Positions 1 through 64,000 of a stretch of DNA of 64,000 nt are shown one piece after another. Position 1 is the stretch's first letter. Each line of letters begins with the position of its first letter. The stretch is taken from assembly GCA_030648295.1 (NCBI GenBank), contig JAUSID010000140.1, positions 62,001-126,000 on the forward strand, read 5' to 3'. The notes under the pieces are model-generated. The model was not told where the DNA came from. It did not search any database and was given only the letters and a program-made list of their open reading frames with translations. Origin of the DNA: Opitutaceae bacterium. GTDB taxonomy: Bacteria; Verrucomicrobiota; Verrucomicrobiia; Opitutales; Opitutaceae. The translations under genes and the position numbers were made by a program.

Positions 1-1142
1 TCGGTATATGCGTATTCCACGATCCGATTCCACGTGCCTGTTCCCGTTACCGTCGCTTGACTGCCGCTCTTCACCAGGTTGGTCGAATTCTTGATATAGA
101 CATTTCTTAGATTCGCCGTCTTGCCCGGTGTGTTGTCAATGGCGAGCACACCGCTGTTATTGGTCATGTCGATGATGCCGTCATAGAGCATGAACGAGCC
201 CTGGATGGTTCGAGTTACCGTGCTTACCTGGACTGATTTGCCGCCGGCAGCCGGCCGGATTTCGAACCCGACAGCCTGCACCTGACCACTGGGGCAATCC
301 GCAACAATGGCGGCCACTGTCTGGTTATATAACCGGAGGCCGGCGATGGTCGGCACATCACCGCCCATGCTGGGAGCTCCCGGCACATCTCCAAGCACAA
401 CGCCATAGCTTCCGCCCTCGACCTCAAGATTGGCGACGCCCATCGTGCCGCCCAAGCCGATGAAACCGGCGTGAGCGCCCGTGGCGACAACCCGGACGTT
501 CTGAATGGAGCAGTCTTGAGCGCCAGCAAAAGTCACGCCCACGGCGCCAGCCTGGCCGTTGCAATTAAAATCCAAGTTGCGGAGATTGTAGTTCATAAGC
601 TGGGATGGCCTATCCATGAAATTCGCCGGAGTATCGAATGCGTTCGTCAAGGTGACTTCAGCGGTTCCGCTCGAGTTAATAGCTTCGAAGTTTCGGTAAG
701 CGAGCATCGGTTTCGCCACGCTCGGGCTGCCGAAGCCGCTGGCCCCAGCGATCAATTTGATGACCGGACGGTTTGCACCCAATTTCGACCCGACGAGCGC
801 GGGCGCGCGAAGGTCGGGAGTGTTAGGTCCAGGTGGGTTTAACGACGGATTCCATAATTGCCAATTGAAGCAGTGGAGCGTATCGCTGATAAGGTATGTC
901 CCGGCCGGGAAAAAGACTGCGAGATAGTTGATCTTGGCATCGTCGATCGCCTGTTGGATACCCGCTCTCGAATCTGTCGTGCCGGTGGGATCAACGCCGG
1001 AATAATACGTCACGACGAGATAGCCGAGCGCATAACGCGGGTCGGCAATGGCAGCCGCTGGTATTGTCGCACGTGCAGGCGCAACAGACGTGAAGAGGGC
1101 GGTAATGATAAGCAGCAGACGCAGCAGTATGGGAGTATTCAT
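1..1142 (-). CDS. Secreted right-handed beta-helix protein (pectate-lyase-3-like), 3' end outside window
   Basis: The frame stays open from an ATG at 1142 to the window edge (380 codons), so the C-terminus is missing. Residues 1-25 form a signal peptide (MNTPILLRLLLIITALF, then an Ala-rich cleavage site). Next comes the N-terminal signature of the Pectate_lyase_3 / GH28-like beta-helix fold: GVDPTGTTDSRAGIQQAID, then FFPAGTYLISDTL. After that are Asn-, Gly- and Val-rich strands of the kind that build parallel beta-helix coils (for example NNSGVLAIDN). Family members cleave or bind polysaccharides outside the cytoplasm; the substrate cannot be read here. It lies 131 bases downstream of the STN-type TBDR on the same strand, so it may be the last gene of the sigma/FecR/TBDR operon and act on the same glycan. 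The fold is fairly secure, the enzymatic activity is not. Confidence 0.8.
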   Translation of the reverse strand, partial: MNTPILLRLLLIITALFTSVAPARATIPAAAIADPRYALGYLVVTYYSGVDPTGTTDSRAGIQQAIDDAKINYLAVFFPAGTYLISDTLHCFNWQLWNPSLNPPGPNTPDLRAPALVGSKLGANRPVIKLIAGASGFGSPSVAKPMLAYRNFEAINSSGTAEVTLTNAFDTPANFMDRPSQLMNYNLRNLDFNCNGQAGAVGVTFAGAQDCSIQNVRVVATGAHAGFIGLGGTMGVANLEVEGGSYGVVLGDVPGAPSMGGDVPTIAGLRLYNQTVAAIVADCPSGQVQAVGFEIRPAAGGKSVQVSTVTRTIQGSFMLYDGIIDMTNNSGVLAIDNTPGKTANLRNVYIKNSTNLVKSGSQATVTGTGTWNRIVEYAYT

Positions 1143-1273
1143 TGGGTATATTATATCAACGGGTTGGGGAAAATGGGGTTCCGCTGGCTTGAGAGCGGAG
1201 GTGAATTGTTGCGCGGTATGCGGGCAGGCGGTGGCCCACGAAACCTGCGGCGGCAGAAAAAAATGTTTCGGGA

Positions 1274-4200
1274 TTAGTAGCTAAACGTGTTGGTCAGGAT
1301 GAACAGCCGGGGTTGCGGCAGATTAAACTGCCGCACACTGCCATCGGAAAAAACGTCGCGGATGAGGGGGTCGCGTTTGTCGAGCAGGTTCCGGACGTTC
1401 AATTGCCCGCGCCAGCCAATCTTGCCGCGAAGCAGCCTGCGGGAGTAGCCAGCGAAGGCGTCGATCGCCGTGAGCGGGTTGCCCTCGTAAGGCCGGGTGA
1501 TGTCCGATACCGAAATTGTGCCGCCGATGCCCAGATTGGGATAAGCATTCGAAACCACTGACTGGCGGTAGCCAACCACGTTGGCGCTGCTCCACAGGTA
1601 GCTGGCGCCGAGGAAAGCATTTTTCAGCCAGCCTTCCCGGAACGAGTAGCGGGTGGTCGCCCGCACCCGCCATTCGCGCGCACTTTCCACCTTGGTGCCG
1701 TCGCTCGCCTGCATCAGATTCAGGGCGTTGACGAGTGGCTGAAACTTGTCTTTCACCGCCAGCGATTCGTTATTCCAAACTGGAAGATTTCCATTCCGGG
1801 CCCACCGGAGGCTCTCCTCCTTCACGAGGGCGATCCAAGGCAGGCCGATATCGGATTCCTCAGCGGTCGCCTTGGCGACGCTGACCGCCAGCCGCCAGTT
1901 CGGCATGGGATTGCCCGCCAACTCCACCTCCAGGCCTTTGGAACTTAGATTGGACATCACGCGGTAAGCGAGATTGGCATTCTCCGCGAAGGGCTGAAAG
2001 GTGGGATGGGGGGGCACGCCGGCCCGGGTGAGGGACGCCTCGATGTCCTGGATCGGTGTATAAACGGCGGAATGGAACGAACTTTGCGCGGGGCCGGATG
2101 TGTTTTCGTAAAAGTTGACCCGCAAATTGATTCGCTCGCCCAACGGCCGCAGCGAGAAACCGTAGTCCCGGCCCTCGCCGTGCGCGCCGGGAACAGCGTT
2201 GCCATACGGATCCTGAGCCTGGATCCCGGGGGCGAACGTCCTGGATTTGCCGAAATGGAACGACAGCCACTTGAAGGGATGCGCCACGATGCCCAGATTC
2301 CGCGTGCCCCCGCGATTGTCGGTGGTGTAGTCCGGAAACGTGATCTGCTCGATCGGCGGCAGGAAGGTTCCAAACACCGGGTTATAGTTGACCGAGCGAT
2401 CCCGATCCTTCCGCCAGCCCAGTGTCGTGACGATACGGCCGCCCAACCAGTAGTCTTGCACCGCCAAAACCTGGCTGTCCGTGCGATTCTTGTTCCCGCC
2501 GCCGCCAGTGGATCCCGTGGGATGGTCCCATCCGGCAATGGTAGTGCCGTCGGGCAGCGTGTAGGGCTGATTTTGGTCAAAGGGCAGGTTGATCCAATAG
2601 ATTCCCCGGCTGTTGGGATCGCGCGGGTCGTCCACATAGACGCGCGGTGGGATGTCGCCGACATTGAGATTCCCGGGAAGTCCGGCCCGAAGTCCGGCGG
2701 CAGCGGCCGTAGGACTGACGGTGACGGGCCGCACGTTATAGCTTTGTTGGCCGCCGGATATTGACTGCTCCCTGGTCGCCAGGCCCATCACGCGGTGACG
2801 GCCGAGCCACTTATTTTTCTTCTCCAGATCGAGGACGGTCGCGAGGCTCAGGCGCCAGTCCTCGCGGTCGCGGAGCGATCGACTGAACCGCCAACGGCCG
2901 GTGTTCTGGAAATAATAGCGGCCGACATTCGGATTCCGCGTGACGCCATCGGGGAGATACATGTTGGCATCGGCGCCGAGCGTCGCGACGCCGATCTGCG
3001 CGCTGGCGACGCGCTCCAGCCATTTCTCCGTGTTATAGCCGGCCTGGAGAAAAACCTTGTCGAAAAAATTCTGCTCGAGGATGGCGCGAGTCGTCCAGGC
3101 CGATGTCAAATTCCGCTGGCCGTTGCCGCCGTAGTTCACATCCAGGGGAAAAACGGTGGAATCGAGGAGCGAGCCGACCTGGTTGTCGGGCGCGGACCGG
3201 CTGAACTCAGGCCCGCGGGTGGAAACCGTGCCGACCCAGCTCATCGGATTGCCGACGACCCCGCCCTGCGTCTGGCCCACCGGAAATGCGAACGTGGCGT
3301 TGGCGTAGCGGGCGAAAACGTTGGCGCGACCGGCGGCGGTGATGCGGTTGTTCGTAACCGTGGCCGCGGAAGCGGGCGTGATGCCGCTGTTGTCGAACAG
3401 CGGCTTGCCGGCCGCAAGCCAGGGAGTAATCGCGTCGCGGACCACGATCGGCTTGGCGGGATAAGCATCCATGTCGACATCTTCATAGGAGACACGCAAG
3501 AGCGTGTGTGCGAACGGCTGGAACGTCACGGTGCCAAAGATACGCTTGTCGAACTGCGAGCTTGGTGCGGGCAGCCTGTTCTCATCGCCGCGCAGCACCA
3601 CCAGCCGGGCCGCGAGCCGGTCTTTTAGGATCGGAACGTTCAAATCGAAAGTCGCGCGGACGGAATTTTCGCTGTCGACCCGCAGACCGAGTTCGGCCTT
3701 CACCCGCCCGGTGGTGTGCGCCCGTTTGAGCGAGGTCTCGGCTATGCCGGCCGGGCTGCCCAGGCCGAAGAGGATGGCGTTCGGCCCGCTTACCAAGGTG
3801 AAGCGCTCAGTATTATACACATCGCTTCTGACCGAAGTCCGGAACAGATCCTGCATCAGCGAGCTCTGCCCAAGCCCGCGCGTGCGGAAACGCTGGCCGT
3901 CGTTGTAAACGGACGGATCCATCCCGCCGCCGCCGGCCGTGGTGCTCGAGAAATCATCGAAGGTATCGACGTTCATCGAATAGCGGAACGCATCCTCGAG
4001 CGAGGTGGCGGCGACATCCTGGAGAAATTCGGGCGTCATCACCGAGATTTGGGAGGCAACGTCGTTCAGCGACGTGTCGAGCCGGGTGCCGAGCAGGGTA
4101 TTCCGGGCAAGATAGCCGACATCGCTCGTCGACGAAACGGTGAACGGCGAGAGTTCGATCGGCTTGTCGCCGTTGGCAATGGGGTCATTGTCACGACTTT

Positions 4201-4609
4201 TGCCCGGGCGGTCGCTGGTGGTTGTTGGCGCCGCCCTTGGCGCGTTTGGGCCGGTGGTCTCCCGTTGAATCGAAACGGCGCCACTCTTGTCCTCGTAAAC
4301 GACCAGCCCCGAACCGGCCAGCATGGCGGCGAGCGCCTCGCGCGCCGGCATCTCGCCCTTCACCGCCTGCGTGCGGACGCCCTTGGCGACGGCCGAGGCA
4401 AAAACGACCTCGAGTCCGGATTGCCGGGAAAACAGCCGGAGCGATTTTTCGGCGGAATCCGCGGGCAAATCGAAGCTGATCTTCGCCGGTGTTGCGCCCG
4501 CCGCAACGCCGACGGCAGCGAACGTGAACGCGACGATACCGGCGAAACGCGCGAAGGGTGCGAGCAACCTCTCGCGTGCAAACCTCGTTGAGGTCGGTGT
4601 TGGGCCCAT
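1274..4609 (-). CDS. TonB-dependent receptor with N-terminal STN signalling domain
   Basis: A 1111-residue outer-membrane receptor (an alternative GTG start at 4621 adds four residues). Residues 1-38 are a signal peptide. Residues about 43-116 form a secretin/TonB short N-terminal (STN) domain (ISFDLPADSAEKSLRLFSRQ, ending near AVSIQRE). The plug follows at about 150-335 (LSPFTVSSTSD, then FTLVSGPNAILFGLGSPAG), then a long beta-barrel ending in the aromatic residues FSY. FecA-type receptors use the STN domain to pass a substrate signal across the periplasm to a FecR anti-sigma factor. Here FecR and an ECF sigma gene lie directly upstream on the same strand, so this is very probably a complete sigma/FecR/receptor trio. 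The 5' neighbour is 192 bases away, across a perfect 23-bp inverted repeat. The ligand is unknown; the downstream beta-helix protein suggests a glycan rather than a siderophore. Confidence 0.92.
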   Translation of the reverse strand: MGPTPTSTRFARERLLAPFARFAGIVAFTFAAVGVAAGATPAKISFDLPADSAEKSLRLFSRQSGLEVVFASAVAKGVRTQAVKGEMPAREALAAMLAGSGLVVYEDKSGAVSIQRETTGPNAPRAAPTTTSDRPGKSRDNDPIANGDKPIELSPFTVSSTSDVGYLARNTLLGTRLDTSLNDVASQISVMTPEFLQDVAATSLEDAFRYSMNVDTFDDFSSTTAGGGGMDPSVYNDGQRFRTRGLGQSSLMQDLFRTSVRSDVYNTERFTLVSGPNAILFGLGSPAGIAETSLKRAHTTGRVKAELGLRVDSENSVRATFDLNVPILKDRLAARLVVLRGDENRLPAPSSQFDKRIFGTVTFQPFAHTLLRVSYEDVDMDAYPAKPIVVRDAITPWLAAGKPLFDNSGITPASAATVTNNRITAAGRANVFARYANATFAFPVGQTQGGVVGNPMSWVGTVSTRGPEFSRSAPDNQVGSLLDSTVFPLDVNYGGNGQRNLTSAWTTRAILEQNFFDKVFLQAGYNTEKWLERVASAQIGVATLGADANMYLPDGVTRNPNVGRYYFQNTGRWRFSRSLRDREDWRLSLATVLDLEKKNKWLGRHRVMGLATREQSISGGQQSYNVRPVTVSPTAAAAGLRAGLPGNLNVGDIPPRVYVDDPRDPNSRGIYWINLPFDQNQPYTLPDGTTIAGWDHPTGSTGGGGNKNRTDSQVLAVQDYWLGGRIVTTLGWRKDRDRSVNYNPVFGTFLPPIEQITFPDYTTDNRGGTRNLGIVAHPFKWLSFHFGKSRTFAPGIQAQDPYGNAVPGAHGEGRDYGFSLRPLGERINLRVNFYENTSGPAQSSFHSAVYTPIQDIEASLTRAGVPPHPTFQPFAENANLAYRVMSNLSSKGLEVELAGNPMPNWRLAVSVAKATAEESDIGLPWIALVKEESLRWARNGNLPVWNNESLAVKDKFQPLVNALNLMQASDGTKVESAREWRVRATTRYSFREGWLKNAFLGASYLWSSANVVGYRQSVVSNAYPNLGIGGTISVSDITRPYEGNPLTAIDAFAGYSRRLLRGKIGWRGQLNVRNLLDKRDPLIRDVFSDGSVRQFNLPQPRLFILTNTFSY

Positions 4610-4717
4610 GAAAACTATCACGCCTCAACCGGCCAAACCTGCTACGGAAAGTTTCCGAAAATTTCCGGGCAAGAATCGATCCGAATTCTGGGTGCCCGCG
4701 CGAGGCCCGCTGGTTCG

Positions 4718-4789
4718 GGGAGGGGCGGTTTCCAACCGCCCGAAACCCGCCGGCCGATCGCACTTCGGCGGTTGGAAACCGCCCCTCCC
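4718..4789. repeat. Perfect 23-bp inverted repeat between fecR and TBDR genes
   Basis: Arms at 4718-4740 and 4767-4789 are exact reverse complements (GGGAGGGGCGGTTTCCAACC plus GCC), with a 26-base spacer. In RNA this would be a very stable hairpin between the FecR and TBDR coding regions. It could attenuate or process the operon transcript, or be one copy of a dispersed extragenic palindrome. Confidence 0.85.
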
Positions 4790-4801
4790 GGGCAACCCCT
4801 G

Positions 4802-5845
4802 TTACTCCGCCTTCCTCAGCTTGATGATATCCCCCGACCGTTCGGCCTTCACCCCGCAAGTTCCCTCCAGCAGGCGCACAAACGTGTCGAGGTTGTCCGC
4901 GCGGAAAAGTCCGCTGACGAGCAGCCGCGCGATCGCCGGATCCTCGATCGTGAACTGCACCTGGTTGTAGCGGTTCATCAGGGCCGCGGCGTCGCCGAGC
5001 GGAACCTCGGAGAACTCCAGCCGCGGCACGCGCCACGCCAGACGTTGCGCGACTTGACTCGCCGGCATCGCGATGGGGGCGGCGGCCGGGGCGGCCGCGA
5101 CTCCGCTTATGTCCACGACCATTCCGCTGCCGGCATCGAGCGTGGCGATCGTCCGGCTCGGGGAACTCGCACTCGCAGGGGAATGCGTGCCGGCGGTGGG
5201 ATCGGCGGACGGCGTTTGCACCGCGACGCGGCCTTCCGTCACGAGCACTTCGACTTGGTGGCGGCCCAGCTCCACGGCGAACGCCGTTCCAATCGCGCGG
5301 ATTTGCACCGCTCCCGCGGTCACAACAAAAGGCCGCTCCTTGTTTTTCGCGACCTGGAAATGGGCTTCGCCCTTGACGAGCGTCACGCGGCGCTCGGGTC
5401 CACCAAAGTCCGTTGCCACCTCGGCACCGAACCTGAGTTCCACGACGCTTCCGTCCGGCAAGATTCGCGATTCGGGGAGGAGCACCACCCCGCGTCCCAC
5501 TGGCGGTGCCAGCCGTGCGGTCTCGCGCGACGTCCAGGCCAAGCCGGCGAAAAGCAGCGCTGCGACTCCCGCCGCGGCCGCCACGACCCGGCGACGGCGA
5601 TTCACGGCGCGCAACCGCAACCGCTGCAGGAGCACGTCGGCCTGCCCGGATTGCAAGGGGCGCCCGAGCGCGGACCACGCCTCGTCTTTGCGGGCGACTG
5701 CGTCGGCGTGGCGGCGATCCACCGTGCGCCACCGGGCAAACTCCGCCGTCTCGTCCGCCGTCATGCCGGCATCGCGACGGAGAATCCACCGCGACGCCAC
5801 GCTTTCAATGTCGGCCGGAAAACGGCCGGGCGCGCGTGTGCTCAT
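4802..5845 (-). CDS. FecR-family anti-sigma factor / transmembrane regulator
   Basis: The start is the ATG at 5845, whose ATGA overlaps the stop codon of the sigma gene (translational coupling); it gives 347 residues. The N-terminal cytoplasmic part (about 13-60) matches the DUF4880 type that binds ECF sigma factors (WILRRDAGMTADETAEFARW). One membrane segment lies at about 87-104 (VVAAAAGVAALLFAGLAW). The periplasmic FecR core follows (LPDGSVVELRFGAEVATDF, FQVAKNKERPFVV, IRAIGTAFAVEL). The C-terminal 70 residues (LEFSEVPLGDAAALMNRYNQ) look like the STN/DUF4974-like receptor-contact region. Expected role: hold the sigma factor until the STN domain of the downstream TBDR reports ligand binding. 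Confidence 0.93.
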   Translation of the reverse strand: MSTRAPGRFPADIESVASRWILRRDAGMTADETAEFARWRTVDRRHADAVARKDEAWSALGRPLQSGQADVLLQRLRLRAVNRRRRVVAAAAGVAALLFAGLAWTSRETARLAPPVGRGVVLLPESRILPDGSVVELRFGAEVATDFGGPERRVTLVKGEAHFQVAKNKERPFVVTAGAVQIRAIGTAFAVELGRHQVEVLVTEGRVAVQTPSADPTAGTHSPASASSPSRTIATLDAGSGMVVDISGVAAAPAAAPIAMPASQVAQRLAWRVPRLEFSEVPLGDAAALMNRYNQVQFTIEDPAIARLLVSGLFRADNLDTFVRLLEGTCGVKAERSGDIIKLRKAE

Positions 5846-6405
5846 GGCAGTGGGTTTCGCGTCACGCCGCGCGCGCGCAAGAACTGCTCGCACCGATCAA
5901 GGCCCTTGCAGCCCTGGACCTCGACAGTCCGCGCGGTGATGCCCATGTGGCGCGCGATTTCCTTTTGGGAAAGCCCGCGGAGTTTGCGGAGGATGACGAT
6001 TTCACGGCAACGGGGCGGCAACGACTCGATGGCCGTCAGCAGGAGATCGAGTTCCTCGTTCGTGCAGGCAGCCTCCGCGGCGTGTGGCGCTGGATCTAAC
6101 ACGCTCAACCGGGCCAAATCTGCTACGTCGTCGAACGGCGAGCGCCGGGTGTGCCGCAAGGAATCGATGGCCAGGTGACGGGCGACCTTGTAAAGGAAAC
6201 TCTTGGCGGAACGAATGGGCGCGGTCAGCTGCCGTCGCCAAAGCCGCAGGTAGGATTCCTGAACGACATCCTCAACATCGCGGACCGACGGAAATGAACC
6301 GCGCAAATAAGCCCTGAGCTGGGAATCGTACGGATGCACTTCCTCGCTGAACCATTGAGTTTGGTCGGCGACAAGCGACAGATCGGAAGCGGTCGGGGGA
6401 TTCAC
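5842..6405 (-). CDS. ECF-type RNA polymerase sigma factor (FecI-like)
   Basis: The open frame extends up to 6660, but the upstream part is repeat-derived. I place the start at the GTG at 6405, giving 187 residues, the usual ECF size. Region 2 is at about 25-90 (LRAYLRGSFPSVRDVEDVVQ, ESYLRLWRR, SFLYKVARHLAIDSLR). Region 4 is at about 125-175 (AIESLPPRCREIVILRKLRG, LSQKEIARHMGITARTVE). No extra C-terminal sensor domain is present. The stop overlaps the fecR start, so sigma and anti-sigma are made together. It should direct core polymerase to the promoter of the downstream receptor and possibly other glycan genes. The exact start is uncertain. Confidence 0.9.
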   Translation of the reverse strand: MNPPTASDLSLVADQTQWFSEEVHPYDSQLRAYLRGSFPSVRDVEDVVQESYLRLWRRQLTAPIRSAKSFLYKVARHLAIDSLRHTRRSPFDDVADLARLSVLDPAPHAAEAACTNEELDLLLTAIESLPPRCREIVILRKLRGLSQKEIARHMGITARTVEVQGCKGLDRCEQFLRARGVTRNPLP

Positions 6406-6651
6406 GGCGGTGGGGCCGACCGCAGCGTTGGGGAAGAGACTCCATCTTAGCGAGGCAATACTTGATCGGGTGCCCTCGTGCAAGTTCCTCGATCTCGATC
6501 CCACGACGCGCGCGATGAAGCCGTGCGAGGGGTTTCTCCGGCGGAGGAGACTGGAGGCATTCCAAGTGGCTGCGGCTTCCAGCCGCAGATCGGATCGGAC
6601 GCCCGTTTCGAATGTTCGTCCGACTGCGGCGGCCAATCGCGACTGGGCGAT

Positions 6652-6795
6652 CGACTGCAATCAATGGAGCCGTCTGCGGCAGGATGCCGCAGCCACGGCG
6701 GCTACCAGTCGCCGACAGACGGAGCGACCGACTGCAATCGATCGAGCCGTCTGCGGCAGGATGCCGCAGCCACGGCGGCAACCAGTCACCGACAG
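6652..6795. repeat. Two tandem ~67-bp copies of a hairpin-containing repeat (period 77 bp)
   Basis: Copy 1 is at 6652-6718 and copy 2 at 6729-6795, differing at only a few bases. Each contains the palindrome TGCGGCAGGATGCCGCA. A related hairpin (CTGCGGCT-TCC-AGCCGCAG) lies just upstream at 6570-6588. The whole 6406-6941 interval between the divergent sigma and sulfatase genes otherwise holds nothing I recognise. It resembles a REP/BIME-like extragenic array and must also contain both promoters. Confidence 0.8.
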
Positions 6796-6941
6796 CCAGG
6801 GATGGGGCCGGGCCCGTTGCCGGGAAGCTGGTTTCGATTTTGCATTTTCCGGCCGTGACATGCGGCGTGATCGCTGGCTGTTTTTCGGAGCAGCCAGCCG
6901 TATCGCCACGGCGTCCGGGCCACGCTTCCACTTCCGTTCCC

Positions 6942-8417
6942 ATGAATCGTCATCTGTTCTGTGTTGTTGGCACGTTCCTTCTCGCAACCGCCGCGTCCGC
7001 CGCGGCGGCGGCGACGTCGCGCCCACCCAACATCGTCTACATCCTCGCTGACGATCTCGGATGGACCGATCTCGGATGCCAGGGCTCGAAGTACTACGAG
7101 ACACCGAACATCGATCGGCTGGCGGCGCAGGGCACGAGGATGATGCGGTATTACAACTCACAGAACTGTGCGCCCACGCGTGCCGTCCTGATGAGCGGCC
7201 AGTATGCGCCGCGGACAGGTATGTACACCGTCAACACGCTCGAGCGCGGCACGGCGGCGGAACGGCGAATGAAGGTGCCGGCGAACGTGGGCCAGCTGGC
7301 GCTGGACAAGTTCATCCTCCCGCAGGCGATGAAGGCGGCCGGATACGCCACGGGGATGTTTGGCAAGTGGCACCTCGGCAACTCCGGCGATTATCATCCG
7401 AGCCGCCGCGGGTTCGACGAGGCGGTTGTCTCGGACGGGCGGCACTTCGATTTCCTCACGCACCCGGCGGTCGATCACCCGAAAGGACAGTACCTCGCGG
7501 ATTTTCTCACCGATCGTGCGGTCGATTTCATCGGCCGGCACCACGACAAGCCGTTTTTCCTCTACCTGCCGCATTTCGCGGTGCACACGCCGATTCACGC
7601 GAAGGAGGAGTACGTGAAGGCCTGGGAAAAGAAGCCCGCGCGCGGCACGCACTGGAACCCGACCTATGCGGCGATGATTCAGAGTGTCGACGAGAGCGTC
7701 GGCCGCGTCCTCGCGCGGCTGGACGAGTTGAAGCTGACGAACGGCACGGTGGTGATCTTCTCGTCCGACAACGGCGGGCTGGGCGGCTATTACCGGACCG
7801 AGGCGGCGTCGGAAAAAAAAGGATTCACGGACAATGCGCCGTTGCGCGGCGGCAAGGGCACACTATACGAGGGCGGCCTGCGGGTGCCGTTCATCATTCG
7901 CTGGCCCGGCGTGGTCAGGGCCGGGGCGACCAACGACACGCCAGTGGCGCATGTGGACATCTATCCGACCTTTGTGGCGATTGCGGGCTCGAAACCACGC
8001 GCCGGATACACGCTCGACGGCATGAGCTTCGCGGGGATGTTGAAGGATCCGCCGGTCCGGCCGGCGCGCGAGGCGATCTACTGGCACTTCCCCGGCTATC
8101 TCGAATCGTATGTTCATCCGAGCGGCTGGCGGACCGCACCGGCCGGCGCGATTCACGCGGGCGATTTCAAGCTGCTCGAATTTTTCGAGACCGGCCGGGT
8201 CGAGCTCTACAATGTGCGCGAGGACATCGGTGAGCACTCCGACCTCGCGGCGAAGATGCCCGCCAAAGCGCTCGAATTGCAGGCGAAGCTTGCGGCGTGG
8301 CGAAAGACGATCAAGGCGGATATGCCGGTGATGAAAACGGCCGCCGAACTCGAAGCCGACCGCCGTGCGCCGCCGGCGCCCCGAAAGAAGGCGAAAGCGG
8401 CAGACGACCAAAAATAG
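6942..8417 (+). CDS. Secreted type I sulfatase (arylsulfatase family S1)
   Basis: The frame is open from 6612, but the true start is the ATG at 6942 that begins a signal peptide (MNRHLFCVVGTFLLATAASA); 491 residues. The sulfatase fold is clear: PPNIVYILADDLGWTDLG with the metal-binding Asp pair, the catalytic signature CAPTRAVLMSGQYAPRTG with Cys76 as predicted formylglycine precursor, GKWHLGNSG, and a late FSSDNGG metal site. The signature reads C-x-P-T-R instead of the commoner C-x-P-S-R; this still fits the C-x-P-x-R core read by formylglycine-generating enzyme, but no FGE gene is in the window. It removes sulfate esters from glycans or small molecules in the periplasm. The PHP-domain gene follows after 137 bases on the same strand. 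Confidence 0.94.
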   Translation: MNRHLFCVVGTFLLATAASAAAAATSRPPNIVYILADDLGWTDLGCQGSKYYETPNIDRLAAQGTRMMRYYNSQNCAPTRAVLMSGQYAPRTGMYTVNTLERGTAAERRMKVPANVGQLALDKFILPQAMKAAGYATGMFGKWHLGNSGDYHPSRRGFDEAVVSDGRHFDFLTHPAVDHPKGQYLADFLTDRAVDFIGRHHDKPFFLYLPHFAVHTPIHAKEEYVKAWEKKPARGTHWNPTYAAMIQSVDESVGRVLARLDELKLTNGTVVIFSSDNGGLGGYYRTEAASEKKGFTDNAPLRGGKGTLYEGGLRVPFIIRWPGVVRAGATNDTPVAHVDIYPTFVAIAGSKPRAGYTLDGMSFAGMLKDPPVRPAREAIYWHFPGYLESYVHPSGWRTAPAGAIHAGDFKLLEFFETGRVELYNVREDIGEHSDLAAKMPAKALELQAKLAAWRKTIKADMPVMKTAAELEADRRAPPAPRKKAKAADDQK

Positions 8418-8441
8418 GAAAACCGCCCGCTTCCTCACTTC

Positions 8442-8516
8442 GTAGCGGCCGGGGTATCGAGGCGGGCGCAGCGTAAACGACCAACGCGATCTCCAGCCTC
8501 CTGACGTCGGCTGCCC
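8442..8516. repeat. Palindromic repeat, same family as the element at 39289-39358
   Basis: The right arm CCAGCCTCCTGACGTCGGCT matches the arm CCAGCCTCCTCACGTCGGCT at 39334 with one mismatch. The left arm (GTAGCGGCCGGGGTATCGAG) is a more diverged complement. It lies between the sulfatase stop and the PHP gene and could act as an intergenic hairpin. Confidence 0.6.
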
Positions 8517-8554
8517 CGGCCACGAGGCACTTCCGAAACACGATTCAACTCTTC

Positions 8555-9943
8555 ATGGCATCCATAAACCAACTACCCCGGGTTCCCTGCGCGTTTGCCG
8601 GCCTTCTCCTCGCCAGCCTGGCGGTGTTTTCCACGGCACCGGCTCCCGCCCAACCCGCGCCCGCGGCGGAGGCCGCGCCGCTCCAATGGTACAAAGGCAA
8701 CCTGCACACGCACTCGCTGTGGAGCGACGGCGACGATTACCCCGAGATGATCGCGGACTGGTACAAGCGGAACGGTTATCACTTCCTTGGGCTTTCCGAT
8801 CACAACGTACTCCAGCAGGGTGATCGCTGGCTGGAATTGAAGGCGCCGGTCTCGGTCGGCGGCCAGGTCATGATGCGCGGCGGTGGCCCGACGCTGGAAA
8901 AATACGTGCGGCGGTTTGGTCCGGACTGGGTCGAGCAGCGCGAAGTGGCAGGCAAGAAGGAAATCCGGCTGAAACCACTTTCCGAATACCGTCCGCTCCT
9001 CGAGGAGTCGGGCCGTTTCCTGATGATTCCGATGGAGGAGATTTCCTCGGCGTGGAAACGGCCGAAGACGGCGACGAGCGCGGAAATGGGCGGCCCGGTG
9101 CACGTGAACATCACCAACCCGCTGGAGTTCGTGCCGCCCGCGGAGGGGGACAATCCGATCACCGTGATGCAGCGGGTCGTGGACGCGGTGCTCGAGCAGC
9201 GCAAGAAGACGGGTCAGCCGATGTTTCCCCACATCAACCACCCGAATTTCCGGTGGAGTTTCACCGCGGAGGACTTGATGAAAGTACGCGGGGCGCGATT
9301 TTTCGAGGTGTACAACGGCCATCCGGGCGTGAACAATGCGGGCGACGCCACGCGGCTGAGCATGGACGCGATGTGGGATGCCGCGCTCGCTCACCGGCTG
9401 ACCGACCTGGACCTCGGCATCATGTACGGAGTCGGGATCGACGACAGTCACAACTATCACGCGCAGGGAATCGGCAAGAGCAACACGGGCCGCGGTTGGG
9501 TGATGGTGCGTGCGCGCCGGCTGACGCCGGAGTCGATCGTGCATGCGATGGAGGCCGGCGATTTCTATTCGAGCACCGGCGTGGTACTGTCCGATGTGCG
9601 CCGGAGCGGGCGCGAACTCGCGCTGGAGATTCAACCCGAACGAGGCGTCACCTACACGACGCAGTTCATCGGCACGCGGAAGAATTTCAATCCGGCGACG
9701 GAGTTGCTGGAGCAGCCGGCGGACGAGAAGGCGCCGCGGCGGACGCCGGCGCATCGACGCTACAGCAAGGATGTCGGCGCCGTGCTGGCCGAAGTGAAGG
9801 GCACTCGCGCGGCGTACACCTTGAAAGGCGACGAAATCTACGTCCGCGCGAAAGTGATCTCCTCGAAGGCGAAGGTGAACGGGAGCGTGGCAGATGAGTT
9901 TGAAACCGCGTGGACACAGCCGCTGGTGAATCCTGCGAAGTGA
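8555..9943 (+). CDS. Secreted PHP-domain metal-dependent hydrolase
   Basis: 462 residues with a signal peptide of about 33 residues. The mature N-terminus carries the PHP-domain metal motif NLHTHSLWSDGDDYPEMI followed by GYHFLGLSDHN. Other candidate ligands are FPHINHPNF and YGVGIDDSHNYHAQG in the centre and C-terminal half. PHP enzymes are polynuclear-metal phosphoesterases or related hydrolases; secreted versions are common in PVC bacteria next to sulfatases and sugar genes, but their substrates are not established. It shares strand and proximity with the upstream sulfatase, and the pair may work on one substrate. The C-terminal 100 residues form a beta-rich region I do not recognise. Confidence 0.85.
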   Translation: MASINQLPRVPCAFAGLLLASLAVFSTAPAPAQPAPAAEAAPLQWYKGNLHTHSLWSDGDDYPEMIADWYKRNGYHFLGLSDHNVLQQGDRWLELKAPVSVGGQVMMRGGGPTLEKYVRRFGPDWVEQREVAGKKEIRLKPLSEYRPLLEESGRFLMIPMEEISSAWKRPKTATSAEMGGPVHVNITNPLEFVPPAEGDNPITVMQRVVDAVLEQRKKTGQPMFPHINHPNFRWSFTAEDLMKVRGARFFEVYNGHPGVNNAGDATRLSMDAMWDAALAHRLTDLDLGIMYGVGIDDSHNYHAQGIGKSNTGRGWVMVRARRLTPESIVHAMEAGDFYSSTGVVLSDVRRSGRELALEIQPERGVTYTTQFIGTRKNFNPATELLEQPADEKAPRRTPAHRRYSKDVGAVLAEVKGTRAAYTLKGDEIYVRAKVISSKAKVNGSVADEFETAWTQPLVNPAK

Positions 9944-9975
9944 ACGCAGATTCCAACCAATCGAGCGGCCCGTGC

Positions 9976-10190
9976 GTGTAGGGCCGGCGTTTACCGCCGG
10001 GCCGCGAAACGTACACGAAAGAGCACGCGCGGCCTGCCGGCAAGCGGCAGCCCTACAAATGCGAAGACCCATGCAGCGGAAGCCGTCAGGCTTTCGCCAT
10101 ACCGGCGCGAAACCCGCCAGAGGCGGGCAAGCGTTTACCCGCCTTCGGCCGGGCTCACGCGTTCCGCTACGCCGGGTTTCGGCACCGATG
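9976..10190. repeat. Intergenic palindromes between convergent genes
   Basis: Two inverted structures fill the gap between the PHP gene (plus) and the lipoprotein gene (minus). One has outer arms GTAGGGC near 9978 and GCCCTAC near 10050, with an inner CCGGCGTTTACCGCCGG hairpin. The second has outer arms CGAAACCCG near 10109 and CGGGTTTCG near 10174. They may end both transcripts, but no T-run typical of an intrinsic terminator follows. Confidence 0.5.
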
Positions 10191-10203
10191 TTTGAAACCC
10201 CGG

Positions 10204-10743
10204 CTAACGCTTCGCGGGCTCGAGGGCGCCGAGCTTCTCCTGCGTGACGCGGATCTGCTCGATGACCTTGTTCAGCCGCGCGGTTTGATCGCGGTGTTTC
10301 CGTTCGAGGTATTCGGCGGACGCGGTATCCCCCGGCTTGGTCAGCAGCGTGGCATTTTCCTTGATCATCCGCTCGAGCTCGGAGCGCTCGACTCCAAACC
10401 GCCACAACTTCGCCGTGTAGCCGAGCTGGAGCACCTCGCGCACCGTACGGCCGTTGATTTTCGAGCGCATCACTTCATTCACCTTGTCCGTGCCGCTCGC
10501 CTCGTTGTCCGCCATCAGCTTCAGCTTGATCTCCTGCAACGCCTCCTCGAAGTCGGCCCACTGCGCGGTGTTGAAGTCGCCGCGCATCCGGCCCTGCCAG
10601 CTGGCGAAGGCGGACGACGATTCCGCGGGAATTTTCCGCTCCATCAGCGGCGTTGGAGTGCACCCGGCCGTCGCGAAGGCCGCCGCGGCGAGGGCCAGCC
10701 GGAATATCATGACCGTGAATGCGGGGCGCGTTCGCATGATCAT
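10204..10743 (-). CDS. Small predicted lipoprotein of unknown function
   Basis: The start is placed at the ATG at 10743, two bases after the stop of the amidohydrolase gene, giving 179 residues. The N-terminus (MIFRLALAAAAFATAGC within the first 29 residues) is a lipoprotein signal with a lipobox ending in Cys, so the product is probably membrane-anchored. The rest is highly charged and probably helical (FEEALQEIKLKLMADNEASG, IRVTQEKLGALEPAK), with coiled-coil character near the C-terminus. No family is recognised. Its tight spacing indicates cotranscription with, and perhaps accessory function to, the amidohydrolase. Confidence 0.75.
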   Translation of the reverse strand: MIMRTRPAFTVMIFRLALAAAAFATAGCTPTPLMERKIPAESSSAFASWQGRMRGDFNTAQWADFEEALQEIKLKLMADNEASGTDKVNEVMRSKINGRTVREVLQLGYTAKLWRFGVERSELERMIKENATLLTKPGDTASAEYLERKHRDQTARLNKVIEQIRVTQEKLGALEPAKR

Positions 10744-10745
10744 CC

Positions 10746-12485
10746 TCAGCTGCCCTCCGACGTGAACACACGCCGGCCCTCGATCCACGTCTGAAGCACC
10801 TTCGTGTCCTTGAGGTCGTCAATGGGGCAGGTGAGCAGATCGCGATCGACGATGATGAAATCGGCGCGCTTGCCCGGCTCGAGCGAGCCGATCTCCTTTT
10901 CCCAGAAAAGCAGGTGGGCGTTGTTGCGCGTGTAGAACTGGATCGCCTGCTCCCGGCTGAGCGCCTCCTCGGGCCGCACGCGACCATCGTACCACCTCGC
11001 GGCGCGCGTGATCGTGATCCACATGCCCAGAAATGGATTGTACGGATTGATCGAGCGGAGATCACCGAGCTTCTGCATGTGGTCGGAGCCGCCGCCGGTG
11101 ATGGCGCCGGCCGCAAACAGGCTGCGCAGCGGTTGGAACTGATCGAGCCGCTCGTAGCCGAACTGCCGCACCAGCGTGCGCGCGTCGAGGTACAGCCAGA
11201 TGGGCTGGATGTCGGGCACGATCCCGAGCCGCGCGCACCGCTGCACCGTGTCACGTGTCATGAAGCTCGAATGCGAGAGGCCCATTCGCAGCGGTTGCAC
11301 CGGGATGCTCGCATTCAATCGATCGTAGGCGTTCACGAGCGTCGTCACGGCCGCGTCGCCCTGCACATGCGCGGTGAACTGCATCCCGTGCTTCGCCACG
11401 CGCTCGACCATCTGGTACAGCCGGTCGTCCGGGATGTTCAGCACGCCGCGATACTTCTCGTCGGCGATGCCGTAGATTTCGCTCTTGCCCCACGGTTTCA
11501 GCATGTAGGCGCTGCCCGTCAGCATGCCCCCATCGAGCCACACCTTGGTGCCGATCAGGTGGAGCCAGCCGTTGTCCTTCCGCAACGGATTCGCCGCGAT
11601 CCCGTCGATGGCCTCGAGAATCGGCTGCATCGCACCGTTCGTGGGAAACGTGTGCGATACCGCCACGCGGATGGTGAGTTCCTTTCGGTCCAACAAGCCC
11701 TGATACACCGCAAGGTTTTGCTGGTTTCCACCCCGCTCGCCGACCGCGGTGATCCCAATCTGATTGTAGGCGCGGAGCAGGTTGCGCGTGCGCTCGTGGC
11801 GATCGGCGTCGGTCGGGCGGCGCCCGACCGATGCCGTTTTGTTCACGAACCGGTCCAGCCCGCGCAGCAGCCCGGTGGGTTCGCCCGCGGAATCCTTCTC
11901 CAGGTAGCCGGGACCGCCGTCAGTCACCTGGAACTTCCGATCGATGCCGTTCAGTTTTAACGCGAGGCTGTTCAACATCACGTCGGGCCCGGTGTGAAAT
12001 GCCACTGCGTGTTTCGGCGCCGCCGCGTCCAGCTCCGCGCGGGTCGGGAAACGCGACTCCTTCAGCCGCGTGATGAAAACCTGCGAGAGTGAAATCAAGC
12101 CGCCGGCCGGCACCACCTTCGCGCGATCGCGGAAGTAGGCCAGCACGTCCGCGACCGTTTCCATGTCGGGGATGACATGGTCGAACTCGACCATGGCGGC
12201 GTTCGCGGCGTGGACGTGCGAGTCGATCAGCCCCGGCAGCACCATCCGGCCGCGCAGATCATGAACCGTGGTGGTGCCGGTCTTCGCCTGGGCGAGGATC
12301 TCGCGGTCGTTGCCCACCGCCACGATCCGGCCGTCGCGGACCGCGAACGCGCGGGCCACGCTGAACCGGCCGTCCACCGTCACGACCTTGCCATTGTGGT
12401 AGATCGCGTCGGGCGCGGCGGTCTGCGCCGAAGCGCCGCCGATGACAATGAGGCACGCGGACAACAGGGAAATGCGTTTAGACAT
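10746..12485 (-). CDS. Amidohydrolase family 3 (YtcJ-like), exported
   Basis: The ATG at 12485 starts a signal peptide (MSKRISLLSACLIVIGGASA); 579 residues. The amidohydrolase core shows the first metal motif GLIDSHVHAANAA, the second-strand TFPTNGAMQ region, AHVQGDAAVTTLVNAYDRLN with its His, and the late Asp in AITGGGSDHMQKLG. The C-terminal strand LEPGKRADFIIVDRDLL is diagnostic of the composite amidohydrolase/urease fold. YtcJ-type enzymes hydrolyse amides or related C-N bonds; the substrate is unknown. It forms a two-gene operon with the downstream lipoprotein. Confidence 0.9.
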   Translation of the reverse strand: MSKRISLLSACLIVIGGASAQTAAPDAIYHNGKVVTVDGRFSVARAFAVRDGRIVAVGNDREILAQAKTGTTTVHDLRGRMVLPGLIDSHVHAANAAMVEFDHVIPDMETVADVLAYFRDRAKVVPAGGLISLSQVFITRLKESRFPTRAELDAAAPKHAVAFHTGPDVMLNSLALKLNGIDRKFQVTDGGPGYLEKDSAGEPTGLLRGLDRFVNKTASVGRRPTDADRHERTRNLLRAYNQIGITAVGERGGNQQNLAVYQGLLDRKELTIRVAVSHTFPTNGAMQPILEAIDGIAANPLRKDNGWLHLIGTKVWLDGGMLTGSAYMLKPWGKSEIYGIADEKYRGVLNIPDDRLYQMVERVAKHGMQFTAHVQGDAAVTTLVNAYDRLNASIPVQPLRMGLSHSSFMTRDTVQRCARLGIVPDIQPIWLYLDARTLVRQFGYERLDQFQPLRSLFAAGAITGGGSDHMQKLGDLRSINPYNPFLGMWITITRAARWYDGRVRPEEALSREQAIQFYTRNNAHLLFWEKEIGSLEPGKRADFIIVDRDLLTCPIDDLKDTKVLQTWIEGRRVFTSEGS

Positions 12486-12742
12486 GGCGGAAGGCGGGGA
12501 CAGGAGTGGAGGGCGACGCAGCGGGTGCGATGGCACGGCCCATTCTACGTCCCGGTTCGGGGCCGACATCCAGCGAAATGTTTGCGGGGCCAAACCGGCA
12601 ATCAGAGGTGAGCAACCGCGAATGAACGCCAATGAACGCGAATTCAGAGGCAGGCGGAGGCTCGAACGCGAGTCGCGGCGGTACTCCTTGCCCGATCAAT
12701 CGTTCCTTGACGGTCCCACGAGCGTAGCTACTTTGTAGAGCC

Positions 12743-12985
12743 ATGAAAACCGCGGTCCAACGTTGGGGCAACAGTCTGGCGCTTCGCATTCCCCGTGCCT
12801 ACGCTGCCGAAACGCGCATTGCAGAGGGTTCAGAGGTCGAACTCACACTGAAATCTGGTGCGTTGGTCGTGCGGCTGATCGCGCGAAAGCGGCACTCACT
12901 GGCCGACCTCCTGAAGCAGATCAAGCCCGGGAATCGCCATGAGTCGGTTTCGACCGGCCCCATGGTCGGGCGGGAGGTCTGGTGA
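12743..12985 (+). CDS. mazE: MazE-type antitoxin (AbrB/SpoVT fold)
   Basis: 80 residues. The N-terminal half is a swapped-hairpin DNA-binding domain of the MazE/PemI kind (MKTAVQRWGNSLALRIPRAY, then GSEVELTLKSGALVVRLI). The C-terminal tail (SLADLLKQIKPGNRHE) is the part that in the family wraps around and inhibits the toxin. The stop codon overlaps the toxin start (GGTGATG), the usual arrangement for keeping antitoxin in excess. MazE proteins typically repress their own promoter, which should lie in the roughly 100 bases between the left inverted repeat and the start. Confidence 0.9.
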   Translation: MKTAVQRWGNSLALRIPRAYAAETRIAEGSEVELTLKSGALVVRLIARKRHSLADLLKQIKPGNRHESVSTGPMVGREVW

Positions 12986-13329
12986 TGAGTTACGTCCCGC
13001 GTCGCGGAGACGTCGTGTGGCTGACCTTTGATCCGCAGGCTGGGCGTGAGCAGGCAGGCCGCCGTCCGGCGTTTGTCCTGTCGCCACAAGCGTACAATCG
13101 GAAAACCGGCCTGTTCCTCGCCTGTCCAATTACCTCGAAGGTGAAGGGCTATCCGTTCGAAGTCGCGTTACCGGATGACTTGCGTGTGACGGGCGTCATC
13201 CTGGCGGACCAGGTGAAGAGCTTGGATTGGAACGTGCGAAAGGCAGAGTTCGCGACCGCGACGACAGACGCGGTAATTGCCGACGTCCTCGCGCTCATTT
13301 TGCCGTTAATCAGCGAAGAAGGGGAATGA
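12985..13329 (+). CDS. mazF: MazF-type mRNA interferase toxin
   Basis: 114 residues from the ATG at 12985; a GTG three bases earlier is also possible. It follows the E. coli MazF pattern closely: YVPRRGDVVWLTFDPQAG, EQAGRRPAFVLSPQAYN, then CPITSKVKGYPFEVALP and ILADQVKSLDW. The two residues equivalent to the catalytic Arg and Thr of MazF are present (Arg27 in RRPAFVLSP, Thr50 in PITSKVKGYP). It should cleave single-stranded RNA at a short specific sequence when MazE is degraded. No damage is visible, so the pair is probably functional. Confidence 0.93.
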   Translation: MSYVPRRGDVVWLTFDPQAGREQAGRRPAFVLSPQAYNRKTGLFLACPITSKVKGYPFEVALPDDLRVTGVILADQVKSLDWNVRKAEFATATTDAVIADVLALILPLISEEGE

Positions 13330-13469
13330 GGTGACACCGCTGGTCGGCGATCAACGGTCACGTCCTGGCTCCTGCTCGTATTCGCGTCTATTCGTGTCCC
13401 TTCGCGGTTAACCCTGCCTGGGATCGATTCGCGATTGGATCCCGACAGAAAAGAATTGGAAGCGTCCGC

Positions 13470-14306
13470 ATGGCCCGCAACGCTCGCGCGATGCAGTTCG
13501 GAATCTGTAATGAAATTTTCCAGGGCTGGTCGCTGGCCGACACTTTTGCTTACGCCAAGAAGGCCGGCTACGACGCGGTGGAAATCGCGCCGTTCACGAT
13601 CACGAAGCACGTCACCGATCTGCCGCCCGGCGAGCGAACGAAGATTCGCGATGCCGCTGCGCGGGCCGGCATCGCCATCAGCGGGCTGCACTGGGTGCTG
13701 GTGCAAACGGAAGGGATGTACCTCACGCACCCCGAGGCCGCCGTGCGCGCCCGCACCGCGGGCTATTTCGTCGATCTCGTCGACTGCTGTGCGGATGTCG
13801 GTGGCACGCGGATCATTGTCGGCTCACCGAAGCAACGCAGCCTCATGGAGGGGGTCAGCTACCAGCAGGCGTGGGAGTGGGCGACCGGAGTGTTTGGCGA
13901 TGCGGTGAAGCGCGCGGAGGATCGCGGCGTGGTAATCTGCTTCGAGCCCCTCGCCCCGAGTGAGACGAATTTCGTGAATACGGCCGCGGAGGGCCGCCGG
14001 TTCGCGGCGCAGTTCGCGAGCCCGGCGATGAGCATCATTCTGGATGTGAAGGCCATGTCATCCGAGGGGAAACCCGTGCCGCAGATCATCCGCGAGAGCG
14101 CGAACCGCTTCGCTTATTTTCACGCCAACGACGTCAACCTGAAGGGGCCGGGCTTCGGCGACGTGGACTTCGTCCCGATTGCCGCGGCGCTGCGTGAGGT
14201 CGGTTACAAGGGCATGGTGAGTGTCGAGGTGTTCAAGTTCGACGAAGGTCCCGAGGCGATCGCGACGCGCAGCCGCGAGTATCTGAAAAAGGCATTTGGG
14301 GAGTAG
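13470..14306 (+). CDS. Sugar phosphate isomerase/epimerase-like TIM-barrel protein
   Basis: 278 residues, no signal peptide. A GGAAG ribosome-binding site about eight bases upstream supports the ATG at 13470 over the ATG at 13491. It belongs to the xylose-isomerase-like TIM-barrel (AP endonuclease 2) superfamily: FGICNEIFQGWSLADTFAYA, KKAGYDAVEIAPF. Likely metal ligands are Glu in VICFEPLAPSETNF, Asp in SIILDVKAM, His in FAYFHANDVN and Glu in MVSVEVFKF. Members isomerise or epimerise sugars or cyclitols in the cytoplasm; the substrate cannot be told. It is monocistronic and convergent with the DUF1080 gene. Confidence 0.88.
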   Translation: MARNARAMQFGICNEIFQGWSLADTFAYAKKAGYDAVEIAPFTITKHVTDLPPGERTKIRDAAARAGIAISGLHWVLVQTEGMYLTHPEAAVRARTAGYFVDLVDCCADVGGTRIIVGSPKQRSLMEGVSYQQAWEWATGVFGDAVKRAEDRGVVICFEPLAPSETNFVNTAAEGRRFAAQFASPAMSIILDVKAMSSEGKPVPQIIRESANRFAYFHANDVNLKGPGFGDVDFVPIAAALREVGYKGMVSVEVFKFDEGPEAIATRSREYLKKAFGE

Positions 14307-14346
14307 ACTCAGGGAGTCGACGGGATCTTCGGGCGCGTCTTCGTTT

Positions 14347-14449
14347 CCTGGGAGCGCGGGCCTCTGGCCCGCAACGCCGTCGGCCGAACGCACGCGCAGG
14401 ATGCCCGTGCCACTTCAATCCATGCGGGCGAGACGCCCGCGCTCCCAGG
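14347..14449. repeat. REP-like palindromic pair (GGGAGCGCGGGC family)
   Basis: The left arm CCTGGGAGCGCGGGCCTCTG and right arm GAGACGCCCGCGCTCCCAGG face each other across about 60 bases, between two convergent genes. The same arms recur at 18744-18914 and, as a single half with matching inner sequence, at 26722-26775. It could serve as a bidirectional terminator or mRNA 3' stabiliser. It is one member of a dispersed family. Confidence 0.8.
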
Positions 14450-14496
14450 TGACGCATTTTTTGCGCGGCTGCGCCGGACGTGGACGGCGCGGCGGC

Positions 14497-15360
14497 TTAC
14501 CTGGGCAGCGGCTGGAGTTCGATCCGGCGGAAGAAGATCTCGGCGCCTTCGGATTGGAACAGCAGCTTCCCGTGCGCGGGCGAGACATCAGTCCCTTCCA
14601 TGACTTTCTCGCCGTTGAAAAAATAGGTCAGCCGGTTCCCGTCGGCGATGATTTCGGCCACATTCCATCCGCCAAGCAGTTTGTCCAAATCGTGTTCCCC
14701 GCGAAATCCGAGGACATCCTTCCAGTTGGGATCCCATTTTTGCCAGTGCAGGTGTCCCATCCCCGACGTGAAGACCTTCGGCGTACCCTTGGGATCCCAG
14801 ATTCGCTCCGTCGACTGTGTCATGGTGAGCCGCGGTGCGATCTTGTCCTTGCTGTCGGGCACAAAGCCGCTGACGAGGATGATGTCGCCCATCCGGCCCT
14901 CCAGGATTTCGTACTCAATCGAGCTGGTCCAGTGTCCCTTGAAGTCCTGCTTGTAGTTGCCGTCCTGCCCCTGGAGGTGCAGCAGGATGCCGCTGTTGCG
15001 CGCGCGATCCTTGCGCGAGCCCCAGGTCACGCTGCCCCAGCGAAATTCGAGGATGAGTTTGTAGTTCGCGTAGGCGTCGCGCGTGACGATCCCGCCCCAG
15101 TCCTCGCCGCTGACGCGAATGGCGCGCGCGCCGTCGATGTGATCGACGACGGTGAAGACGCGGTGCGGATCGTTGTCTTTTCCGAGCGGCCCGAGCCAGG
15201 TGTAGAAACGCGAGAGGTCGGCGACGTCCTTGCCGTCGAAAAACACGATGGGCTTTGTGGGCGTAATCGGCGCCGGCTCGCTGGCGGAGGCGAGGGCAGC
15301 GATGGCGACAAACGCGACCAGGGGGATGAGGAGGCGGCGACGAAGGGCAGGGGCGAGCAT
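14497..15360 (-). CDS. Secreted DUF1080 (3-keto-disaccharide hydrolase-like) protein
   Basis: 287 residues with a signal peptide (LLIPLVAFVAIAALASASEP). The DUF1080 jelly-roll (concanavalin-like) domain spans the rest: TKPIVFFDGKDVADLSRF, GGIVTRDAYANYKLILEFRW, RARNSGILLHLQGQDG, SSIEYEILEGRMGDI and a closing EGAEIFFRRIELQPL. Members of this domain family include 3-keto-glycoside hydrolases, and many PVC genomes carry dozens of secreted copies. It is transcribed divergently from the TBDR at 15606, sharing a 189-base promoter region before the leader ORF. Confidence 0.88.
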   Translation of the reverse strand: MLAPALRRRLLIPLVAFVAIAALASASEPAPITPTKPIVFFDGKDVADLSRFYTWLGPLGKDNDPHRVFTVVDHIDGARAIRVSGEDWGGIVTRDAYANYKLILEFRWGSVTWGSRKDRARNSGILLHLQGQDGNYKQDFKGHWTSSIEYEILEGRMGDIILVSGFVPDSKDKIAPRLTMTQSTERIWDPKGTPKVFTSGMGHLHWQKWDPNWKDVLGFRGEHDLDKLLGGWNVAEIIADGNRLTYFFNGEKVMEGTDVSPAHGKLLFQSEGAEIFFRRIELQPLPR

Positions 15361-15490
15361 GGTGGGGAGGGGCGGGAGGATGGTTCAGTGATGCGAGCCG
15401 AGTTTCAAGTGCGGCGTTGATGGCGGGCGATCGTCGCGCGCACGGCGCGTCAAACATTGCACTGCGCTAATGATCGCGGTTGGTATCGAA

Positions 15491-15504
15491 CACGTAATGA
15501 CGTG
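15491..15504. promoter_or_regulatory. Candidate operator palindrome CACGTAATGACGTG
   Basis: A 14-base inverted repeat (CACGT-AATG-ACGTG) lies 45 bases before the leader ORF of the TBDR gene. A longer version with the same half-sites (GTCACGTAATACGTGAC, 18817-18833) lies just past the 3' end of the same gene. A dimeric transcription factor could bind here. No regulator gene is adjacent, so this is suggestive only. Confidence 0.35.
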
Positions 15505-15549
15505 CAGTTGCACCCCCGCGCTCGTCCGTCCCGCCGCTTTTCCCCAGCA

Positions 15550-15609
15550 ATGAAACTCATTCGCCCCCTCGGCATCGTCCTTCTTGGCCTGGCCGCATTC
15601 ACTCCATGA
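15550..15609 (+). CDS. Putative 19-residue leader peptide overlapping the TBDR start
   Basis: The ATG at 15550 opens a 19-codon frame (MKLIRPLGIVLLGLAAFTP) whose stop TGA overlaps the ATG of the receptor gene at 15606 as ATGA. The peptide looks like a signal sequence: basic start, then a hydrophobic run. It could couple translation to the receptor or act as an attenuating leader. It could also be the remnant of an earlier, now out-of-frame N-terminus, since the receptor has its own complete signal peptide. Real translation is unproven. Confidence 0.4.
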   Translation: MKLIRPLGIVLLGLAAFTP

Positions 15610-18600
15610 ATTACCCCCCATTCCTCCGCCGTGTCCTCGCGGTGGCAGCCAGCCTGATTGCGCTCGGGTGCGCTCACGCCATGGAAACTCCCGTCGCTGG
15701 CACGATCGAAGGCCGCGTGTTCAATCCCGCGACGGGCGAGTATCTCGAGAACGTTCGCATCACCATCGAGGGAACGGCTCTCGAGACCTTCACTGATGCC
15801 GGTGGACAATACCGGCTGACGAACATCAGGCCGGGTGTCACACCGGTGAAGGCGTTTCGAACCGGTGCGGCCGCGCAGAGCCACGTCGTGACCGTTGCGG
15901 CGGGGCAAATCGTGACGCAGGACTTCAATCTCGGTGGGAGCGAGACCAGGCCCGCCGCCGACGCGGCGATCACGCTCGACAAGTTTGTGGTCGGCGCCTC
16001 GAAGGAAATGGATGGTGCGGCCATTGCGATCAACACGCAACGGTTCGCGCCCAACGCCGTGAACGTCGTCGCCGCGGACGAGTTCGGCACGGTGACGAGC
16101 GGCGGAGCGGGTGAGGTGTTGAAGTCGCTGCCGGGCATTGCGGCCGATCTCGGCGGACGCGGCGAGCCGCACACCATGTCGCTGAATGGGGTGCCATCGG
16201 GCAATGTTCCGATCACGATTGCCGGCTTCAACCTGGCGCAGTCCGGCAGCACGGCGCGGCAGGTGGGCCTGCACCAGATTACGATCGACACCTTCTCGCG
16301 GATCGAGGTCGCCCACACGCCGACGCCGGAGACCACCGGCTCGGCGCTGGCCGGGTCGATCAACATGGTGCCACGAAGCGCGTTCGAGCGCGCGCGGCCG
16401 ATCACCAATTTCAGCACCGCGCTCGTGATGCGCGACGACGAGCGCAGCCTGCACAAGACGCCGGGGCCCGGCCGTTCGCCGACGAACAAGATTTCCCATC
16501 CGTTCGACTTCTCCGCCATCGTGCCGGTCAACGATCGGTTCGGATTCACGGTGTCGGCGAGCACGTTTCCCGTCTACACCAACGTCGACTTCATGCAGAA
16601 CACGTGGCGGGGCGCCGGCGCCGCCACGAACGGCAATGCGCTGCCGGACACCACGCCGGATCGGCCTTATCTCACGGACTATGCCGTCCGCGATGGGACC
16701 AGCTGGTCGCGTCGCACGGTGTTCGCCACGACGATGGACTACCGGCTGGGCCGCAACGACCGGCTGTCGTTGTCATTTCAATACGGGCTGTATTTCGACG
16801 AGGTGAACAATCGCACGCTGACGTTCTTCGTGAACCGGGTCGCGCCGGGCAATTTCACCCCGACGTCGACCCACGGCGTGGCGGGAGCGGGGGAGATTCG
16901 CCACACCAACAATGCGCTGAAGTGGGATGACACGCTGTACATGCCGACGCTGACCTACCGGCATGACGGCCCGATCTGGAAGGCCGAGATTGGCGCCGGC
17001 CTTTCGCGGTCGACGCGCAACCGGCTCGATTTGTTGAATGGGCACTTCATGAACGTGCAGTCGCGGCGGCAAAACGTGACCGTTTCATTCGATGACATCT
17101 TCTACCTTCGGCCGGGCGCGATCACGGTGACCGACGGCGCGACCGGTGCACCGATCGACCCATATCGGCTCGACAATTACTTCCTTAATACCGCGACCAG
17201 CGGCCATCTCGAGACCGTGAACGTGGAGCGCAGCGCGTTTGCCAACCTGCGGCGCGATTTGCGGTGGCTTGTCCCGATCACGGTCAAGGCCGGACTGGAC
17301 GTCCGCCAGTCGATGCGTGACGTGCGGCAGGAAGGGCCGACCTGGACGTTCGTGGGAGCGGACGGCCGCAGCACGGCGGCCAATATCGCCGGCAGCGATG
17401 ATGGCGCCGCGGTGATTCTCGATGAGAGCTTTTCGCAGCGGACTCCAGCGTTTGGGTTCCCGCGCATCGACTGGATGAGCAACGAGCAGCTCTTCGACTT
17501 GTCGAGCCGGAGTCCGGGATATTTCACCGTCAACGAGGTCACGCGCTACACGCAGCGCGTGGTGCAATCGAAGCACTCGGAGGAGCTCATCTCGTCCGCC
17601 TACGCGCGCGGCGACGTGCAGCTCCTGAACGGACGGCTTCGGTTTGTCGGCGGCGTCCGCGCCGAGCAGACCAACGTTTCCGGCGAAGGCCAGCTCATCG
17701 ACCCGACGCGGAATTTTCAGCGCGATTCCGCCGGTCGCGTGATGCTGGGCGGCAACGGGCAGCCGCTGCCGATCACGACGGATGCATTGCGTTCGGTGCA
17801 ATTGACCAACGTCGATCGCGGGCTGCGCGCCAGGAAGGAATATCTGCGGTTTTTTCCCAGCCTCAACGGGAGCTACAACATCCGCGAAAACCTGATCGCC
17901 CGCGCGGGTTATTACTGGTCGGTCGGCCGGCCGAACTTCAATCAGTATGCCGGCAGCCTCACGCTGCCGAATACCGAAAATCCGCCCGGCCCCGGCAACC
18001 GCATTTCGGTAAACAACGCGGGGATCAAGGCGTGGAGTGCGCGCACCACCAAGGTGACGCTGGAATATTACTTCGAACGGGCCGGGCTGTTTTCCGTCAG
18101 CGCGTTTCGGCGCGATTTCGAAAACTTTTTTGCCACGTCGGTGTTTGGCGTCACGCCGGAGTTCCTGGGACTCTACGGCCTGGACCCGGGGATCTACGGT
18201 GAATACGACGTATCGACCCAGACGAATCTGCCGAGCCCGGTGCGGATGTCGGGCGTGGACTTCAACTACAAGCAGGCGCTGACGTTTCTGCCGGGGTGGG
18301 GGCGCGGTTTGCAGGTGTTCGCGAATGCCACCGCGCAGCGTGCGACGGGCGACGAATCGAACAGCTTGTCCGGCTACACGCCGCGCACGGCGAACTGGGG
18401 CGTCAGCTTTTCGCGCTCAAAGTACAATCTGCGGGCGAAATGGAATTTTCGCGGCCGACAGCGGCGCGGATTGGTCGCGGCGGTGCGCAGCATCGAGCCT
18501 GGCACGTACAACTGGGGCGCAGAGCGGCGGCTCCTCGATGTCAGCGGCGAGTATTTTGTGCGGAAGAACATCGCGCTGTTTTTCAACCTCAACAATGTGA

Positions 18601-18716
18601 AGGATGCACCGGCCGACATCGAGATTGCCGGTCCCAGCACGCCGTCGCACGCGCAGCTCTCACAGCGCTCGCGCTACGGCTCGCTGTGGACCTTTGGGAT
18701 CAAAGGATCGTTTTAA
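15606..18716 (+). CDS. TonB-dependent receptor with CarboxypepD_reg-like domain
   Basis: 1036 residues. The signal peptide (FLRRVLAVAASLIALGCAHA) leads into a carboxypeptidase-regulatory-like beta-sandwich at about 30-110 (GTIEGRVFNPATGEYLENVR, then LTNIRPGVTPVKAF). The plug at about 125-260 begins ITLDKFVVGASKEMDG and includes VLKSLPGIAADLGG and DTFSRIEVAHTPTPE. A long barrel ends in the classic C-terminal aromatic (GIKGSF). There is no STN domain, so no FecR-type signalling is expected. Such receptors import oligosaccharides or other large ligands with TonB energy. No enzyme gene is cotranscribed; the divergent DUF1080 gene is the nearest functional partner. Confidence 0.92.
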   Translation: MNYPPFLRRVLAVAASLIALGCAHAMETPVAGTIEGRVFNPATGEYLENVRITIEGTALETFTDAGGQYRLTNIRPGVTPVKAFRTGAAAQSHVVTVAAGQIVTQDFNLGGSETRPAADAAITLDKFVVGASKEMDGAAIAINTQRFAPNAVNVVAADEFGTVTSGGAGEVLKSLPGIAADLGGRGEPHTMSLNGVPSGNVPITIAGFNLAQSGSTARQVGLHQITIDTFSRIEVAHTPTPETTGSALAGSINMVPRSAFERARPITNFSTALVMRDDERSLHKTPGPGRSPTNKISHPFDFSAIVPVNDRFGFTVSASTFPVYTNVDFMQNTWRGAGAATNGNALPDTTPDRPYLTDYAVRDGTSWSRRTVFATTMDYRLGRNDRLSLSFQYGLYFDEVNNRTLTFFVNRVAPGNFTPTSTHGVAGAGEIRHTNNALKWDDTLYMPTLTYRHDGPIWKAEIGAGLSRSTRNRLDLLNGHFMNVQSRRQNVTVSFDDIFYLRPGAITVTDGATGAPIDPYRLDNYFLNTATSGHLETVNVERSAFANLRRDLRWLVPITVKAGLDVRQSMRDVRQEGPTWTFVGADGRSTAANIAGSDDGAAVILDESFSQRTPAFGFPRIDWMSNEQLFDLSSRSPGYFTVNEVTRYTQRVVQSKHSEELISSAYARGDVQLLNGRLRFVGGVRAEQTNVSGEGQLIDPTRNFQRDSAGRVMLGGNGQPLPITTDALRSVQLTNVDRGLRARKEYLRFFPSLNGSYNIRENLIARAGYYWSVGRPNFNQYAGSLTLPNTENPPGPGNRISVNNAGIKAWSARTTKVTLEYYFERAGLFSVSAFRRDFENFFATSVFGVTPEFLGLYGLDPGIYGEYDVSTQTNLPSPVRMSGVDFNYKQALTFLPGWGRGLQVFANATAQRATGDESNSLSGYTPRTANWGVSFSRSKYNLRAKWNFRGRQRRGLVAAVRSIEPGTYNWGAERRLLDVSGEYFVRKNIALFFNLNNVKDAPADIEIAGPSTPSHAQLSQRSRYGSLWTFGIKGSF

Positions 18717-18743
18717 GGGTTTGACCGGCTCGATCGAGCCGAC

Positions 18744-18914
18744 CCTGGGAGCGCGGGCGTCTCGCCCGCAACCGATCGGCACGCCTTGCTGGTCCAACTT
18801 TCCGCGCCACGCGAACGTCACGTAATACGTGACATTCCCTCGGGGGAACGTGTCCTCAAGAAGTCACGTGCATGTTGACGTAAAACTTGCGGGCGAGACG
18901 CCCGCGCTCCCAGG
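18744..18914. repeat. REP-like arms flanking a central 17-bp palindrome
   Basis: The outer arms CCTGGGAGCGCGGGCGTCTC (18744) and GAGACGCCCGCGCTCCCAGG (ending 18914) are exact complements of each other. They are the same family as 14347-14449. Between them, at 18817-18833, is the near-perfect palindrome GTCACGTAATACGTGAC. The element separates the 3' ends of the convergent TBDR and PPC genes. Confidence 0.8.
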
Positions 18915-18942
18915 GAAGCCGGCTTGGCGTTCGCCAAGTGGA

Positions 18943-21249
18943 TCACTGCGCGGTTTCCAACTCGGCCACCTTCGTGTCGTAGAAGCTGTCGGCCAGCAGG
19001 CCTTCTTCGTAGAGGAACTTCAGCTGCCTCATCCGGCCGGTGATCTGTTGCTTGGTGAACTTCGGTTTCGCTACGGCCGCCCCGCTCGTCGGGCCGGTAC
19101 CGGCCGCAGCGGGTGCCGCGGCCTCGGCCGCCACCGTTCTAATCGTAGCCGCCAGCGGCGCTCTCACCGGCACAACGCGTTTCGGCACCGGCTGGTAATT
19201 CCGATCATAAACCAGCAGGGCGAGATCGTTGGCCGGAGCCAGGTGACGCCAGAGAAACGCCTGCATCCGATCCTCGGCGGCGACGGCTTCACGAACGATC
19301 TCCTCGTCACCAACCTTGGTGCTGCCGACAATTGAAAGCCGCACCGGTCCCTCCGTCGGGGTGGAACCCGCCTTGATGGCGAAGCGCGTCGTCATCTGCG
19401 CGCCGGTCAGCGTGATGGGGGTGGCCGTCACGCCCGCGGGCGGATTCTTCAACATGACCTTGATCGGTCCGGCGAAGCCGTCCTTGCGCACCGCATACAG
19501 CGTGACGCCGCTGCTGGAGTTCGTCGCGAAGCTGACGCTGGACGGCACCACGCGCAGCTCGAAGTCCGGTTGCGGCGCACTGACGCGCAACCGGTAGCCA
19601 TATTCGGCGCCGCCCTTGCGCGCGGTGTCACCGATGTGCACGTGGTAGATTCCGTCCGCCGGCAGCTTGAGCAGGAGATACGAATCGGCGTGATGGGTGT
19701 TCAGCGCCGACATCGCGTCCTCGCGATCATCGTTGAACGCGATCAACTTGCCGGCGGCGTTCGTGATTTTGATCACGGCATCGAGCGGTGAATCGAGCCG
19801 GCGGGCCTGCACCTCGACCACCACCCGGTCGTTCGCCTGGCCGCTGAATTGAAAGACATCCCAGTCATCGGGCGTCCCAATCCGGCCGTTGACGACGACG
19901 GGCAGCGCAATCTTTTGCGCGGTCGCCTCGGCGTTGTTCGACTCGCGATCGAATGCGTCGGGCAGCCGGTCGAGCACGAACGGCACGGGGTTCGACCGGT
20001 ACCCGAGCCGATACGCGGCGAGCGATTGCGCTCCAGGCGCGCTGCCGCGCGGTGCGGACAGATCCGCATCCTGCACGTTCAAGCCGTTCATGCTCGGGGG
20101 CAGCGCCACGCCGGCCTGGCCGCCGAGCGGGAAGATACTCGTCACAAACGGCATGTCGCCGACCGTGATCCGGTAAACGAAATCCTCGCGGCCGCGATAC
20201 AGGCTGTCGTGAATCTCGAACACGTATTCACCATCCTGCGGGATGTCGTAAAGAATCACCGGATCCGGTTGGAAGCGGTAGTCGTCGGCGTAGGCGAGCT
20301 CCCTGCCCTGGGCGTCATAGAGCGCGAGCACGGGTTGAAACCAGCCCGGCACGGCGTCCGCGATATACGGAATCAACTGCCGCGCCTGGGTGGAGATGAC
20401 GAGCCGCTGGCCCTTGCTGGCCTGCAACCGGTAGCGGTTCACCTCGCCGGAGGCGATCTGGCCGTTGACCGTGCAAGGAATGCTGATACGCCGCTCCGCT
20501 TCGCCGGCCGGCCGCTGCCGGAGCGCGGTCGCCTCCTTGCCCAGCACCTGGATGGTGGCGGTGAGCATCGGATCGCGCGCGTATTCCAGGAACTGGCCTA
20601 CCTGGAAGGCGAGGGGGTTTGAAACCCCGCGTGGGGTGACCAGCCGCAGCTCCCGCTGGCCGAGCTCGGCCTCGGGCGAAATGGTCACCTCGACGATGGC
20701 GATGCTGGAGATCGAGGCGCAGGCCGGGTTTTGTACCCACTCGCGTAGCCGTTTCTCAATTCGTGGGACCAGGGCCGGCCCGGGAGCGTTGCCGGCTGAA
20801 CCGGCCATCATCGCCCCTTCCGCCATCGTCGCCGAAGTCGATCGCGACGATGCGGCGGCCTGCTTCAATCCCTTCAACTGTTCGCGCAGCAGTTGTATTT
20901 CCTGGTTGTTCAGCCGCCGAAAATAATCGACGACGCGCGCGGAGACGCCGGAACCCGAGACCAGGACGGCGTTGACCTCGTCGAGGTCCTGGCCGCCGAG
21001 CTTGATCTGGAACGTCATGCCCAGCTGCCCGCCGGCGGGATAAGTGTAACCGATGTAGGGCCGCCGCTGTGCCCACGCGGCCGGCGCAAGAGCGACCAAC
21101 CCGGCGAGTACAGCCAGCAGCCGGAAAATTTCAGCGGCCGGTGCCTCGCGATGCGAGCGGTGCGGGTTAAAGCGTCGCGCTACCCGCCGCGCGGCGTTCG
21201 CGATGCGCGAGGTGCTCGACACCGGATAAACGTTTCGCGCGGCGTTCAT
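18943..21249 (-). CDS. Secreted PPC-domain protein of the DUF1501/DUF1549 operon
   Basis: The ATG at 21249 shares its A with the stop codon of the DUF1501 gene (TGATG), giving 768 residues. A signal sequence ends near residue 60 (LLAVLAGLVALAPAAWAQRR). It is followed by YIGYTYPAGGQLGMTFQIKL and GGQDLDEVNAVLVSGSG, an Ig/TIG-like opening that recurs in PVC secreted proteins. At least one bacterial pre-peptidase C-terminal (PPC) beta-sandwich is visible near residues 480-600 (SNNAEATAQKIALPVVVNGR, DDWDVFQFSGQANDRVVVEV, DGIYHVHIGDT). The C-terminal tail KFTKQQITGRMRQLKFLYEE is helical. No protease or glycosidase active site is seen. The role is unknown but tied to its two operon partners. Confidence 0.8.
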   Translation of the reverse strand: MNAARNVYPVSSTSRIANAARRVARRFNPHRSHREAPAAEIFRLLAVLAGLVALAPAAWAQRRPYIGYTYPAGGQLGMTFQIKLGGQDLDEVNAVLVSGSGVSARVVDYFRRLNNQEIQLLREQLKGLKQAAASSRSTSATMAEGAMMAGSAGNAPGPALVPRIEKRLREWVQNPACASISSIAIVEVTISPEAELGQRELRLVTPRGVSNPLAFQVGQFLEYARDPMLTATIQVLGKEATALRQRPAGEAERRISIPCTVNGQIASGEVNRYRLQASKGQRLVISTQARQLIPYIADAVPGWFQPVLALYDAQGRELAYADDYRFQPDPVILYDIPQDGEYVFEIHDSLYRGREDFVYRITVGDMPFVTSIFPLGGQAGVALPPSMNGLNVQDADLSAPRGSAPGAQSLAAYRLGYRSNPVPFVLDRLPDAFDRESNNAEATAQKIALPVVVNGRIGTPDDWDVFQFSGQANDRVVVEVQARRLDSPLDAVIKITNAAGKLIAFNDDREDAMSALNTHHADSYLLLKLPADGIYHVHIGDTARKGGAEYGYRLRVSAPQPDFELRVVPSSVSFATNSSSGVTLYAVRKDGFAGPIKVMLKNPPAGVTATPITLTGAQMTTRFAIKAGSTPTEGPVRLSIVGSTKVGDEEIVREAVAAEDRMQAFLWRHLAPANDLALLVYDRNYQPVPKRVVPVRAPLAATIRTVAAEAAAPAAAGTGPTSGAAVAKPKFTKQQITGRMRQLKFLYEEGLLADSFYDTKVAELETAQ

Positions 21250-22643
21250 CACATGATCTCGGTGAGCAGCCCGCCGGACTTTACCTTCTCCCCGCTCGCG
21301 GGCAGCACGCGCGCCTCCGTGCCCATCGGATGCGGCAGCTTGGCGCTGGCGTCGATCCCACCGAGCGCATAAATGCTCCCGAGCAGGTCCGGCGGATACA
21401 CCGGCCGATCCTTCACTTCTTCCGCGCGCTTGTCCGAGGCACCCACGATGTGGCCGCCCTTGAACCCGCCGCCGGCGACAAGCGACGTGAAGACGTTGCC
21501 GTAATGGTTGCGGCCGCCATTCCACGGCGGCTGCCAGTCGACTTTCGGTCCGCGGCCAAACTCGCCGCAGCACCACACGATGGTGCTCTCGAGCAAACCG
21601 TGGTCCTGCAGATCCTGGAGCAGCATCGCGAGGCCCTGGTCCAACTGCGGACATTGCCGGCGCATCGTGGCGAAGTGATTGCTGTGCGTGTCCCAGCCGC
21701 CGGGATAGTTGATCACGATGTAGGGCACGCCGGCCTCGACCAGCCTCCGCGCCGCGAGGCAATCCTGCCCGAACGTATGGCGGCCATAGCGGTCGCGCAG
21801 CGCCGGTTTCTCCTTCGAAAGATCGAACACCTCCTTGCCCTCGCCGAGGATCAGCTCGTACGCCTGCTTCTTCGCCTCCTCCGATGCGACCACCCGCGGA
21901 TTCGCCGCCATCGCGTTGCCCATCGTGTTCATGTTTTCGAGCAATTTCCGCCGCGCCTTCTGCCGCGCATCGGTGATGCCGCGCGAGACGACACCCTCCA
22001 CCTCGAACCGCGGGGCGTTCGGATCCCCACCCGTGGCGAACGGCTTCAACCGCGGCCCGAGAAAACCCTCCTCGGAGAATCGTCCCTGCGGCTGCGTGAG
22101 CACCACGTACGGAGGGATCAGTCCCTTGTAGGTCGGGCTCTTGAACAGCGCGAAGACCGCGCCGACACTCGGATACGCCAGCCGCTCACCCGGCGCGTGC
22201 GCCGTCTGCATCAGGTACGCCGCCGTCTCATGACCGTTGTTGCGGTGGGTCATGCTCCGAATCAGCGCGTACTTGTCCGCCTGCTTGGCCAGGTTCGGAA
22301 ACAGCTCGCCAATCTGGATGCCGTCGACGTTGGTCGGGATCGCCTTGGCAAATTCGCCCATGTACTCGTAGCCCGAGTCCGGCTTCGGATCCCACGTGTC
22401 GTTGTGCGACATTCCGCCCCAGAGGAAGATCTGGATGACGGACCTGGCGCGCGGCTTGATCGCCGGAGTCGACCCGGGTTTGGCCGCGGGTGCCGCGGCC
22501 GCCGCGGCCGCCGCCGGACGTTCGGCGAGCAACATTCCCGCCGTGCTGAACAGGCCGACGCGCAGCGCGTCGCGCCGGGTCATCGGCAGGCTGAGGCTCA
22601 TGCCCAGGGGGTGCGCGGCGGTTCGCGGTAGATTCGGGTTCAT
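21249..22643 (-). CDS. DUF1501 protein (alkaline-phosphatase/sulfatase-like fold), Tat-exported
   Basis: 464 residues. The start MNPNLPRTAAHPLGMSLSLP is followed by a Tat-type motif (MTRRDALRVGLFSTAGMLLA). DUF1501 hallmarks are present: SVIQIFLWGGMSHNDTWDPK, NLAKQADKYALIRSMTHRNN, GRHTFGQDCLAARRLVEAGV, VINYPGGWDTHSNHFATMRR and ESTIVWCCGEFGRGPKV. The family shares the fold of sulfatases and phosphatases but lacks their catalytic Cys/Ser signature; its activity is unestablished. It is coupled by a one-base overlap to the PPC gene and lies 24 bases after the DUF1549/1553 gene, the standard PVC arrangement. Confidence 0.9.
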   Translation of the reverse strand: MNPNLPRTAAHPLGMSLSLPMTRRDALRVGLFSTAGMLLAERPAAAAAAAAPAAKPGSTPAIKPRARSVIQIFLWGGMSHNDTWDPKPDSGYEYMGEFAKAIPTNVDGIQIGELFPNLAKQADKYALIRSMTHRNNGHETAAYLMQTAHAPGERLAYPSVGAVFALFKSPTYKGLIPPYVVLTQPQGRFSEEGFLGPRLKPFATGGDPNAPRFEVEGVVSRGITDARQKARRKLLENMNTMGNAMAANPRVVASEEAKKQAYELILGEGKEVFDLSKEKPALRDRYGRHTFGQDCLAARRLVEAGVPYIVINYPGGWDTHSNHFATMRRQCPQLDQGLAMLLQDLQDHGLLESTIVWCCGEFGRGPKVDWQPPWNGGRNHYGNVFTSLVAGGGFKGGHIVGASDKRAEEVKDRPVYPPDLLGSIYALGGIDASAKLPHPMGTEARVLPASGEKVKSGGLLTEIM

Positions 22644-22667
22644 CGGTGGCCTCCTCGGCTCGTAGGG

Positions 22668-24461
22668 TTAATGGCGATACAGAAATTCCGTGCTGTTGAG
22701 CAGCGACCACGTGAGGTCGATCCAGTCCTCGCGCTTTTTCGTCGCGGACATCTTCGCCGCGGCCGGGTTTACCTTCGCGACCTTGCCGGTTTTGGCGTTG
22801 GCCGGCGAAGTGGCCGGCTGCCACTGCGCGTACGCCGCCGCGATCTTCATTTCCTCCGGCGTGGGAAACCGCGAAAGGATCGTGAGGTAAAGTTCGTCCA
22901 TGATCGCCGCCGGCGCGCGGCCCGACTCCAGCAGCGCCTTCAGCTTCGGCCCCTGCTCGAGTTTCCGCTGAACGTGGCTGGAGTTGAGCAGATGCAGCCA
23001 TTGGGCGGGGATCGGCTTGTTGTCGCGCTCGTTCTCCATCCCCGTGGCCCGTGCCGACCGTCCGAACAAGGCGAGGAACGGGCTGGTGATGCTGCCATCC
23101 GCGATCGCGATCGCCGGCATGTTCGCCGGAATGTACGTGAAAGGCTCGGGAATCGGGCTGGTATATAGATCCGACGCACCGGTGATCCGGTTGAGCGCGT
23201 CGATCAACACCTCCGCGTCCAGCCGGCGCAGCGGATAGCTGGCGAAATTCGCCTCCGCTTCGGGCGAGGTGGAGCGCGGCAGCGACGAGAGTTGATAGAC
23301 CTGCGAGTTGAGGATGACGCGGAAGAGGTGCTTGAGATCGTAGTGGGCGGTGACGAGCTCGCGTTCGAGGTAGGCGAGCAACTCCGGATGGCTGGGCGGA
23401 TTGTCGGGCCGGATGTCGTCGGGTTCGTGGATGATCCCACGCCCGAGCAGCCACGACCAAAGGCGGTTGGCGATGTTGCGCGTGAACCACGGATTTTCCG
23501 GTGTAATCAGCCAGTCCGCGAAGACGTCGCGTGGATCGCGATTCGGCGGCAGCTCGATTTTTTTGCCATCGGGAAAAATGGCGGCATTCGACCGCGGCCG
23601 CGTCGCCTTGGGCAGCGCCGGTTGCGCGGTGCTGTTCGCGGCCTGTACGACGGCGGTGATGCCGGGCCGCCCCGGCGCGACGTTCGCCTCGAGGGTGCTT
23701 GCGCCAATCGGATCCCAAAACACATGCTCTTCCTTCCATTCGCTGGTCGGTTTGTAACCGATCTGCGAGAAAAACACGGCCATGCCGGCCTGGCGCTCGG
23801 CGGGCCAGGACTCGGCTCGCGTGCCCATGAACGTCAGCGCCACCGCGGCCGCGATGCCCTCGGGCTGGCGATTCTGGATCGCACGATAAAAGTTCGCCGG
23901 GCCGACGCGGAAATTGCTGCCGCTCGCCGTGAGCAGTTCACGGGCAAAGGCGTCATACGGTTGGTTTGCCGCCAGCGAGGCCCGCACCCAGCGGTGGTAC
24001 GCCTGCGCCGCATTCGGCCACAGGTTGACGGGGAACTCCGCCTTGATCCGCAGGATGTCGCCCCATTTCATCGCCCAGTAATCCGCGAACTCGCCCCGCT
24101 GGAGCAGCCGGTCGATCAGCGCGCGGCGTTTGTTTCGCGCATCCGGATCGCGGATGAACTCGCGCGCCTCCTTCGCCGTCGGCAGCGTGCCGAGCACGTC
24201 GAGATAAGCGCGGCGCACGAACACCGCGTCGGAGCAAAGCACGGGCTTCAGCCCCAGCTCCGCGAGCCGGGCAAACACGAGTTTGTCGATCGCGCTCTCC
24301 GCGACGGGGGACGCAGGACTTTCGAATACATTCGCCCGCGCCGTGGGTGCGGCCGCGGTCCCGGCCGCCGCCACGAGCGACACCAACACGACGCCGGATG
24401 CCAGGATGCGTACCGGCCAGAATCGTAGGGCCCAGCGTTTGGATTGGAGTTGGTGGTGCAA
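22668..24461 (-). CDS. DUF1549/DUF1553 protein (cytochrome-less planctomycetal type)
   Basis: 597 residues with a signal or anchor at the N-terminus (PVRILASGVVLVSLVAAAGT). DUF1549 covers about 50-260: SAIDKLVFARLAELGLKPVL, FVRRAYLDVLGTLPTAKEAR, FADYWAMKWGDILRIKAEFP. DUF1553 covers about 320-570: DWLITPENPWFTRNIANRLW, WLLGRGIIHEPDDIRPDNPP, NSQVYQLSSLPR and FPTPEEMKIAAAY. Many relatives carry an N-terminal PSCyt1 haem domain; here no CxxCH exists anywhere, so any redox role would need a partner. First gene of the three-gene operon; the biochemical function of the family is not established. Confidence 0.9.
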   Translation of the reverse strand: MHHQLQSKRWALRFWPVRILASGVVLVSLVAAAGTAAAPTARANVFESPASPVAESAIDKLVFARLAELGLKPVLCSDAVFVRRAYLDVLGTLPTAKEAREFIRDPDARNKRRALIDRLLQRGEFADYWAMKWGDILRIKAEFPVNLWPNAAQAYHRWVRASLAANQPYDAFARELLTASGSNFRVGPANFYRAIQNRQPEGIAAAVALTFMGTRAESWPAERQAGMAVFFSQIGYKPTSEWKEEHVFWDPIGASTLEANVAPGRPGITAVVQAANSTAQPALPKATRPRSNAAIFPDGKKIELPPNRDPRDVFADWLITPENPWFTRNIANRLWSWLLGRGIIHEPDDIRPDNPPSHPELLAYLERELVTAHYDLKHLFRVILNSQVYQLSSLPRSTSPEAEANFASYPLRRLDAEVLIDALNRITGASDLYTSPIPEPFTYIPANMPAIAIADGSITSPFLALFGRSARATGMENERDNKPIPAQWLHLLNSSHVQRKLEQGPKLKALLESGRAPAAIMDELYLTILSRFPTPEEMKIAAAYAQWQPATSPANAKTGKVAKVNPAAAKMSATKKREDWIDLTWSLLNSTEFLYRH

Positions 24462-24766
24462 GGAATGCGTGCGGATGCGAAACTGAACGGGGGCCGGAGG
24501 ATGGGGCGATCAACGCGAGGAGGCGGCCCGGGTGGGCCCAGCGCGAAGACGGACGGATCGTTCCCCAAATCCCGGTCCGCGTCTGCGCGTTCTTTGACTA
24601 TTCTGCTGTGAAAATTGCGTCCGCTGTCGCGAGCACCTCTCGGGCCCGGCCCGATCGATGCCTCCAACAGCGGAACGTTTGACGTGGAGACGCTCGGAAT
24701 GCGGCACGAGTAACAGCGGATTAGCCTTAACGAAAGAACCACCGCACCCGCGCGCTCGGACCAATT

Positions 24767-24924
24767 CAGTTCAACCGCGAATGGACGCGAATGAACGCGA
24801 ATGGAGCGAGGATCTTGGGGGGCATTGAACAACACTAAACGGTGACCGTAGTCCCGCTTGGGCAATTCTCCCCCTCCGCCTCTGGAATTCGCGTCCATTC
24901 GTGTTCATTCGCGGTTTTCCACTG
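24767..24924. mobile_element. 158-bp MITE-like element, copy A
   Basis: It begins CAGTTCAACCGCGAATGGAC and ends with the inverted counterpart TTCATTCGCGGTTTTCCACT plus G. The imperfect terminal inverted repeats are about 35 bases and bounded by CAGT/ACTG. The interior (CTTGGGGGGCATTGAA, AACGGTGACC, CGCTTGGGC) is recognisably shared with copy B at 37434-37594. No ORF of note. The remaining 24462-25073 interval, upstream of the DUF1549/1553 gene, holds no other feature I recognise beyond its promoter. Confidence 0.75.
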
Positions 24925-25073
24925 GGCTCAGAATGACAGGCTGTTCACCCCGTAAGTGGCGCTCGCGGCCGCACCGCCCTCATGGCCGAAATACCGGCAA
25001 GTAGCTGTTCGCCCACCCTCGGGGTAGCAACAAACCGAAGAATCCTGGCACCGCGCGACGGGTCACACTGCGA

Positions 25074-25274
25074 GTGAACAACACCCGCTACGACACGCTC
25101 ATCAGCTCCATGGACCGCTCGATCGAGCTGTTCTCCGAAATTCGAACCCCGGATGCCGTTAGCGTCGCCGCGTTCGACACGCTCAAGCAGGCTCGCGCGT
25201 TGATTGCGCATGCGCTCGAAAACGAACGCCGTGCCACTTCGCCGGAACGGGCGGTCCTGGCCGCCGGTTTCTGA
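25074..25274 (+). CDS. Small hypothetical protein (66 aa)
   Basis: A GTG-initiated frame with codon choice like that of the neighbouring genes. The product is a soluble, probably helical polypeptide (YDTLISSMDRSIELFSEIRT, SVAAFDTLKQARALIAHALE). No family is recognised and there is no signal peptide. It ends three bases before the 3' end of the convergent phosphoribosyltransferase gene. Start codon and reality are both uncertain. Confidence 0.45.
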   Translation: MNNTRYDTLISSMDRSIELFSEIRTPDAVSVAAFDTLKQARALIAHALENERRATSPERAVLAAGF

Positions 25275-25277
25275 TCG

Positions 25278-26039
25278 TCAGCTCGTCCCGGGAGCTCGGG
25301 CCTCCGACCCGTAATTTCTTGGTCCAGGACTCGATCCGCGTCGGCGCGATGAACCATGCGCGGCGCCGTGATTCGTTGCGGCCGCCGCAAGGCAGCGGTG
25401 GACTTCATCGTCACTGGTTGGCGTGAAATCCTGATACCACAAGCCCACGGCGTGAAACGGATCCGGCTGGAACGGGCACACGAGCGTGCCCACCTCGTGC
25501 GAGAGTTCCTCGCAGGTCTCGACGGCTCCGACGGGAACCGCGACGACAAGACGTAACGGGCCGCGTTCGCGCACGGCGGCGATGGCGGCTCGCATCGTGA
25601 ACCCGGTCGCCAGCCCGTCGTCGACGATGATGGCCACGCGCCCATGCACGTTGATCGGCGGTCGGTTTTCGCGATAGAGCTTCTCGCGCCGCTGGAGCTC
25701 GATCATCTCACGCTCCGTCACCGCGGCGACGTCGTCCTCGCTGATGCGGAGCTGCGCGACGAGCGAATCGTTCAGGAGGCGAAATCCGCCTGCCGCAATC
25801 GCGCCCATGGCGAACTCCGGCTGCTGCGGCACGCCGAGCTTGCGCACGACAAACACGTCGAGATCGGCGCCGAGTTCGCGGGCCACTTCGAACCCGACCG
25901 GAACTCCGCCGCGCGGGAGCGCCAGCACCACGGCGTCGTCGGGCATTCCCAGCTGCTCGATCAGATGCGCGGCCAGGATTTCCCCGGCCTCGTGACGGTC
26001 GCGGTACGCGCGCCCCTGCCTCATGGCGGTGGCATTCAT
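25278..26039 (-). CDS. Phosphoribosyltransferase-family protein with repeat-derived C-terminal tail
   Basis: 253 residues. It is a type I PRTase: AVVLALPRGGVPVGFEVARE near residue 40, VFVVRKLGVPQQPEFAMGAI, and the PRPP-binding loop VAIIVDDGLATGFTMRAAI near residue 140. In this subfamily the enzyme is often coupled to a dienelactone-hydrolase-like gene; here the remnant of exactly such a gene overlaps its start by four bases (ATGA). The last ~35 residues (from about HGAAHGSSRRRGSSPG to SEARAPGTS) lie beyond the conserved fold and are encoded partly by a diverged REP-like palindrome, so the stop was probably displaced. Substrate unknown. Confidence 0.88.
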   Translation of the reverse strand: MNATAMRQGRAYRDRHEAGEILAAHLIEQLGMPDDAVVLALPRGGVPVGFEVARELGADLDVFVVRKLGVPQQPEFAMGAIAAGGFRLLNDSLVAQLRISEDDVAAVTEREMIELQRREKLYRENRPPINVHGRVAIIVDDGLATGFTMRAAIAAVRERGPLRLVVAVPVGAVETCEELSHEVGTLVCPFQPDPFHAVGLWYQDFTPTSDDEVHRCLAAAATNHGAAHGSSRRRGSSPGPRNYGSEARAPGTS

Positions 26040-26281
26040 GCCAGGAGATTATCGCCGAACCACCGCGCCGCGAGCTCGGCCACGAGTTCGAGCGCGCCGG
26101 TTTCCTCGAACAAATGGGTGGCGTCGGGCACGATTTCGAGCCGTTTCACGCACCGGAGTTGCGCGAACGCCTCCTCGTTCAGCGAAATCACCGGCTCGTC
26201 CGCTTCGCCCACGATCAACAGCGTCGGTGCGCGCACGCGGCCCCGCGCGTCACCGGCGAGGTCGGGCCGGCCGCCGCGTCC
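26036..26281 (-). pseudogene. 5'-truncated alpha/beta (dienelactone-like) hydrolase remnant
   Basis: Only the C-terminal ~80 residues survive: RGGRPDLAGDARGRVRAPTL, LIVGEADEPVISLNEEA, RLEIVPDATHLFEETGALEL. They include the catalytic Asp (GEADEPV) and His (DATHLFEE) segments. The nucleophile-elbow half is missing, and upstream of about 26281 the frame becomes unrelated sequence. The stop overlaps the PRTase ATG as ATGA, so this was the first gene of a two-gene operon. A GTG at 26236 could still initiate a short product, but no active enzyme can result. Confidence 0.75.
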
Positions 26282-26356
26282 GGTTTTTCCCGACCAAAGA
26301 TGTGGCGTGGGCTCGGATATCGGGCGCGGCCGATCCCGAGTAGGTTTCGCGCCGCC

Positions 26357-26577
26357 ATGAAACCAACGTCCTCAATTTCGCACGACGAAATCGCGCAACG
26401 CGCACACGACATCTGGGAGCAGGCGGGCCGGCCGGAGGGGAGGAGACGGAGCACTGGTTCCGGGCGGAACGTGAACTGCGGCAGGAACGCGAGCAGGCCA
26501 GCCTCATCAGCGGCCCGGAACCAACGGGCTTCCAGCGCGGTGAAAGGCGCTGGAGCGAGGTGCGATCGTACGGGTGA
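26357..26577 (+). pseudogene. DUF2934 gene disrupted by a single-base frameshift
   Basis: The ATG at 26357 begins MKPTSSISHDEIAQRAHDIW then EQAGRPEG, the exact start of a DUF2934 domain. At the G-run near 26437-26440 the frame must step back one base to continue EETEHWFRAERELRQEREQA up to a stop at 26575-26577. Adding one G to the run restores a continuous protein of about 73 residues. It is either a true one-base deletion or a homopolymer sequencing error. Function of the family unknown; it often sits near stress-type genes. Confidence 0.75.
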
Positions 26578-26721
26578 GGCCCGGGTTTCGCCAAGACCGC
26601 AGGTAAACTTCCTCCTCGCGGTCCTCGGACCGGCGGGTTGGATGGATGTTTTTCGCGAAGGCTCCTCCAAGAACGCATCAACATGCCGCGGAAACCGAAG
26701 CTCATATCTGATCGGCTCGTT

Positions 26722-26775
26722 CCTGGGAGCGCGGGCGTCTCGCCCGCATGAATTGCAGTCGCACGGGCATTCTGC
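26722..26775. repeat. REP-like half element (GGGAGCGCGGGC family)
   Basis: It begins CCTGGGAGCGCGGGCGTCTC, continues GCCCGCATGAATTGCAGT and then CGCACGGGCATTCTGC. This matches the reverse complement of 14395-14449, including the interior, so it is one half of the paired element. The rest of 26578-27027 holds only short hairpins (for example GGTTGCGAC-GCGAG-GTCGCAACC near 26923) and no gene I can support. Confidence 0.75.
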
Positions 26776-27027
26776 CGCAGCGAGGGCGCCGCGGCTCCAG
26801 CCTCCCCGGGCCCTTTCTGCGGATCCTTGATGCCGAAGAACATCGATTTTTGCCTGCGGATGCCACGGCGCCGGTCGCGGCCGGAAGTTTTGCGGCCGCG
26901 AGCTCCTGAATCCGCGTTGTGGTTGCGACGCGAGGTCGCAACCTACGATTCGCTGCCTTACGACCACCATGTCCGTCTTTCCAATTTTCAGGCGTATCCA
27001 GTTTTAGAACGTAACTAAGAATCAATC

Positions 27028-27125
27028 CTGTCATTCTGAGCGGAGCGAAGAATCCAGCTGCAGGTCCGTTGCCGTCGACGGCAGCGAATGTCCAACTGGA
27101 TTCTTCGCTAGCGCTCAGAATGACA
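27028..27125. repeat. 98-bp palindromic element upstream of the beta-helix gene
   Basis: The left arm CTGTCATTCTGAGCGGAGCG AAGAATCCAG (27028-27057) and right arm CTGGATTCTTCGCTAGCGCT CAGAATGACA (27096-27125) are complementary over about 30 bases. A fragment CTCAGAATGACAGG also occurs at about 24928. It ends 32 bases before the start codon at 27158, so it probably overlaps the promoter or 5' leader of that gene. Confidence 0.8.
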
Positions 27126-27157
27126 AAGCGGGTTGTTATTGAATTCCCTTTTTGACC

Positions 27158-30100
27158 ATGATCGCGCCTCTTCTCCGGTTTTTGGCCCTCGCCGTTGTTG
27201 TTAACACCGTGGCTGGCGCCGCAGCCGCGGCGCCAGTGGCACCGGAAAACCTTCGTCCCGCTCCGCCGGGCCAGCGCACGGCGAAAAAATATTCCTGGGA
27301 GACCCCGCCGGCGAAGGTGTCTGCCACTGGCGGACTCGAATGGGCGCCGCTTCCCTTCGTCTTCACCGCCGGCGAGTCGCGGCGGTTCATCGACTTCGAA
27401 AATGGCGATGACCGGAATGATGGCCGCTCAATCACCAAGCCTTGGAAGCACCACCCGTGGGATCCAAAGGCAGCCGCGACGGCGGCGGCGGGCACCGGGG
27501 TTCACACGTACGTGTTCAAGCGTGGCTCGGTTTATCGCGGGACGCTCACGGCACGGGAGTCCGGCGACGCCGGTAATCCGATCCGGCTGACGTCGGATCC
27601 CAGCTGGGGCCGCGGCGAGGCGATCATCTGCGGTTCAACCCGGCTCGCCGGCGGCTGGTCGCGCGGCGTGACGCACGCCGACATCCCGGCGAACGGTAAC
27701 GTTTGGTGCCGGGACATGGATTTCAGCCCACGGACGCTCTGGCTGATTCGCGGCGTTGAAACCACCCGGATTCCGCTGGCGCGAATGCCCAACTGGGCGA
27801 TTTCCGATCCGGAGGACATCAAGAGCGAGTGGTGGTCGTGGGATTATCCGGGCAGCAAGTCCTTCGACGTGTATATGAAGAACGAGCGCGGCCGCGAACT
27901 GGTGCTCGGCATCGACACGAAACACATCACGGGGCCGAAGGAACTGTATCTCGGCGCGATCCTTTGGGCGGAGTTCGGATGGGTCGACGGAACACCGTAT
28001 CCGTCGTATGTGCAGGGATTCGATCCGGAGAAGAAGGGCGTCGGATTCGAGGGTTACCTGGGCAGCGCGCGCTCCCGGCGCATCGCGCGGCACCATCGTT
28101 ATTATTTCGAGGACAAGCCGCATTACCTCGACGATTCGCGCGGCGAATTTTGGTTTGAGCGGAAAGGCGATGGAGGCCGGCTCCACGTTGTCCTGCCAGT
28201 CGCGCTCGATCCCAACACCGCGGTGTTCGAGGTCGGTCGCGAGGCGACGCTGATCACGCTCGACAACCAGCGGCACGTCGCGATCAGCGGGCTCGCGTTT
28301 CAGTTCACCAACGTCGACTGGAGCCTGACGGAGCTGCCGTGGGGACCGAACTACGCGCTGAAGCCGCAGGTTTATCCCGCCTGCATCCGGGTGTGGGGCG
28401 GGGGCGAGGACATAACCGTGTCGCACTGCTCGTTTCGCGACGTCAACGGGGCGGTCTTCATGAAGGCGGTGACGCCGGGCCGGCCAATTGACCGCGTGGC
28501 GGTCACCGATTGCGAGATCCGGGACACCGATCACGGCGGCATCACCATCCAGGAGGGTATCCAATGGGGCCATACCAGCGCCGACGCGGGCGGGTATCTC
28601 TTCGACGTGAAGATCCTCCGCAACCGCATCGTGCGCACGGGGCAGCGGCCGATGCGCGTGGGTTCGGCGAACGCGATCGATGTCGGTAACGCGCAAACGG
28701 TGGAGATTGCCGGGAACATCATCGATCGGCCGTGGCATGCCGGGGTCAACGTGCACGCCGCGAAGATCAGCGGCAACCTGCGCGACGTGCCGCTCTCACG
28801 CGTGCTGATTCACCACAACCGCGTCATCGACGGCATCCGCACGGGCGACGATTGCGGCAACATCGAGACGTGGCAGGGCGGGCCGGCGTATGTATATAAC
28901 AATGTCTCGGGCAATCCCGGGGGCTTCCGCAACGCGAGCTGGATGACGGGCAAGGACGATCGCGATCGTCCCGGTTCGGCGCGATTCGGCATGGCCTACT
29001 ATCTCGATGGCGCGTTCAAGAACTACTATTTCAACAACATTGGCTGGGGGCTGAGCGCGGACCCGTGGAGCCGTGTGGGCGCGACGACGATGTTTCAGGA
29101 AATCATCAGCTACCAGAATGCGTTCTTCAACAACACGGCGTATCGGTTCGTCAAAGGCTCGCGGCGGCAGGCGCCCGAGGGCGGCCGGAACAAGTTCATC
29201 GGCAACCTGTGGGATGGGATCGGCGACTGGGTGTTCTGGCACACGACGCCGGCGAAATCGCTGGCGGAGGGGAACGAGCGTGATGCCGGAACACCGAAGA
29301 CCCGCTACGCGCTCGAGACGAATGCGTTCACCGGAAATGTTTTTCACGACATCACGGGCCGATACGCCGCGTTCAAACCGTCGGGTCAGTGGCATGAGAC
29401 GCTCGAGTCGGCGCGTTCGGCGCTCAACGAAACCGGTGCGATCGCGGCCGATTTGGGGCGGACCGCGGCGCAGCCGCCGATGCGCGATCCGGCGAATCGC
29501 GATTTCAGCCTGGCGGCCGGCTCGGCGGCCATCGACCAGAGCGGCCGGGTGTTCGTGCCCTGGAGCCTGTACGCAACGGTGGGCGAGTGGAGTTTTTCCC
29601 CGGCCGGAAATGACCCATCGCGGATCCTGGATGAGCATTGGTATATGGCGCCGTATTACTACGGTCGCGACGACTATCATACGAAACCGATGTTCGATTT
29701 GCGTGGTGTGAACATCCGCGCCGACGACTACGTGGCGGGGCCGTTGGAGGACTGGACCAAGGGAGCGTTGCGGCTCAACGGACGCGATCAGTACGCGATA
29801 TGTGCCGACAGCGTGCTGAGCCAGAAGCTCGCCTATCGGGTAAAGTTTCGGTGGGAACAGAACGGTCGCGAGGAGACGCGGCACGCGGAAGGACGGGACT
29901 TCAAGAGCCCGCAGATCTACGACAGCAATTTTCTGATCGAGGCGTATTTCCGCACCGAACCCGGCGCCGGCCCCGGCGTGATCGTGGAGAAGCGCAGCGG
30001 TTCGGGGTATTCGCTGGCGGTGAATGCGAGCGGCGGCATGACCCTCGAGATGAGCGGCGGCGGCGCGACGGCGGTCGTGTCGAGCAGTGTGGCCGTGAAT

Positions 30101-30436
30101 GACGGCCGGTGGCACCATGTCATCGCCGAGGCGGATCGCACGGCGGGGACGATGACGCTGTATTTCGACGGCCGGAAGGATCGCGCCGGAGCAGGTCTGC
30201 GCGCGAATGTTTCGCTGGAGAACAAGGGCGATCTCTATGTGGGCGGAACGCCGGCGGGCCGGTGTTTCCACGGGACGATCGATTTCCTGCGGATTTGCCT
30301 GGGCACGCTGGCGGACGCGAAGACCGACATCGAGGAATTGTATGCCTGGCAGTCCGACGGCCCGTTTTTGCGGGATTTTGCCGGTCGAACCCCGCGCGGC
30401 CGCCGCGATGCCGGCGCGTTGGAGAAGACGGATTAG
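27158..30436 (+). CDS. Large secreted beta-helix protein with C-terminal LamG domain
   Basis: 1092 residues from the ATG at 27158. Signal peptide 1-24 (LLRFLALAVVVNTVAGAAAA). The opening FIDFENGDDRNDGRSITKPW and VFKRGSVYRGTLTARESGDA are typical of PVC right-handed parallel beta-helix proteins. The helix core runs to about 700 (VTDCEIRDTDHGGITIQEGI, ILRNRIVRTGQRPMR, IDVGNAQTVEIAGNIIDRPW, KFIGNLWDGIGDW). A concanavalin/LamG domain occupies about 925-1070 (SNFLIEAYFRTEPGAGPGVI, DGRWHHVIAEADRTAGTMTL, YFDGRKDRAG). Probably a polysaccharide lyase or glycan-binding enzyme; no catalytic residues can be assigned. It stands alone. Confidence 0.82.
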   Translation: MIAPLLRFLALAVVVNTVAGAAAAAPVAPENLRPAPPGQRTAKKYSWETPPAKVSATGGLEWAPLPFVFTAGESRRFIDFENGDDRNDGRSITKPWKHHPWDPKAAATAAAGTGVHTYVFKRGSVYRGTLTARESGDAGNPIRLTSDPSWGRGEAIICGSTRLAGGWSRGVTHADIPANGNVWCRDMDFSPRTLWLIRGVETTRIPLARMPNWAISDPEDIKSEWWSWDYPGSKSFDVYMKNERGRELVLGIDTKHITGPKELYLGAILWAEFGWVDGTPYPSYVQGFDPEKKGVGFEGYLGSARSRRIARHHRYYFEDKPHYLDDSRGEFWFERKGDGGRLHVVLPVALDPNTAVFEVGREATLITLDNQRHVAISGLAFQFTNVDWSLTELPWGPNYALKPQVYPACIRVWGGGEDITVSHCSFRDVNGAVFMKAVTPGRPIDRVAVTDCEIRDTDHGGITIQEGIQWGHTSADAGGYLFDVKILRNRIVRTGQRPMRVGSANAIDVGNAQTVEIAGNIIDRPWHAGVNVHAAKISGNLRDVPLSRVLIHHNRVIDGIRTGDDCGNIETWQGGPAYVYNNVSGNPGGFRNASWMTGKDDRDRPGSARFGMAYYLDGAFKNYYFNNIGWGLSADPWSRVGATTMFQEIISYQNAFFNNTAYRFVKGSRRQAPEGGRNKFIGNLWDGIGDWVFWHTTPAKSLAEGNERDAGTPKTRYALETNAFTGNVFHDITGRYAAFKPSGQWHETLESARSALNETGAIAADLGRTAAQPPMRDPANRDFSLAAGSAAIDQSGRVFVPWSLYATVGEWSFSPAGNDPSRILDEHWYMAPYYYGRDDYHTKPMFDLRGVNIRADDYVAGPLEDWTKGALRLNGRDQYAICADSVLSQKLAYRVKFRWEQNGREETRHAEGRDFKSPQIYDSNFLIEAYFRTEPGAGPGVIVEKRSGSGYSLAVNASGGMTLEMSGGGATAVVSSSVAVNDGRWHHVIAEADRTAGTMTLYFDGRKDRAGAGLRANVSLENKGDLYVGGTPAGRCFHGTIDFLRICLGTLADAKTDIEELYAWQSDGPFLRDFAGRTPRGRRDAGALEKTD

Positions 30437-30450
30437 TGAACTCTTCATGC

Positions 30451-30837
30451 CTACGACGCGCCGGTAAGCAGGGCCCGGCAGCGCGAAAGCAGGTCGTCGA
30501 AGGAGAATGGCTTGGCCAGATAGTCCGTCGCCCCGGATTGCTTCGCTTGAACTGCGGCGCTGGCTCCGGCGCGTGCTGTAATCATCAGGACGGGGACGGA
30601 ATTGCCCTGCGTGCGAAGCCGGCGAACGATCTCCAGCCCGTCGCCGTCGGGTAACATCCAATCCAGGACGATCAGGTCGAAGACCTCGGTATCGAGGTGG
30701 TGCCAGGCCTCGGCGCTGGAGGCCGCGCCCATGACATGCCATTCCTCCAATTGCAGGCCCTCGACCAACGACTTTCGCAGCTTCGGTTCGTCCTCCACCA
30801 GCAAGACGCGGATGACTGATTGCGCACTTCTCGGCAT
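30451..30837 (-). CDS. Stand-alone response-regulator receiver protein
   Basis: 128 residues from the ATG at 30837 (an upstream ATG would add 12). A complete CheY/OmpR-type receiver: acidic pair in VIRVLLVEDEPKLRKSL, phospho-acceptor Asp59 in FDLIVLDWMLPDGDG, conserved Thr in VPVLMITARAG, and Lys in DYLAKPFSFDDLL. The chain ends right after helix 5, so there is no winged-helix output domain, although the receiver most resembles OmpR-family members. It is either a single-domain relay or a truncated regulator. No histidine kinase is nearby. Confidence 0.88.
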   Translation of the reverse strand: MPRSAQSVIRVLLVEDEPKLRKSLVEGLQLEEWHVMGAASSAEAWHHLDTEVFDLIVLDWMLPDGDGLEIVRRLRTQGNSVPVLMITARAGASAAVQAKQSGATDYLAKPFSFDDLLSRCRALLTGAS

Positions 30838-31002
30838 CGCGCCAATGACAGGAGACGCCATCTTTCCGGCCAATCGAACACGCTGACAATTGTGTCAGGA
30901 GCGGCCGTAGTCCCGACCTCGTGTGGCCAAGGCCGACGTTAGGACCGCGAGCGATTTATCGAGTTGTTCGAACATGCGGCAGCCGTGATTCAGGGTTCGG
31001 AA

Positions 31003-31251
31003 TCAATCGCCGTCATTCCACGGCTCGTCCCATTCGTTGTCGTCGAGCGTGACGGCGGCCGCGACGCGGTACTCGACCGCCGCCACGAGCTGGTGCGCGA
31101 TCCCAGTCCAGGTGAAGAGACTGCGCGCTTTGTGCGCGCCCATGCGGCCGAGTCGCGCGCGCAGTCTTGGATGGCGGAACACCTTGGCGATGGTGATCCC
31201 GAGGTCTTCCCGGTCGAACGGATCGGCGAAGAGCGCGTGGCGCCCGAACGC
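31003..31251 (-). pseudogene. C-terminal remnant of a family-1 (sucrose-phosphate-synthase-like) glycosyltransferase
   Basis: In the frame ending at 31003 the translation reads HALFADPFDREDLGITIAKV, FRHPRLRARLGRMGAHKARS, LFTWTGIAHQLVAAVEYRV and ends EWDEPWNDGD. This is the conserved tail of GT-B glycosyltransferases (Asp/Pro/Asp then Glu donor-binding segment and last helices). Everything N-terminal is missing; an unrelated gene ends at 31265. No start codon or expression signal is evident, so I call it a 5'-truncated remnant. Confidence 0.7.
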
Positions 31252-31264
31252 TGGAGGGGCGCGC

Positions 31265-31624
31265 TCAGCCCGTGGGATAGCCCAGCGACTTCAGGCGCGC
31301 GAGAACGTCGCGCCAATGGCCGGGCTGAGGTTTGAACTGAAGAGCGTCCGGGTAGCCGGCGACCGAATGGTGGATGCGCAGGGCGGCGAAGAACCAAGGA
31401 TACATTTTCCCCCGTCCGAGACGGGTGACGGCGGAGCGCGGCACGCGGAATGTGCCGCGCGTGCCGCTCAGGACCAATTCTTGCGCGGTGGCGGTCAGGG
31501 ACGCCATCGGCTCAGGGCCATAGGTCGAGGCGATGTCGTCCGCCATTTGACCCGGCCATCTAATTTCGTCGGCGTTGGAGTCGACGGCCGGAAGATCGGG
31601 GCGCTGGTTGGAAACAGCAGTCAT
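31265..31624 (-). CDS. Conserved-looking hypothetical protein (119 aa)
   Basis: The open frame reaches 31987, but the ATG at 31624 starts the part that looks like protein. The second half (ELVLSGTRGTFRVPRSAVTR, LGRGKMYPWFFAALRIHH, DALQFKPQPGHW) has the alternating pattern of a small PH-like beta-barrel followed by a helix (DVLARLKSLGY). No signal peptide or membrane segment. Function unknown. The 31625-31992 interval upstream contains nothing I recognise except the likely divergent promoters of this gene and the ThuA gene. Confidence 0.6.
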   Translation of the reverse strand: MTAVSNQRPDLPAVDSNADEIRWPGQMADDIASTYGPEPMASLTATAQELVLSGTRGTFRVPRSAVTRLGRGKMYPWFFAALRIHHSVAGYPDALQFKPQPGHWRDVLARLKSLGYPTG

Positions 31625-31992
31625 CGTGGAGTGCGGGTTAGTCTCCCGGCACGCCGACACCGCAGCTCCGAAATCTGAATGACTTTGAGCCGAAGCGCCG
31701 ATGTATCGTGAGGTCTTGGCGAGACAGCGGCCCGACTGTCTCAATTGCCTTCGAAGCGCATGCTTCGAACCCAGGACCAAAGGGACGCCGAATGCGTGGC
31801 GGAGGCAAGCTGCGATCTCGTTTCGACTCCGCGCCGTCATTCGCTCGTAAAGACCTGCACTCGCCCGTGGTTTGATTGGCCAGGCTGGGACGCACGGACA
31901 TGGCGGCGAGAACAGCGATTGCACTCGGACCGCGGATGGCCAAGTCTGCGGGCCAATGCCGGCGCGCGGATTGCATTGCCCGGCCACTTCAC

Positions 31993-32754
31993 ATGAGACG
32001 TTACCTTCTATCGCTGCTTGTCACGTTGTTGTCCGCCGGTTTTGCCGGCGCGGCCGATACCCTCCCGCGGATTCTCCTCTATACCCGCAACGGTCTCACC
32101 GTCGACGGGAAGAAGGGATACGTGCACGACAACATCCCGAACAGCATCGTGGCGATTCGGAAGCTCGGCGCCGAGAATGGGTTTGCGGTCGACGTGTCGG
32201 ACAGCGCTTCCGTTTTCACCGACACCAATCTCGCCCGGTATCGCGCGCTGGTGTTTTCGAACACCAACAACGAGATTCTCGACACCGGGGAGCAGAAGGC
32301 CGCGCTCCAGCGGTTTCTCCATCGCGGCGGCGGGTTCGTCGGGATCCACTCCGCCTGCGGTTCTATGCGAAGCTGGCCGTGGTTCTGGGCCATGCTCGGC
32401 GGCTCGTTCGTGCGGCACCCGAAAATCCAGGAGTTCACGATTCACACTGTCGAGCGCGGTCATCCGTCGACCGCGCACCTGCCGGCAACATGGCGCTGGA
32501 CGGACGAGTTCTATTTCCTGCGCGACATGCCGGCGGATTTGAAGCCGCTGCTTGCCGGCGATCTCACGACACTCGACGATCCGAAGAAACCAGCGGATGA
32601 AACCACGCGTCCACTCGCATGGTATCACGAGTTCGAGGGCGGCCGCTGCTGGTACACGACACTCGGGCACCGCAAGGAATCGTACTCCGATCCCATTTTC
32701 GTCCAGCACATCCTGGGTGGCATCAAGTGGGTGTTGGCGCGGCCGAAGACGTGA
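31993..32754 (+). CDS. Secreted ThuA-domain protein
   Basis: 253 residues from the ATG at 31993, which starts a signal peptide (MRRYLLSLLVTLLSAGFAGA). The ThuA (trehalose-utilisation-like, class I glutamine-amidotransferase-like) fold is clear: LPRILLYTRNGLTVDGKKGY, ARYRALVFSNTNNEILD, QRFLHRGGGFVGIHSACGSM, GHPSTAHLPATWRWTDEFYF and GRCWYTTLGHRKESY. PVC genomes carry many secreted copies near sugar oxidoreductases. The exact reaction is not known. It is monocistronic. Confidence 0.9.
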   Translation: MRRYLLSLLVTLLSAGFAGAADTLPRILLYTRNGLTVDGKKGYVHDNIPNSIVAIRKLGAENGFAVDVSDSASVFTDTNLARYRALVFSNTNNEILDTGEQKAALQRFLHRGGGFVGIHSACGSMRSWPWFWAMLGGSFVRHPKIQEFTIHTVERGHPSTAHLPATWRWTDEFYFLRDMPADLKPLLAGDLTTLDDPKKPADETTRPLAWYHEFEGGRCWYTTLGHRKESYSDPIFVQHILGGIKWVLARPKT

Positions 32755-32788
32755 GGGGCGGGGCCTGAGGGGCGGAGGGGCGGGGGAC

Positions 32789-32900
<112 letters not shown>

Positions 32901-32997
32901 CTTTCTCGTTCTCCTAATCTTTATCTTAATCTTTCTCTTTCTCTCGTCGGCGGGCGGGGCGCGGCCAGTTTTTTGCGATGCGCATTGCGCGTGGGGA

Positions 32998-33768
32998 TTA
33001 ATCGTGCGGCAGCCCGAACACTTCGACTTCGCAATAATGATTCAACTCATCCGACGTGTTGCCGTTGCTATATAGCCTGACGTAGCGGCCCGGCGTGCTG
33101 CGGCCGTCGATGAGCCGGCCGCGATTCGATTCGATGTAGGCCGGGTCGGCACCCTTGCCGAGCCGCGAAGAGTTATCGTCGTCGTTGTTGAAGATCGTCG
33201 TGACCGCGGTCCCGAAGGTCTTGTCTTCCGAAGCCTGAACAATGACGTCGTGGTAAACGCGCGCCTGGGAGTGAAAATGCCAGACGGCGACGGCTTGAAT
33301 CTGCACCGACTGACCGAGATCGATCTGGATCCATTGGGGATTCGGGCCGAGCTCCACATAAGTGCCGTCCGTTCCGGTCTTGTCGCCATCGGTGACAAAC
33401 GACAACTCCCCGATGATGGGCAATGAATCGCTGCTCGTCACCGCCTTGCCCCGCGACAGCAGGATGGTCCCAACCGGCACCATCAACACAACCGGTCGCG
33501 CGGTCGGCACCTCGAGGTTCGGGAGCTGGATCGGTCTTGGCGTGCCCGCAAACAACGCCTTCGGATAATGAATCTCGAGCGGGACTTTCCGTTCATCATT
33601 ACGAGAAGCCGATCGCCGCCGAGGAGCCGCCGCGGGAACGGCGGTGTCGATGCGCTGGATTTCCGGCGCCGGCATTGCGCGCGTCGACGCGACGGCTGCG
33701 GGCGCGGGCGCGGCGGTCGCGACGGCGGACGCGCTCGCGGTGGTGCGGACCGGTGCCGCCCTGCTCAC
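32998..33768 (-). CDS. Discoidin (F5/8-type C)-like beta-sandwich protein
   Basis: 256 residues from a GTG at 33768 that overlaps the sigma-factor stop (GTGA). The C-terminal ~170 residues have the F5/8-type C pattern: TSSDSLPIIGELSFVTDGDK, NPQWIQIDLGQSVQIQAVAV, WHFHSQARVYHDVIVQASED, PGRYVRLYSNGNTSDELNHY, CEVEVFGLP. This fold usually binds carbohydrate. The N-terminal 65 residues are Ala/Pro-rich with no recognisable signal peptide, which is odd for this fold. Together with the truncated sigma gene just upstream this suggests the 5' end was created by a deletion. Confidence 0.75.
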   Translation of the reverse strand: MSRAAPVRTTASASAVATAAPAPAAVASTRAMPAPEIQRIDTAVPAAAPRRRSASRNDERKVPLEIHYPKALFAGTPRPIQLPNLEVPTARPVVLMVPVGTILLSRGKAVTSSDSLPIIGELSFVTDGDKTGTDGTYVELGPNPQWIQIDLGQSVQIQAVAVWHFHSQARVYHDVIVQASEDKTFGTAVTTIFNNDDDNSSRLGKGADPAYIESNRGRLIDGRSTPGRYVRLYSNGNTSDELNHYCEVEVFGLPHD

Positions 33769-34196
33769 CGGTTGCGCCGGTGCTGGAGCATGAGCAACAT
33801 CTGCCGATCCAGTTCGCGCAGTTCCATCATCACATCGTCCAGCACCGGCCGCAGCCGCTCGGGGGCCTCCGCGGGGTTGAAATCCGAGGCTGGTTCCAAA
33901 GCAGCTACCTGCTCGCGCAGCTGTCGCCGCCGCTCCGTCCGCACGGTTTTCGCCGCCAGGAAACGTGTGGTGGTGAACAGCCAGCCCGTCAGATCGGGAT
34001 GGCCCGCCAGCCGGGCGGCGTCCCGCGCGACGGCCATGAAAACGCTTTGCGTCACGTCCTCCGCCAGGTGCACGTCGCCGCCGACGCGGCGGATGGCGGC
34101 GCCATAGACGAGCGGCAAATAGCGGCGTACAAGCTCGGCGAACGCGCTTTCCGATTTTTCCTCGGAATACCGGCGAAGCAGGGCGGCGGCATGCAT
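33765..34196 (-). CDS. Sigma-70-family protein lacking region 4 (probably truncated)
   Basis: 143 residues. Region 2 is well preserved (LLRRYSEEKSESAFAELVRR, YLPLVYGAAIRRVGGDVHLA, EDVTQSVFMAVARDAARLAG, LTGWLFTTTRFLAAKTVR). The chain then reaches the beginning of region 4 (DDVMMELRELDRQMLLML) and ends abruptly in QHRRNR. The -35-recognition helix-turn-helix is absent, so it cannot act as a normal sigma factor. Its stop overlaps the GTG of the discoidin-like gene, so the two are translationally coupled or were fused by one deletion. Confidence 0.75.
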   Translation of the reverse strand: MHAAALLRRYSEEKSESAFAELVRRYLPLVYGAAIRRVGGDVHLAEDVTQSVFMAVARDAARLAGHPDLTGWLFTTTRFLAAKTVRTERRRQLREQVAALEPASDFNPAEAPERLRPVLDDVMMELRELDRQMLLMLQHRRNR

Positions 34197-34333
34197 GGCG
34201 GTTTACCCTCTAATACCCGCCGCCAGAAATATCCGCCAAACAATTTCGCCGGATGGCGGCTCGAACCCGGCCATTGCAGCATTGTATCGGCCGGGAATTC
34301 GTGGAGAATCCGCCGCGCTTAATAAATCCCAAC

Positions 34334-34912
34334 ATGAACCTTACCCGCCTGTCTGTGTTTTGTCTTGCGGTCGCCTTGATTGGAACGACCTCGATGTTTT
34401 CCGCCGAAAAGAAAGCCAAGAAAGCCCGCGTGAGCCCGCCGGATGTCGCCACCGCGAACATCGACGGCAACGAGGTGAAGATCGCCTACAGCCGTCCTTT
34501 TGAGACGAACCCCAAGGGCGGTGAAGTGCGCAAGATTTGGGGCGTACTCGTGCCCTACGGCAAGGTCTGGCGCGCCGGAGCGAACGAGGCGACGGTCCTC
34601 ACCGTCGACAAACCGATCGTGATCGGCGGCTACAATCTGGCGGCGGGGAAATACACGCTCTTTGTCGTGCCGACCGAGGGCGCGGGCTCGAAGTTGATTA
34701 TCAACAAAAAGACGGGCCAGTGGGGCATTCCGTACAAGGAAGAAGAGGAGAAGGCCAACGAGCTGGCGCGAGTCGACCTCAAGCGGGGGAAGACGAAGTC
34801 GCACCTGCCGCAGTTCACGATCACGGTGGACAAGGTGGGCGCTGGAAGCGGTCGAATCACGTTCGCCTGGGCCGACGCGCAGTACGCGATCGATTTCAAG
34901 AACAAGAGCTGA
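34334..34912 (+). CDS. DUF2911 secreted protein
   Basis: 192 residues from the ATG at 34334, with a signal peptide (LTRLSVFCLAVALIGTTSMF). The DUF2911 domain is nearly the whole mature protein: VKIAYSRPFETNPKGGEVRK, IWGVLVPYGKVWRAGANEAT, YNLAAGKYTLFVVPTEGAGS, LIINKKTGQWG and ITFAWADAQYAIDFK. The family is beta-rich, exported and of unknown function. It heads a run of plus-strand genes (polysaccharide deacetylase 21 bases downstream), suggesting an envelope-related operon. Confidence 0.9.
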   Translation: MNLTRLSVFCLAVALIGTTSMFSAEKKAKKARVSPPDVATANIDGNEVKIAYSRPFETNPKGGEVRKIWGVLVPYGKVWRAGANEATVLTVDKPIVIGGYNLAAGKYTLFVVPTEGAGSKLIINKKTGQWGIPYKEEEEKANELARVDLKRGKTKSHLPQFTITVDKVGAGSGRITFAWADAQYAIDFKNKS

Positions 34913-34933
34913 GCGTGGCGGCGCACGCGACGA

Positions 34934-35731
34934 TTGTGGTTGTTAATCTTCATCAATCTCGCCGGTAAAATCGCGGCGGCGATCGTCGGTCCAACGGAAC
35001 CGGCGGTCGCGCTCGCGCTGTGGTTTGTGCCTGATGGGCTGGCCGCGTATCACCTGTTCGTTCTGCGCGCGCAGGGAATCGTGGCCATGCACCGGCGGTT
35101 TGTGACCGCAGGCCGGGAAGTGTGGCTGACGATTGACGATGGACCGGATCCGCAGGATACGCCGCGCATCCTCGAACTGCTCGCCGCCCATGGCGCGCGA
35201 GCGACATTTTTCGTCATCGGAGAAAAGGTGGCGGCGCACCCCGGACTCGTTCGCGCCATCGTGGCGGCCGGCCATGAAGTGGCGCATCACACGCAGACTC
35301 ATCCCCTCGCTTCGTTCTGGTGCGCCACACCGGCGCGCATTGGCCGCGAACTGGATGAGGGGCTGGCCACGCTTGCGGCCGAGGGAGTGCGGCCAACGCG
35401 ATTTCGCCCGCCGGCGGGATTGAAGAATCTATGGTTGAGGGGGGCGCTTTCGACCCGCGGTTTGATTTGTGTGGCGTGGAGCGCCCGCGGCCTGGAAAGC
35501 CGCTACGGCGATGCTGACTCCGTGATCCGCCGGACGACGCAGCACTTGTCGCCGGGCGCAATCCTGTTGATGCACGAGGGACAAAGGGTGCCGCCCGCCA
35601 TCCGCGTCCACGCTATTGCCGGGGTGCTCGAGCGGCTGCACCAAACCGGCTACCGTTGTGTCGTGCCGACGCCGGAGCAGCTGCCGTCCCCTGCACGATG
35701 GTTCCAGCTTGTGGGCGCGGGCGCGTTGTGA
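34934..35731 (+). CDS. Polysaccharide deacetylase (NodB homology domain)
   Basis: 265 residues from a TTG at 34934; a later start would lose the hydrophobic N-terminus (LLIFINLAGKIAAAIV), which probably anchors it in the membrane. NodB motifs are present: motif 1 VWLTIDDGPDPQDTPRILEL (Asp68, Asp69), motif 2 HHTQTHP (His119, His123 as metal ligands), motif 3 RFRPPAGLKNLW, and a late LLMHEGQRVPP. These enzymes remove N- or O-acetyl groups from chitin-like glycans, peptidoglycan or xylan. The stop overlaps the GTG of the next gene (GTGA). Confidence 0.88.
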   Translation: MWLLIFINLAGKIAAAIVGPTEPAVALALWFVPDGLAAYHLFVLRAQGIVAMHRRFVTAGREVWLTIDDGPDPQDTPRILELLAAHGARATFFVIGEKVAAHPGLVRAIVAAGHEVAHHTQTHPLASFWCATPARIGRELDEGLATLAAEGVRPTRFRPPAGLKNLWLRGALSTRGLICVAWSARGLESRYGDADSVIRRTTQHLSPGAILLMHEGQRVPPAIRVHAIAGVLERLHQTGYRCVVPTPEQLPSPARWFQLVGAGAL

Positions 35732-36922
35732 TTCCGCACTGCGTGCTCGCGAACCCTCGTGCCTTGCGGTCGGCCTTGGCCCTGGTCGTCTCGTGGCTTG
35801 GCGCGTCGGAGTGCGCCGTTGCTGCGAGCGCACTGCCGGAGCCGCCAGCCGTCTTCGCCTCGCTGGTGGAGAAGTTATCCGAGCCGGGCGGCGACTTCGG
35901 CGGGGATAATCTCATTTCGAACGAGCAGTCTTATCTGCACGTGATGCCGGCGCTCGCCAAGGCGAACGTCCACGGCGGCGCCTACATCGGCGTCGGCCCG
36001 GATCAGAACTACACGTACATCGCGCAAATCAAGCCGGCCATTGCCTACATCATCGATTTGCGGCGCGACAATCTGCTGCTGCACCTGTTGTTCAAGGCGC
36101 TGTTCGAGGAAGCGCCGACTCGCATGGAATACCTGAGCCTTTTGACTGGCCGGCCTGCGCCGGCACCTGGCCCGGCGTGGCGCGACGCTTCGATTGACGC
36201 GATCATCGCGCATATCGACAAAACGTCCGTGCTGCCGGCGAGGAAACAAAACGAAATTCAGAACCGGCTGGAGGGAAGAATTCGCGCCTTCGGTGTTCCG
36301 CTCACTGCCGCTGACATGGCAACGATATCGTCCGGCCGGCGGCAATTTGTCGCGGCGGGTCTGTCGCTGGTGTTCGTGGTCCGCGGGCAGCCGAAGCGCG
36401 ATTATTATCCGTCGCTGCGCACGCTGCTGCGCGAGACGGACGGAGAGGGCCATCAGCTGAGTTTTCTCGCGAGCGAGCCCGCGTTTGAGTTCGTGCGTTC
36501 ACTGCACGTACGCAACTTGATTATCCCGGTGGTGGGCGACGTCAGCGGGGCCGTATGCGATGCGCGCCATTGCCGCCGATATGAAAGCGCGCGGTGCGCT
36601 GCTCTCTGCCCTGTACATTTCCAATGTGGAGTATTATCTTTTTCGGAATGGAAGCTTCGGGCGCTACGGCGACAGCCTCAAACAGCTGCCGCGCGACCCG
36701 CGGAGTGTCGTAATCCGCGCCGTTTTTCCCAGCGGTGGCAGCAGACGACTGCCACAATCCGTGCCCGGCTTTTACAGCACTTCGATTGTCCAATCGTTCG
36801 GCGCAATGATGGACGACCTCGTGGCGGGAAAATACCGCACCTACCAGGACCTCATTCTTGCGAGCTCGCGAGGATTGGCGGAGTCTTCGCGGGCCGACGC
36901 CGCCGGCGCGGCGGCGAAATGA
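35728..36922 (+). pseudogene. Conserved exported protein split by a one-base frameshift
   Basis: The GTG at 35728 overlaps the deacetylase stop and starts a signal peptide (ALRSALALVVSWLGASECAV). The first frame encodes NLISNEQSYLHVMPALAKAN, GGAYIGVGPDQNYTYIAQIK and IAYIIDLRRDNLLLHLLFKA. I associate these motifs, from memory, with the LIC_10091-type conserved family that has a Rossmann-like core. At the G-run near 36547-36550 the frame shifts, and the protein continues in another frame as PYAMRAIAADMKARGALLSA, LYISNVEYYLFRNGSFGRYG to a stop at 36922. Removing one G gives one protein of about 397 residues. Either a real mutation or a homopolymer error; function unknown. Confidence 0.75.
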
Positions 36923-36972
36923 TTCAGCGCTGAGGAGCACAAAATGATCCGCGCCCAGATTCTCCGATGTGG

Positions 36973-36991
36973 CACGGGCGTCCCGCCCGTG
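36973..36991. repeat. Short hairpin CACGGGCG-TCC-CGCCCGTG
   Basis: A perfect 8-bp stem with a three-base loop, 46 bases before the start of the esterase fragment. It is similar in style to the other GC-rich palindromes of the window. It could lie in the 5' leader of the gene or end the upstream transcript. Confidence 0.6.
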
Positions 36992-37036
36992 ATCTTATCG
37001 TCCGACGACGACCGTCCCAACAACATCGCACACCGC

Positions 37037-37378
37037 ATGACACGGATGGCTGCTATCTTCGCTTTGTTTGCCACCGCGTTGGGCGCCGCCGAAATCGACT
37101 ATGAGGCGGCGCGGGCGCAGGTTGCCGCGCTCGGGCGACTGAGCACGGCACCCGCGGCCCACGCCGCCGAGGGTTTCGCCGCGGAGGGTGGCATCGAACC
37201 GCTGTTCTACGACGGGCTGCCGTGGAAAGGAAAACCAACGCGTGTATTTGCGTGGCTGGGACGGCCGCAGGAACGAAATCAGAAGCTTCCAGCCATCGTG
37301 CTGATTCATGGCGGCGGCGGTACGGCGTTCAAGGAATGGGTGCGGCGGTGGAACGAACACGGTTCTCGAGTCCCGATT
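37037..37378 (+). pseudogene. 3'-truncated acetyl-xylan-esterase-like alpha/beta hydrolase
   Basis: The ATG at 37037 starts a signal peptide (MTRMAAIFALFATALGAAEI). The N-terminal part of a secreted alpha/beta hydrolase follows: EPLFYDGLPWKGKPTRVFAW, LGRPQERNQKLPAIVLIHGG, GGTAFKEWVRRWNEHG. Homology then stops at about 37370, where sequence leading into the MITE-like copy B begins. The nucleophile elbow, Asp and His of the triad are all missing. The open frame continues to 37471 only by reading into repeat sequence. This is a clear truncation next to a mobile-like repeat. Confidence 0.75.
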
Positions 37379-37433
37379 CCGGTTTTACCGGCAGCCGCAC
37401 GTGGACCGAATTGCCCGCTCAGCCGGAGCAATT

Positions 37434-37594
37434 CAGTTCAACCGCGAATAAACGCCAATTCACGCGAATGAAGAGGGCGTCTTGGGGAGCATGGAAACGA
37501 TCAACCGAACGGTGACCATGGTTTCACTTGGGCGATCCGCGCCCCTCCTTCTCGGATTCTGCGTCCATTCGCGTTCATTCGCGGTTGTCCACTG
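37434..37594. mobile_element. 161-bp MITE-like element, copy B
   Basis: It starts CAGTTCAACCGCGAATAAAC and ends TTCATTCGCGGTTGTCCACT plus G. Terminal inverted repeats and interior (CTTGGGGAGCATGGAAACGA, AACGGTGACC, CACTTGGGC) match copy A at 24767-24924. It lies immediately after the truncated esterase and 15 bases before a second element, at 37609. Confidence 0.8.
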
Positions 37595-37608
37595 AATCGA
37601 TACGGCTT

Positions 37609-37732
37609 GGGCAAAACCGCTCCTGCGGTTTTGCTTTTAGCCCGCATGAACTTGAGAGCTGCGATGGCCGACATCATGGCCGAAGACAAAGGTGTGCTAA
37701 ATGACACGCAGACGGTGAAAGATGCGGGCTAA
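37609..37732. repeat. 124-bp structured element, copy 1 (TAGCCCGCAT ends)
   Basis: It consists of a hairpin GCAAAACCGC-TCCT-GCGGTTTTGC followed by a 94-base segment from TAGCCCGCAT (37638) to its complement ATGCGGGCTA (ending 37731). A second copy with identical ends and identical 94-base spacing is at 56512-56634, while the centres differ. Conserved ends with a variable centre suggest a MITE or a structured RNA. Confidence 0.8.
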
Positions 37733-37745
37733 GTCCGACAGGCTG

Positions 37746-39278
37746 CTACCCGCCCACGCGTCTGACCGGCACGTCGTTTTTGCGGCGCGGGCCCGGCGTG
37801 CTGCGACCTTCCGTGATGAGCCGTTCGCGCAATGCGAGCATCGCGGCGACGCGTTCGGGATGGCGGCTCGCAAGGTCGTTCTTTTCCCCGATGTCCTTGG
37901 CGAGGTTGAACAACGTGGGCGTGGCGGAACAAACGAGTTTCCACGGTCCATCGCGGACGGATTGCAGGCCATTCGCCGCGCAACTGATTGCGTGCTGGCG
38001 CACCGGCGTGTGGCCGCCCCGCAGCAGCGGCAGCAGGCTGTAGCTATCCTCACCGGCGTCGTCCGGCAGCCGCGTGCCGAGCAGTTCGGCGAGGGTGGCG
38101 ATGAGGTCGGCCTGATGTACCAGCTGATCGCATACGGTGCCCGGCGCGACGACCCCGGGCCAGCGGACGATGAACGGTTCGCGATGCCCGCCTTCCCACA
38201 CGTCGCGTTTATAACCGCGGAGGGGTCCGCTCGGGAAGTGCCCCATCGCCTCCAGCGGCTTGATGCCGATGGCGGTTTCGTAGCCGTTGTCGCTGGAGAA
38301 AAACAGGAACGTGTTCTTCGCCGTGCCGGTTTCATCGAGCGCGGCGAGCACGCGGCCGATCACGTGGTCGGTCTCCATTACCAAATCCGCGTAATCGTTG
38401 AGCCCGCTCCGGCCCTTCCACTCCTCACTCGGTGCGATGGGTGTGTGGGGTGCCGTCAGCGGCAGGTAGAGCAGGAACGGTGTCCCGGTCTTCGCGCGCT
38501 CCCGGACATGGTTGACCGCACGTTCGCCGATCGCCCCCAGCACGTGGTCGAGCCGCCAGCCTTCGAGCGCCGGCCCCTGGAAGCTCGCGTTGAACCCCGC
38601 CAGTTGTTCGGCCTTCAGCAATCCGGTTGGAATGCCGGCGGTGCGGTCGTCCTTGATAAAACAATACGGCGGCCAGTTCGGCACGTCGGTGCCGAAGTAC
38701 TCGTCGAATCCGCGCGTGGTCGGGCCGCCGGCGATCCCCTGCGCGAAGGTCTTCGCCCACGCCTGCTGGTGCACGGTCGTCGGCACCGTGACCAGCGGTT
38801 CCTTGGACCGACCGGGCCGGCCGCCCAACCCGCGAAACAACTTCATCTCCTCCGCCTTGATCGGCCAATCCCACCCGAGATGCCATTTGCCGATCGCGGC
38901 GGTATGATATCCATGGCGCTTCGCCAGTCCGGCAAACGTCAGGCGCTCCGGCGCGATCAGCGGCCGTTCCCACATGTCCACGATGCCCGACTGCAATCGC
39001 GTCCGCCAATGATAGCGACCGGTGAGCAAGGTGTAGCGCGAGGGTGAGCACGCGGCCGAAGACGCATGGCCATCGGTGAAACGCATCCCCTCGCGTGCGA
39101 GCCGGTCGATGGCCGGCGTCGCGATCCGACCGCGCCCTGGATTGTAGCAGTGCGGATCGCCGTAACCGAGATCATCGGCGAGAATGACGACGATGTTGGG
39201 CCGATCCGCCGGCGCTGCCGCCGAGGCGACGGTGGCGGCAAGCAGGGAAAGGAGGATAAAGAGCCGGGCGATATTCAT
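37746..39278 (-). CDS. Secreted type I sulfatase, last gene of the arabinose operon
   Basis: 510 residues from the ATG at 39278, with signal peptide MNIARLFILLSLLAATVASA. All S1 sulfatase hallmarks are present: RPNIVVILADDLGYGDPHCY, the formylglycine signature CSPSRYTLLTGRYHWRTRL with Cys77, AIGKWHLGWDW, and FFSSDNGYETAIG. The length fits arylsulfatase A-type enzymes. It follows the TBDR of the araA-araD-TBDR cluster after 92 bases, interrupted by a palindromic repeat, and so may be cotranscribed. The context suggests desulfation of a sulfated arabinose-containing glycan. Confidence 0.94.
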   Translation of the reverse strand: MNIARLFILLSLLAATVASAAAPADRPNIVVILADDLGYGDPHCYNPGRGRIATPAIDRLAREGMRFTDGHASSAACSPSRYTLLTGRYHWRTRLQSGIVDMWERPLIAPERLTFAGLAKRHGYHTAAIGKWHLGWDWPIKAEEMKLFRGLGGRPGRSKEPLVTVPTTVHQQAWAKTFAQGIAGGPTTRGFDEYFGTDVPNWPPYCFIKDDRTAGIPTGLLKAEQLAGFNASFQGPALEGWRLDHVLGAIGERAVNHVRERAKTGTPFLLYLPLTAPHTPIAPSEEWKGRSGLNDYADLVMETDHVIGRVLAALDETGTAKNTFLFFSSDNGYETAIGIKPLEAMGHFPSGPLRGYKRDVWEGGHREPFIVRWPGVVAPGTVCDQLVHQADLIATLAELLGTRLPDDAGEDSYSLLPLLRGGHTPVRQHAISCAANGLQSVRDGPWKLVCSATPTLFNLAKDIGEKNDLASRHPERVAAMLALRERLITEGRSTPGPRRKNDVPVRRVGG

Positions 39279-39288
39279 GAATGGTTGC

Positions 39289-39358
39289 GTAGCAGCCGAG
39301 GTAACGAGGCTGGAGTGATCGATGTCCGTTTCGCCAGCCTCCTCACGTCGGCTGCTAC
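39289..39358. repeat. 70-bp palindromic repeat between TBDR and sulfatase genes
   Basis: Arms GTAGCAGCCGAGGTAACGAG GCTGG (39289) and CCAGCCTCCTCACGTCGGCT GCTAC (39334) are complementary with about four mismatches in 25. It is related to 8442-8516. As RNA it would form a long hairpin just before the sulfatase start, a candidate for operon attenuation or processing. Confidence 0.75.
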
Positions 39359-39370
39359 ACTTTGCTGCCT

Positions 39371-42364
39371 TCAGAACGAGCCTTTCACCCCGGCGGTCAA
39401 AATCGTGCCGAAGGTCACATGTTGTGTGATGATGGACGGATCGACCTGATAGCGATACTCGGGGATGTTGAAAATGTTTCGGGCCTGGAAGAAGAGCGCC
39501 GTGCGCGCGGTGATTTGATAGCCGCCGTTCAGGTCGAGCATCGTGCGCGCCTTGCGATACGTGATGTTGCCCGTCGCGCTGAACGGCGTCGCATCGGTCC
39601 ATTTGCCGCTCAGCCCGAGCGACACGCGGCGATGGCGGTAGCTGAGCGTGCCGCCGGCCATGTGCGGCACCATGCCGGGCTTCACGGTCGACGCATAGGT
39701 CCGCGTGTAGCTCGCGGAAACGTTCAGACCTTTCAGTGCGCCCGGCAGGAAGGAGAGCGCCTGGCTGTACTCCAGGGTCATGCCGCGCACGCGCGTCGTG
39801 CCTGGTCGATTAGCCACCGAGATGAAGCGGTAGGTTGAATACGTTGGATCCTCCTCATAACCGAAATCCGCGGCGGAAAACTCATCCGTGAATGCGCTGT
39901 CGGAAATGGTGTTTTGGAACGCCGTCACCGCCATGCTGCCGACCGGCTCGAAATAGTACGCGACGCGCCCGGTATAATTCTTCGAGCGCTCGGGCAGCAG
40001 CCGCGGATTCGGCACGTTTACCGTCTGGGCGGTTTCGTTGAAAACCCAGACGCCGCCGAGATTGTTGAAGCCGGGCCGCGAGATGGTGGTGCTGTAGCCG
40101 ACGTGCGCCTGCAGGTTTGGCGCCAGGCTGTACTTGGCGCTGGCGGATGGAAACAGGTTGTCGTAGCCGCTCGACCGCGTGTTCTTCGGCAGGCTCATGT
40201 ATTGATAAACGAGTCCGGGCACGGTCGTCGCCCGGCCATTCGCCGGGGTGACGGCAAAGCCGGCGGCCCGGACTTCCGCGGTCGATCGCGCCTGGAATTC
40301 GCGGGTCGCGAACGCCGTGTCCTCCCAACGCACGCCGGCCTGAAGCTGCAACCGGCCCAGCTTCGTGTTGCCCAGCGCGTAGCCCGCGAGAAAGCGCTCC
40401 TTGATGTTCACGGGGTTCGAAATGTACGCGGTGTAGAAGTTCGCGGGCGTCGCGAGGTCGGTGAAATACTCCGGCCGCGTGAGGAACATTTCCCCGAGCG
40501 CGACGCGGTTCGGAAACGTCGGCGGCTGGCCGGAACTCGACGCCACGTTCACGCCATGGCCGAGCTCCCAGCGATAGTCGGGGAAGGCCACCGCCGCAAA
40601 ACTTCCAGCCGGCCCACCGCCCGGGCCGTCATACTGGCGCGTATACGTGGGGTTTGGGTTGCGAAACCGGTGGTACTCCTCGGTCGCTTTTCCGCCGACC
40701 TTGAACCAGGTCGGCACGCGCCACGGCATCGTCAGCCTGGCGCTCGCCTGGCCCTGAAAAATTTCATCCTCGGCAAACCGCCCTTCGTCGACGGCGCGCG
40801 GATTGGTGAAGTTGCCCAGGTCGGCGAAGTCGCGGCCGCTGACCTGCGTGATTGTCCAGTCGTTGTCCCGCCGCGAGGAGCGCTGCAGCTCGAGTCCGAG
40901 TCCGGCGAGCGCGACGGTCGGGGTGTTGACCGGCCCGCCGCGGATCATCGCCTCATACTGGTTGGTCGAGATCGAGTAGTTGAATGCCGTATCGACGATC
41001 AGGTTACCGCGGCGATACTCCAGCTTCGGGCTCAGCGTCCGCGTGCGGACGATCTTGTGGGAGTGATTCTCGCTCAGCGCCAGCGAACCGTTGTTGATGT
41101 TGAAGCTGGTCAGCCCGTCGCCCGTCACCGCCGCGCGATTGGGCGCGGTGAAGTTCGCCGTGCGGCCGTCGAAGAAGGTGTCGTACCAGTTGTACATCGC
41201 GCTGAGCGAGAGCACGAGTGACGGCGTGGCCTTGAAATCGATCGTGAGGGTCGGCGTGAAACGTTCGCTCAGCTTCGGCTGCTGGAGGAGCGCAATCCCG
41301 GTCAGCACCCGGGGCCGCGGATCAGTCGCAGTCGTCGTGGTGTTGTAGGTATAGTTCAACCGCCACTGCAGCGCGTATTGATTCGATTCGCTCAGGTTCA
41401 CCACGATGCCGAGCCGGTTCTGAAAAAAGACATCTGAATACTCCAGGATGCCGCCGGGGCGAAACTTGTAGGTCTTCTCATCGCCTGGACCGTAGCTGGG
41501 ACCCAGGCGCAGGTTGTCGCTGTTCGCCATGGCATTGACCTGCCAGCTGATTCGCCGTCCCTTGCGTTCGAATGCGCGCTTCGTCTTCAGGTTGATCGTG
41601 CCCGCCGGCGCGTTCGCGTCCATGTCGGCACTGCTCGTGTAGTTCACCTCGATCCGATCGATGCTGTTGACCGAGACCTGATCAAAGCTGAACGACCGCG
41701 CCCCCGCCGCTGAACCCTGCGACGCATCGCCGCTCGCCATCTTGAATCCGTCGACGCTCACGCCGACGTATTGCGGATCCAGCCCGCGCAGCCGCGGCCC
41801 GCGCGAGTCCGGCCCGACGTATTCGAGATCGACGCCCGGCATGTTTTTCAGGAATTCGCCGACGTTGCCTTCCGCCACGTCGCCGAAGTGATCCGAGGAC
41901 ACGCTGTTGGTGAGGTTCATCGAGTTCCGCTGCTCCATGATCGCCTTCGCGTTGCCCTCGCGTTCCGAGGAGACCACGAACTCGCCGAGCCTCACCACCC
42001 CTTCGCCGGGCGGCGGCGCAGACGTACTGGTGAGTTCGAAGTCGATCGTGGCGGTGCGGCCGGGCTCGACCTGCACGGTGCCGCGCGCAGTGTTTGCCCC
42101 GGTGTAGCTGACCGTGATCACGGCGACGCCGGGGGGCACCTGCGGGAGCCGAAACGAACCGTCGCTTTCCGTCACCGTGGCGACTGCAGTCCCGAGCAAC
42201 CGCACCTCGGCGCTCGAAACGTATTCCCGGGTCTGCGGATTGAAGACTCGCCCCACGATGCTTCCGGTCGCGGCCGCGGCCGCAGCGACATCGTCCGCGG
42301 AAAAACCGGTCGACGTGATGATGACGAGGGAGGCGAGCCAGCAGGCGAAAACGTGGCGTTTCAT
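39371..42364 (-). CDS. TonB-dependent receptor with CarboxypepD_reg-like domain, in arabinose operon
   Basis: 997 residues. Signal peptide (FACWLASLVIITSTGFSADD), then a carboxypeptidase-regulatory domain at about 33-110 (GSIVGRVFNPQTREYVSSAE, RLPQVPPGVAVITVSY). The plug follows (VRLGEFVVSSEREGNAKAIM, EQRNSMNLTNSVSSDHFGDV, FLKNMPGVDLEYVGPDSRGP, IEVNYTSSADMDANAPAGTI). A long barrel ends in AGVKGSF. It starts three bases after the araD stop, so it is cotranscribed with araA and araD. The natural reading is uptake of arabinose-containing oligosaccharides. Confidence 0.93.
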   Translation of the reverse strand: MKRHVFACWLASLVIITSTGFSADDVAAAAAATGSIVGRVFNPQTREYVSSAEVRLLGTAVATVTESDGSFRLPQVPPGVAVITVSYTGANTARGTVQVEPGRTATIDFELTSTSAPPPGEGVVRLGEFVVSSEREGNAKAIMEQRNSMNLTNSVSSDHFGDVAEGNVGEFLKNMPGVDLEYVGPDSRGPRLRGLDPQYVGVSVDGFKMASGDASQGSAAGARSFSFDQVSVNSIDRIEVNYTSSADMDANAPAGTINLKTKRAFERKGRRISWQVNAMANSDNLRLGPSYGPGDEKTYKFRPGGILEYSDVFFQNRLGIVVNLSESNQYALQWRLNYTYNTTTTATDPRPRVLTGIALLQQPKLSERFTPTLTIDFKATPSLVLSLSAMYNWYDTFFDGRTANFTAPNRAAVTGDGLTSFNINNGSLALSENHSHKIVRTRTLSPKLEYRRGNLIVDTAFNYSISTNQYEAMIRGGPVNTPTVALAGLGLELQRSSRRDNDWTITQVSGRDFADLGNFTNPRAVDEGRFAEDEIFQGQASARLTMPWRVPTWFKVGGKATEEYHRFRNPNPTYTRQYDGPGGGPAGSFAAVAFPDYRWELGHGVNVASSSGQPPTFPNRVALGEMFLTRPEYFTDLATPANFYTAYISNPVNIKERFLAGYALGNTKLGRLQLQAGVRWEDTAFATREFQARSTAEVRAAGFAVTPANGRATTVPGLVYQYMSLPKNTRSSGYDNLFPSASAKYSLAPNLQAHVGYSTTISRPGFNNLGGVWVFNETAQTVNVPNPRLLPERSKNYTGRVAYYFEPVGSMAVTAFQNTISDSAFTDEFSAADFGYEEDPTYSTYRFISVANRPGTTRVRGMTLEYSQALSFLPGALKGLNVSASYTRTYASTVKPGMVPHMAGGTLSYRHRRVSLGLSGKWTDATPFSATGNITYRKARTMLDLNGGYQITARTALFFQARNIFNIPEYRYQVDPSIITQHVTFGTILTAGVKGSF

Positions 42365-42367
42365 ATG

Positions 42368-43069
42368 CTACTTCACCTCGCGCGTCTGCCCGTAATATGA
42401 ATCCGGCCCGTGCTTGCGCTTGAAGTGCTTCAGCAGGAGTTCCGTTTCCAGCGGCAGAAGCTGCGGATGCAGTTGCACCGACACGAGCGCGAGCTGCGCG
42501 CACAACTCCGCGGCGATCGCGGCCTCGACCGCATGCGCCGCGTCCACGCCCCAGGTGAACGGGCCGTGCCGGTTGACCAGCACGGCCGGGCATTCGAGCG
42601 GACTCTTGCCCGCAAAACGCTCGAGCATGATGGCGCCGGTTTCCCATTCGTACGCGCCGCCGATTTCCTCCGGCGTCATCTTGCGCGTCACCGGGATATC
42701 GCCGCAAAAATAATCGGCGTGGGTGGTGCCGAAAACCGGGACCGGCCGGCCCGCCTGGGCGAAGGCGGTCAGGTGCAGCGAGTGCGTGTGCACCACGGCG
42801 CGAATGTCCTGGAATCCCAAATACAACCGCCGGTGCGTGGCCGTGTCGGATGACGGGTTGAGCTGGCCCTCGACTTTGCGACCCTCGAGATCAACCAGTA
42901 CCATGTCCTCGGGGCGGAGCGCGGTGTAATCGACTCCGCTCGGTTTGATCGCGAAAACCCCCCAGTGCCGATCGAGCGCGCTCGCGTTGCCAAAGGTGAG
43001 GTGGATCAACCCGTGTTTCACGAGCTGTTGGTTCGCCTCGAACGCTTCGCGTTTCAGTTCTTCCAGCAT
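42368..43069 (-). CDS. araD: L-ribulose-5-phosphate 4-epimerase
   Basis: 233 residues, the standard length for class II aldolase-type epimerases. Motifs: HGLIHLTFGNASALDRHWGV with the substrate-binding Gly-Asn-Ala-Ser, IKPSGVDYTALRPEDMVLVD, PSSDTATHRRLYLGF with the catalytic-site Asp, VVHTHSLHL with the zinc ligands His94 and His96, and PAVLVNRHGPFTWG with a further His. It converts L-ribulose 5-phosphate to D-xylulose 5-phosphate. It lies 49 bases after araA. The ribulokinase (araB) of the pathway is not in the window. Confidence 0.95.
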   Translation of the reverse strand: MLEELKREAFEANQQLVKHGLIHLTFGNASALDRHWGVFAIKPSGVDYTALRPEDMVLVDLEGRKVEGQLNPSSDTATHRRLYLGFQDIRAVVHTHSLHLTAFAQAGRPVPVFGTTHADYFCGDIPVTRKMTPEEIGGAYEWETGAIMLERFAGKSPLECPAVLVNRHGPFTWGVDAAHAVEAAIAAELCAQLALVSVQLHPQLLPLETELLLKHFKRKHGPDSYYGQTREVK

Positions 43070-43118
43070 GGGAGCGGAGAATGGTGACTCGATCGGACGC
43101 CGCAGGTCGAGCGTCGGC

Positions 43119-44633
43119 TCAACCGCGCAGCCCCGGCGCGAGATGGTGGTAGACCTCGTTGGTCCGAAGCACCTGTTTGAATTGATCCAGCCTCGTGTCC
43201 GCGTTGATCGTCACCAGCTCGATGCCCGCGATCGTGGCGAGATCGTCCATGTGCTCCGTCGTGGCGCCGTAGCTGTACGCGGTGTGGTGGGCACCGCCGG
43301 CCAGGATCCACGCGGCGCAGGCGGACTTGAAGTCGGGCCGGCACTTCCACACGGCGCGAGCCACGGGCAGCCGCGGCAGCTTCGGAACCTTGACGGCCTC
43401 CACCTCCGCGACGAGCAGCCGGAAGCGGTGGCCGAGATCGATGAGCGAGGCGTTGATCGCGGGACCGGTGCGCGCGTCGAACACGAGACGGACCGGGTCC
43501 TCCTTGCCGCCGATGCCGAGCGGATGGATCTCCAGCGTCGGTTTGCCGGCGGCGATCGAGTCGCAGATTTCGAGCATGTGCGCGCCAAGGACCTGTTCGC
43601 CGGATGATGCGAGGTGATACGTGTAGTCTTCCATGAACGACGTGCCGCCCTCGAGGTCGGCCGTCATCGCCTTCACGGCGCGGAGCAGCGCGCACGTTTT
43701 CCAGTCTCCTTCGGCGCCGAAACCGTAACCGTCCGCCATCAACCGTTGCACCGCGAGTCCGGGAAGCTGCCGGAGCGCGCCCAAATCCTCGAAGGTGGTC
43801 GTGAATCCCTTGAAGCCGCCCTCCTCGAGGAACGCGCGCAAACCAAGCTCGATCGCCGCGCCCTGGCGGAGCGACTCGTGGCGCGGGCCGCCTTTGCGCA
43901 GCGGTTTCGCCACGACATACCGCTGCTCGTATTCGGCGCACAACGCGCTGACCCGTGCGCTGTCCGCGCCGGCGCTTGCGACTTGCGCGGCGAGATCGGA
44001 GACGCCGTAGCCATTCACCGAGAAACCAAACCGCATCTCGGCCGCGACTTTGTCGCCCTCGGTCACGGCCACGTGACGCATGTTGTCGCCGAAGCGCGCG
44101 AACTTCGCGCCCTGCCAGTCGTGCCAGGCGCGGGCGACGCGCATCCATGCGGCCAGCCGGTCCTGCACCTCGGGATCCTGCCAGTGACCGACCACGACTT
44201 TGCGGGCGAGCCGCATCCGCGTGTGGAGGAAACCCGCCTCGCGATCGCCATGCGCGGACTGGTTGAGATTCATGAAGTCCATGTCGATCGTGGACCACGG
44301 CAGCGCGCGGTTGAACTGCGTGTGCAGATGCGCGAACGGCCGGCCAAGCGCATTCAGCCCGCCGATCCACATCTTCGCCGGCGAAAACGTGTGCATCCAG
44401 AGGATGAGCCCGGCGCAGGTTGCGCTGTGGTTGGCGTCGAGGCACAGCTGCCGGACCTCGTCGGGCGTTTTCAGGACCGGCTTGAACACGACGTCGAGCG
44501 GGATCCGTTTTGAATCGTTGAGTTCGGCGACGATGGCCTGCGCGTTTTTGGCCACCTGCCCGAGCGCGGCGCGGCCGTAGAGATGCTGGCTGCCGGTGAC
44601 AAACCAGATGGCGGGAGAGGCGAGGAGGCGCAT
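43119..44633 (-). CDS. araA: L-arabinose isomerase
   Basis: 504 residues from the ATG at 44633; a longer frame to 44711 lacks support. The full family pattern is present: [87 protein letters not shown] and [13 protein letters not shown] with the metal-binding Glu residues, [20 protein letters not shown], and [12 protein letters not shown] with His ligands. It interconverts L-arabinose and L-ribulose with a divalent metal in the cytoplasm. First gene of araA-araD-TBDR(-sulfatase). Confidence 0.96.
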
Positions 44634-44990
44634 GGAAAACGATGTTGGGCGGGCAACGATCGTCAGCAACGCCGCACGTGCGCATCGCCGCGAATCCGCC
44701 GACGGTGGCAAAGCCGGCGCGCGGCTTCAACCGCGATGCCGCCGGTTTGTCGCGCGCTGGGCGCCGCGGCCGGGCGAGAAATCGCTTGCCAAACAAAGTA
44801 GTTGTTACGGAATCGGAATAAATCGGCCCACCCCTGGACCGATGTTAGAACAACCCACGATGCCTGCCCGTTTTGCTTTCTCCCGCTCGAGCTGCGCGAA
44901 GGGTGTCCTCCGCGTTCCCGGGTGAGACGATGTTTGATCCCAAATCGCTCACGACTTCGACGCGCACAATTTCGTGAGCGACGCTGAACG
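44634..44990. promoter_or_regulatory. Divergent promoter region between araA and yeiH-like gene
   Basis: 357 bases without a supportable gene. It must hold promoters for the araA operon (minus) and the sulfite module (plus). An A/T-richer patch near 44785-44820 (AAACAAAGTAGTTGTTACGG) contains a short inverted repeat AACAAAGTAGTTGTT and is the most plausible regulator-binding or -35/-10 area. No experimentally known operator consensus can be matched with confidence. Confidence 0.35.
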
Positions 44991-46220
44991 ATGAACGTGA
45001 TCATCACCCCTGAGACCTCCCGCAGCTGGAACGGGATGGAGGGCGTGCCGGACGAACTCGAAGCGGTGGTCGCATACGGCGGCGGCTCGATGGCTCGCCC
45101 GCCATCAAGTGCGCGAGCGACGGGCCATCGCTGGCTGGAGCTGATTGGCAACTGGCTGCCGGGTGTCGCGCTGGCCGCGGCGCTCGCCTGGCTGGCGGAA
45201 TCGGGCGCGCGCTGGATCGGCAGCGGGTTGTTCGGCTACAGCAAGAGCCCGATCAATGGCGTACCGGTCGCGATCGTTTTTGGACTCGTCATCTGCAACG
45301 CGTTCGGCGTCCCCGCTGGGTTCAAGGCCGGGCTGCGCCTCTGCGCGAGTGTGCTGTTGCGGACCGCGATTGTATTGCTGGGACTGCGGTTGAGCCTCGG
45401 CATGGCCGCCGGGATTGGCTGGCAGGCGCTGCCCGTCGTCGCCGTCTGCATCGCGGCGGCGCTGGTGCTCGTGCCGTGGCTGGGCAGCCGCGCCGGTCTG
45501 CCGCCCCGGCTCGCGGCGCTGATCTCGGTTGGCACCGGCATCTGCGGCGTCACGGCGATCGTGGCGACGGCGCCGGCCATCGGGGCGAAGGAGGACGAGG
45601 TCAGCTACGCGGTCGCGTGCGTCGCGATCTTCGGGCTCATCGCCATGCTGCTCCACCCGTGGCTTGCCCACCTGATGTTCGCGGCCGACGTGCGCTCGGT
45701 CGGGATTTTTCTCGGTACCGCAATTCATGATACGTCGCAGGTGGCGGGGGCGGCGCTGACCTACGAGGCCCGCTATCACGCGCCCGAGGCGCTGAATGTG
45801 GCCACGGTCACGAAGCTGATGCGCAACCTCTGCCTCGCGGGCGCCATTCCGCTGATGGCATGGCGCTACGCGCGGGCGGCGGCTCCCTCGGCCAGCGCAC
45901 GGCCGCCCTGGCACGTGACCTTCCCGCTCTTCGTCCTCGGATTCGTCGCCATGAGCATCCTGCGCACCATCGGCGATGCCTCGCCCCGCGCCTTCGGCAT
46001 ATTGGAGCCGGGACAGTGGCACCGGGTGCTGTCCGTGACCGAGACCGTGTCGGCCGCGGCGATTACGATGGTGATGGCAGCGATCGGGCTGCAAACCGAT
46101 TTCTCGCGGTTTCGGCGGCTCGGCGTGCGGCCGCTTCTGGTTGGCTTTGGCGCTGCTCTCGCGGTCGGGGCGGTGAGTGTCGTCGTGTTGCTGCTGACGC
46201 GCCAGCTCTTCGGCTCCTGA
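44991..46220 (+). CDS. YeiH-family putative sulfate exporter (UPF0324)
   Basis: 409 residues with about ten hydrophobic membrane segments. The family pattern is clear: SPINGVPVAIVFGLVICNAF, RTAIVLLGLRLSLGMAAGIG, ISVGTGICGVTAIVATAPAI, KEDEVSYAVACVAIFGLIAM, GTAIHDTSQVAGAALTYEAR and VTKLMRNLCLAGAIP. Members next to sulfite- or sulfonate-oxidising enzymes are annotated as sulfate exporters. The two genes that follow (26 and 17 bases apart) encode such an enzyme and its cytochrome, supporting export of the sulfate formed, or handling of sulfite. The N-terminal 40 residues are soluble and may not all be translated. Confidence 0.88.
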   Translation: MNVIITPETSRSWNGMEGVPDELEAVVAYGGGSMARPPSSARATGHRWLELIGNWLPGVALAAALAWLAESGARWIGSGLFGYSKSPINGVPVAIVFGLVICNAFGVPAGFKAGLRLCASVLLRTAIVLLGLRLSLGMAAGIGWQALPVVAVCIAAALVLVPWLGSRAGLPPRLAALISVGTGICGVTAIVATAPAIGAKEDEVSYAVACVAIFGLIAMLLHPWLAHLMFAADVRSVGIFLGTAIHDTSQVAGAALTYEARYHAPEALNVATVTKLMRNLCLAGAIPLMAWRYARAAAPSASARPPWHVTFPLFVLGFVAMSILRTIGDASPRAFGILEPGQWHRVLSVTETVSAAAITMVMAAIGLQTDFSRFRRLGVRPLLVGFGAALAVGAVSVVVLLLTRQLFGS

Positions 46221-46245
46221 TTTGGCCCTCATCCTTTTTTGTATC

Positions 46246-47481
46246 ATGATTGATCAAACGAATCCCCAGCCCGCTGGCCTTGACCGGCGACACTTCCTGA
46301 AAACCGCCGGAGTACTCGCCGCATCGGCGATGGCATCGCCGAAAACGTGGGCGGGCGAGATGGTCAGCCTGCCGTTTGAAAACGGTGCGCGCGAACTCGT
46401 GACGTATCCGCAAAAACGGCCGTTGCTGCTGCTGACGGCGCGTCCGCCGCAGCTCGAAACGCCGTTTTCGGTTTTCAACGAGGGCGTCATCACGCCGAAC
46501 GACGCATTCTTCGTCCGTTATCACCTGAGCGACATCCCGACCCGCATCGATCCCTCGAGCTACCGGGTTCGGATCCGCGGCGCCGTCAACACCCCGCGGG
46601 AGCTCTCGCTCGCCGATCTCGAAGCGCTCGGCGATCCGATGGACGTGGTGGCCGTGAACCAGTGCTCGGGCAACAGCCGCGGATTCTTTTCGCCGCGCGT
46701 CCCCGGCGGTCAGCTCGGCCACGGCGCCATGGGCAATGCAAAATGGACCGGCGTGCCGTTGAAGCGCGTGCTGGAAAAAGCCGGCGTGGCCGCGGGTGCG
46801 CGCCAGGTGACATTCGACGGGCTCGATCGCGGCGTGGTCGCGGCGACGCCGGACTTCGTCAAGGCGCTCGACATCGATCATGCGCTGGATGGCGAAGTGA
46901 TGCTCGCCTACGCGATGAACGGCGCGGACATTCCGATGTTGAACGGCTATCCGCTGCGACTCGTGGTGCCGGGGTACTATGGCACGTATTGGGTAAAGCA
47001 CGTCAGCGACATCACCGTGGTGGATTCCATCTACGCCGGATTCTGGATGAACCCCGCCTATCGTGTGCCCGACAACCCGAGCCGCTCGGTCAATCCCGGC
47101 GAGGCGCCGAAGAAGACGGTGCCAATCACGCGGTTTTCGATTCGCTCGTTCATCACCAGCCTGGCCGATGGCGTGCAGGTGCGGGCGGGACGCGAGACCG
47201 CGGTGCGCGGAATCGCGTTTGATGGCGGCCAGGGCATTCGCGAAGTGCAGTTCTCCTCCGACGGAGGGCGCACGTGGCGCGGCACCACGCTCGGGCAGGA
47301 CCTCGGCCGGTATTCGTTTCGCGAATGGAAGACGGCGTTCACGCCCTCGGCGGCGGGGAAGTTCGAACTCATGGCGCGGGCTTTCAATCGTGCCGGTGAA
47401 TCGCAGCCGCTGGAGCCGTTGTGGAATCCTGCGGGCTACATGCGAAATGTCGTCGAAAAGGTGAACATCACCGCTGCTTAA
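46246..47481 (+). CDS. SorA-like sulfite:cytochrome c oxidoreductase (molybdenum subunit)
   Basis: 411 residues from the ATG at 46246. Tat signal GLDRRHFLKTAGVLAASAMA. The sulfite-oxidase molybdopterin domain covers about 60-270: VITPNDAFFVRYHLSDIP, YRVRIRGAVNTPRELSLADL, VAVNQCSGNSRGFFSPRVPG (molybdenum-ligand Cys), GNAKWTGVPLKRVLEKAGV, LNGYPLRLVVPGYYGTYWVK. A C-terminal Ig-like dimerisation domain follows (IREVQFSSDGGRTWRGTTLG). It oxidises sulfite to sulfate in the periplasm. The SorB-type cytochrome gene directly downstream fits. Related Mo enzymes with other substrates cannot be fully excluded. Confidence 0.9.
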   Translation: MIDQTNPQPAGLDRRHFLKTAGVLAASAMASPKTWAGEMVSLPFENGARELVTYPQKRPLLLLTARPPQLETPFSVFNEGVITPNDAFFVRYHLSDIPTRIDPSSYRVRIRGAVNTPRELSLADLEALGDPMDVVAVNQCSGNSRGFFSPRVPGGQLGHGAMGNAKWTGVPLKRVLEKAGVAAGARQVTFDGLDRGVVAATPDFVKALDIDHALDGEVMLAYAMNGADIPMLNGYPLRLVVPGYYGTYWVKHVSDITVVDSIYAGFWMNPAYRVPDNPSRSVNPGEAPKKTVPITRFSIRSFITSLADGVQVRAGRETAVRGIAFDGGQGIREVQFSSDGGRTWRGTTLGQDLGRYSFREWKTAFTPSAAGKFELMARAFNRAGESQPLEPLWNPAGYMRNVVEKVNITAA

Positions 47482-47498
47482 CCTCTGATCCTGTTCCC

Positions 47499-47882
47499 AT
47501 GTTTTCCCGCTATAAACATTCGTTGGTCGCCGCGACCCTGTCCGTGAGCTGCTGGTTGGCCGGCGCGACTCCGCTGCCGGCGGCAGAAATCACGCTGCCG
47601 CCGGAAACGGCGAAGCTCGTCGAATCATCGCTGCCCGGATATGCGACCGCGCTCGCGCTGTGCTCCACGTGTCACTCGGCGGACTATCAGCGCATGCAGC
47701 CGCCGAATCTGCCGCGAACGTACTGGAAGGCGACGGTGGTGAAGATGCAGAAGACCTTCGGCGCGCCGATACCGGACGAAGCGATCGAGCCGATTACCGA
47801 TTACCTGGTGAAGACCTATGGCGCGGAGCGCGCGACCGTCAGCCCGCCCCGCGAGCGCGGGGCGCCGAAGCAGGGCCGTTGA
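47499..47882 (+). CDS. SorB-like small cytochrome c
   Basis: 127 residues with a signal peptide (HSLVAATLSVSCWLAGATPL). One haem-binding motif, CSTCH, occurs in YATALALCSTCHSADYQRMQ; the Met of MQPPNLPRTYW is the likely distal ligand. The remaining helix (VKMQKTFGAPIPDEAIEPIT, DYLVKTYG) is typical of SorB, the electron acceptor of SorA. It starts 17 bases after the molybdenum subunit and passes electrons to a terminal oxidase or another cytochrome. Confidence 0.9.
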   Translation: MFSRYKHSLVAATLSVSCWLAGATPLPAAEITLPPETAKLVESSLPGYATALALCSTCHSADYQRMQPPNLPRTYWKATVVKMQKTFGAPIPDEAIEPITDYLVKTYGAERATVSPPRERGAPKQGR

Positions 47883-47951
47883 CGGGGAGGTTTCTCGTCG
47901 CGTGGCGCAGCGCCCGGCGTGCCTTGATGGCGATCGCACGCCCGATGCGAC

Positions 47952-50405
47952 TCATTCCGCGCGGCGGGGCTTCAGCCGTACCAACAGGTACATTGATTCC
48001 TCCGGCAGCGGCACGGTGACGTCCGCGCCGGTCGTGCTGGCCGTCATCAGCGCGTGCGCCCGAAGTTGTTCGTCGAGGGCGGTGGCGGAAATGAAACGTG
48101 CCGCCATGCCGTTGAAGGTGACCCGGCCCTGCACCCGCTGCACCTGCCACGGCATCCGGCCGGTCGACCGGATCTGGTGGCCGACGTAGTCGCCGCCGTT
48201 CCAGGCGAGCTTGACCGGCTCGGTGGTGAATCCAGTCGGACGATCAATGGCCCCGACCTGCACGAGGATTTCCTCGGAGCTGGCCAGGGGCCGATCGTCC
48301 AGGGCGATGACGAGCAGCGCCCCAAACCCGTTTTCGGATTCGAGCGCGACGTCGCGCAGTTCGATTCGCCCGTTCGCGCGCAGAAACCCGGCCGCCCCCT
48401 GGCTCCGCGGCGTGTTGATCGTCATCAGGCCCGCGCCCCAGTTCGTCATGAGCTCGCCCGTGGCCGAGCGCACCCGCGTATTCGCCCGGTCGATGCACTC
48501 GGCCAGCCGCGGGGCGATCTCGTCTTCGTCGCGGTCGAACCCGACCTCGACCTTGCCCACCATCATCGCGAGCGGATCGATGGCGCCGGAGCCGGGCTCG
48601 CCGCGGGTGCGGTGCAGCGCGGGGTCGTCGCGGGTGGAGTCGAAACCCCGCGGCGGCATGATCCGCGCCGGCTCGCGGCGATAAATCGCACCGGGCGTTC
48701 GGCCTTCCCGGACCACCACCGGCGCCTCGGCCACATCGCCGCGGCGGAAGAGCAGGGCGGCACCGGGAAACTGGCCGAGGACGCCGGGGCGGCCGACCGT
48801 CCATTTTGCGAGCGACTCGCTCCACAACTTCGTGCCCAACGCGAACCAGATCGGCATGTCGAAGTCGACCAGCGACAGGTAGGCCGCGGTCATCAGCGGC
48901 GCCTCGACGCCGGCGGCATTGAGGTTCACCCACGCGAACTCGGAAAGCGCGCTGGGATAGCCGGCCACCTGCCGGACGTTCGTCGGGCTGACCGACGGAT
49001 GCACCAGCGTGGAAAAGCCGAGGAACGTATCGCCGACGCCGATCCGATGCTTGAGTTTTTCCTGCGCGATCGCCGGCGAAAAGTACGCATGCCGGTCGAT
49101 CAGGTCGCCTTGCCGATAGGTCTCGTGCTCGAGATCGAGCAGCAGCGGCGGGTGCGCCGTCGTCCAGTTGGAGGGTGACACGAGCCCGCCGAAGCCGGCT
49201 TGGCGCAGGAGCGCGGTCATCTCGGCATGAAAGTCCCGCTGCACATGGGCGAGAAACTCGATTTGCTCCGCCATCCGCCGCGCCGATTTGGCCGTGCCCA
49301 TCTGGCTGGCATTCGCGAGCGCCACCGTCCGCGCGTCGAGATTGTCGCCGGGCAGCGGGGCATCCCAGCCGGCCACGACGCGCCGGACCGTGGCGTCGGC
49401 ATTGCCATCCGGGGCGGCGTGGTGCTTCTCCGCCAGCCACGCGTGGAATTTGCGGCCGGCGAGCACCTGCTGTTCCTCGGGCCAGCTTTCCGGTTTGAAG
49501 GTGAAGAAGAATAGATTGTCCTCGTTGAGCAGCTCGATCACCGCGACGCTGCGATCCTGCGCGAGCGGCGTCCGTTGGTTGTCGTATGGGTTTGGCGCGG
49601 TGACGAACTCGTGCAGCCAGCCCTGGAACGCGCGGCGCAGCCGGTCGTTCAGGAATACCAGCCCGAACGGAACCTGCTGCTGCGGGTGCGCATCGAGCCA
49701 GGCCTGGGTGTATCCTTCCAACTCGTACGACGCCCTCACCTTCATCTCGATGATGAAGAAACTATTCGACACAAACGTATAGATGCCCGCCTGGCGCGCC
49801 GCCACCACCGCCTTGTGCATCTGATCGATGACGGCACGATTCACGGCCTCGAGCCGGCCGTTCCTGAAATCGAGCAGGCTCTTGCTGGCGCCGCCGTGGA
49901 TCCGAACCAGGTTCACGCCGCGGCGGGCGAGCGCGCGGGCGAGTTCCACCAATTCGGGCAACGGCGCGTTGCCCGTGGAGTTCACGCCCCAGAAACGGAC
50001 GGGCTTGCCGTTGCCCAGATAAAGCTTGTCGCCCTCGCGATGGACCCAGCCGCCGCGCCCCGCGACGGGCTCATTCAGCCGCCGCAGGTCAACCAGCGGG
50101 GTGTCGTCCGCCGCAGACGCGCGGTCGGGCCGCCAGTCCCAGTACCTGCCGCCATTCGAGTCGGGATGGTCGGCCGACGGCGGCCACGCGTAGTGACGTT
50201 GCAGCGCGGATACGTCGGTGGCGGCAAACGCGGCGGCAGGCATGATCAATCCGACCAGCAGGATTCGGGCAGAATGCCGTTTGGCCGCGGCGAGCGGGGC
50301 TCCGGTCTCCCATCGCCCGGCCGCCGGCGAGACGGCGGCGGTCCCGATTCCGGCGGTGCCGAATTTTCGCAATATGCCGCGACCGGCCGTGAGTGCCCGA
50401 TTCAC
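47952..50405 (-). CDS. Secreted clan-A (GH5-like) glycoside hydrolase
   Basis: I place the start at the GTG at 50405 (817 residues); the open frame runs further up but overlaps the TBDR. The hydrophobic signal segment ARILLVGLIMPAAAFAATDV sits about 50 residues in, so a later start is possible. The TIM-barrel shows KPVRFWGVNSTGNAPLPELV, ARRGVNLVRIHGGASKSLLD, the acid/base Asn-Glu pair in VAVIELLNEDNLFFFTF and a likely nucleophile Glu in PSALSEFAWVNLNAAG. The C-terminal ~250 residues are beta-rich. It lies 155 bases after the TBDR on the same strand, forming a receptor-plus-glycosidase pair. Specificity unknown. Confidence 0.85.
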   Translation of the reverse strand: MNRALTAGRGILRKFGTAGIGTAAVSPAAGRWETGAPLAAAKRHSARILLVGLIMPAAAFAATDVSALQRHYAWPPSADHPDSNGGRYWDWRPDRASAADDTPLVDLRRLNEPVAGRGGWVHREGDKLYLGNGKPVRFWGVNSTGNAPLPELVELARALARRGVNLVRIHGGASKSLLDFRNGRLEAVNRAVIDQMHKAVVAARQAGIYTFVSNSFFIIEMKVRASYELEGYTQAWLDAHPQQQVPFGLVFLNDRLRRAFQGWLHEFVTAPNPYDNQRTPLAQDRSVAVIELLNEDNLFFFTFKPESWPEEQQVLAGRKFHAWLAEKHHAAPDGNADATVRRVVAGWDAPLPGDNLDARTVALANASQMGTAKSARRMAEQIEFLAHVQRDFHAEMTALLRQAGFGGLVSPSNWTTAHPPLLLDLEHETYRQGDLIDRHAYFSPAIAQEKLKHRIGVGDTFLGFSTLVHPSVSPTNVRQVAGYPSALSEFAWVNLNAAGVEAPLMTAAYLSLVDFDMPIWFALGTKLWSESLAKWTVGRPGVLGQFPGAALLFRRGDVAEAPVVVREGRTPGAIYRREPARIMPPRGFDSTRDDPALHRTRGEPGSGAIDPLAMMVGKVEVGFDRDEDEIAPRLAECIDRANTRVRSATGELMTNWGAGLMTINTPRSQGAAGFLRANGRIELRDVALESENGFGALLVIALDDRPLASSEEILVQVGAIDRPTGFTTEPVKLAWNGGDYVGHQIRSTGRMPWQVQRVQGRVTFNGMAARFISATALDEQLRAHALMTASTTGADVTVPLPEESMYLLVRLKPRRAE

Positions 50406-50560
50406 GCGGGCCAGCCTCGTCAGCCCGGCGGCCACGGTCAACGCCGCAGGGGTACCGGTCGCGGAATGCGCGAGGTTTCGCCCACGTGATTCCTCCGCAT
50501 CGTCCGGCGCGCGCGTTCCGCGACCCCGGTCGACCATGCGGAGCGCACGGGCGAGCCCGA

Positions 50561-53377
50561 TCAGAAGCCGAAGGTACTGCTGATGCTCCAGCGGCGCGGA
50601 TTCTGATAGACGAAACGATAGGCCCGCACTTCGTTGGCATCGGTCACGAGCAGATCGTCCTCGTTGAGGACATTGTCGATGTTGAGCTGGATGCGCCAGT
50701 CGATCTTCCTCGCGGTGAGCTTCCGGCCGTAGCGGAGCATCGCGTTCACGATCATGTAATCCACCGAGTAAAGCGGACGGTTCCCATCGGTCGAATCGTA
50801 GCCGACGACATTCTTCCCGCGATAGTTGATGCCGCCGCCGAGCCCGAAACCGCTGAGCGCACTTTCCCGGGCGAAGTTGTAATTGGTGAAGATGTTTCCC
50901 GAATGCTTCCGCAGGCCCCGGCGAATGTTCCCGTTGCCGGCCTGGATCGCATCCATGATGAACTGCGCATTCTGCAGCGCGGCGGCGACCGTCGGCGCCG
51001 TCAGCGTCGTGCCCGTGCGGTCGAGGTCGAGCGTGCCTTGCGCCTCCCACGCCGGGCGATGCTGCCCCATGTAGGCGAGCGTGCGCGGGTGCTGGTTGTC
51101 CGTGATCTGCTGCGTGATGCTCCAGTTGAACGAGGTCCGCCATTGCGACGTCACGTTCAGGGTCACCTCGAATTCGTAACCGTGGCCGGATAGATCCTGG
51201 CTGTCGGCGAACACGCTGATCTGCCGTTCCGGTTGTCCCAGCGTCCGCCAGATCGCGTTGATGTGGTTTGTCCAGGAATTATCGATACCGACCTGCCGGT
51301 TGGTGTCGTTCGTCTCGTACCAGCCGAGGTTGGCGTTCACCCGGTTGTCGAGCAGGCGAAGCTTCAAACCCGCGTCCCGGCCCTCACCGGTGCGGTTGCC
51401 GAGCAGCGCGCCATCGACAAGATCACTCCGCTGGCTGTTCGGGAGGAAATTGTTCGAGTTGTTATAGTAGAAGGAAAGCCACTTCGTGGCGTGGAAAACC
51501 GCCCCGTACGTGCGCGTGCTGCCTTCGTTATCGGTGTGAACCTGGTTGCGGCGGCGAAGGCCCCAGACGCGCGTGACGGGATCGCGCTCGGCCCCGCTGG
51601 AACCCCAGGCCCGCTGCTTGTCCTGCCGCACGCCGCCGGTGAGCCACAGCCGGTCGCGCCAGAACGCGCTTTGCAGCGCGCCCATCATCGAGTCGAGGCG
51701 GGTCAGCTCGTCGCGCGCGTTGTCGGCAATCCGTACATAGCCGCTGGTCACCCCGTTCTGCCCGGTCAAAGGGTTCGTGCGCACGTCGTGCAGCCCGCGG
51801 GCTCCGAAATTCTCGCTGGAAAAATCGAGATACGTGCGCCGGACAATCGCGTTGTTGCCCGAGGTGAGATCCGCTGGATAAAGCGCCAGGTTGTTCATCA
51901 GCTGCGGCGTGAGGTTGCGTGCGGCGAAGGTGCCCGGCGTCTGGTTCTCGCTATCGCGGCGCGAGAGCAGGCCGGCGAAGCGATGGCGGCCGAACCATGG
52001 GTTCCGCCGCGTGAGGTCGAGGGCATAGGACGCGGTCAACCGAAAATCGTCGCGGATTTGGTCGCGGTTTTCGATCTGGCCGGTGCCTTCGACATAATAC
52101 CGGCCGGCATTGGGATTCCGCCGGCCGTCGGGCAACAGGGCATTGGGATCACCGCGCAGCGCGATGCCGTCGAACACGATTGGGCGCACCGTGTGACGCC
52201 GCTCGTGCTGCCGGTTGAAGGCCGCTTCGACATCGAGATTCTCGAGCAGCCGCTGTTCGACGAAGACGGCGTAGTTGTAGAAATACTGTTCGCCGGCGAA
52301 GCTGGGGCCGGCGAGGTTGGTCCGCCGGGGCAACAGGTTCTCGTCGGTGATGGCGATCGGATTGTTCGCGAGGCCGACGGCGGACGGGCCCGAGTTGGAA
52401 TTGCGTCCGCCGAACAGCACGATCGGGCCCAGTCCGGACGCCGGATCGTAAACCACGGCACGGGACGTGTTGGAGCCGGTGCCCGGGACGGACTGACCGA
52501 AAGTCGGTGAAATCGGGGAGCCCGCATTCAGCCACGGACTGAGGCGGTCGGCCGCGGGCCAGGGCTGGGCCTTGCTTTCCTTGATGTCGGCGTATTCGGA
52601 ATCCAGCCGCACGGTCGTGTTCTTGAACGGCCGATACGTGAGGGCGAAGGCGCCGCCGAGACGATCGTAATACTCGAAGTCACGCCATGTCCGGCGCTCG
52701 TGCCAGATCGCGTTGACCCGCGCCGCGAGTTTGCCGCCGCGCGAGCGATTCACATCGAGCGCCGCACGATGATCGTCCCAGCTGCCGATGCGCAGTTGCA
52801 CCTCCGAGCGGTCGCGCCGGAGTTGCGCCTGCTTGGTCGTGGTGTTGACGATGCCACCCGGGCCGCCCACGCCGAAGAGAATCGAGTTTGGGCCGCGGGC
52901 GAAATCGAGCCGCTCCACGTTGTAGCTGTCGTGCGAGCCGAACCAGCCGAAGTAGTTCCGCCCCAGCGACGCGCCCACGAAACCGCGCATTTGGAAGATG
53001 ATGTCGTTACTATACAGGCCATTGCCGGTGAAGTCGGAGAAGTCCTTCTCCGTGTTCATGGCGTAGTTCAGCGCCTCGATGACATTCACCGCCCCGATAT
53101 CCATCAGGAAGTCGCGGGTCATGACCGAAATTGCCGCGGGTGTGTCCTTCAATTCGGTGTTGAGCCGGCTGCCGGCGAGCGTGCTGCTGGCGGCGTATCC
53201 GGAATCCTTGTCCGTCTGGACCACGAAGGGCGACAAAGTCACCGCCTCGCTGTCGCGGGTTCCGCTGCCGGCTGGAGCCGGCTGGCCGGCGGATTGTGCG
53301 CGAACGTGGGCGATGACCGCGCAGCCAAGCGCGCAGGTCAAAAACAGAAGATGACGGTTCGAATGATGTGGGATCAT
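50561..53377 (-). CDS. TonB-dependent receptor paired with a glycoside hydrolase
   Basis: 938 residues from the ATG at 53377. Signal peptide (NRHLLFLTCALGCAVIAHVR). The plug starts EAVTLSPFVVQTDKDSGYAA and STLAGSRLNTELKDTPAAIS, with LDFARGPNSILFGVGGPGGI near residue 165. The barrel ends YQNPRRWSISSTFGF. No STN or CarboxypepD domain precedes the plug. It is divergent from the EF-hand sulfatase gene (218-base shared upstream region) and precedes the GH5-like gene, so it probably imports the oligosaccharide those enzymes release. Confidence 0.93.
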   Translation of the reverse strand: MIPHHSNRHLLFLTCALGCAVIAHVRAQSAGQPAPAGSGTRDSEAVTLSPFVVQTDKDSGYAASSTLAGSRLNTELKDTPAAISVMTRDFLMDIGAVNVIEALNYAMNTEKDFSDFTGNGLYSNDIIFQMRGFVGASLGRNYFGWFGSHDSYNVERLDFARGPNSILFGVGGPGGIVNTTTKQAQLRRDRSEVQLRIGSWDDHRAALDVNRSRGGKLAARVNAIWHERRTWRDFEYYDRLGGAFALTYRPFKNTTVRLDSEYADIKESKAQPWPAADRLSPWLNAGSPISPTFGQSVPGTGSNTSRAVVYDPASGLGPIVLFGGRNSNSGPSAVGLANNPIAITDENLLPRRTNLAGPSFAGEQYFYNYAVFVEQRLLENLDVEAAFNRQHERRHTVRPIVFDGIALRGDPNALLPDGRRNPNAGRYYVEGTGQIENRDQIRDDFRLTASYALDLTRRNPWFGRHRFAGLLSRRDSENQTPGTFAARNLTPQLMNNLALYPADLTSGNNAIVRRTYLDFSSENFGARGLHDVRTNPLTGQNGVTSGYVRIADNARDELTRLDSMMGALQSAFWRDRLWLTGGVRQDKQRAWGSSGAERDPVTRVWGLRRRNQVHTDNEGSTRTYGAVFHATKWLSFYYNNSNNFLPNSQRSDLVDGALLGNRTGEGRDAGLKLRLLDNRVNANLGWYETNDTNRQVGIDNSWTNHINAIWRTLGQPERQISVFADSQDLSGHGYEFEVTLNVTSQWRTSFNWSITQQITDNQHPRTLAYMGQHRPAWEAQGTLDLDRTGTTLTAPTVAAALQNAQFIMDAIQAGNGNIRRGLRKHSGNIFTNYNFARESALSGFGLGGGINYRGKNVVGYDSTDGNRPLYSVDYMIVNAMLRYGRKLTARKIDWRIQLNIDNVLNEDDLLVTDANEVRAYRFVYQNPRRWSISSTFGF

Positions 53378-53595
53378 GGGGCGGGGTGGGGTCAAAACGA
53401 GCGGGTGATGCGCCGCGCAGCACTTGAGCAATCCGTGACGCGCGCGCGGGGCAGGTGGGGTTTTGGACAGGAGAGGGGTAGGCGCGGAATGACAGGCGCA
53501 GCAAGCCCCAAACCAAGCGAATTCCCGCGCGTTTCGAGCGGCGGCGACCGTGCATTTTTGATTCTCACCAGTGCATTCGAGGTCCACATCACGGT

Positions 53596-55242
53596 ATGCA
53601 CACCATGCGCTGCACCTGGTTTATTGGTCTGGCTCTCGCCAGCCTTTCTCCCTCCGCGATTGCCGCGGGCAATCCGTCGGCGTCAGTCACTCGCCCCAAT
53701 ATCGTCTTCATTTTCGCCGATGATTGGGGCTGGGGAGATCTGTCCTGCCACGGGCATCCCTGGCTGAAGACGCCGAACATCGACCGGCTCGCGAACGAGG
53801 GAATCGGTTTCCAGCAGTTCAATGTGCTGAATCCCGTCTGCTCGCCGAGTCGCACCGCTGCGATGACGGGGCATTTTCCTTCGCGCTACAGCGTTCATCA
53901 GCACTTCGCCGCTCCCGCGCAGAATTTGGAGCGCAACATGCCCGACTGGCTGGATTCCAAGGCGCCGACGGTCGCGCGGTTCCTGAAGCAGGCCGGTTAT
54001 CGCACGGGGCATTTCGGCAAGTGGCATCTCACGAGCCGCAACATTCACGGTGCGCCGACGCCCGCCGCGTACGGCTTCGACGAATACGCCGTGTTCAACG
54101 GCGGTGCCGACATGCCGTCGGCCCATCTGCACGACACGCCGGTGAACGCGGTGAAGTTCATCCTCGCGAGCAAGGCGCGCCCGTTTTTCGTCAACGTCTG
54201 GCTGCATGAGAGTCACCTGCCGCACGTGCCGACGAAGGCCGCGATGGAAAAGTGGTCGCACCTCGACGAGCAGAAGCGCGTTTATGCCGCGGTCATCACT
54301 GATGGTGACAACGCCGTGGGCCGGGTTCTCGACTCACTCGAGACCGCCGGCGTGGCGCAAAATACGATCGTGATTTTCTCCAGCGACAACGGCCCTGAGT
54401 CCACCGCCGCAACGCCGCAGCAGAACATGAGGGACGAGGACGCGGGCGTCACCGGCTACGGCGGCTACTACAGCGTCGGCTCGACCGGTGGATTGCGCGG
54501 CCGCAAGCGGAGTCTCTTCGAAGGCGGCGTGCGCGTGCCTTTCATCGTGCGCTGGCCCGGCCATGTGCCGGCGGGATTGAAGAATGACAGCACCGTTTTC
54601 ACCGCCGTCGATTTGCTGCCGACGCTTTGTGCGGCCGCTGGCGTCACGCTCCCGGCCGAGTATCACGGTGACGGCGAGAACCTGCTCGCGGCCCTCGACG
54701 GTCGGCCCGCCATTCGGACGCGCCCCATTTTCTGGAAATGGACCGGCAGGAACGCTGAGCCCGACTGGTGGCCTCGCCTCGCCGTCAGGGATGGTGAATG
54801 GAAACTTGCGCTCACCGATGATGCGAAGCGCGTCGAGTTGCACCCGCTCAATGCCGACCGTGCGGAATCGGCTGATGTTGCCAGGGAGCATCCCGAGATC
54901 GTCGCGCGACTCACCCGGCTCGCGCTCGACTGGAACGCCACGCTGCCCGCGAAACCCGACCCATCCTGCATCAGTACCGCCGATCGCGCGGGTGCTGCCA
55001 CCTCACCGCGAAATCGCGGCAAGACGGGGGAGACGCGCGCTCAGCCTGCGACGAAAGCAACGCCGGACCGGGCACAGGCATTCCAGCGGATGGACACGAA
55101 CCACGATGGGTCTCTCACACTCGAAGAATACAAGGCGGGCTTGAAAGGTGCGGCGAACCTGGAGCAGCGCTTCAAGAACTTCGACCGGAACAGCGACGGC
55201 AGGCTGAGCCGCGAGGAGTTCGTCAATCCATCTGGAAAATGA
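53596..55242 (+). CDS. Secreted sulfatase with C-terminal EF-hand pair
   Basis: 548 residues (ATG at 53605 equally possible). Signal peptide CTWFIGLALASLSPSAIA. The S1 sulfatase domain spans about 30-470: RPNIVFIFADDWGWGDLSCH, the formylglycine signature CSPSRTAAMTGHFPSRYSVH with Cys82, GHFGKWHLTSRN, FSSDNGPESTAATPQ. After a linker, two EF-hand calcium loops close the protein: DTNHDGSLTLEEY and DRNSDGRLSREEF (about 505-545). The added EF-hands may bind calcium for stability or anchoring. The glycosidase-like gene follows after 27 bases. Confidence 0.94.
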   Translation: MHTMRCTWFIGLALASLSPSAIAAGNPSASVTRPNIVFIFADDWGWGDLSCHGHPWLKTPNIDRLANEGIGFQQFNVLNPVCSPSRTAAMTGHFPSRYSVHQHFAAPAQNLERNMPDWLDSKAPTVARFLKQAGYRTGHFGKWHLTSRNIHGAPTPAAYGFDEYAVFNGGADMPSAHLHDTPVNAVKFILASKARPFFVNVWLHESHLPHVPTKAAMEKWSHLDEQKRVYAAVITDGDNAVGRVLDSLETAGVAQNTIVIFSSDNGPESTAATPQQNMRDEDAGVTGYGGYYSVGSTGGLRGRKRSLFEGGVRVPFIVRWPGHVPAGLKNDSTVFTAVDLLPTLCAAAGVTLPAEYHGDGENLLAALDGRPAIRTRPIFWKWTGRNAEPDWWPRLAVRDGEWKLALTDDAKRVELHPLNADRAESADVAREHPEIVARLTRLALDWNATLPAKPDPSCISTADRAGAATSPRNRGKTGETRAQPATKATPDRAQAFQRMDTNHDGSLTLEEYKAGLKGAANLEQRFKNFDRNSDGRLSREEFVNPSGK

Positions 55243-55269
55243 TCATCGGATGACCGTGAGTCTTGCGGA

Positions 55270-56421
55270 ATGAAGCGGCGCTTTTCACTCCTCCTGCTGG
55301 TATTGGCCACGGTTGCGCCGACCGCAAATGACGTTCGCGCCGCTGCCGCGGCGGCTCCGTCGGCTATGGCGGTGAGCGTCGAGTCGTGGCAGCGCGTGCC
55401 GCTGTACCTTCATTTTGCCAAGCGGACCGCCGCGATGACGGACGAGGAAATCGATTTTGTCGCGAGCCATGCACGGGTCGTCACGTTGGAAAAGAGCCAC
55501 GGTGTCGTGCCGCACGGCAGCACCGAGGCGGGAATCGCCGACACCGCTCGCCGGCTCAAGCAGCGCAACCCGTCGATCAAGGTGCTGTTCTACCTGAATG
55601 CGTTCATCAACTGGCCGGGCTACGACGCGTTCAAGACTTACCGGCCCGAATGGACTCTCCGTACCGCGGGCGGGGAGAGCGTGAAACATCCGTCCGGGAC
55701 ACCACGGCCCGACCCGTCGAACGCGGAGTTCCGCGAGTGGTGGTCGGATGTCGTGGCCGCGGTGCACCGCGAGGCGCCGCTCGACGGACTGTTTGCCGAC
55801 GCGCTGCCGCAGGCATTGTCGCCCGCGCTGGCGCGCCAGGTGGGCGCAACGAAAGCCCGCGCCGTCGTGCACGGGCTGCGCGAGATGCTGGCGTTGACCA
55901 AGCGAAAGCTCGGACCGAATCGAATGATTGTGGCCAATGGAATCCGGACGACGGCCTATCGGGAGATCCTCGATTGGAAAGGAATCGACGGCGTGATGAT
56001 CGAGCACTTCGGCGCCTTCGGCTTGGACGCGCCCGCGGACATCAAGGCCGACCTGGACTCGATTCAACTCGCCGCTGCGAAAGGCAAGTTCGTCGTGCTG
56101 AAAGGCTGGCCCGGTTTCAACTGGCTCGACCGTGAGATGATGCAACGGACCCACGCCGATCTGCTGCAGCTCGCCCGGGAGCGAATCAGTTTTCCGCTGG
56201 CCTGCTTCCTCGTCGCCGCGCGGCCGGACTCGCAGTTCTGCTACTCGTGGGGCTACGTCGACCAGCACGGGATGCTCGACCTGTATCCCGAGTTCGAGCA
56301 TGCGCTGGGCAGTCCGAAAGCGGACGCCATCTGGAGGGGACTCACGGCCACGCGCGAATTTGCCCACGCTTCCGTGTCGGTGGATCTCCAGCGCAAGGAG
56401 GCCCGCATCGACTGGCATTAG
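55270..56421 (+). CDS. Putative secreted glycoside hydrolase (GHL/TIM-barrel-like)
   Basis: 383 residues with signal peptide (RFSLLLLVLATVAPTANDVR). The mature part looks like a TIM-barrel of the hypothetical glycosyl-hydrolase kind: VPLYLHFAKRTAAMTDEEID, HARVVTLEKSHGVVPHGSTE, PSIKVLFYLNAFINWPGYDA, REAPLDGLFADALPQALSPA, GIDGVMIEHFGAFGL and KFVVLKGWPGFNW. Candidate acids are in FADALP and MIEHFG. It is cotranscribed with the EF-hand sulfatase, suggesting sequential attack on a sulfated glycan. The family assignment is tentative. Confidence 0.75.
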   Translation: MKRRFSLLLLVLATVAPTANDVRAAAAAAPSAMAVSVESWQRVPLYLHFAKRTAAMTDEEIDFVASHARVVTLEKSHGVVPHGSTEAGIADTARRLKQRNPSIKVLFYLNAFINWPGYDAFKTYRPEWTLRTAGGESVKHPSGTPRPDPSNAEFREWWSDVVAAVHREAPLDGLFADALPQALSPALARQVGATKARAVVHGLREMLALTKRKLGPNRMIVANGIRTTAYREILDWKGIDGVMIEHFGAFGLDAPADIKADLDSIQLAAAKGKFVVLKGWPGFNWLDREMMQRTHADLLQLARERISFPLACFLVAARPDSQFCYSWGYVDQHGMLDLYPEFEHALGSPKADAIWRGLTATREFAHASVSVDLQRKEARIDWH

Positions 56422-56511
56422 CCGGGAAATTTCACCCTCTGCTCCGCTGCGAACGCAAAGTGTGTTCGCTTGTGCCGTGCGCCGGCGCGCGCTCCACGAT
56501 TTCCCGGCTAA

Positions 56512-56634
56512 GGGCAAAACCGCTCTGCGGTTTTGCATTTAGCCCGCATGAACGCGGGGCGTTCGCCGGAACATGGGGATGTTGGCGGTCAGACACGGCT
56601 GAAGACCATTTCAAGGGTGAAAAATGCGGGCTAG
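56512..56634. repeat. 123-bp structured element, copy 2 (TAGCCCGCAT ends)
   Basis: Hairpin GCAAAACCGC-TCT-GCGGTTTTGC followed by a 94-base segment from TAGCCCGCAT (56540) to ATGCGGGCTA (ending 56633). It matches copy 1 at 37609-37732 in ends and spacing but not in the centre. It occupies the gap between the convergent glycosidase-like and oxidoreductase genes; I see no gene in the rest of 56422-56735. Confidence 0.8.
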
Positions 56635-56735
56635 GGCGTGTCTTCAAACCCCGAGGCCGGCGTCGGCCGCGGCCCGGGCGGAGCCGGGCCCTTCAGGAAG
56701 GCGCAGCCAATCATGTCATCATGTTCTTATCCGCC

Positions 56736-58025
56736 TCAGCCCGGCGACGGATGCTGCCAGGGTTTGCGGTAGTCGCGTTTGATCAGCGTTGCCGCCGCAG
56801 GATTTCCGACGATCTGCTCCCGGGCCGCGTCCCACTCGATTCGCGCGCCGACCTGATACGCGATTGTGCCGAGCTTCACCGTCGTGGTGGAGAGATGCGC
56901 GTCGGCGATCGAACACGGTGCCGGTTTGCGCTGGCGCACGGCGTCGAGGAACTCGGCCATGTGCAGCCCACCCATGTCGGATTTCTCCTCGTGCACCTGA
57001 CGTTCGGCGGCTTTGCCTCGCGGGGTGAAACTCCACCGCGCATCTGTCACGAACACGGTGCCCTTTTCGCCATAGAAGAAGATCCCGTTGTTCACCTCGG
57101 GGGTGTGCTCCTCCGAGCCCCAGAGCCGGTGGCGCCAGGTGAGCGGGCAGCGTTCGAATTCGAACTGTACCGTCAGCGTGTCGGGCGTCGTGATCCTGCC
57201 CTGGAGCTGAAAGAGCCCGCCGGCGGCCGACACCGCGCGCGGCGCCTTTTCGCCGAGAATCGTGCGGGCTGCATCAACAAGATGAATACCCCAGTCGTAG
57301 AGGTGACCCTGCCCGGTGGTTTTCTCGAGCCGCCAGTTGCGATGGCCGACCTGCGGGCTGTACGGCAGCAGCGGGCCCGGGCCGCACCAGAGTTCCCAGT
57401 CGAGTGACGCCGGCGGCGGCTGGGGCGCGTTGCTCAGCACGCCCGCGGTGTAGAAAATTTGCGCCTCGGCCTGGACCACCCGGCCGAGATGGCCCTGCTC
57501 GATGAACCGGCGGGCGGCCTGAAACGCCGCGCTCTGCCGCCGCTGGAATCCAATCTGCACCGTCCGCCCGCTCTTCGCCGCCGCTTCGACCATCGCGCGA
57601 CCTTCGCGTACGTCATACGAAAGCGGTTTTTCGCAATACACATCGAGTCCGCGATTCACCGCGGCGATGAATGGCAGCGCGTGCCAGTGCGGCGGGGTCG
57701 CGATGATCACGGCCTCGAGGCCGGGCGCGTCCAAGATTTCCTCATACAGCTTGAAGGTTTTCGGCCGTGCGCCCTGGGCCTTCTCCACCTCGGCGGCGAC
57801 TTTCGCGAGATTGTCGCTGTCGACGTCGCACAGCGCCACGACCTCGACTCCGCCCGCCTTCAGGGCGGCCCGTACGTCGGTGAGGCCATAGCCGCCGCAG
57901 CCGATCAGGCCGAGCTTGATTCGGCGATCGGATGCCGCGGTGGCGGCGGAAGCACGGAAGGGGGAGAGGACGGCGGTGCCGGCGGCAGCGGTTCCGAGGA
58001 ATTCACGGCGACTGAGGGGATTCAC
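56736..58025 (-). CDS. Gfo/Idh/MocA-family oxidoreductase with Tat signal
   Basis: 429 residues. The Tat motif SRREFLGTAAAGTAVLSPF is at the N-terminus, so the enzyme is exported. Rossmann nucleotide-binding motif IKLGLIGCGGYGLTDVRAAL; family motif GLDVYCEKPLSYDVREGRAM with Glu-Lys-Pro; C-terminal alpha/beta domain with KTTGQGHLYDWGIHLVDAAR (His and Asp of the catalytic region). Exported members of this family in PVC and Bacteroidetes use tightly bound NAD(P) to oxidise or hydrolyse sugars. It stands between two sulfatase clusters and probably acts on a released sugar. Confidence 0.92.
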   Translation of the reverse strand: MNPLSRREFLGTAAAGTAVLSPFRASAATAASDRRIKLGLIGCGGYGLTDVRAALKAGGVEVVALCDVDSDNLAKVAAEVEKAQGARPKTFKLYEEILDAPGLEAVIIATPPHWHALPFIAAVNRGLDVYCEKPLSYDVREGRAMVEAAAKSGRTVQIGFQRRQSAAFQAARRFIEQGHLGRVVQAEAQIFYTAGVLSNAPQPPPASLDWELWCGPGPLLPYSPQVGHRNWRLEKTTGQGHLYDWGIHLVDAARTILGEKAPRAVSAAGGLFQLQGRITTPDTLTVQFEFERCPLTWRHRLWGSEEHTPEVNNGIFFYGEKGTVFVTDARWSFTPRGKAAERQVHEEKSDMGGLHMAEFLDAVRQRKPAPCSIADAHLSTTTVKLGTIAYQVGARIEWDAAREQIVGNPAAATLIKRDYRKPWQHPSPG

Positions 58026-58039
58026 GCTGACACGTTCCC

Positions 58040-58285
58040 ATGAACTCCTGCCCTCGGAAAAGCAAAATCCAGACGTTAGCCGCGGGTATTCGCGCTCAGA
58101 AAGTCAGCGTGGTTGTGAGGCGCGGCAACTGGTTTCACGGCTGGATCAGCTTCGATGCCGTGACCTTCGGCCAGCGCCCGGCGCGGATACACGAGCTCAC
58201 AGTGGATGACGAAGGGCGGGTTTTTCTCGGGGAAAACGACAACCACGACCGTTCGAGCTACCTCTGGTCCGTCCGGTTCGACTGA
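58040..58285 (+). pseudogene. Short C-terminal gene remnant or small hypothetical
   Basis: 81 codons, of which the last ~58 look like the end of a larger secreted protein (VVVRRGNWFHGWISFDAVTF, GQRPARIHELTVDDEGRVFL, GENDNHDRSSYLWSVRFD). The Gly-Glu-Asn-Asp then Arg-Ser-Ser-Tyr-Leu-Trp ending resembles, from memory, termini of PVC extracellular beta-propeller-like proteins. The first ~20 codons have no such character. It lies on the opposite strand to both neighbours. I favour a 5'-truncated remnant. Confidence 0.5.
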
Positions 58286-58306
58286 AGGGTACGAACTGGC
58301 GCATCG

Positions 58307-59878
58307 CTACGACTTCTTCGCTGGGGGCAGCGGGGCTTCGCGCGGCGCGGTCAAATTATCGCGGGGCTGATCCCATAGACGAAACGGATCCTCGTGCCGC
58401 CGCATCTCGGCGAGTAGCAGTGCCTCCAGTTCGCGTTGTTTCGCGGCGTACTTGGGGTCGCCGGCCAGGTTCCGCTGGTGCGGAAGCGGCTGGTTGCCGG
58501 TGAGGGTGCTCACCCTGGGATCGTGGTGCTGCTCGAGCAGTTCATCCGGGTTTTCCGCCAGGTTGAACAGCTGGGTTTCGCGGACAGTGCCTTCGAGCAC
58601 GTCGAACTTGACCAGCTTCCAATCACCCTGCTTCACCGCGCGCATGCCGGGCTTCGTGCCGCCACAGTATGCGCCATACAGCACCTCCCGCACGGCGTCG
58701 CGCCGGCCCTCCAACACGGGGCGGAAACTGACGCCTTCGTTTGTCGAGGGCGGCCGAATGCCGGCCAGGTCGCAAAGGGTGCCGAGCACATCCAGCAGGT
58801 AGATGTTTCCGCGCGCCCGGGATCCCGGCTTGATGCCCGGCCCCCTGGCGAGGAATGGCACGCGCCAGGCATGTTCGTACAGGTGCTGCTTCCCCTGGAG
58901 CCCGTGGCGTCCAAGGGCAATGCCGTTGTCGGCGGTGAAAACGACGTAGGTGTTTTTCAGTTCGCCCATCGCATCGAGCCTGGCGAGCACGCGCCCGATC
59001 TGCGTGTCGATGTTTTCAATACACGCATAGTAGCGCCCCAGCTCGTTCCGGATCGTCGCCTCGTCGCGGCGTTCCCAGACGCCGCTTACCTTGGTCTCGT
59101 CGCGTTGGTTGGGCTGGCCCTGGTTGAACGGATGGGCGGGGAGGTAGTTGAGCGGCAGCGGCGGCGCCTTGGGGTTTAGCGGCGGCAGGGTCTGCGGATC
59201 CGCGTGGTTGATGGCGCCGTATTTCGCCAGCAGCTCCGGCTTTCCGTCGCGCGTGTCATGCGGATGCGAGAAGCCAAAGTATATAAGGAACGGCCGGGTG
59301 TCGCGGCGGCCTTCGCGCTGGCCCAGATACGCGAGCACCTGCTCCGCGTGCCACGCGCTGCCGGTTTCATCCGTGCCGCCGCGCTTGTCGGCGTCCTGGC
59401 GGACGGTGAAAAGCGCATTGGCGGCCGGGTAGCTGTTGCCGGGCTTGCACGTGCGCATGGTGGCGTAGCCGGCGCGGTTGAAGACGGCGGGCAGGCTGTT
59501 TTGCTCGATTCCCGGCGGACAGCGTTCGGCCGGGTAGTCGGCAAACGTGCGGGAAGTCAGGCTGGCCGGCAGGTGCCAGAGCGTGCGCCCCGTCATGACC
59601 ATGTGGCGCGAGGGTGTGCACACGGCGGAAACGAACGCGCCCATGCCATGCGCGGCGTCGATGACCATGCCGCCCGCCGCCAGTCGGTCGAGCACAGGGG
59701 TCTGCAAGCTCGAGGTCGGCGTGTAGGCCTTGAGCGATTGAGCGTCCTGATCATCGGTGATGATGAAAAGAAAGTTCGGCCGGCCGTCTGGCGTTGCGCC
59801 GCAGAGCGCGACTCGGAGCGAAAAGAACAAGCTGGCGGCGACCGCGATTGGGGGAGGGAAATGCCACATTTTTTTCAT
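58307..59878 (-). CDS. Secreted type I sulfatase
   Basis: 523 residues from the ATG at 59878; signal peptide (IAVAASLFFSLRVALCGATP). Motifs: RPNFLFIITDDQDAQSLKAY, formylglycine signature CTPSRHMVMTGRTLWHLPAS with Cys87, YFGFSHPHDTRDGKPELLAK, VVFTADNGIALGRHGLQGKQ and LYEHAWRVPFLARGPG. It belongs to the subgroup with Thr in the second position after Cys (C-T-P-S-R), common in iduronate- and heparan-type sulfatases. It has no cotranscribed partner that is intact. Confidence 0.94.
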   Translation of the reverse strand: MKKMWHFPPPIAVAASLFFSLRVALCGATPDGRPNFLFIITDDQDAQSLKAYTPTSSLQTPVLDRLAAGGMVIDAAHGMGAFVSAVCTPSRHMVMTGRTLWHLPASLTSRTFADYPAERCPPGIEQNSLPAVFNRAGYATMRTCKPGNSYPAANALFTVRQDADKRGGTDETGSAWHAEQVLAYLGQREGRRDTRPFLIYFGFSHPHDTRDGKPELLAKYGAINHADPQTLPPLNPKAPPLPLNYLPAHPFNQGQPNQRDETKVSGVWERRDEATIRNELGRYYACIENIDTQIGRVLARLDAMGELKNTYVVFTADNGIALGRHGLQGKQHLYEHAWRVPFLARGPGIKPGSRARGNIYLLDVLGTLCDLAGIRPPSTNEGVSFRPVLEGRRDAVREVLYGAYCGGTKPGMRAVKQGDWKLVKFDVLEGTVRETQLFNLAENPDELLEQHHDPRVSTLTGNQPLPHQRNLAGDPKYAAKQRELEALLLAEMRRHEDPFRLWDQPRDNLTAPREAPLPPAKKS

Positions 59879-60059
59879 TGGTCGCAATGGTTACCGCACC
59901 ATCAGAACCTTCTCCTCGCCGGCATTCAGGTCGAGCGCCAAACCGTCAAGGTCTCGACCGGGGCAAATCCAACCTCGTTTTGATAGTTCTCATTTTCATC
60001 ACCCGTGACCGAAATGCGGCAAGCTGGGCAACAAACGCGCAGCGTATCGCCTTCACGGC

Positions 60060-60911
60060 GTGGAAAACGTGCCATTGTCCACCGTGCGGTTGACCATGGC
60101 AGGCCCGCTGCTCGTGGATGCGGCGGTGCCGATGGGCTACACGCCGCCGGAAGGATCGAACGGCGTGTGGGATGAACTGCTCGGCGGCACCTTGGAACGG
60201 CGCGGCTGGCTTGGGCGGCCGCTTGGCGCGACCCGCTGGCTCGCGGACGAGCAACCCGATCTGTTCGCCGGCCGGCGGTTGGCGGAGCTGGTGACAACAA
60301 ACGATGCCCGAGTGACTGCGGTGGCGGAGCGGGTTGACGCCGTTGCGCTGAGTCCCGCCGCGAGTGACTTCAGCATTCGCGTGAGCGGCGTGCGGCTGGG
60401 GCAGCCGTCTGACCTGGTGGTCAACGTGGAGGCGAGCGCCGAGCTCTCACCGCACGAGCATGCCGATTCGTACCGCATGCTGACGGTTGCCGTCGTGCCG
60501 AGCGGGGTCGCGCGCGCCTCGTTCAAAGCGCAGCCCTCGTCGCCCGTGGCAGGCCAGCGTTTCCGCGGTCGCTACTATTTCCGCAATCTCGCGGCTGGCG
60601 GTTACGACGTCGTGATCCAGGCCGAAGGCGCCGGGCGAATTTCGATTCACGCCATCGCCGCGCACGCCGCGGCCGATGTGGCCGTGCGCGCATACGAGCG
60701 CGGAGTGATTCTCGCGAACCCATCACACCGCTCCCAGTTGTTCGCATTGGAGAAGCTGTTCCCGGCCACTGGGCTGCGCCGGCTGCAGGCGACTTCGGCC
60801 CAGGACGCCGTGGTTAATAATGGCGGCTTGGTGGGCGGCTCCGTCGAACTCGCTGCGAAGGACGCGCTTTTCCTGCTCAAGACCGCCGGAGCCACCCAAA
60901 CCGGCCGGTGA
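60060..60911 (+). pseudogene. C-terminal fragment of a putative glycoside hydrolase
   Basis: The open frame continues to a stop at 60006-60008 and reads YRLHGVENVPLSTVRLTMAG before the first possible GTG at 60060. This looks like the inside of a larger enzyme, and no signal peptide is present. The middle is a beta-sandwich (LRVSGVRLGQPSD-like stretch near 100-120, ADSYRMLTVAVVPSG). The end reads YERGVILANPSHRSQLFALE, KLFPATGLRRLQATSAQDAV and SVELAAKDALFLLK, the typical terminal beta domain of secreted PVC glycosidases. The catalytic part is missing. Next downstream, 16 bases away, is a TBDR that is also damaged. Confidence 0.65.
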
Positions 60912-60927
60912 GATTCGTATTTTTCAA

Positions 60928-62404
60928 ATGATTACGTCTCCGACTCACGGAATTCTCCCGTTGCTCCGCGCAAACATGCCGTCCCCTCGCGGCTCGATTC
61001 TGCAAATCCACCGGCTTTTCCGCACCTTTCTTCCGCTCGCGATGCTTGGCGTCGTGAAGGTATTCGCGCAAGCGATACCGCCTTCACCCGCGCCGGATAT
61101 ACCCGCGGTGGCCGCGGTGGCCGCGGACGAAGCCGTCGAACTGTCGCCGTTCGTGGTCAGCGCCGCCACCGACCGTGGCTACGTCGCCACGAGCACGCTG
61201 GCCGGCGGCCGCACCAGGATGGAGCTGCGCGATGTCGCCGCGCAGGTCTCCGTGTATACGTCCGAACTGATGCGGGACCTCGGCGCGACGAACCTCGAGG
61301 AGGTGCTGCTGTATTCGGGCAACGTCGAGTCGTATCTGGACTTCAATTCGGGCGGAGCGGGCTTCGGGGTATTTCGCAATACCAACCCGACACGCAGTCG
61401 TGGTCTCGCCGGGGTCTCCCAGACGCGGAACGGATTTCCGTCCCTGATCGACACCGACAGTTACAACGTCGATCGCGTCAGCGTCATCAGCGGGCCCAAC
61501 GCGCTGCTCTTCGGCATGGGCAGCCCCGCCGGGATCAGCGATGCCGGGCTCAACCGGCCGCAGTTGAACAAGCAGCGAGGCAGCGCCGGGCTCCGCCTCG
61601 ACGGAGAGGGGTCGAAGCGGATCACGGTCGATCTTTCTCAGCCCATAGCGGCAGATGGAGGCGCTGAATCCCACGATGCCGCGGATGGGCATGGACGCGT
61701 CGCGCGCGCGGACGGTTTACGGCGGCGTGGTGGACTTCGACGCGACTGGGTTCGACCTCGATGTGACGGCGAATCCGACGGCGAACTGGCGGATTTTCTC
61801 CAGCGTGGGCCGGCAGCGCACGGTGAACTCCAACACCGCGGCGGCGCTGGAGACCTGGTTCCTCGAACGGCTGCCGGTCTGGCAGTCATACCCGTCCTGG
61901 GCAAACGCGCGGATGCCGACAGGCAGCCTGCTCATTCACGAGGCTTTTCAGACCAACGTCTACAACGCCTATTATTACGACCTGGCGCTAAAGAACGGCA
62001 GCTCGGTGGAAAACCAGCGGCAATGGCGGGCGAACATTGTGTCCAACTATCGGTTCCCGGCCGGCCGCCTCCGCGGCTGGACGGTGGGCGGCGCCGTGCG
62101 CTATCGGAGTGGTGCAATTATTGGCTATCCGCTCTCGTCCGTCACGGCACCCGATGGGCAGATGGTCACCGTCACTGATCTCGATCGCCCGTATCGCAGC
62201 AACGACGAGATCACCTGGGACGCGCTGCTGCGCTACGAATTCAAGCTGGCGGATCGACTGACCTGCAAGCTCCAGCTCAACGTCCGCAACGTCTTCGAGC
62301 AAAACCTGCGCGTGCGGGCCGCCGCCTATAGCGATGGCGGAATCTCCCGCTACTTTCGCCAGGAGCCGCGTAGTGCGATGCTGGAGACGACGGTCGCGTT
62401 CTGA
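60928..62404 (+). pseudogene. TonB-dependent receptor with large internal deletion and frame change
   Basis: From the ATG at 60928 (or 60976) come a signal peptide (FRTFLPLAMLGVVKVFAQAI) and an intact plug (VELSPFVVSAATDRGYVATS, VSVISGPNALLFGMGSPAGI) up to ITVDLSQPI near 61645. Directly after, in another frame (+1), come the last barrel strands (GVVDFDATGFDLDVTANPTA, RGWTVGGAVRYRSGAIIGYP, CKLQLNVRNVFEQNLRVRAA, SAMLETTVAF) to 62404. Compared with the 1111-residue receptor at 1274-4609, roughly 500 barrel residues are absent. The product cannot form a pore. Confidence 0.85.
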
Positions 62405-62424
62405 GCGGCGCTCCCTTGCTCTCC

Positions 62425-62658
62425 ATGAAAAAGCTGCTCGTGCTTTTCCTCGCGTTTCCCTCGCTGGCCGGCCAACCGGCGAAATATCTCGAGCGACAGA
62501 TCGTGCTTTTCAAGGCAGAGCAGCGCGGCGGTTCGCGCTACGCGCATTTGATGCGGCCGGTGGCTGCGCGGTTGACGGCAGAACAGAGGCGCGATGTGGC
62601 GCTGTATTTCGAATCGCTCTCGTCGCCGAATCCGCCGATCGGCGATCGAAGCCATTGA
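62425..62658 (+). pseudogene. Cytochrome c-like protein lacking its haem site
   Basis: 77 residues from the ATG at 62425. A signal-like start MKKLLVLFLAFPSLAG runs straight into the C-terminal half of a class I (c553-like) cytochrome: QPAKYLERQIVLFKAEQRGG, SRYAHLMRPVAARLTAEQRR and DVALYFESLSSP. There is no Cys at all, so no CxxCH haem attachment; the segment between signal peptide and QPAKYL has been deleted in frame. The axial Met (AHLMRP) remains. It starts 20 bases after the broken TBDR. Confidence 0.7.
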
Positions 62659-62750
62659 GGTTTCCGGCGGGGAAGAAACGAACGCGCTCGCATTTTGCTG
62701 CAGTTGCAGACTCCAGCCCAAGCGCTGTAATGACGGCGGGCGGTGCGGGT

Positions 62751-64000
62751 TTAGAACACCCCTTTGACGCCAAAGACCCATGTCACCCCGTGATTCTCCA
62801 GCCGCTGGAGGGCAGCGCCTTCACCTTCGATTCGCGGGCTGTCAAAGTTGCGATTGGAGCCGTTTAGAACATTGCGCCCCTGCGCGTAGAGCGTGAGGCG
62901 GTTGCTGACCCGCCAACCCGTGCTCAGGTCGAACTTGATCTCGTGCCGCCGAAAGCGCCCGTAGGTGCCACTGAACGGCGTATCGTCCGACCAGATGGCG
63001 CCGACCCGCATATTGAACCGCCCATAGCTATAGGCAATATTCCCCGATGCGCGGTGCGGCGACATTCCTGGCCGCCGCTCGCTGGCATAGGCCCGCGTGT
63101 AGGCAAGGTTCACCGTCGTGCCGCGGAGCGGTTTGGGCAGGAAGGAAAGCGACTGGCTATAGCCGACCTCGAGTCCGCGGAACCGCCGAGACCGGGTGTT
63201 GTTGGTCTGCGCTCGAAAATCGTAGCTGGCGAACTGCGGATCGTCGCCGTAGCCAAACTCCTCCGCCGTGTATTCATGGGACTCGCGCAGGTTTGTGATG
63301 TCGTTCTGCGTCACGGTGAGCGTCAGGCTTCCAACCGGCTCGAAGTAGTACGCCAGCCGCGCCACATAGTTCTTCGAATATTCCGGCAGGAGGTTTGGAT
63401 TCGGCGCGGTCACGATGAAATTCACGTCGTCAATCGACCAGGTGCCGCTAATCGCGTTGAGCGGCGGACGCGCGATCGCCTTGTTCGCGCCGAATTGGGC
63501 CTGGAAGTTGTGGCCGAGGCTGTACTTGGCACTGACGCTGGGGAAGAGATTATCGTATTCCGAGCGCCGGCCGATCCGGGGTCGCGAGAAATACTGGTAG
63601 TTGATGCCGGGAATGGTCGAAGCGCGGCGCGCCGCATTGACCGGAAAGCCGGCGGCGATCACCTGCGCGGCCGGCAGGGGATCAGTCTCGCGCGAGGTCG
63701 TTTCCGTAGCCTCCCAGCGTAAACCGGCACGAACCTGCAACCGGCTGCTCACGCGCACGTCGGCCAGCCCATAGGAACTCGATACCACCTGCCGCACATG
63801 GCGCGTGTTCGCAATGAACGCGTTGAAGTAGTTGTCCGCCGACGTGGTGCTCACGAAGTATTCGGGATGCTCGGTATAAAGTGTGTAGATCGCGCTGCGA
63901 TTGGGGTAACGGATCATTCCGCGTTCATTGGCGACATTGTAGACGGTGAGGGCGTTGGTCGTGCCAGAATCAAAGAGATGCGGCGACGGGTAATCGGCCC
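62751..64000 (-). CDS. TonB-dependent receptor, C-terminal part (5' end outside window)
   Basis: The frame is open across the window edge at 64000; upstream of the first Met at 63917 the protein continues (YPSPHLFDSGTTNALTVYNV). Visible are the last ~415 residues of the beta-barrel: YDNLFPSVSAKYSLGHNFQA, PNPNLLPEYSKNYVARLAYY, GLEVGYSQSLSFLPKPLRGT, LTLYAQGRNVLNGSNRNFDS, ending WVFGVKGVF with the terminal Phe. It is closely similar in layout to the receptor at 39371-42364, so it probably belongs to the same CarboxypepD-type subfamily. Convergent with the cytochrome remnant. Confidence 0.92.
   Translation of the reverse strand, partial: ADYPSPHLFDSGTTNALTVYNVANERGMIRYPNRSAIYTLYTEHPEYFVSTTSADNYFNAFIANTRHVRQVVSSSYGLADVRVSSRLQVRAGLRWEATETTSRETDPLPAAQVIAAGFPVNAARRASTIPGINYQYFSRPRIGRRSEYDNLFPSVSAKYSLGHNFQAQFGANKAIARPPLNAISGTWSIDDVNFIVTAPNPNLLPEYSKNYVARLAYYFEPVGSLTLTVTQNDITNLRESHEYTAEEFGYGDDPQFASYDFRAQTNNTRSRRFRGLEVGYSQSLSFLPKPLRGTTVNLAYTRAYASERRPGMSPHRASGNIAYSYGRFNMRVGAIWSDDTPFSGTYGRFRRHEIKFDLSTGWRVSNRLTLYAQGRNVLNGSNRNFDSPRIEGEGAALQRLENHGVTWVFGVKGVF

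Follow-up and report, generated by a model that had tools for sequence, protein, structure and literature searches.

A mazEF gene pair between two single arms of a MITE-like repeat family most likely built around GxxExxY genes

Results

A mazE–mazF pair flanked by two inward-facing arms

The window, that is, the whole 64,000-nucleotide stretch of an Opitutaceae genome that was analyzed, carries a predicted type II toxin–antitoxin pair in the spacer between an amidohydrolase gene and a xylose-isomerase-like gene. The features of this locus are as follows:

10746–12486, minus strand: flanking amidohydrolase gene (PF07969), start near 12486
12614–12643, plus strand: left arm, three ~10-bp units, ending 99 bp before mazE
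12743–12985, plus strand: mazE antitoxin gene, an open reading frame (PF04014, E 5.3e-9)
12982–13329, plus strand: mazF/pemK toxin gene (PF02452, E 2e-23; NCBIfam endoribonuclease MazF, above cut-off)
13380–13409, minus strand: diverged right arm, located 50 bp after mazF, with 24 of 30 positions as in the left arm
13470–14306, plus strand: flanking gene for a xylose-isomerase-like TIM barrel (PF01261), with an ortholog in genome G002 that is 84% identical

An intact mazE–mazF pair between the arms had been predicted from the DNA, and both genes are indeed present, open and matched by Pfam families. Their order is that of a MazEF type II module, with a MazE-type antitoxin gene followed by the MazF/PemK toxin gene. 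The pair is single-copy in the genome, the four other PemK/MazF genes being different genes, all without arms. The closest named MazF matches come from Opitutia/Opitutae MAGs (82–83% identity). A search of the window between 12000 and 38000 for known RNA families returned one match only, which lies outside the mazEF stretch and belongs to the nhaA-I riboswitch family (31722–31772, minus strand; 48 bits vs. a gathering score of 37).

The original prediction placed inverted arms of about 31 bases around the gene pair. Inward-facing arms of 30 bp do exist, one single arm on each side, but the right arm has diverged. The left 20-mer is exact at 12614–12633, and the window contains five matches to the arm 20-mer at up to three mismatches, compared with a mean of 0.01 in 100 shuffles. 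The right arm is absent among the window matches within three mismatches of the left 20-mer. It differs from the family 20-mer at three positions and agrees with the left arm at 24 of 30; thus, the two arms match as members of a family and are not near-exact complements. Neither has the outer ends seen in the main family of compact elements described below.

A MITE-like repeat family with many arm copies

At up to three mismatches the arm was found 459 times in the 9.1-Mb genome, whereas a reversed control gave no match. At up to two mismatches there were 294 matches in the same genome, 46 in the congener G002 and 0–4 in the 25 other congeners, and at least one match was present in 116 of the 252 genomes of the bacterial family. 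Arm organization was analyzed in 1.87 Mb, about a fifth of the genome and in part picked around arms. This sequence holds 195 arm clusters, with 69 convergent pairs and 57 unpaired, and 63 of the 69 convergent pairs are no longer than 230 bp. Most arm copies reside in compact repeats of 77–207 bp. Such elements have terminal inverted repeats, are short and occur in many copies, as is typical of MITEs. The arms do represent a MITE-like family, in agreement with the original prediction, and the two compact elements proposed to share them carry the 20-mer at both ends with one or two mismatches (24773–24916 and 37440–37586):

24773–24916: compact element of the main family, 20-mer at both ends, outer ends diverged
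37421–37608 (about): compact element of the main family together with its outer ends, arms near 37440–37586

Both belong to the main compact family, a coherent group of 45 out of 65 gathered elements, in which similarity extends outward past the arms (AGCCGG..CAATTCAG..). The remaining compact elements score low against this group, and their resemblance, judged by inspection, is mainly in the arms. Six arm pairs are longer. A complete known gene is enclosed only in the mazEF one; another, of 581 bp, spans coding sequence, and the rest hold repeats or no clear gene.

Several other repeat arrangements were observed. Arms form same-direction arrays with steps of about 42–45 bp at locus L059 (1250–1363 and 1882–1953) and on contig C245 of the same genome (79071–79236). 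At locus L364 (contig C60 of genome G184, 1243–1623), a window-type arm pair surrounds two copies of a GGCCGCAAAA-type inverted-repeat element; here repeats are nested in repeats, and the inner element differs from the enclosing arm type. Contig C68 of the window's genome (97005–97644) carries a small ORF that looks like a helix-turn-helix protein, has no Pfam match and is flanked by two pairs of 25-bp palindromic repeats, one on either side.

Do the two mazEF arms form a pair?

The identity of 24/30 between the mazEF arms is to be compared with that of random arm pairs of the genome, which average 24.5/30, 43% of them agreeing at 24 or fewer positions. When the 194 other arms are ranked by likeness to the left arm, 160 of them come ahead of the right arm; ranked by likeness to the right arm, 96 come ahead of the left one. 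Within all 63 compact pairs the mean is 24.7/30, so that even in the main family the two ends of an element resemble each other no better, and therefore 24/30 taken alone is compatible with a true mazEF arm pair. The arms are more similar in the 19 compact pairs that do not belong to the main family, with a mean of 26.3/30 and 17 of the 19 at 25 or more.

We also looked at the arm borders, where a target-site duplication had been proposed as a check; none is visible, as the outer 20 bases, inspected by eye, share no direct repeat. If isolated arms were scattered at random over the 1.87 Mb examined, the probability of a convergent pair within 800 bp would be 0.12 with all sequence accessible, 0.35 with 30% and 0.56 with 15%. 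Since the arms are no more alike than random ones, show no visible duplication and could have met by chance with a probability of 0.12–0.56, they look unpaired, and we favor arms that were either placed separately or form a long-decayed pair, a captured unit being less likely.

The mazEF locus in relatives

In the congener G002, the same amidohydrolase and isomerase genes are 93 bp apart between starts, and both mazEF and the arms are missing; in the window the spacer measures about 1.0 kb. The isomerase ortholog is 84% identical and has the amidohydrolase gene beside it (69% by blastn). A site without the insert, as envisaged in the original prediction, is thus available in a congener. The adjacency of the flanking genes suggests that the window's lineage probably acquired mazEF and the arms, the alternative being a loss in G002. 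Alignment of the joined flanks gave no exact insertion joint, because the spacer sequences have diverged too far.

MazF homologs are present in 49 of the 252 genomes of the bacterial family, including the window's own. DNA similarity to the mazEF of the closest relatives runs from about 12706 to 13322–13329 and so ends inside the arms. Another 29 MazF loci retrieved from the bacterial family all lack enclosing arms of the window's type; at one of them (L131) a compact element is found further off.

A wider comparison of flanks (600 bp) at MazF loci detected inverted repeats scoring at least 16 at two out of 102 loci, L119 and L269, the best score in the cross-locus control being 14; 7 of 109 MazF loci had been dropped for too little flank. 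Accordingly, mazEF was rejected as regular cargo of arms. At locus L119, from genome G016 of the same genus, mazEF lies between two complete inverted REP/BIME repeats (1405–2199 of the fetched locus). Its MazF is 58% identical to that of the window, and its repeat, with 78 matches in G016, is unrelated to the arms.

GxxExxY genes lie between inverted arms

A different kind of gene turned out to be regularly enclosed by inverted arms. GxxExxY proteins (TIGR04256/PF13366), named by Pfam as members of the PD-(D/E)XK superfamily, were found in 214 of the 252 genomes of the bacterial family. With 500-bp flanks, inverted arms scoring at least 16 were detected at 53 of 71 GxxExxY loci, mostly the best-scoring matches and not a random draw, compared with 44 of 702 cross-locus pairs; three of 74 loci (L274, L379 and L057) were not located. 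At isomerase loci the count was 0 of 25 (600-bp flanks, one of 26 loci dropped). Further GxxExxY loci from eight arm-rich genomes gave 22 of 26 at the same threshold, in a set that has no control of its own and includes a few other palindromes; one of 27 (L435) was too short. The arms match within a locus and vary between loci, with CGAAT, CGGAG, CAGAG, CGAAA and CTAAT types.

The window's genome has such a gene at L059 (E 2e-31), and it is flanked by the window's own arm. The outermost inverted pair is identical at 32 of 32 positions and spans 848 bp, with further same-direction arms on both sides instead of one clean pair. Four GxxExxY examples with the window's arm or a closely similar one span 439, 446, 537 and 644 bp. 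The first 30 GxxExxY loci examined in other genomes all lack enclosing arms of the window's type, the arms there being of other sequences. Conversely, there is no GxxExxY gene between the mazEF arms, so that this stretch has the arm type without being a GxxExxY element. On contig C7 of the window's genome (26531–27217), two repeats with ACAGGAGG-type arms enclose a small ORF; arms of this type also flank the GxxExxY gene L058 of that genome.

The putative active-site residues D, E/D and K are conserved in all 96 aligned GxxExxY proteins (two of 98 were not located and were left out). Going by the Pfam name and the motif of the superfamily, we take these residues to be the PD-(D/E)XK site. By sequence, no solved structure was found for GxxExxY proteins, and a search of viral contigs for relatives yielded three pattern matches, none of them confirmed.

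Coupling between GxxExxY genes and arm copy number

We next consider how the arms of individual GxxExxY genes are represented in the window's genome. When 53 GxxExxY arms were counted in 1.24 Mb of it, excluding the contigs of L058 and L059, the arm of L059 ranked first with 82 matches and 22 compact pairs, and that of L058 second with 10 matches and four compact pairs; the other 51 gave 0–4. A shuffled L059 arm had at most one match. The arms of two more GxxExxY genes of this genome are rare, L056 with no matches and L057, read by eye, with 0–2. The arm of the gene in G035 has 19 copies in that genome, a number exceeded in 10 of the 251 other genomes.

Nine arm-rich genomes were inspected for the window-type arm at their GxxExxY genes. 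It was seen in G000, G184, G212 (two), G129 and, more weakly, G191. In G184 the arm pair is identical at 35 of 35 positions and the gene has one stop codon; in G129 the gene sits between two complete compact elements. The arm was not seen at the GxxExxY genes inspected in G002 (three of four, one being too short for the test), G222 (four of six), G067 (four of six) and G031 (four of nine). Over 53 GxxExxY loci, protein and arm similarity are correlated (r 0.56, p 0.0002), a result that inheritance of whole elements would equally yield. The nearest protein relatives of L059 carry other arms.

Discussion

Origin of the arms and of the mazEF stretch

The arm family and its copy number, the enclosure of GxxExxY genes, the covariation of arms with the proteins, a partial coupling to copy number and the insert-free site in a congener are established observations. 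In the light of these sequence comparisons, elements with a GxxExxY gene at their core are the most likely source of the arms. We give a probability of roughly one half to the reading in which the arms derive from GxxExxY elements moved by the GxxExxY protein and mazEF is an acquired cassette between single arms. In that case each arm would be a copied terminal repeat from a family of transposable elements, the coding members of which have GxxExxY as their one gene. Its product may bind the phased array of three ~10-bp units and cut at the element ends, and in this way could move its own element of roughly 440–640 bp and, in trans, the compact non-coding copies. The mazEF pair would represent a horizontally acquired cassette in the amidohydrolase–isomerase spacer rather than a mazEF transposon of recent date; the two single arms of the family on either side of it most probably arrived independently or else are what remains of an old, decayed pair. 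Both the role of GxxExxY as mobilizer and the order of events at mazEF are what we infer from these patterns. Against that role speak the low counts for L056 and L057, the rank of the G035 arm, the four arm-rich genomes without a match at the GxxExxY genes inspected, the different arms of the nearest protein relatives of L059, the several same-direction arms around L059 itself and the position of the G129 gene between two complete compact elements. The more general idea that GxxExxY proteins are mobilizers of minimal elements of ~440–640 bp, each recognizing its own arms of three ~10-bp units and giving rise to arm-matched MITEs in its genome, and that arms may also enclose other modules, the window's mazEF included, is put forward as tentative and on the doubtful side.

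The original prediction suggested a possible capture of mazEF by the arm pair, which would have brought it into the spacer as one unit, a non-autonomous toxin–antitoxin transposon. Such an event would fit the presence of one inward-facing arm at a short distance from the genes on each side (99 and 50 bp), as is also the case at GxxExxY genes, and the lack of both mazEF and the arms at the G002 site. Yet the likeness of the arms is at the random level, a target duplication is not visible, the pair is single-copy, none of the 29 related loci is enclosed, and the homology to relatives' mazEF ends inside the arms, all of which makes a single mobile unit unlikely. The arms are not two independent full elements in the literal sense either, because no complete compact element is present on either side of mazEF. 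A further possibility is that mazEF inserted into, and split, a compact element already residing in the spacer. What is left outside the mazEF homology amounts to about 172 bp, within the 77–207 bp range of compact repeats; however, the inner halves match the genome sample only over the arm plus about 20 bp, and here too the arms are no more alike than random ones. We consider a split element quite improbable.

It could also be asked whether the compact repeats were moved by some other transposase, such as RAYT/Y1, with GxxExxY genes merely sitting among repeats. The genome does have 11 Y1_Tnp matches, REP/BIME-type palindromes are frequent in the genus, and the mazEF of G016 lies between two complete repeats of that type. 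However, the arms do not enclose any of the 11 Y1_Tnp loci, and RAYT was rejected as their partner on this ground. Moreover, the arms of GxxExxY genes differ between loci and match within a locus, which would be hard to account for by a single shared repeat. We consider another transposase rather unlikely.

Relation to known systems

Several known systems resemble parts of this picture. The compact elements are like bacterial MITEs (PMC3733652) in being short, multicopy and devoid of coding capacity, with terminal inverted repeats. The usual partner of such MITEs is a known transposase, whereas here the candidate partner is a GxxExxY protein. TIMEs, miniature elements derived from Tn3, mobilize DNA segments between their copies and thus provide a precedent for cargo gain by MITEs; they differ in having 38-bp Tn3-type ends and target duplications of 5–6 bp, the arms described here consisting of three ~10-bp units (PMC4133298). 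Toxin–antitoxin pairs inside Tn3-family transposons (PMC7157771) are similar to the mazEF stretch in that such a pair resides within a transposable element, but they belong to full transposons, whereas the present pair lies between two arms without a transposase. REP/BIME repeats of the GTAG type, abundant in Verrucomicrobia (Opitutus terrae), are intergenic like the arms; REPs are self-complementary, whereas a single arm is not and pairs with the opposite arm (PMC3733652).

For GxxExxY itself, the portion of the literature searched contains a mention in passing, beside a reverse transcriptase (PMC8934634). In that portion we found no mention of PDDEXK_3 or TIGR04256, no tested function for this widespread family and no description of inverted arms around its genes. 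L059 is both a member of the family (TIGR04256/PF13366) and flanked by the window's arm.

Implications

Should the link between GxxExxY and the arms be correct, it would hint at what is done by proteins found in 214 of the 252 genomes analyzed, and a class of short repeats present in many of these genomes would have an explanation. It would also point to very small transposable elements that rely on a protein of a nuclease superfamily instead of a known transposase. Whether the arms can carry cargo could then be tested on the mazEF stretch; this part of the proposal is weak at present.
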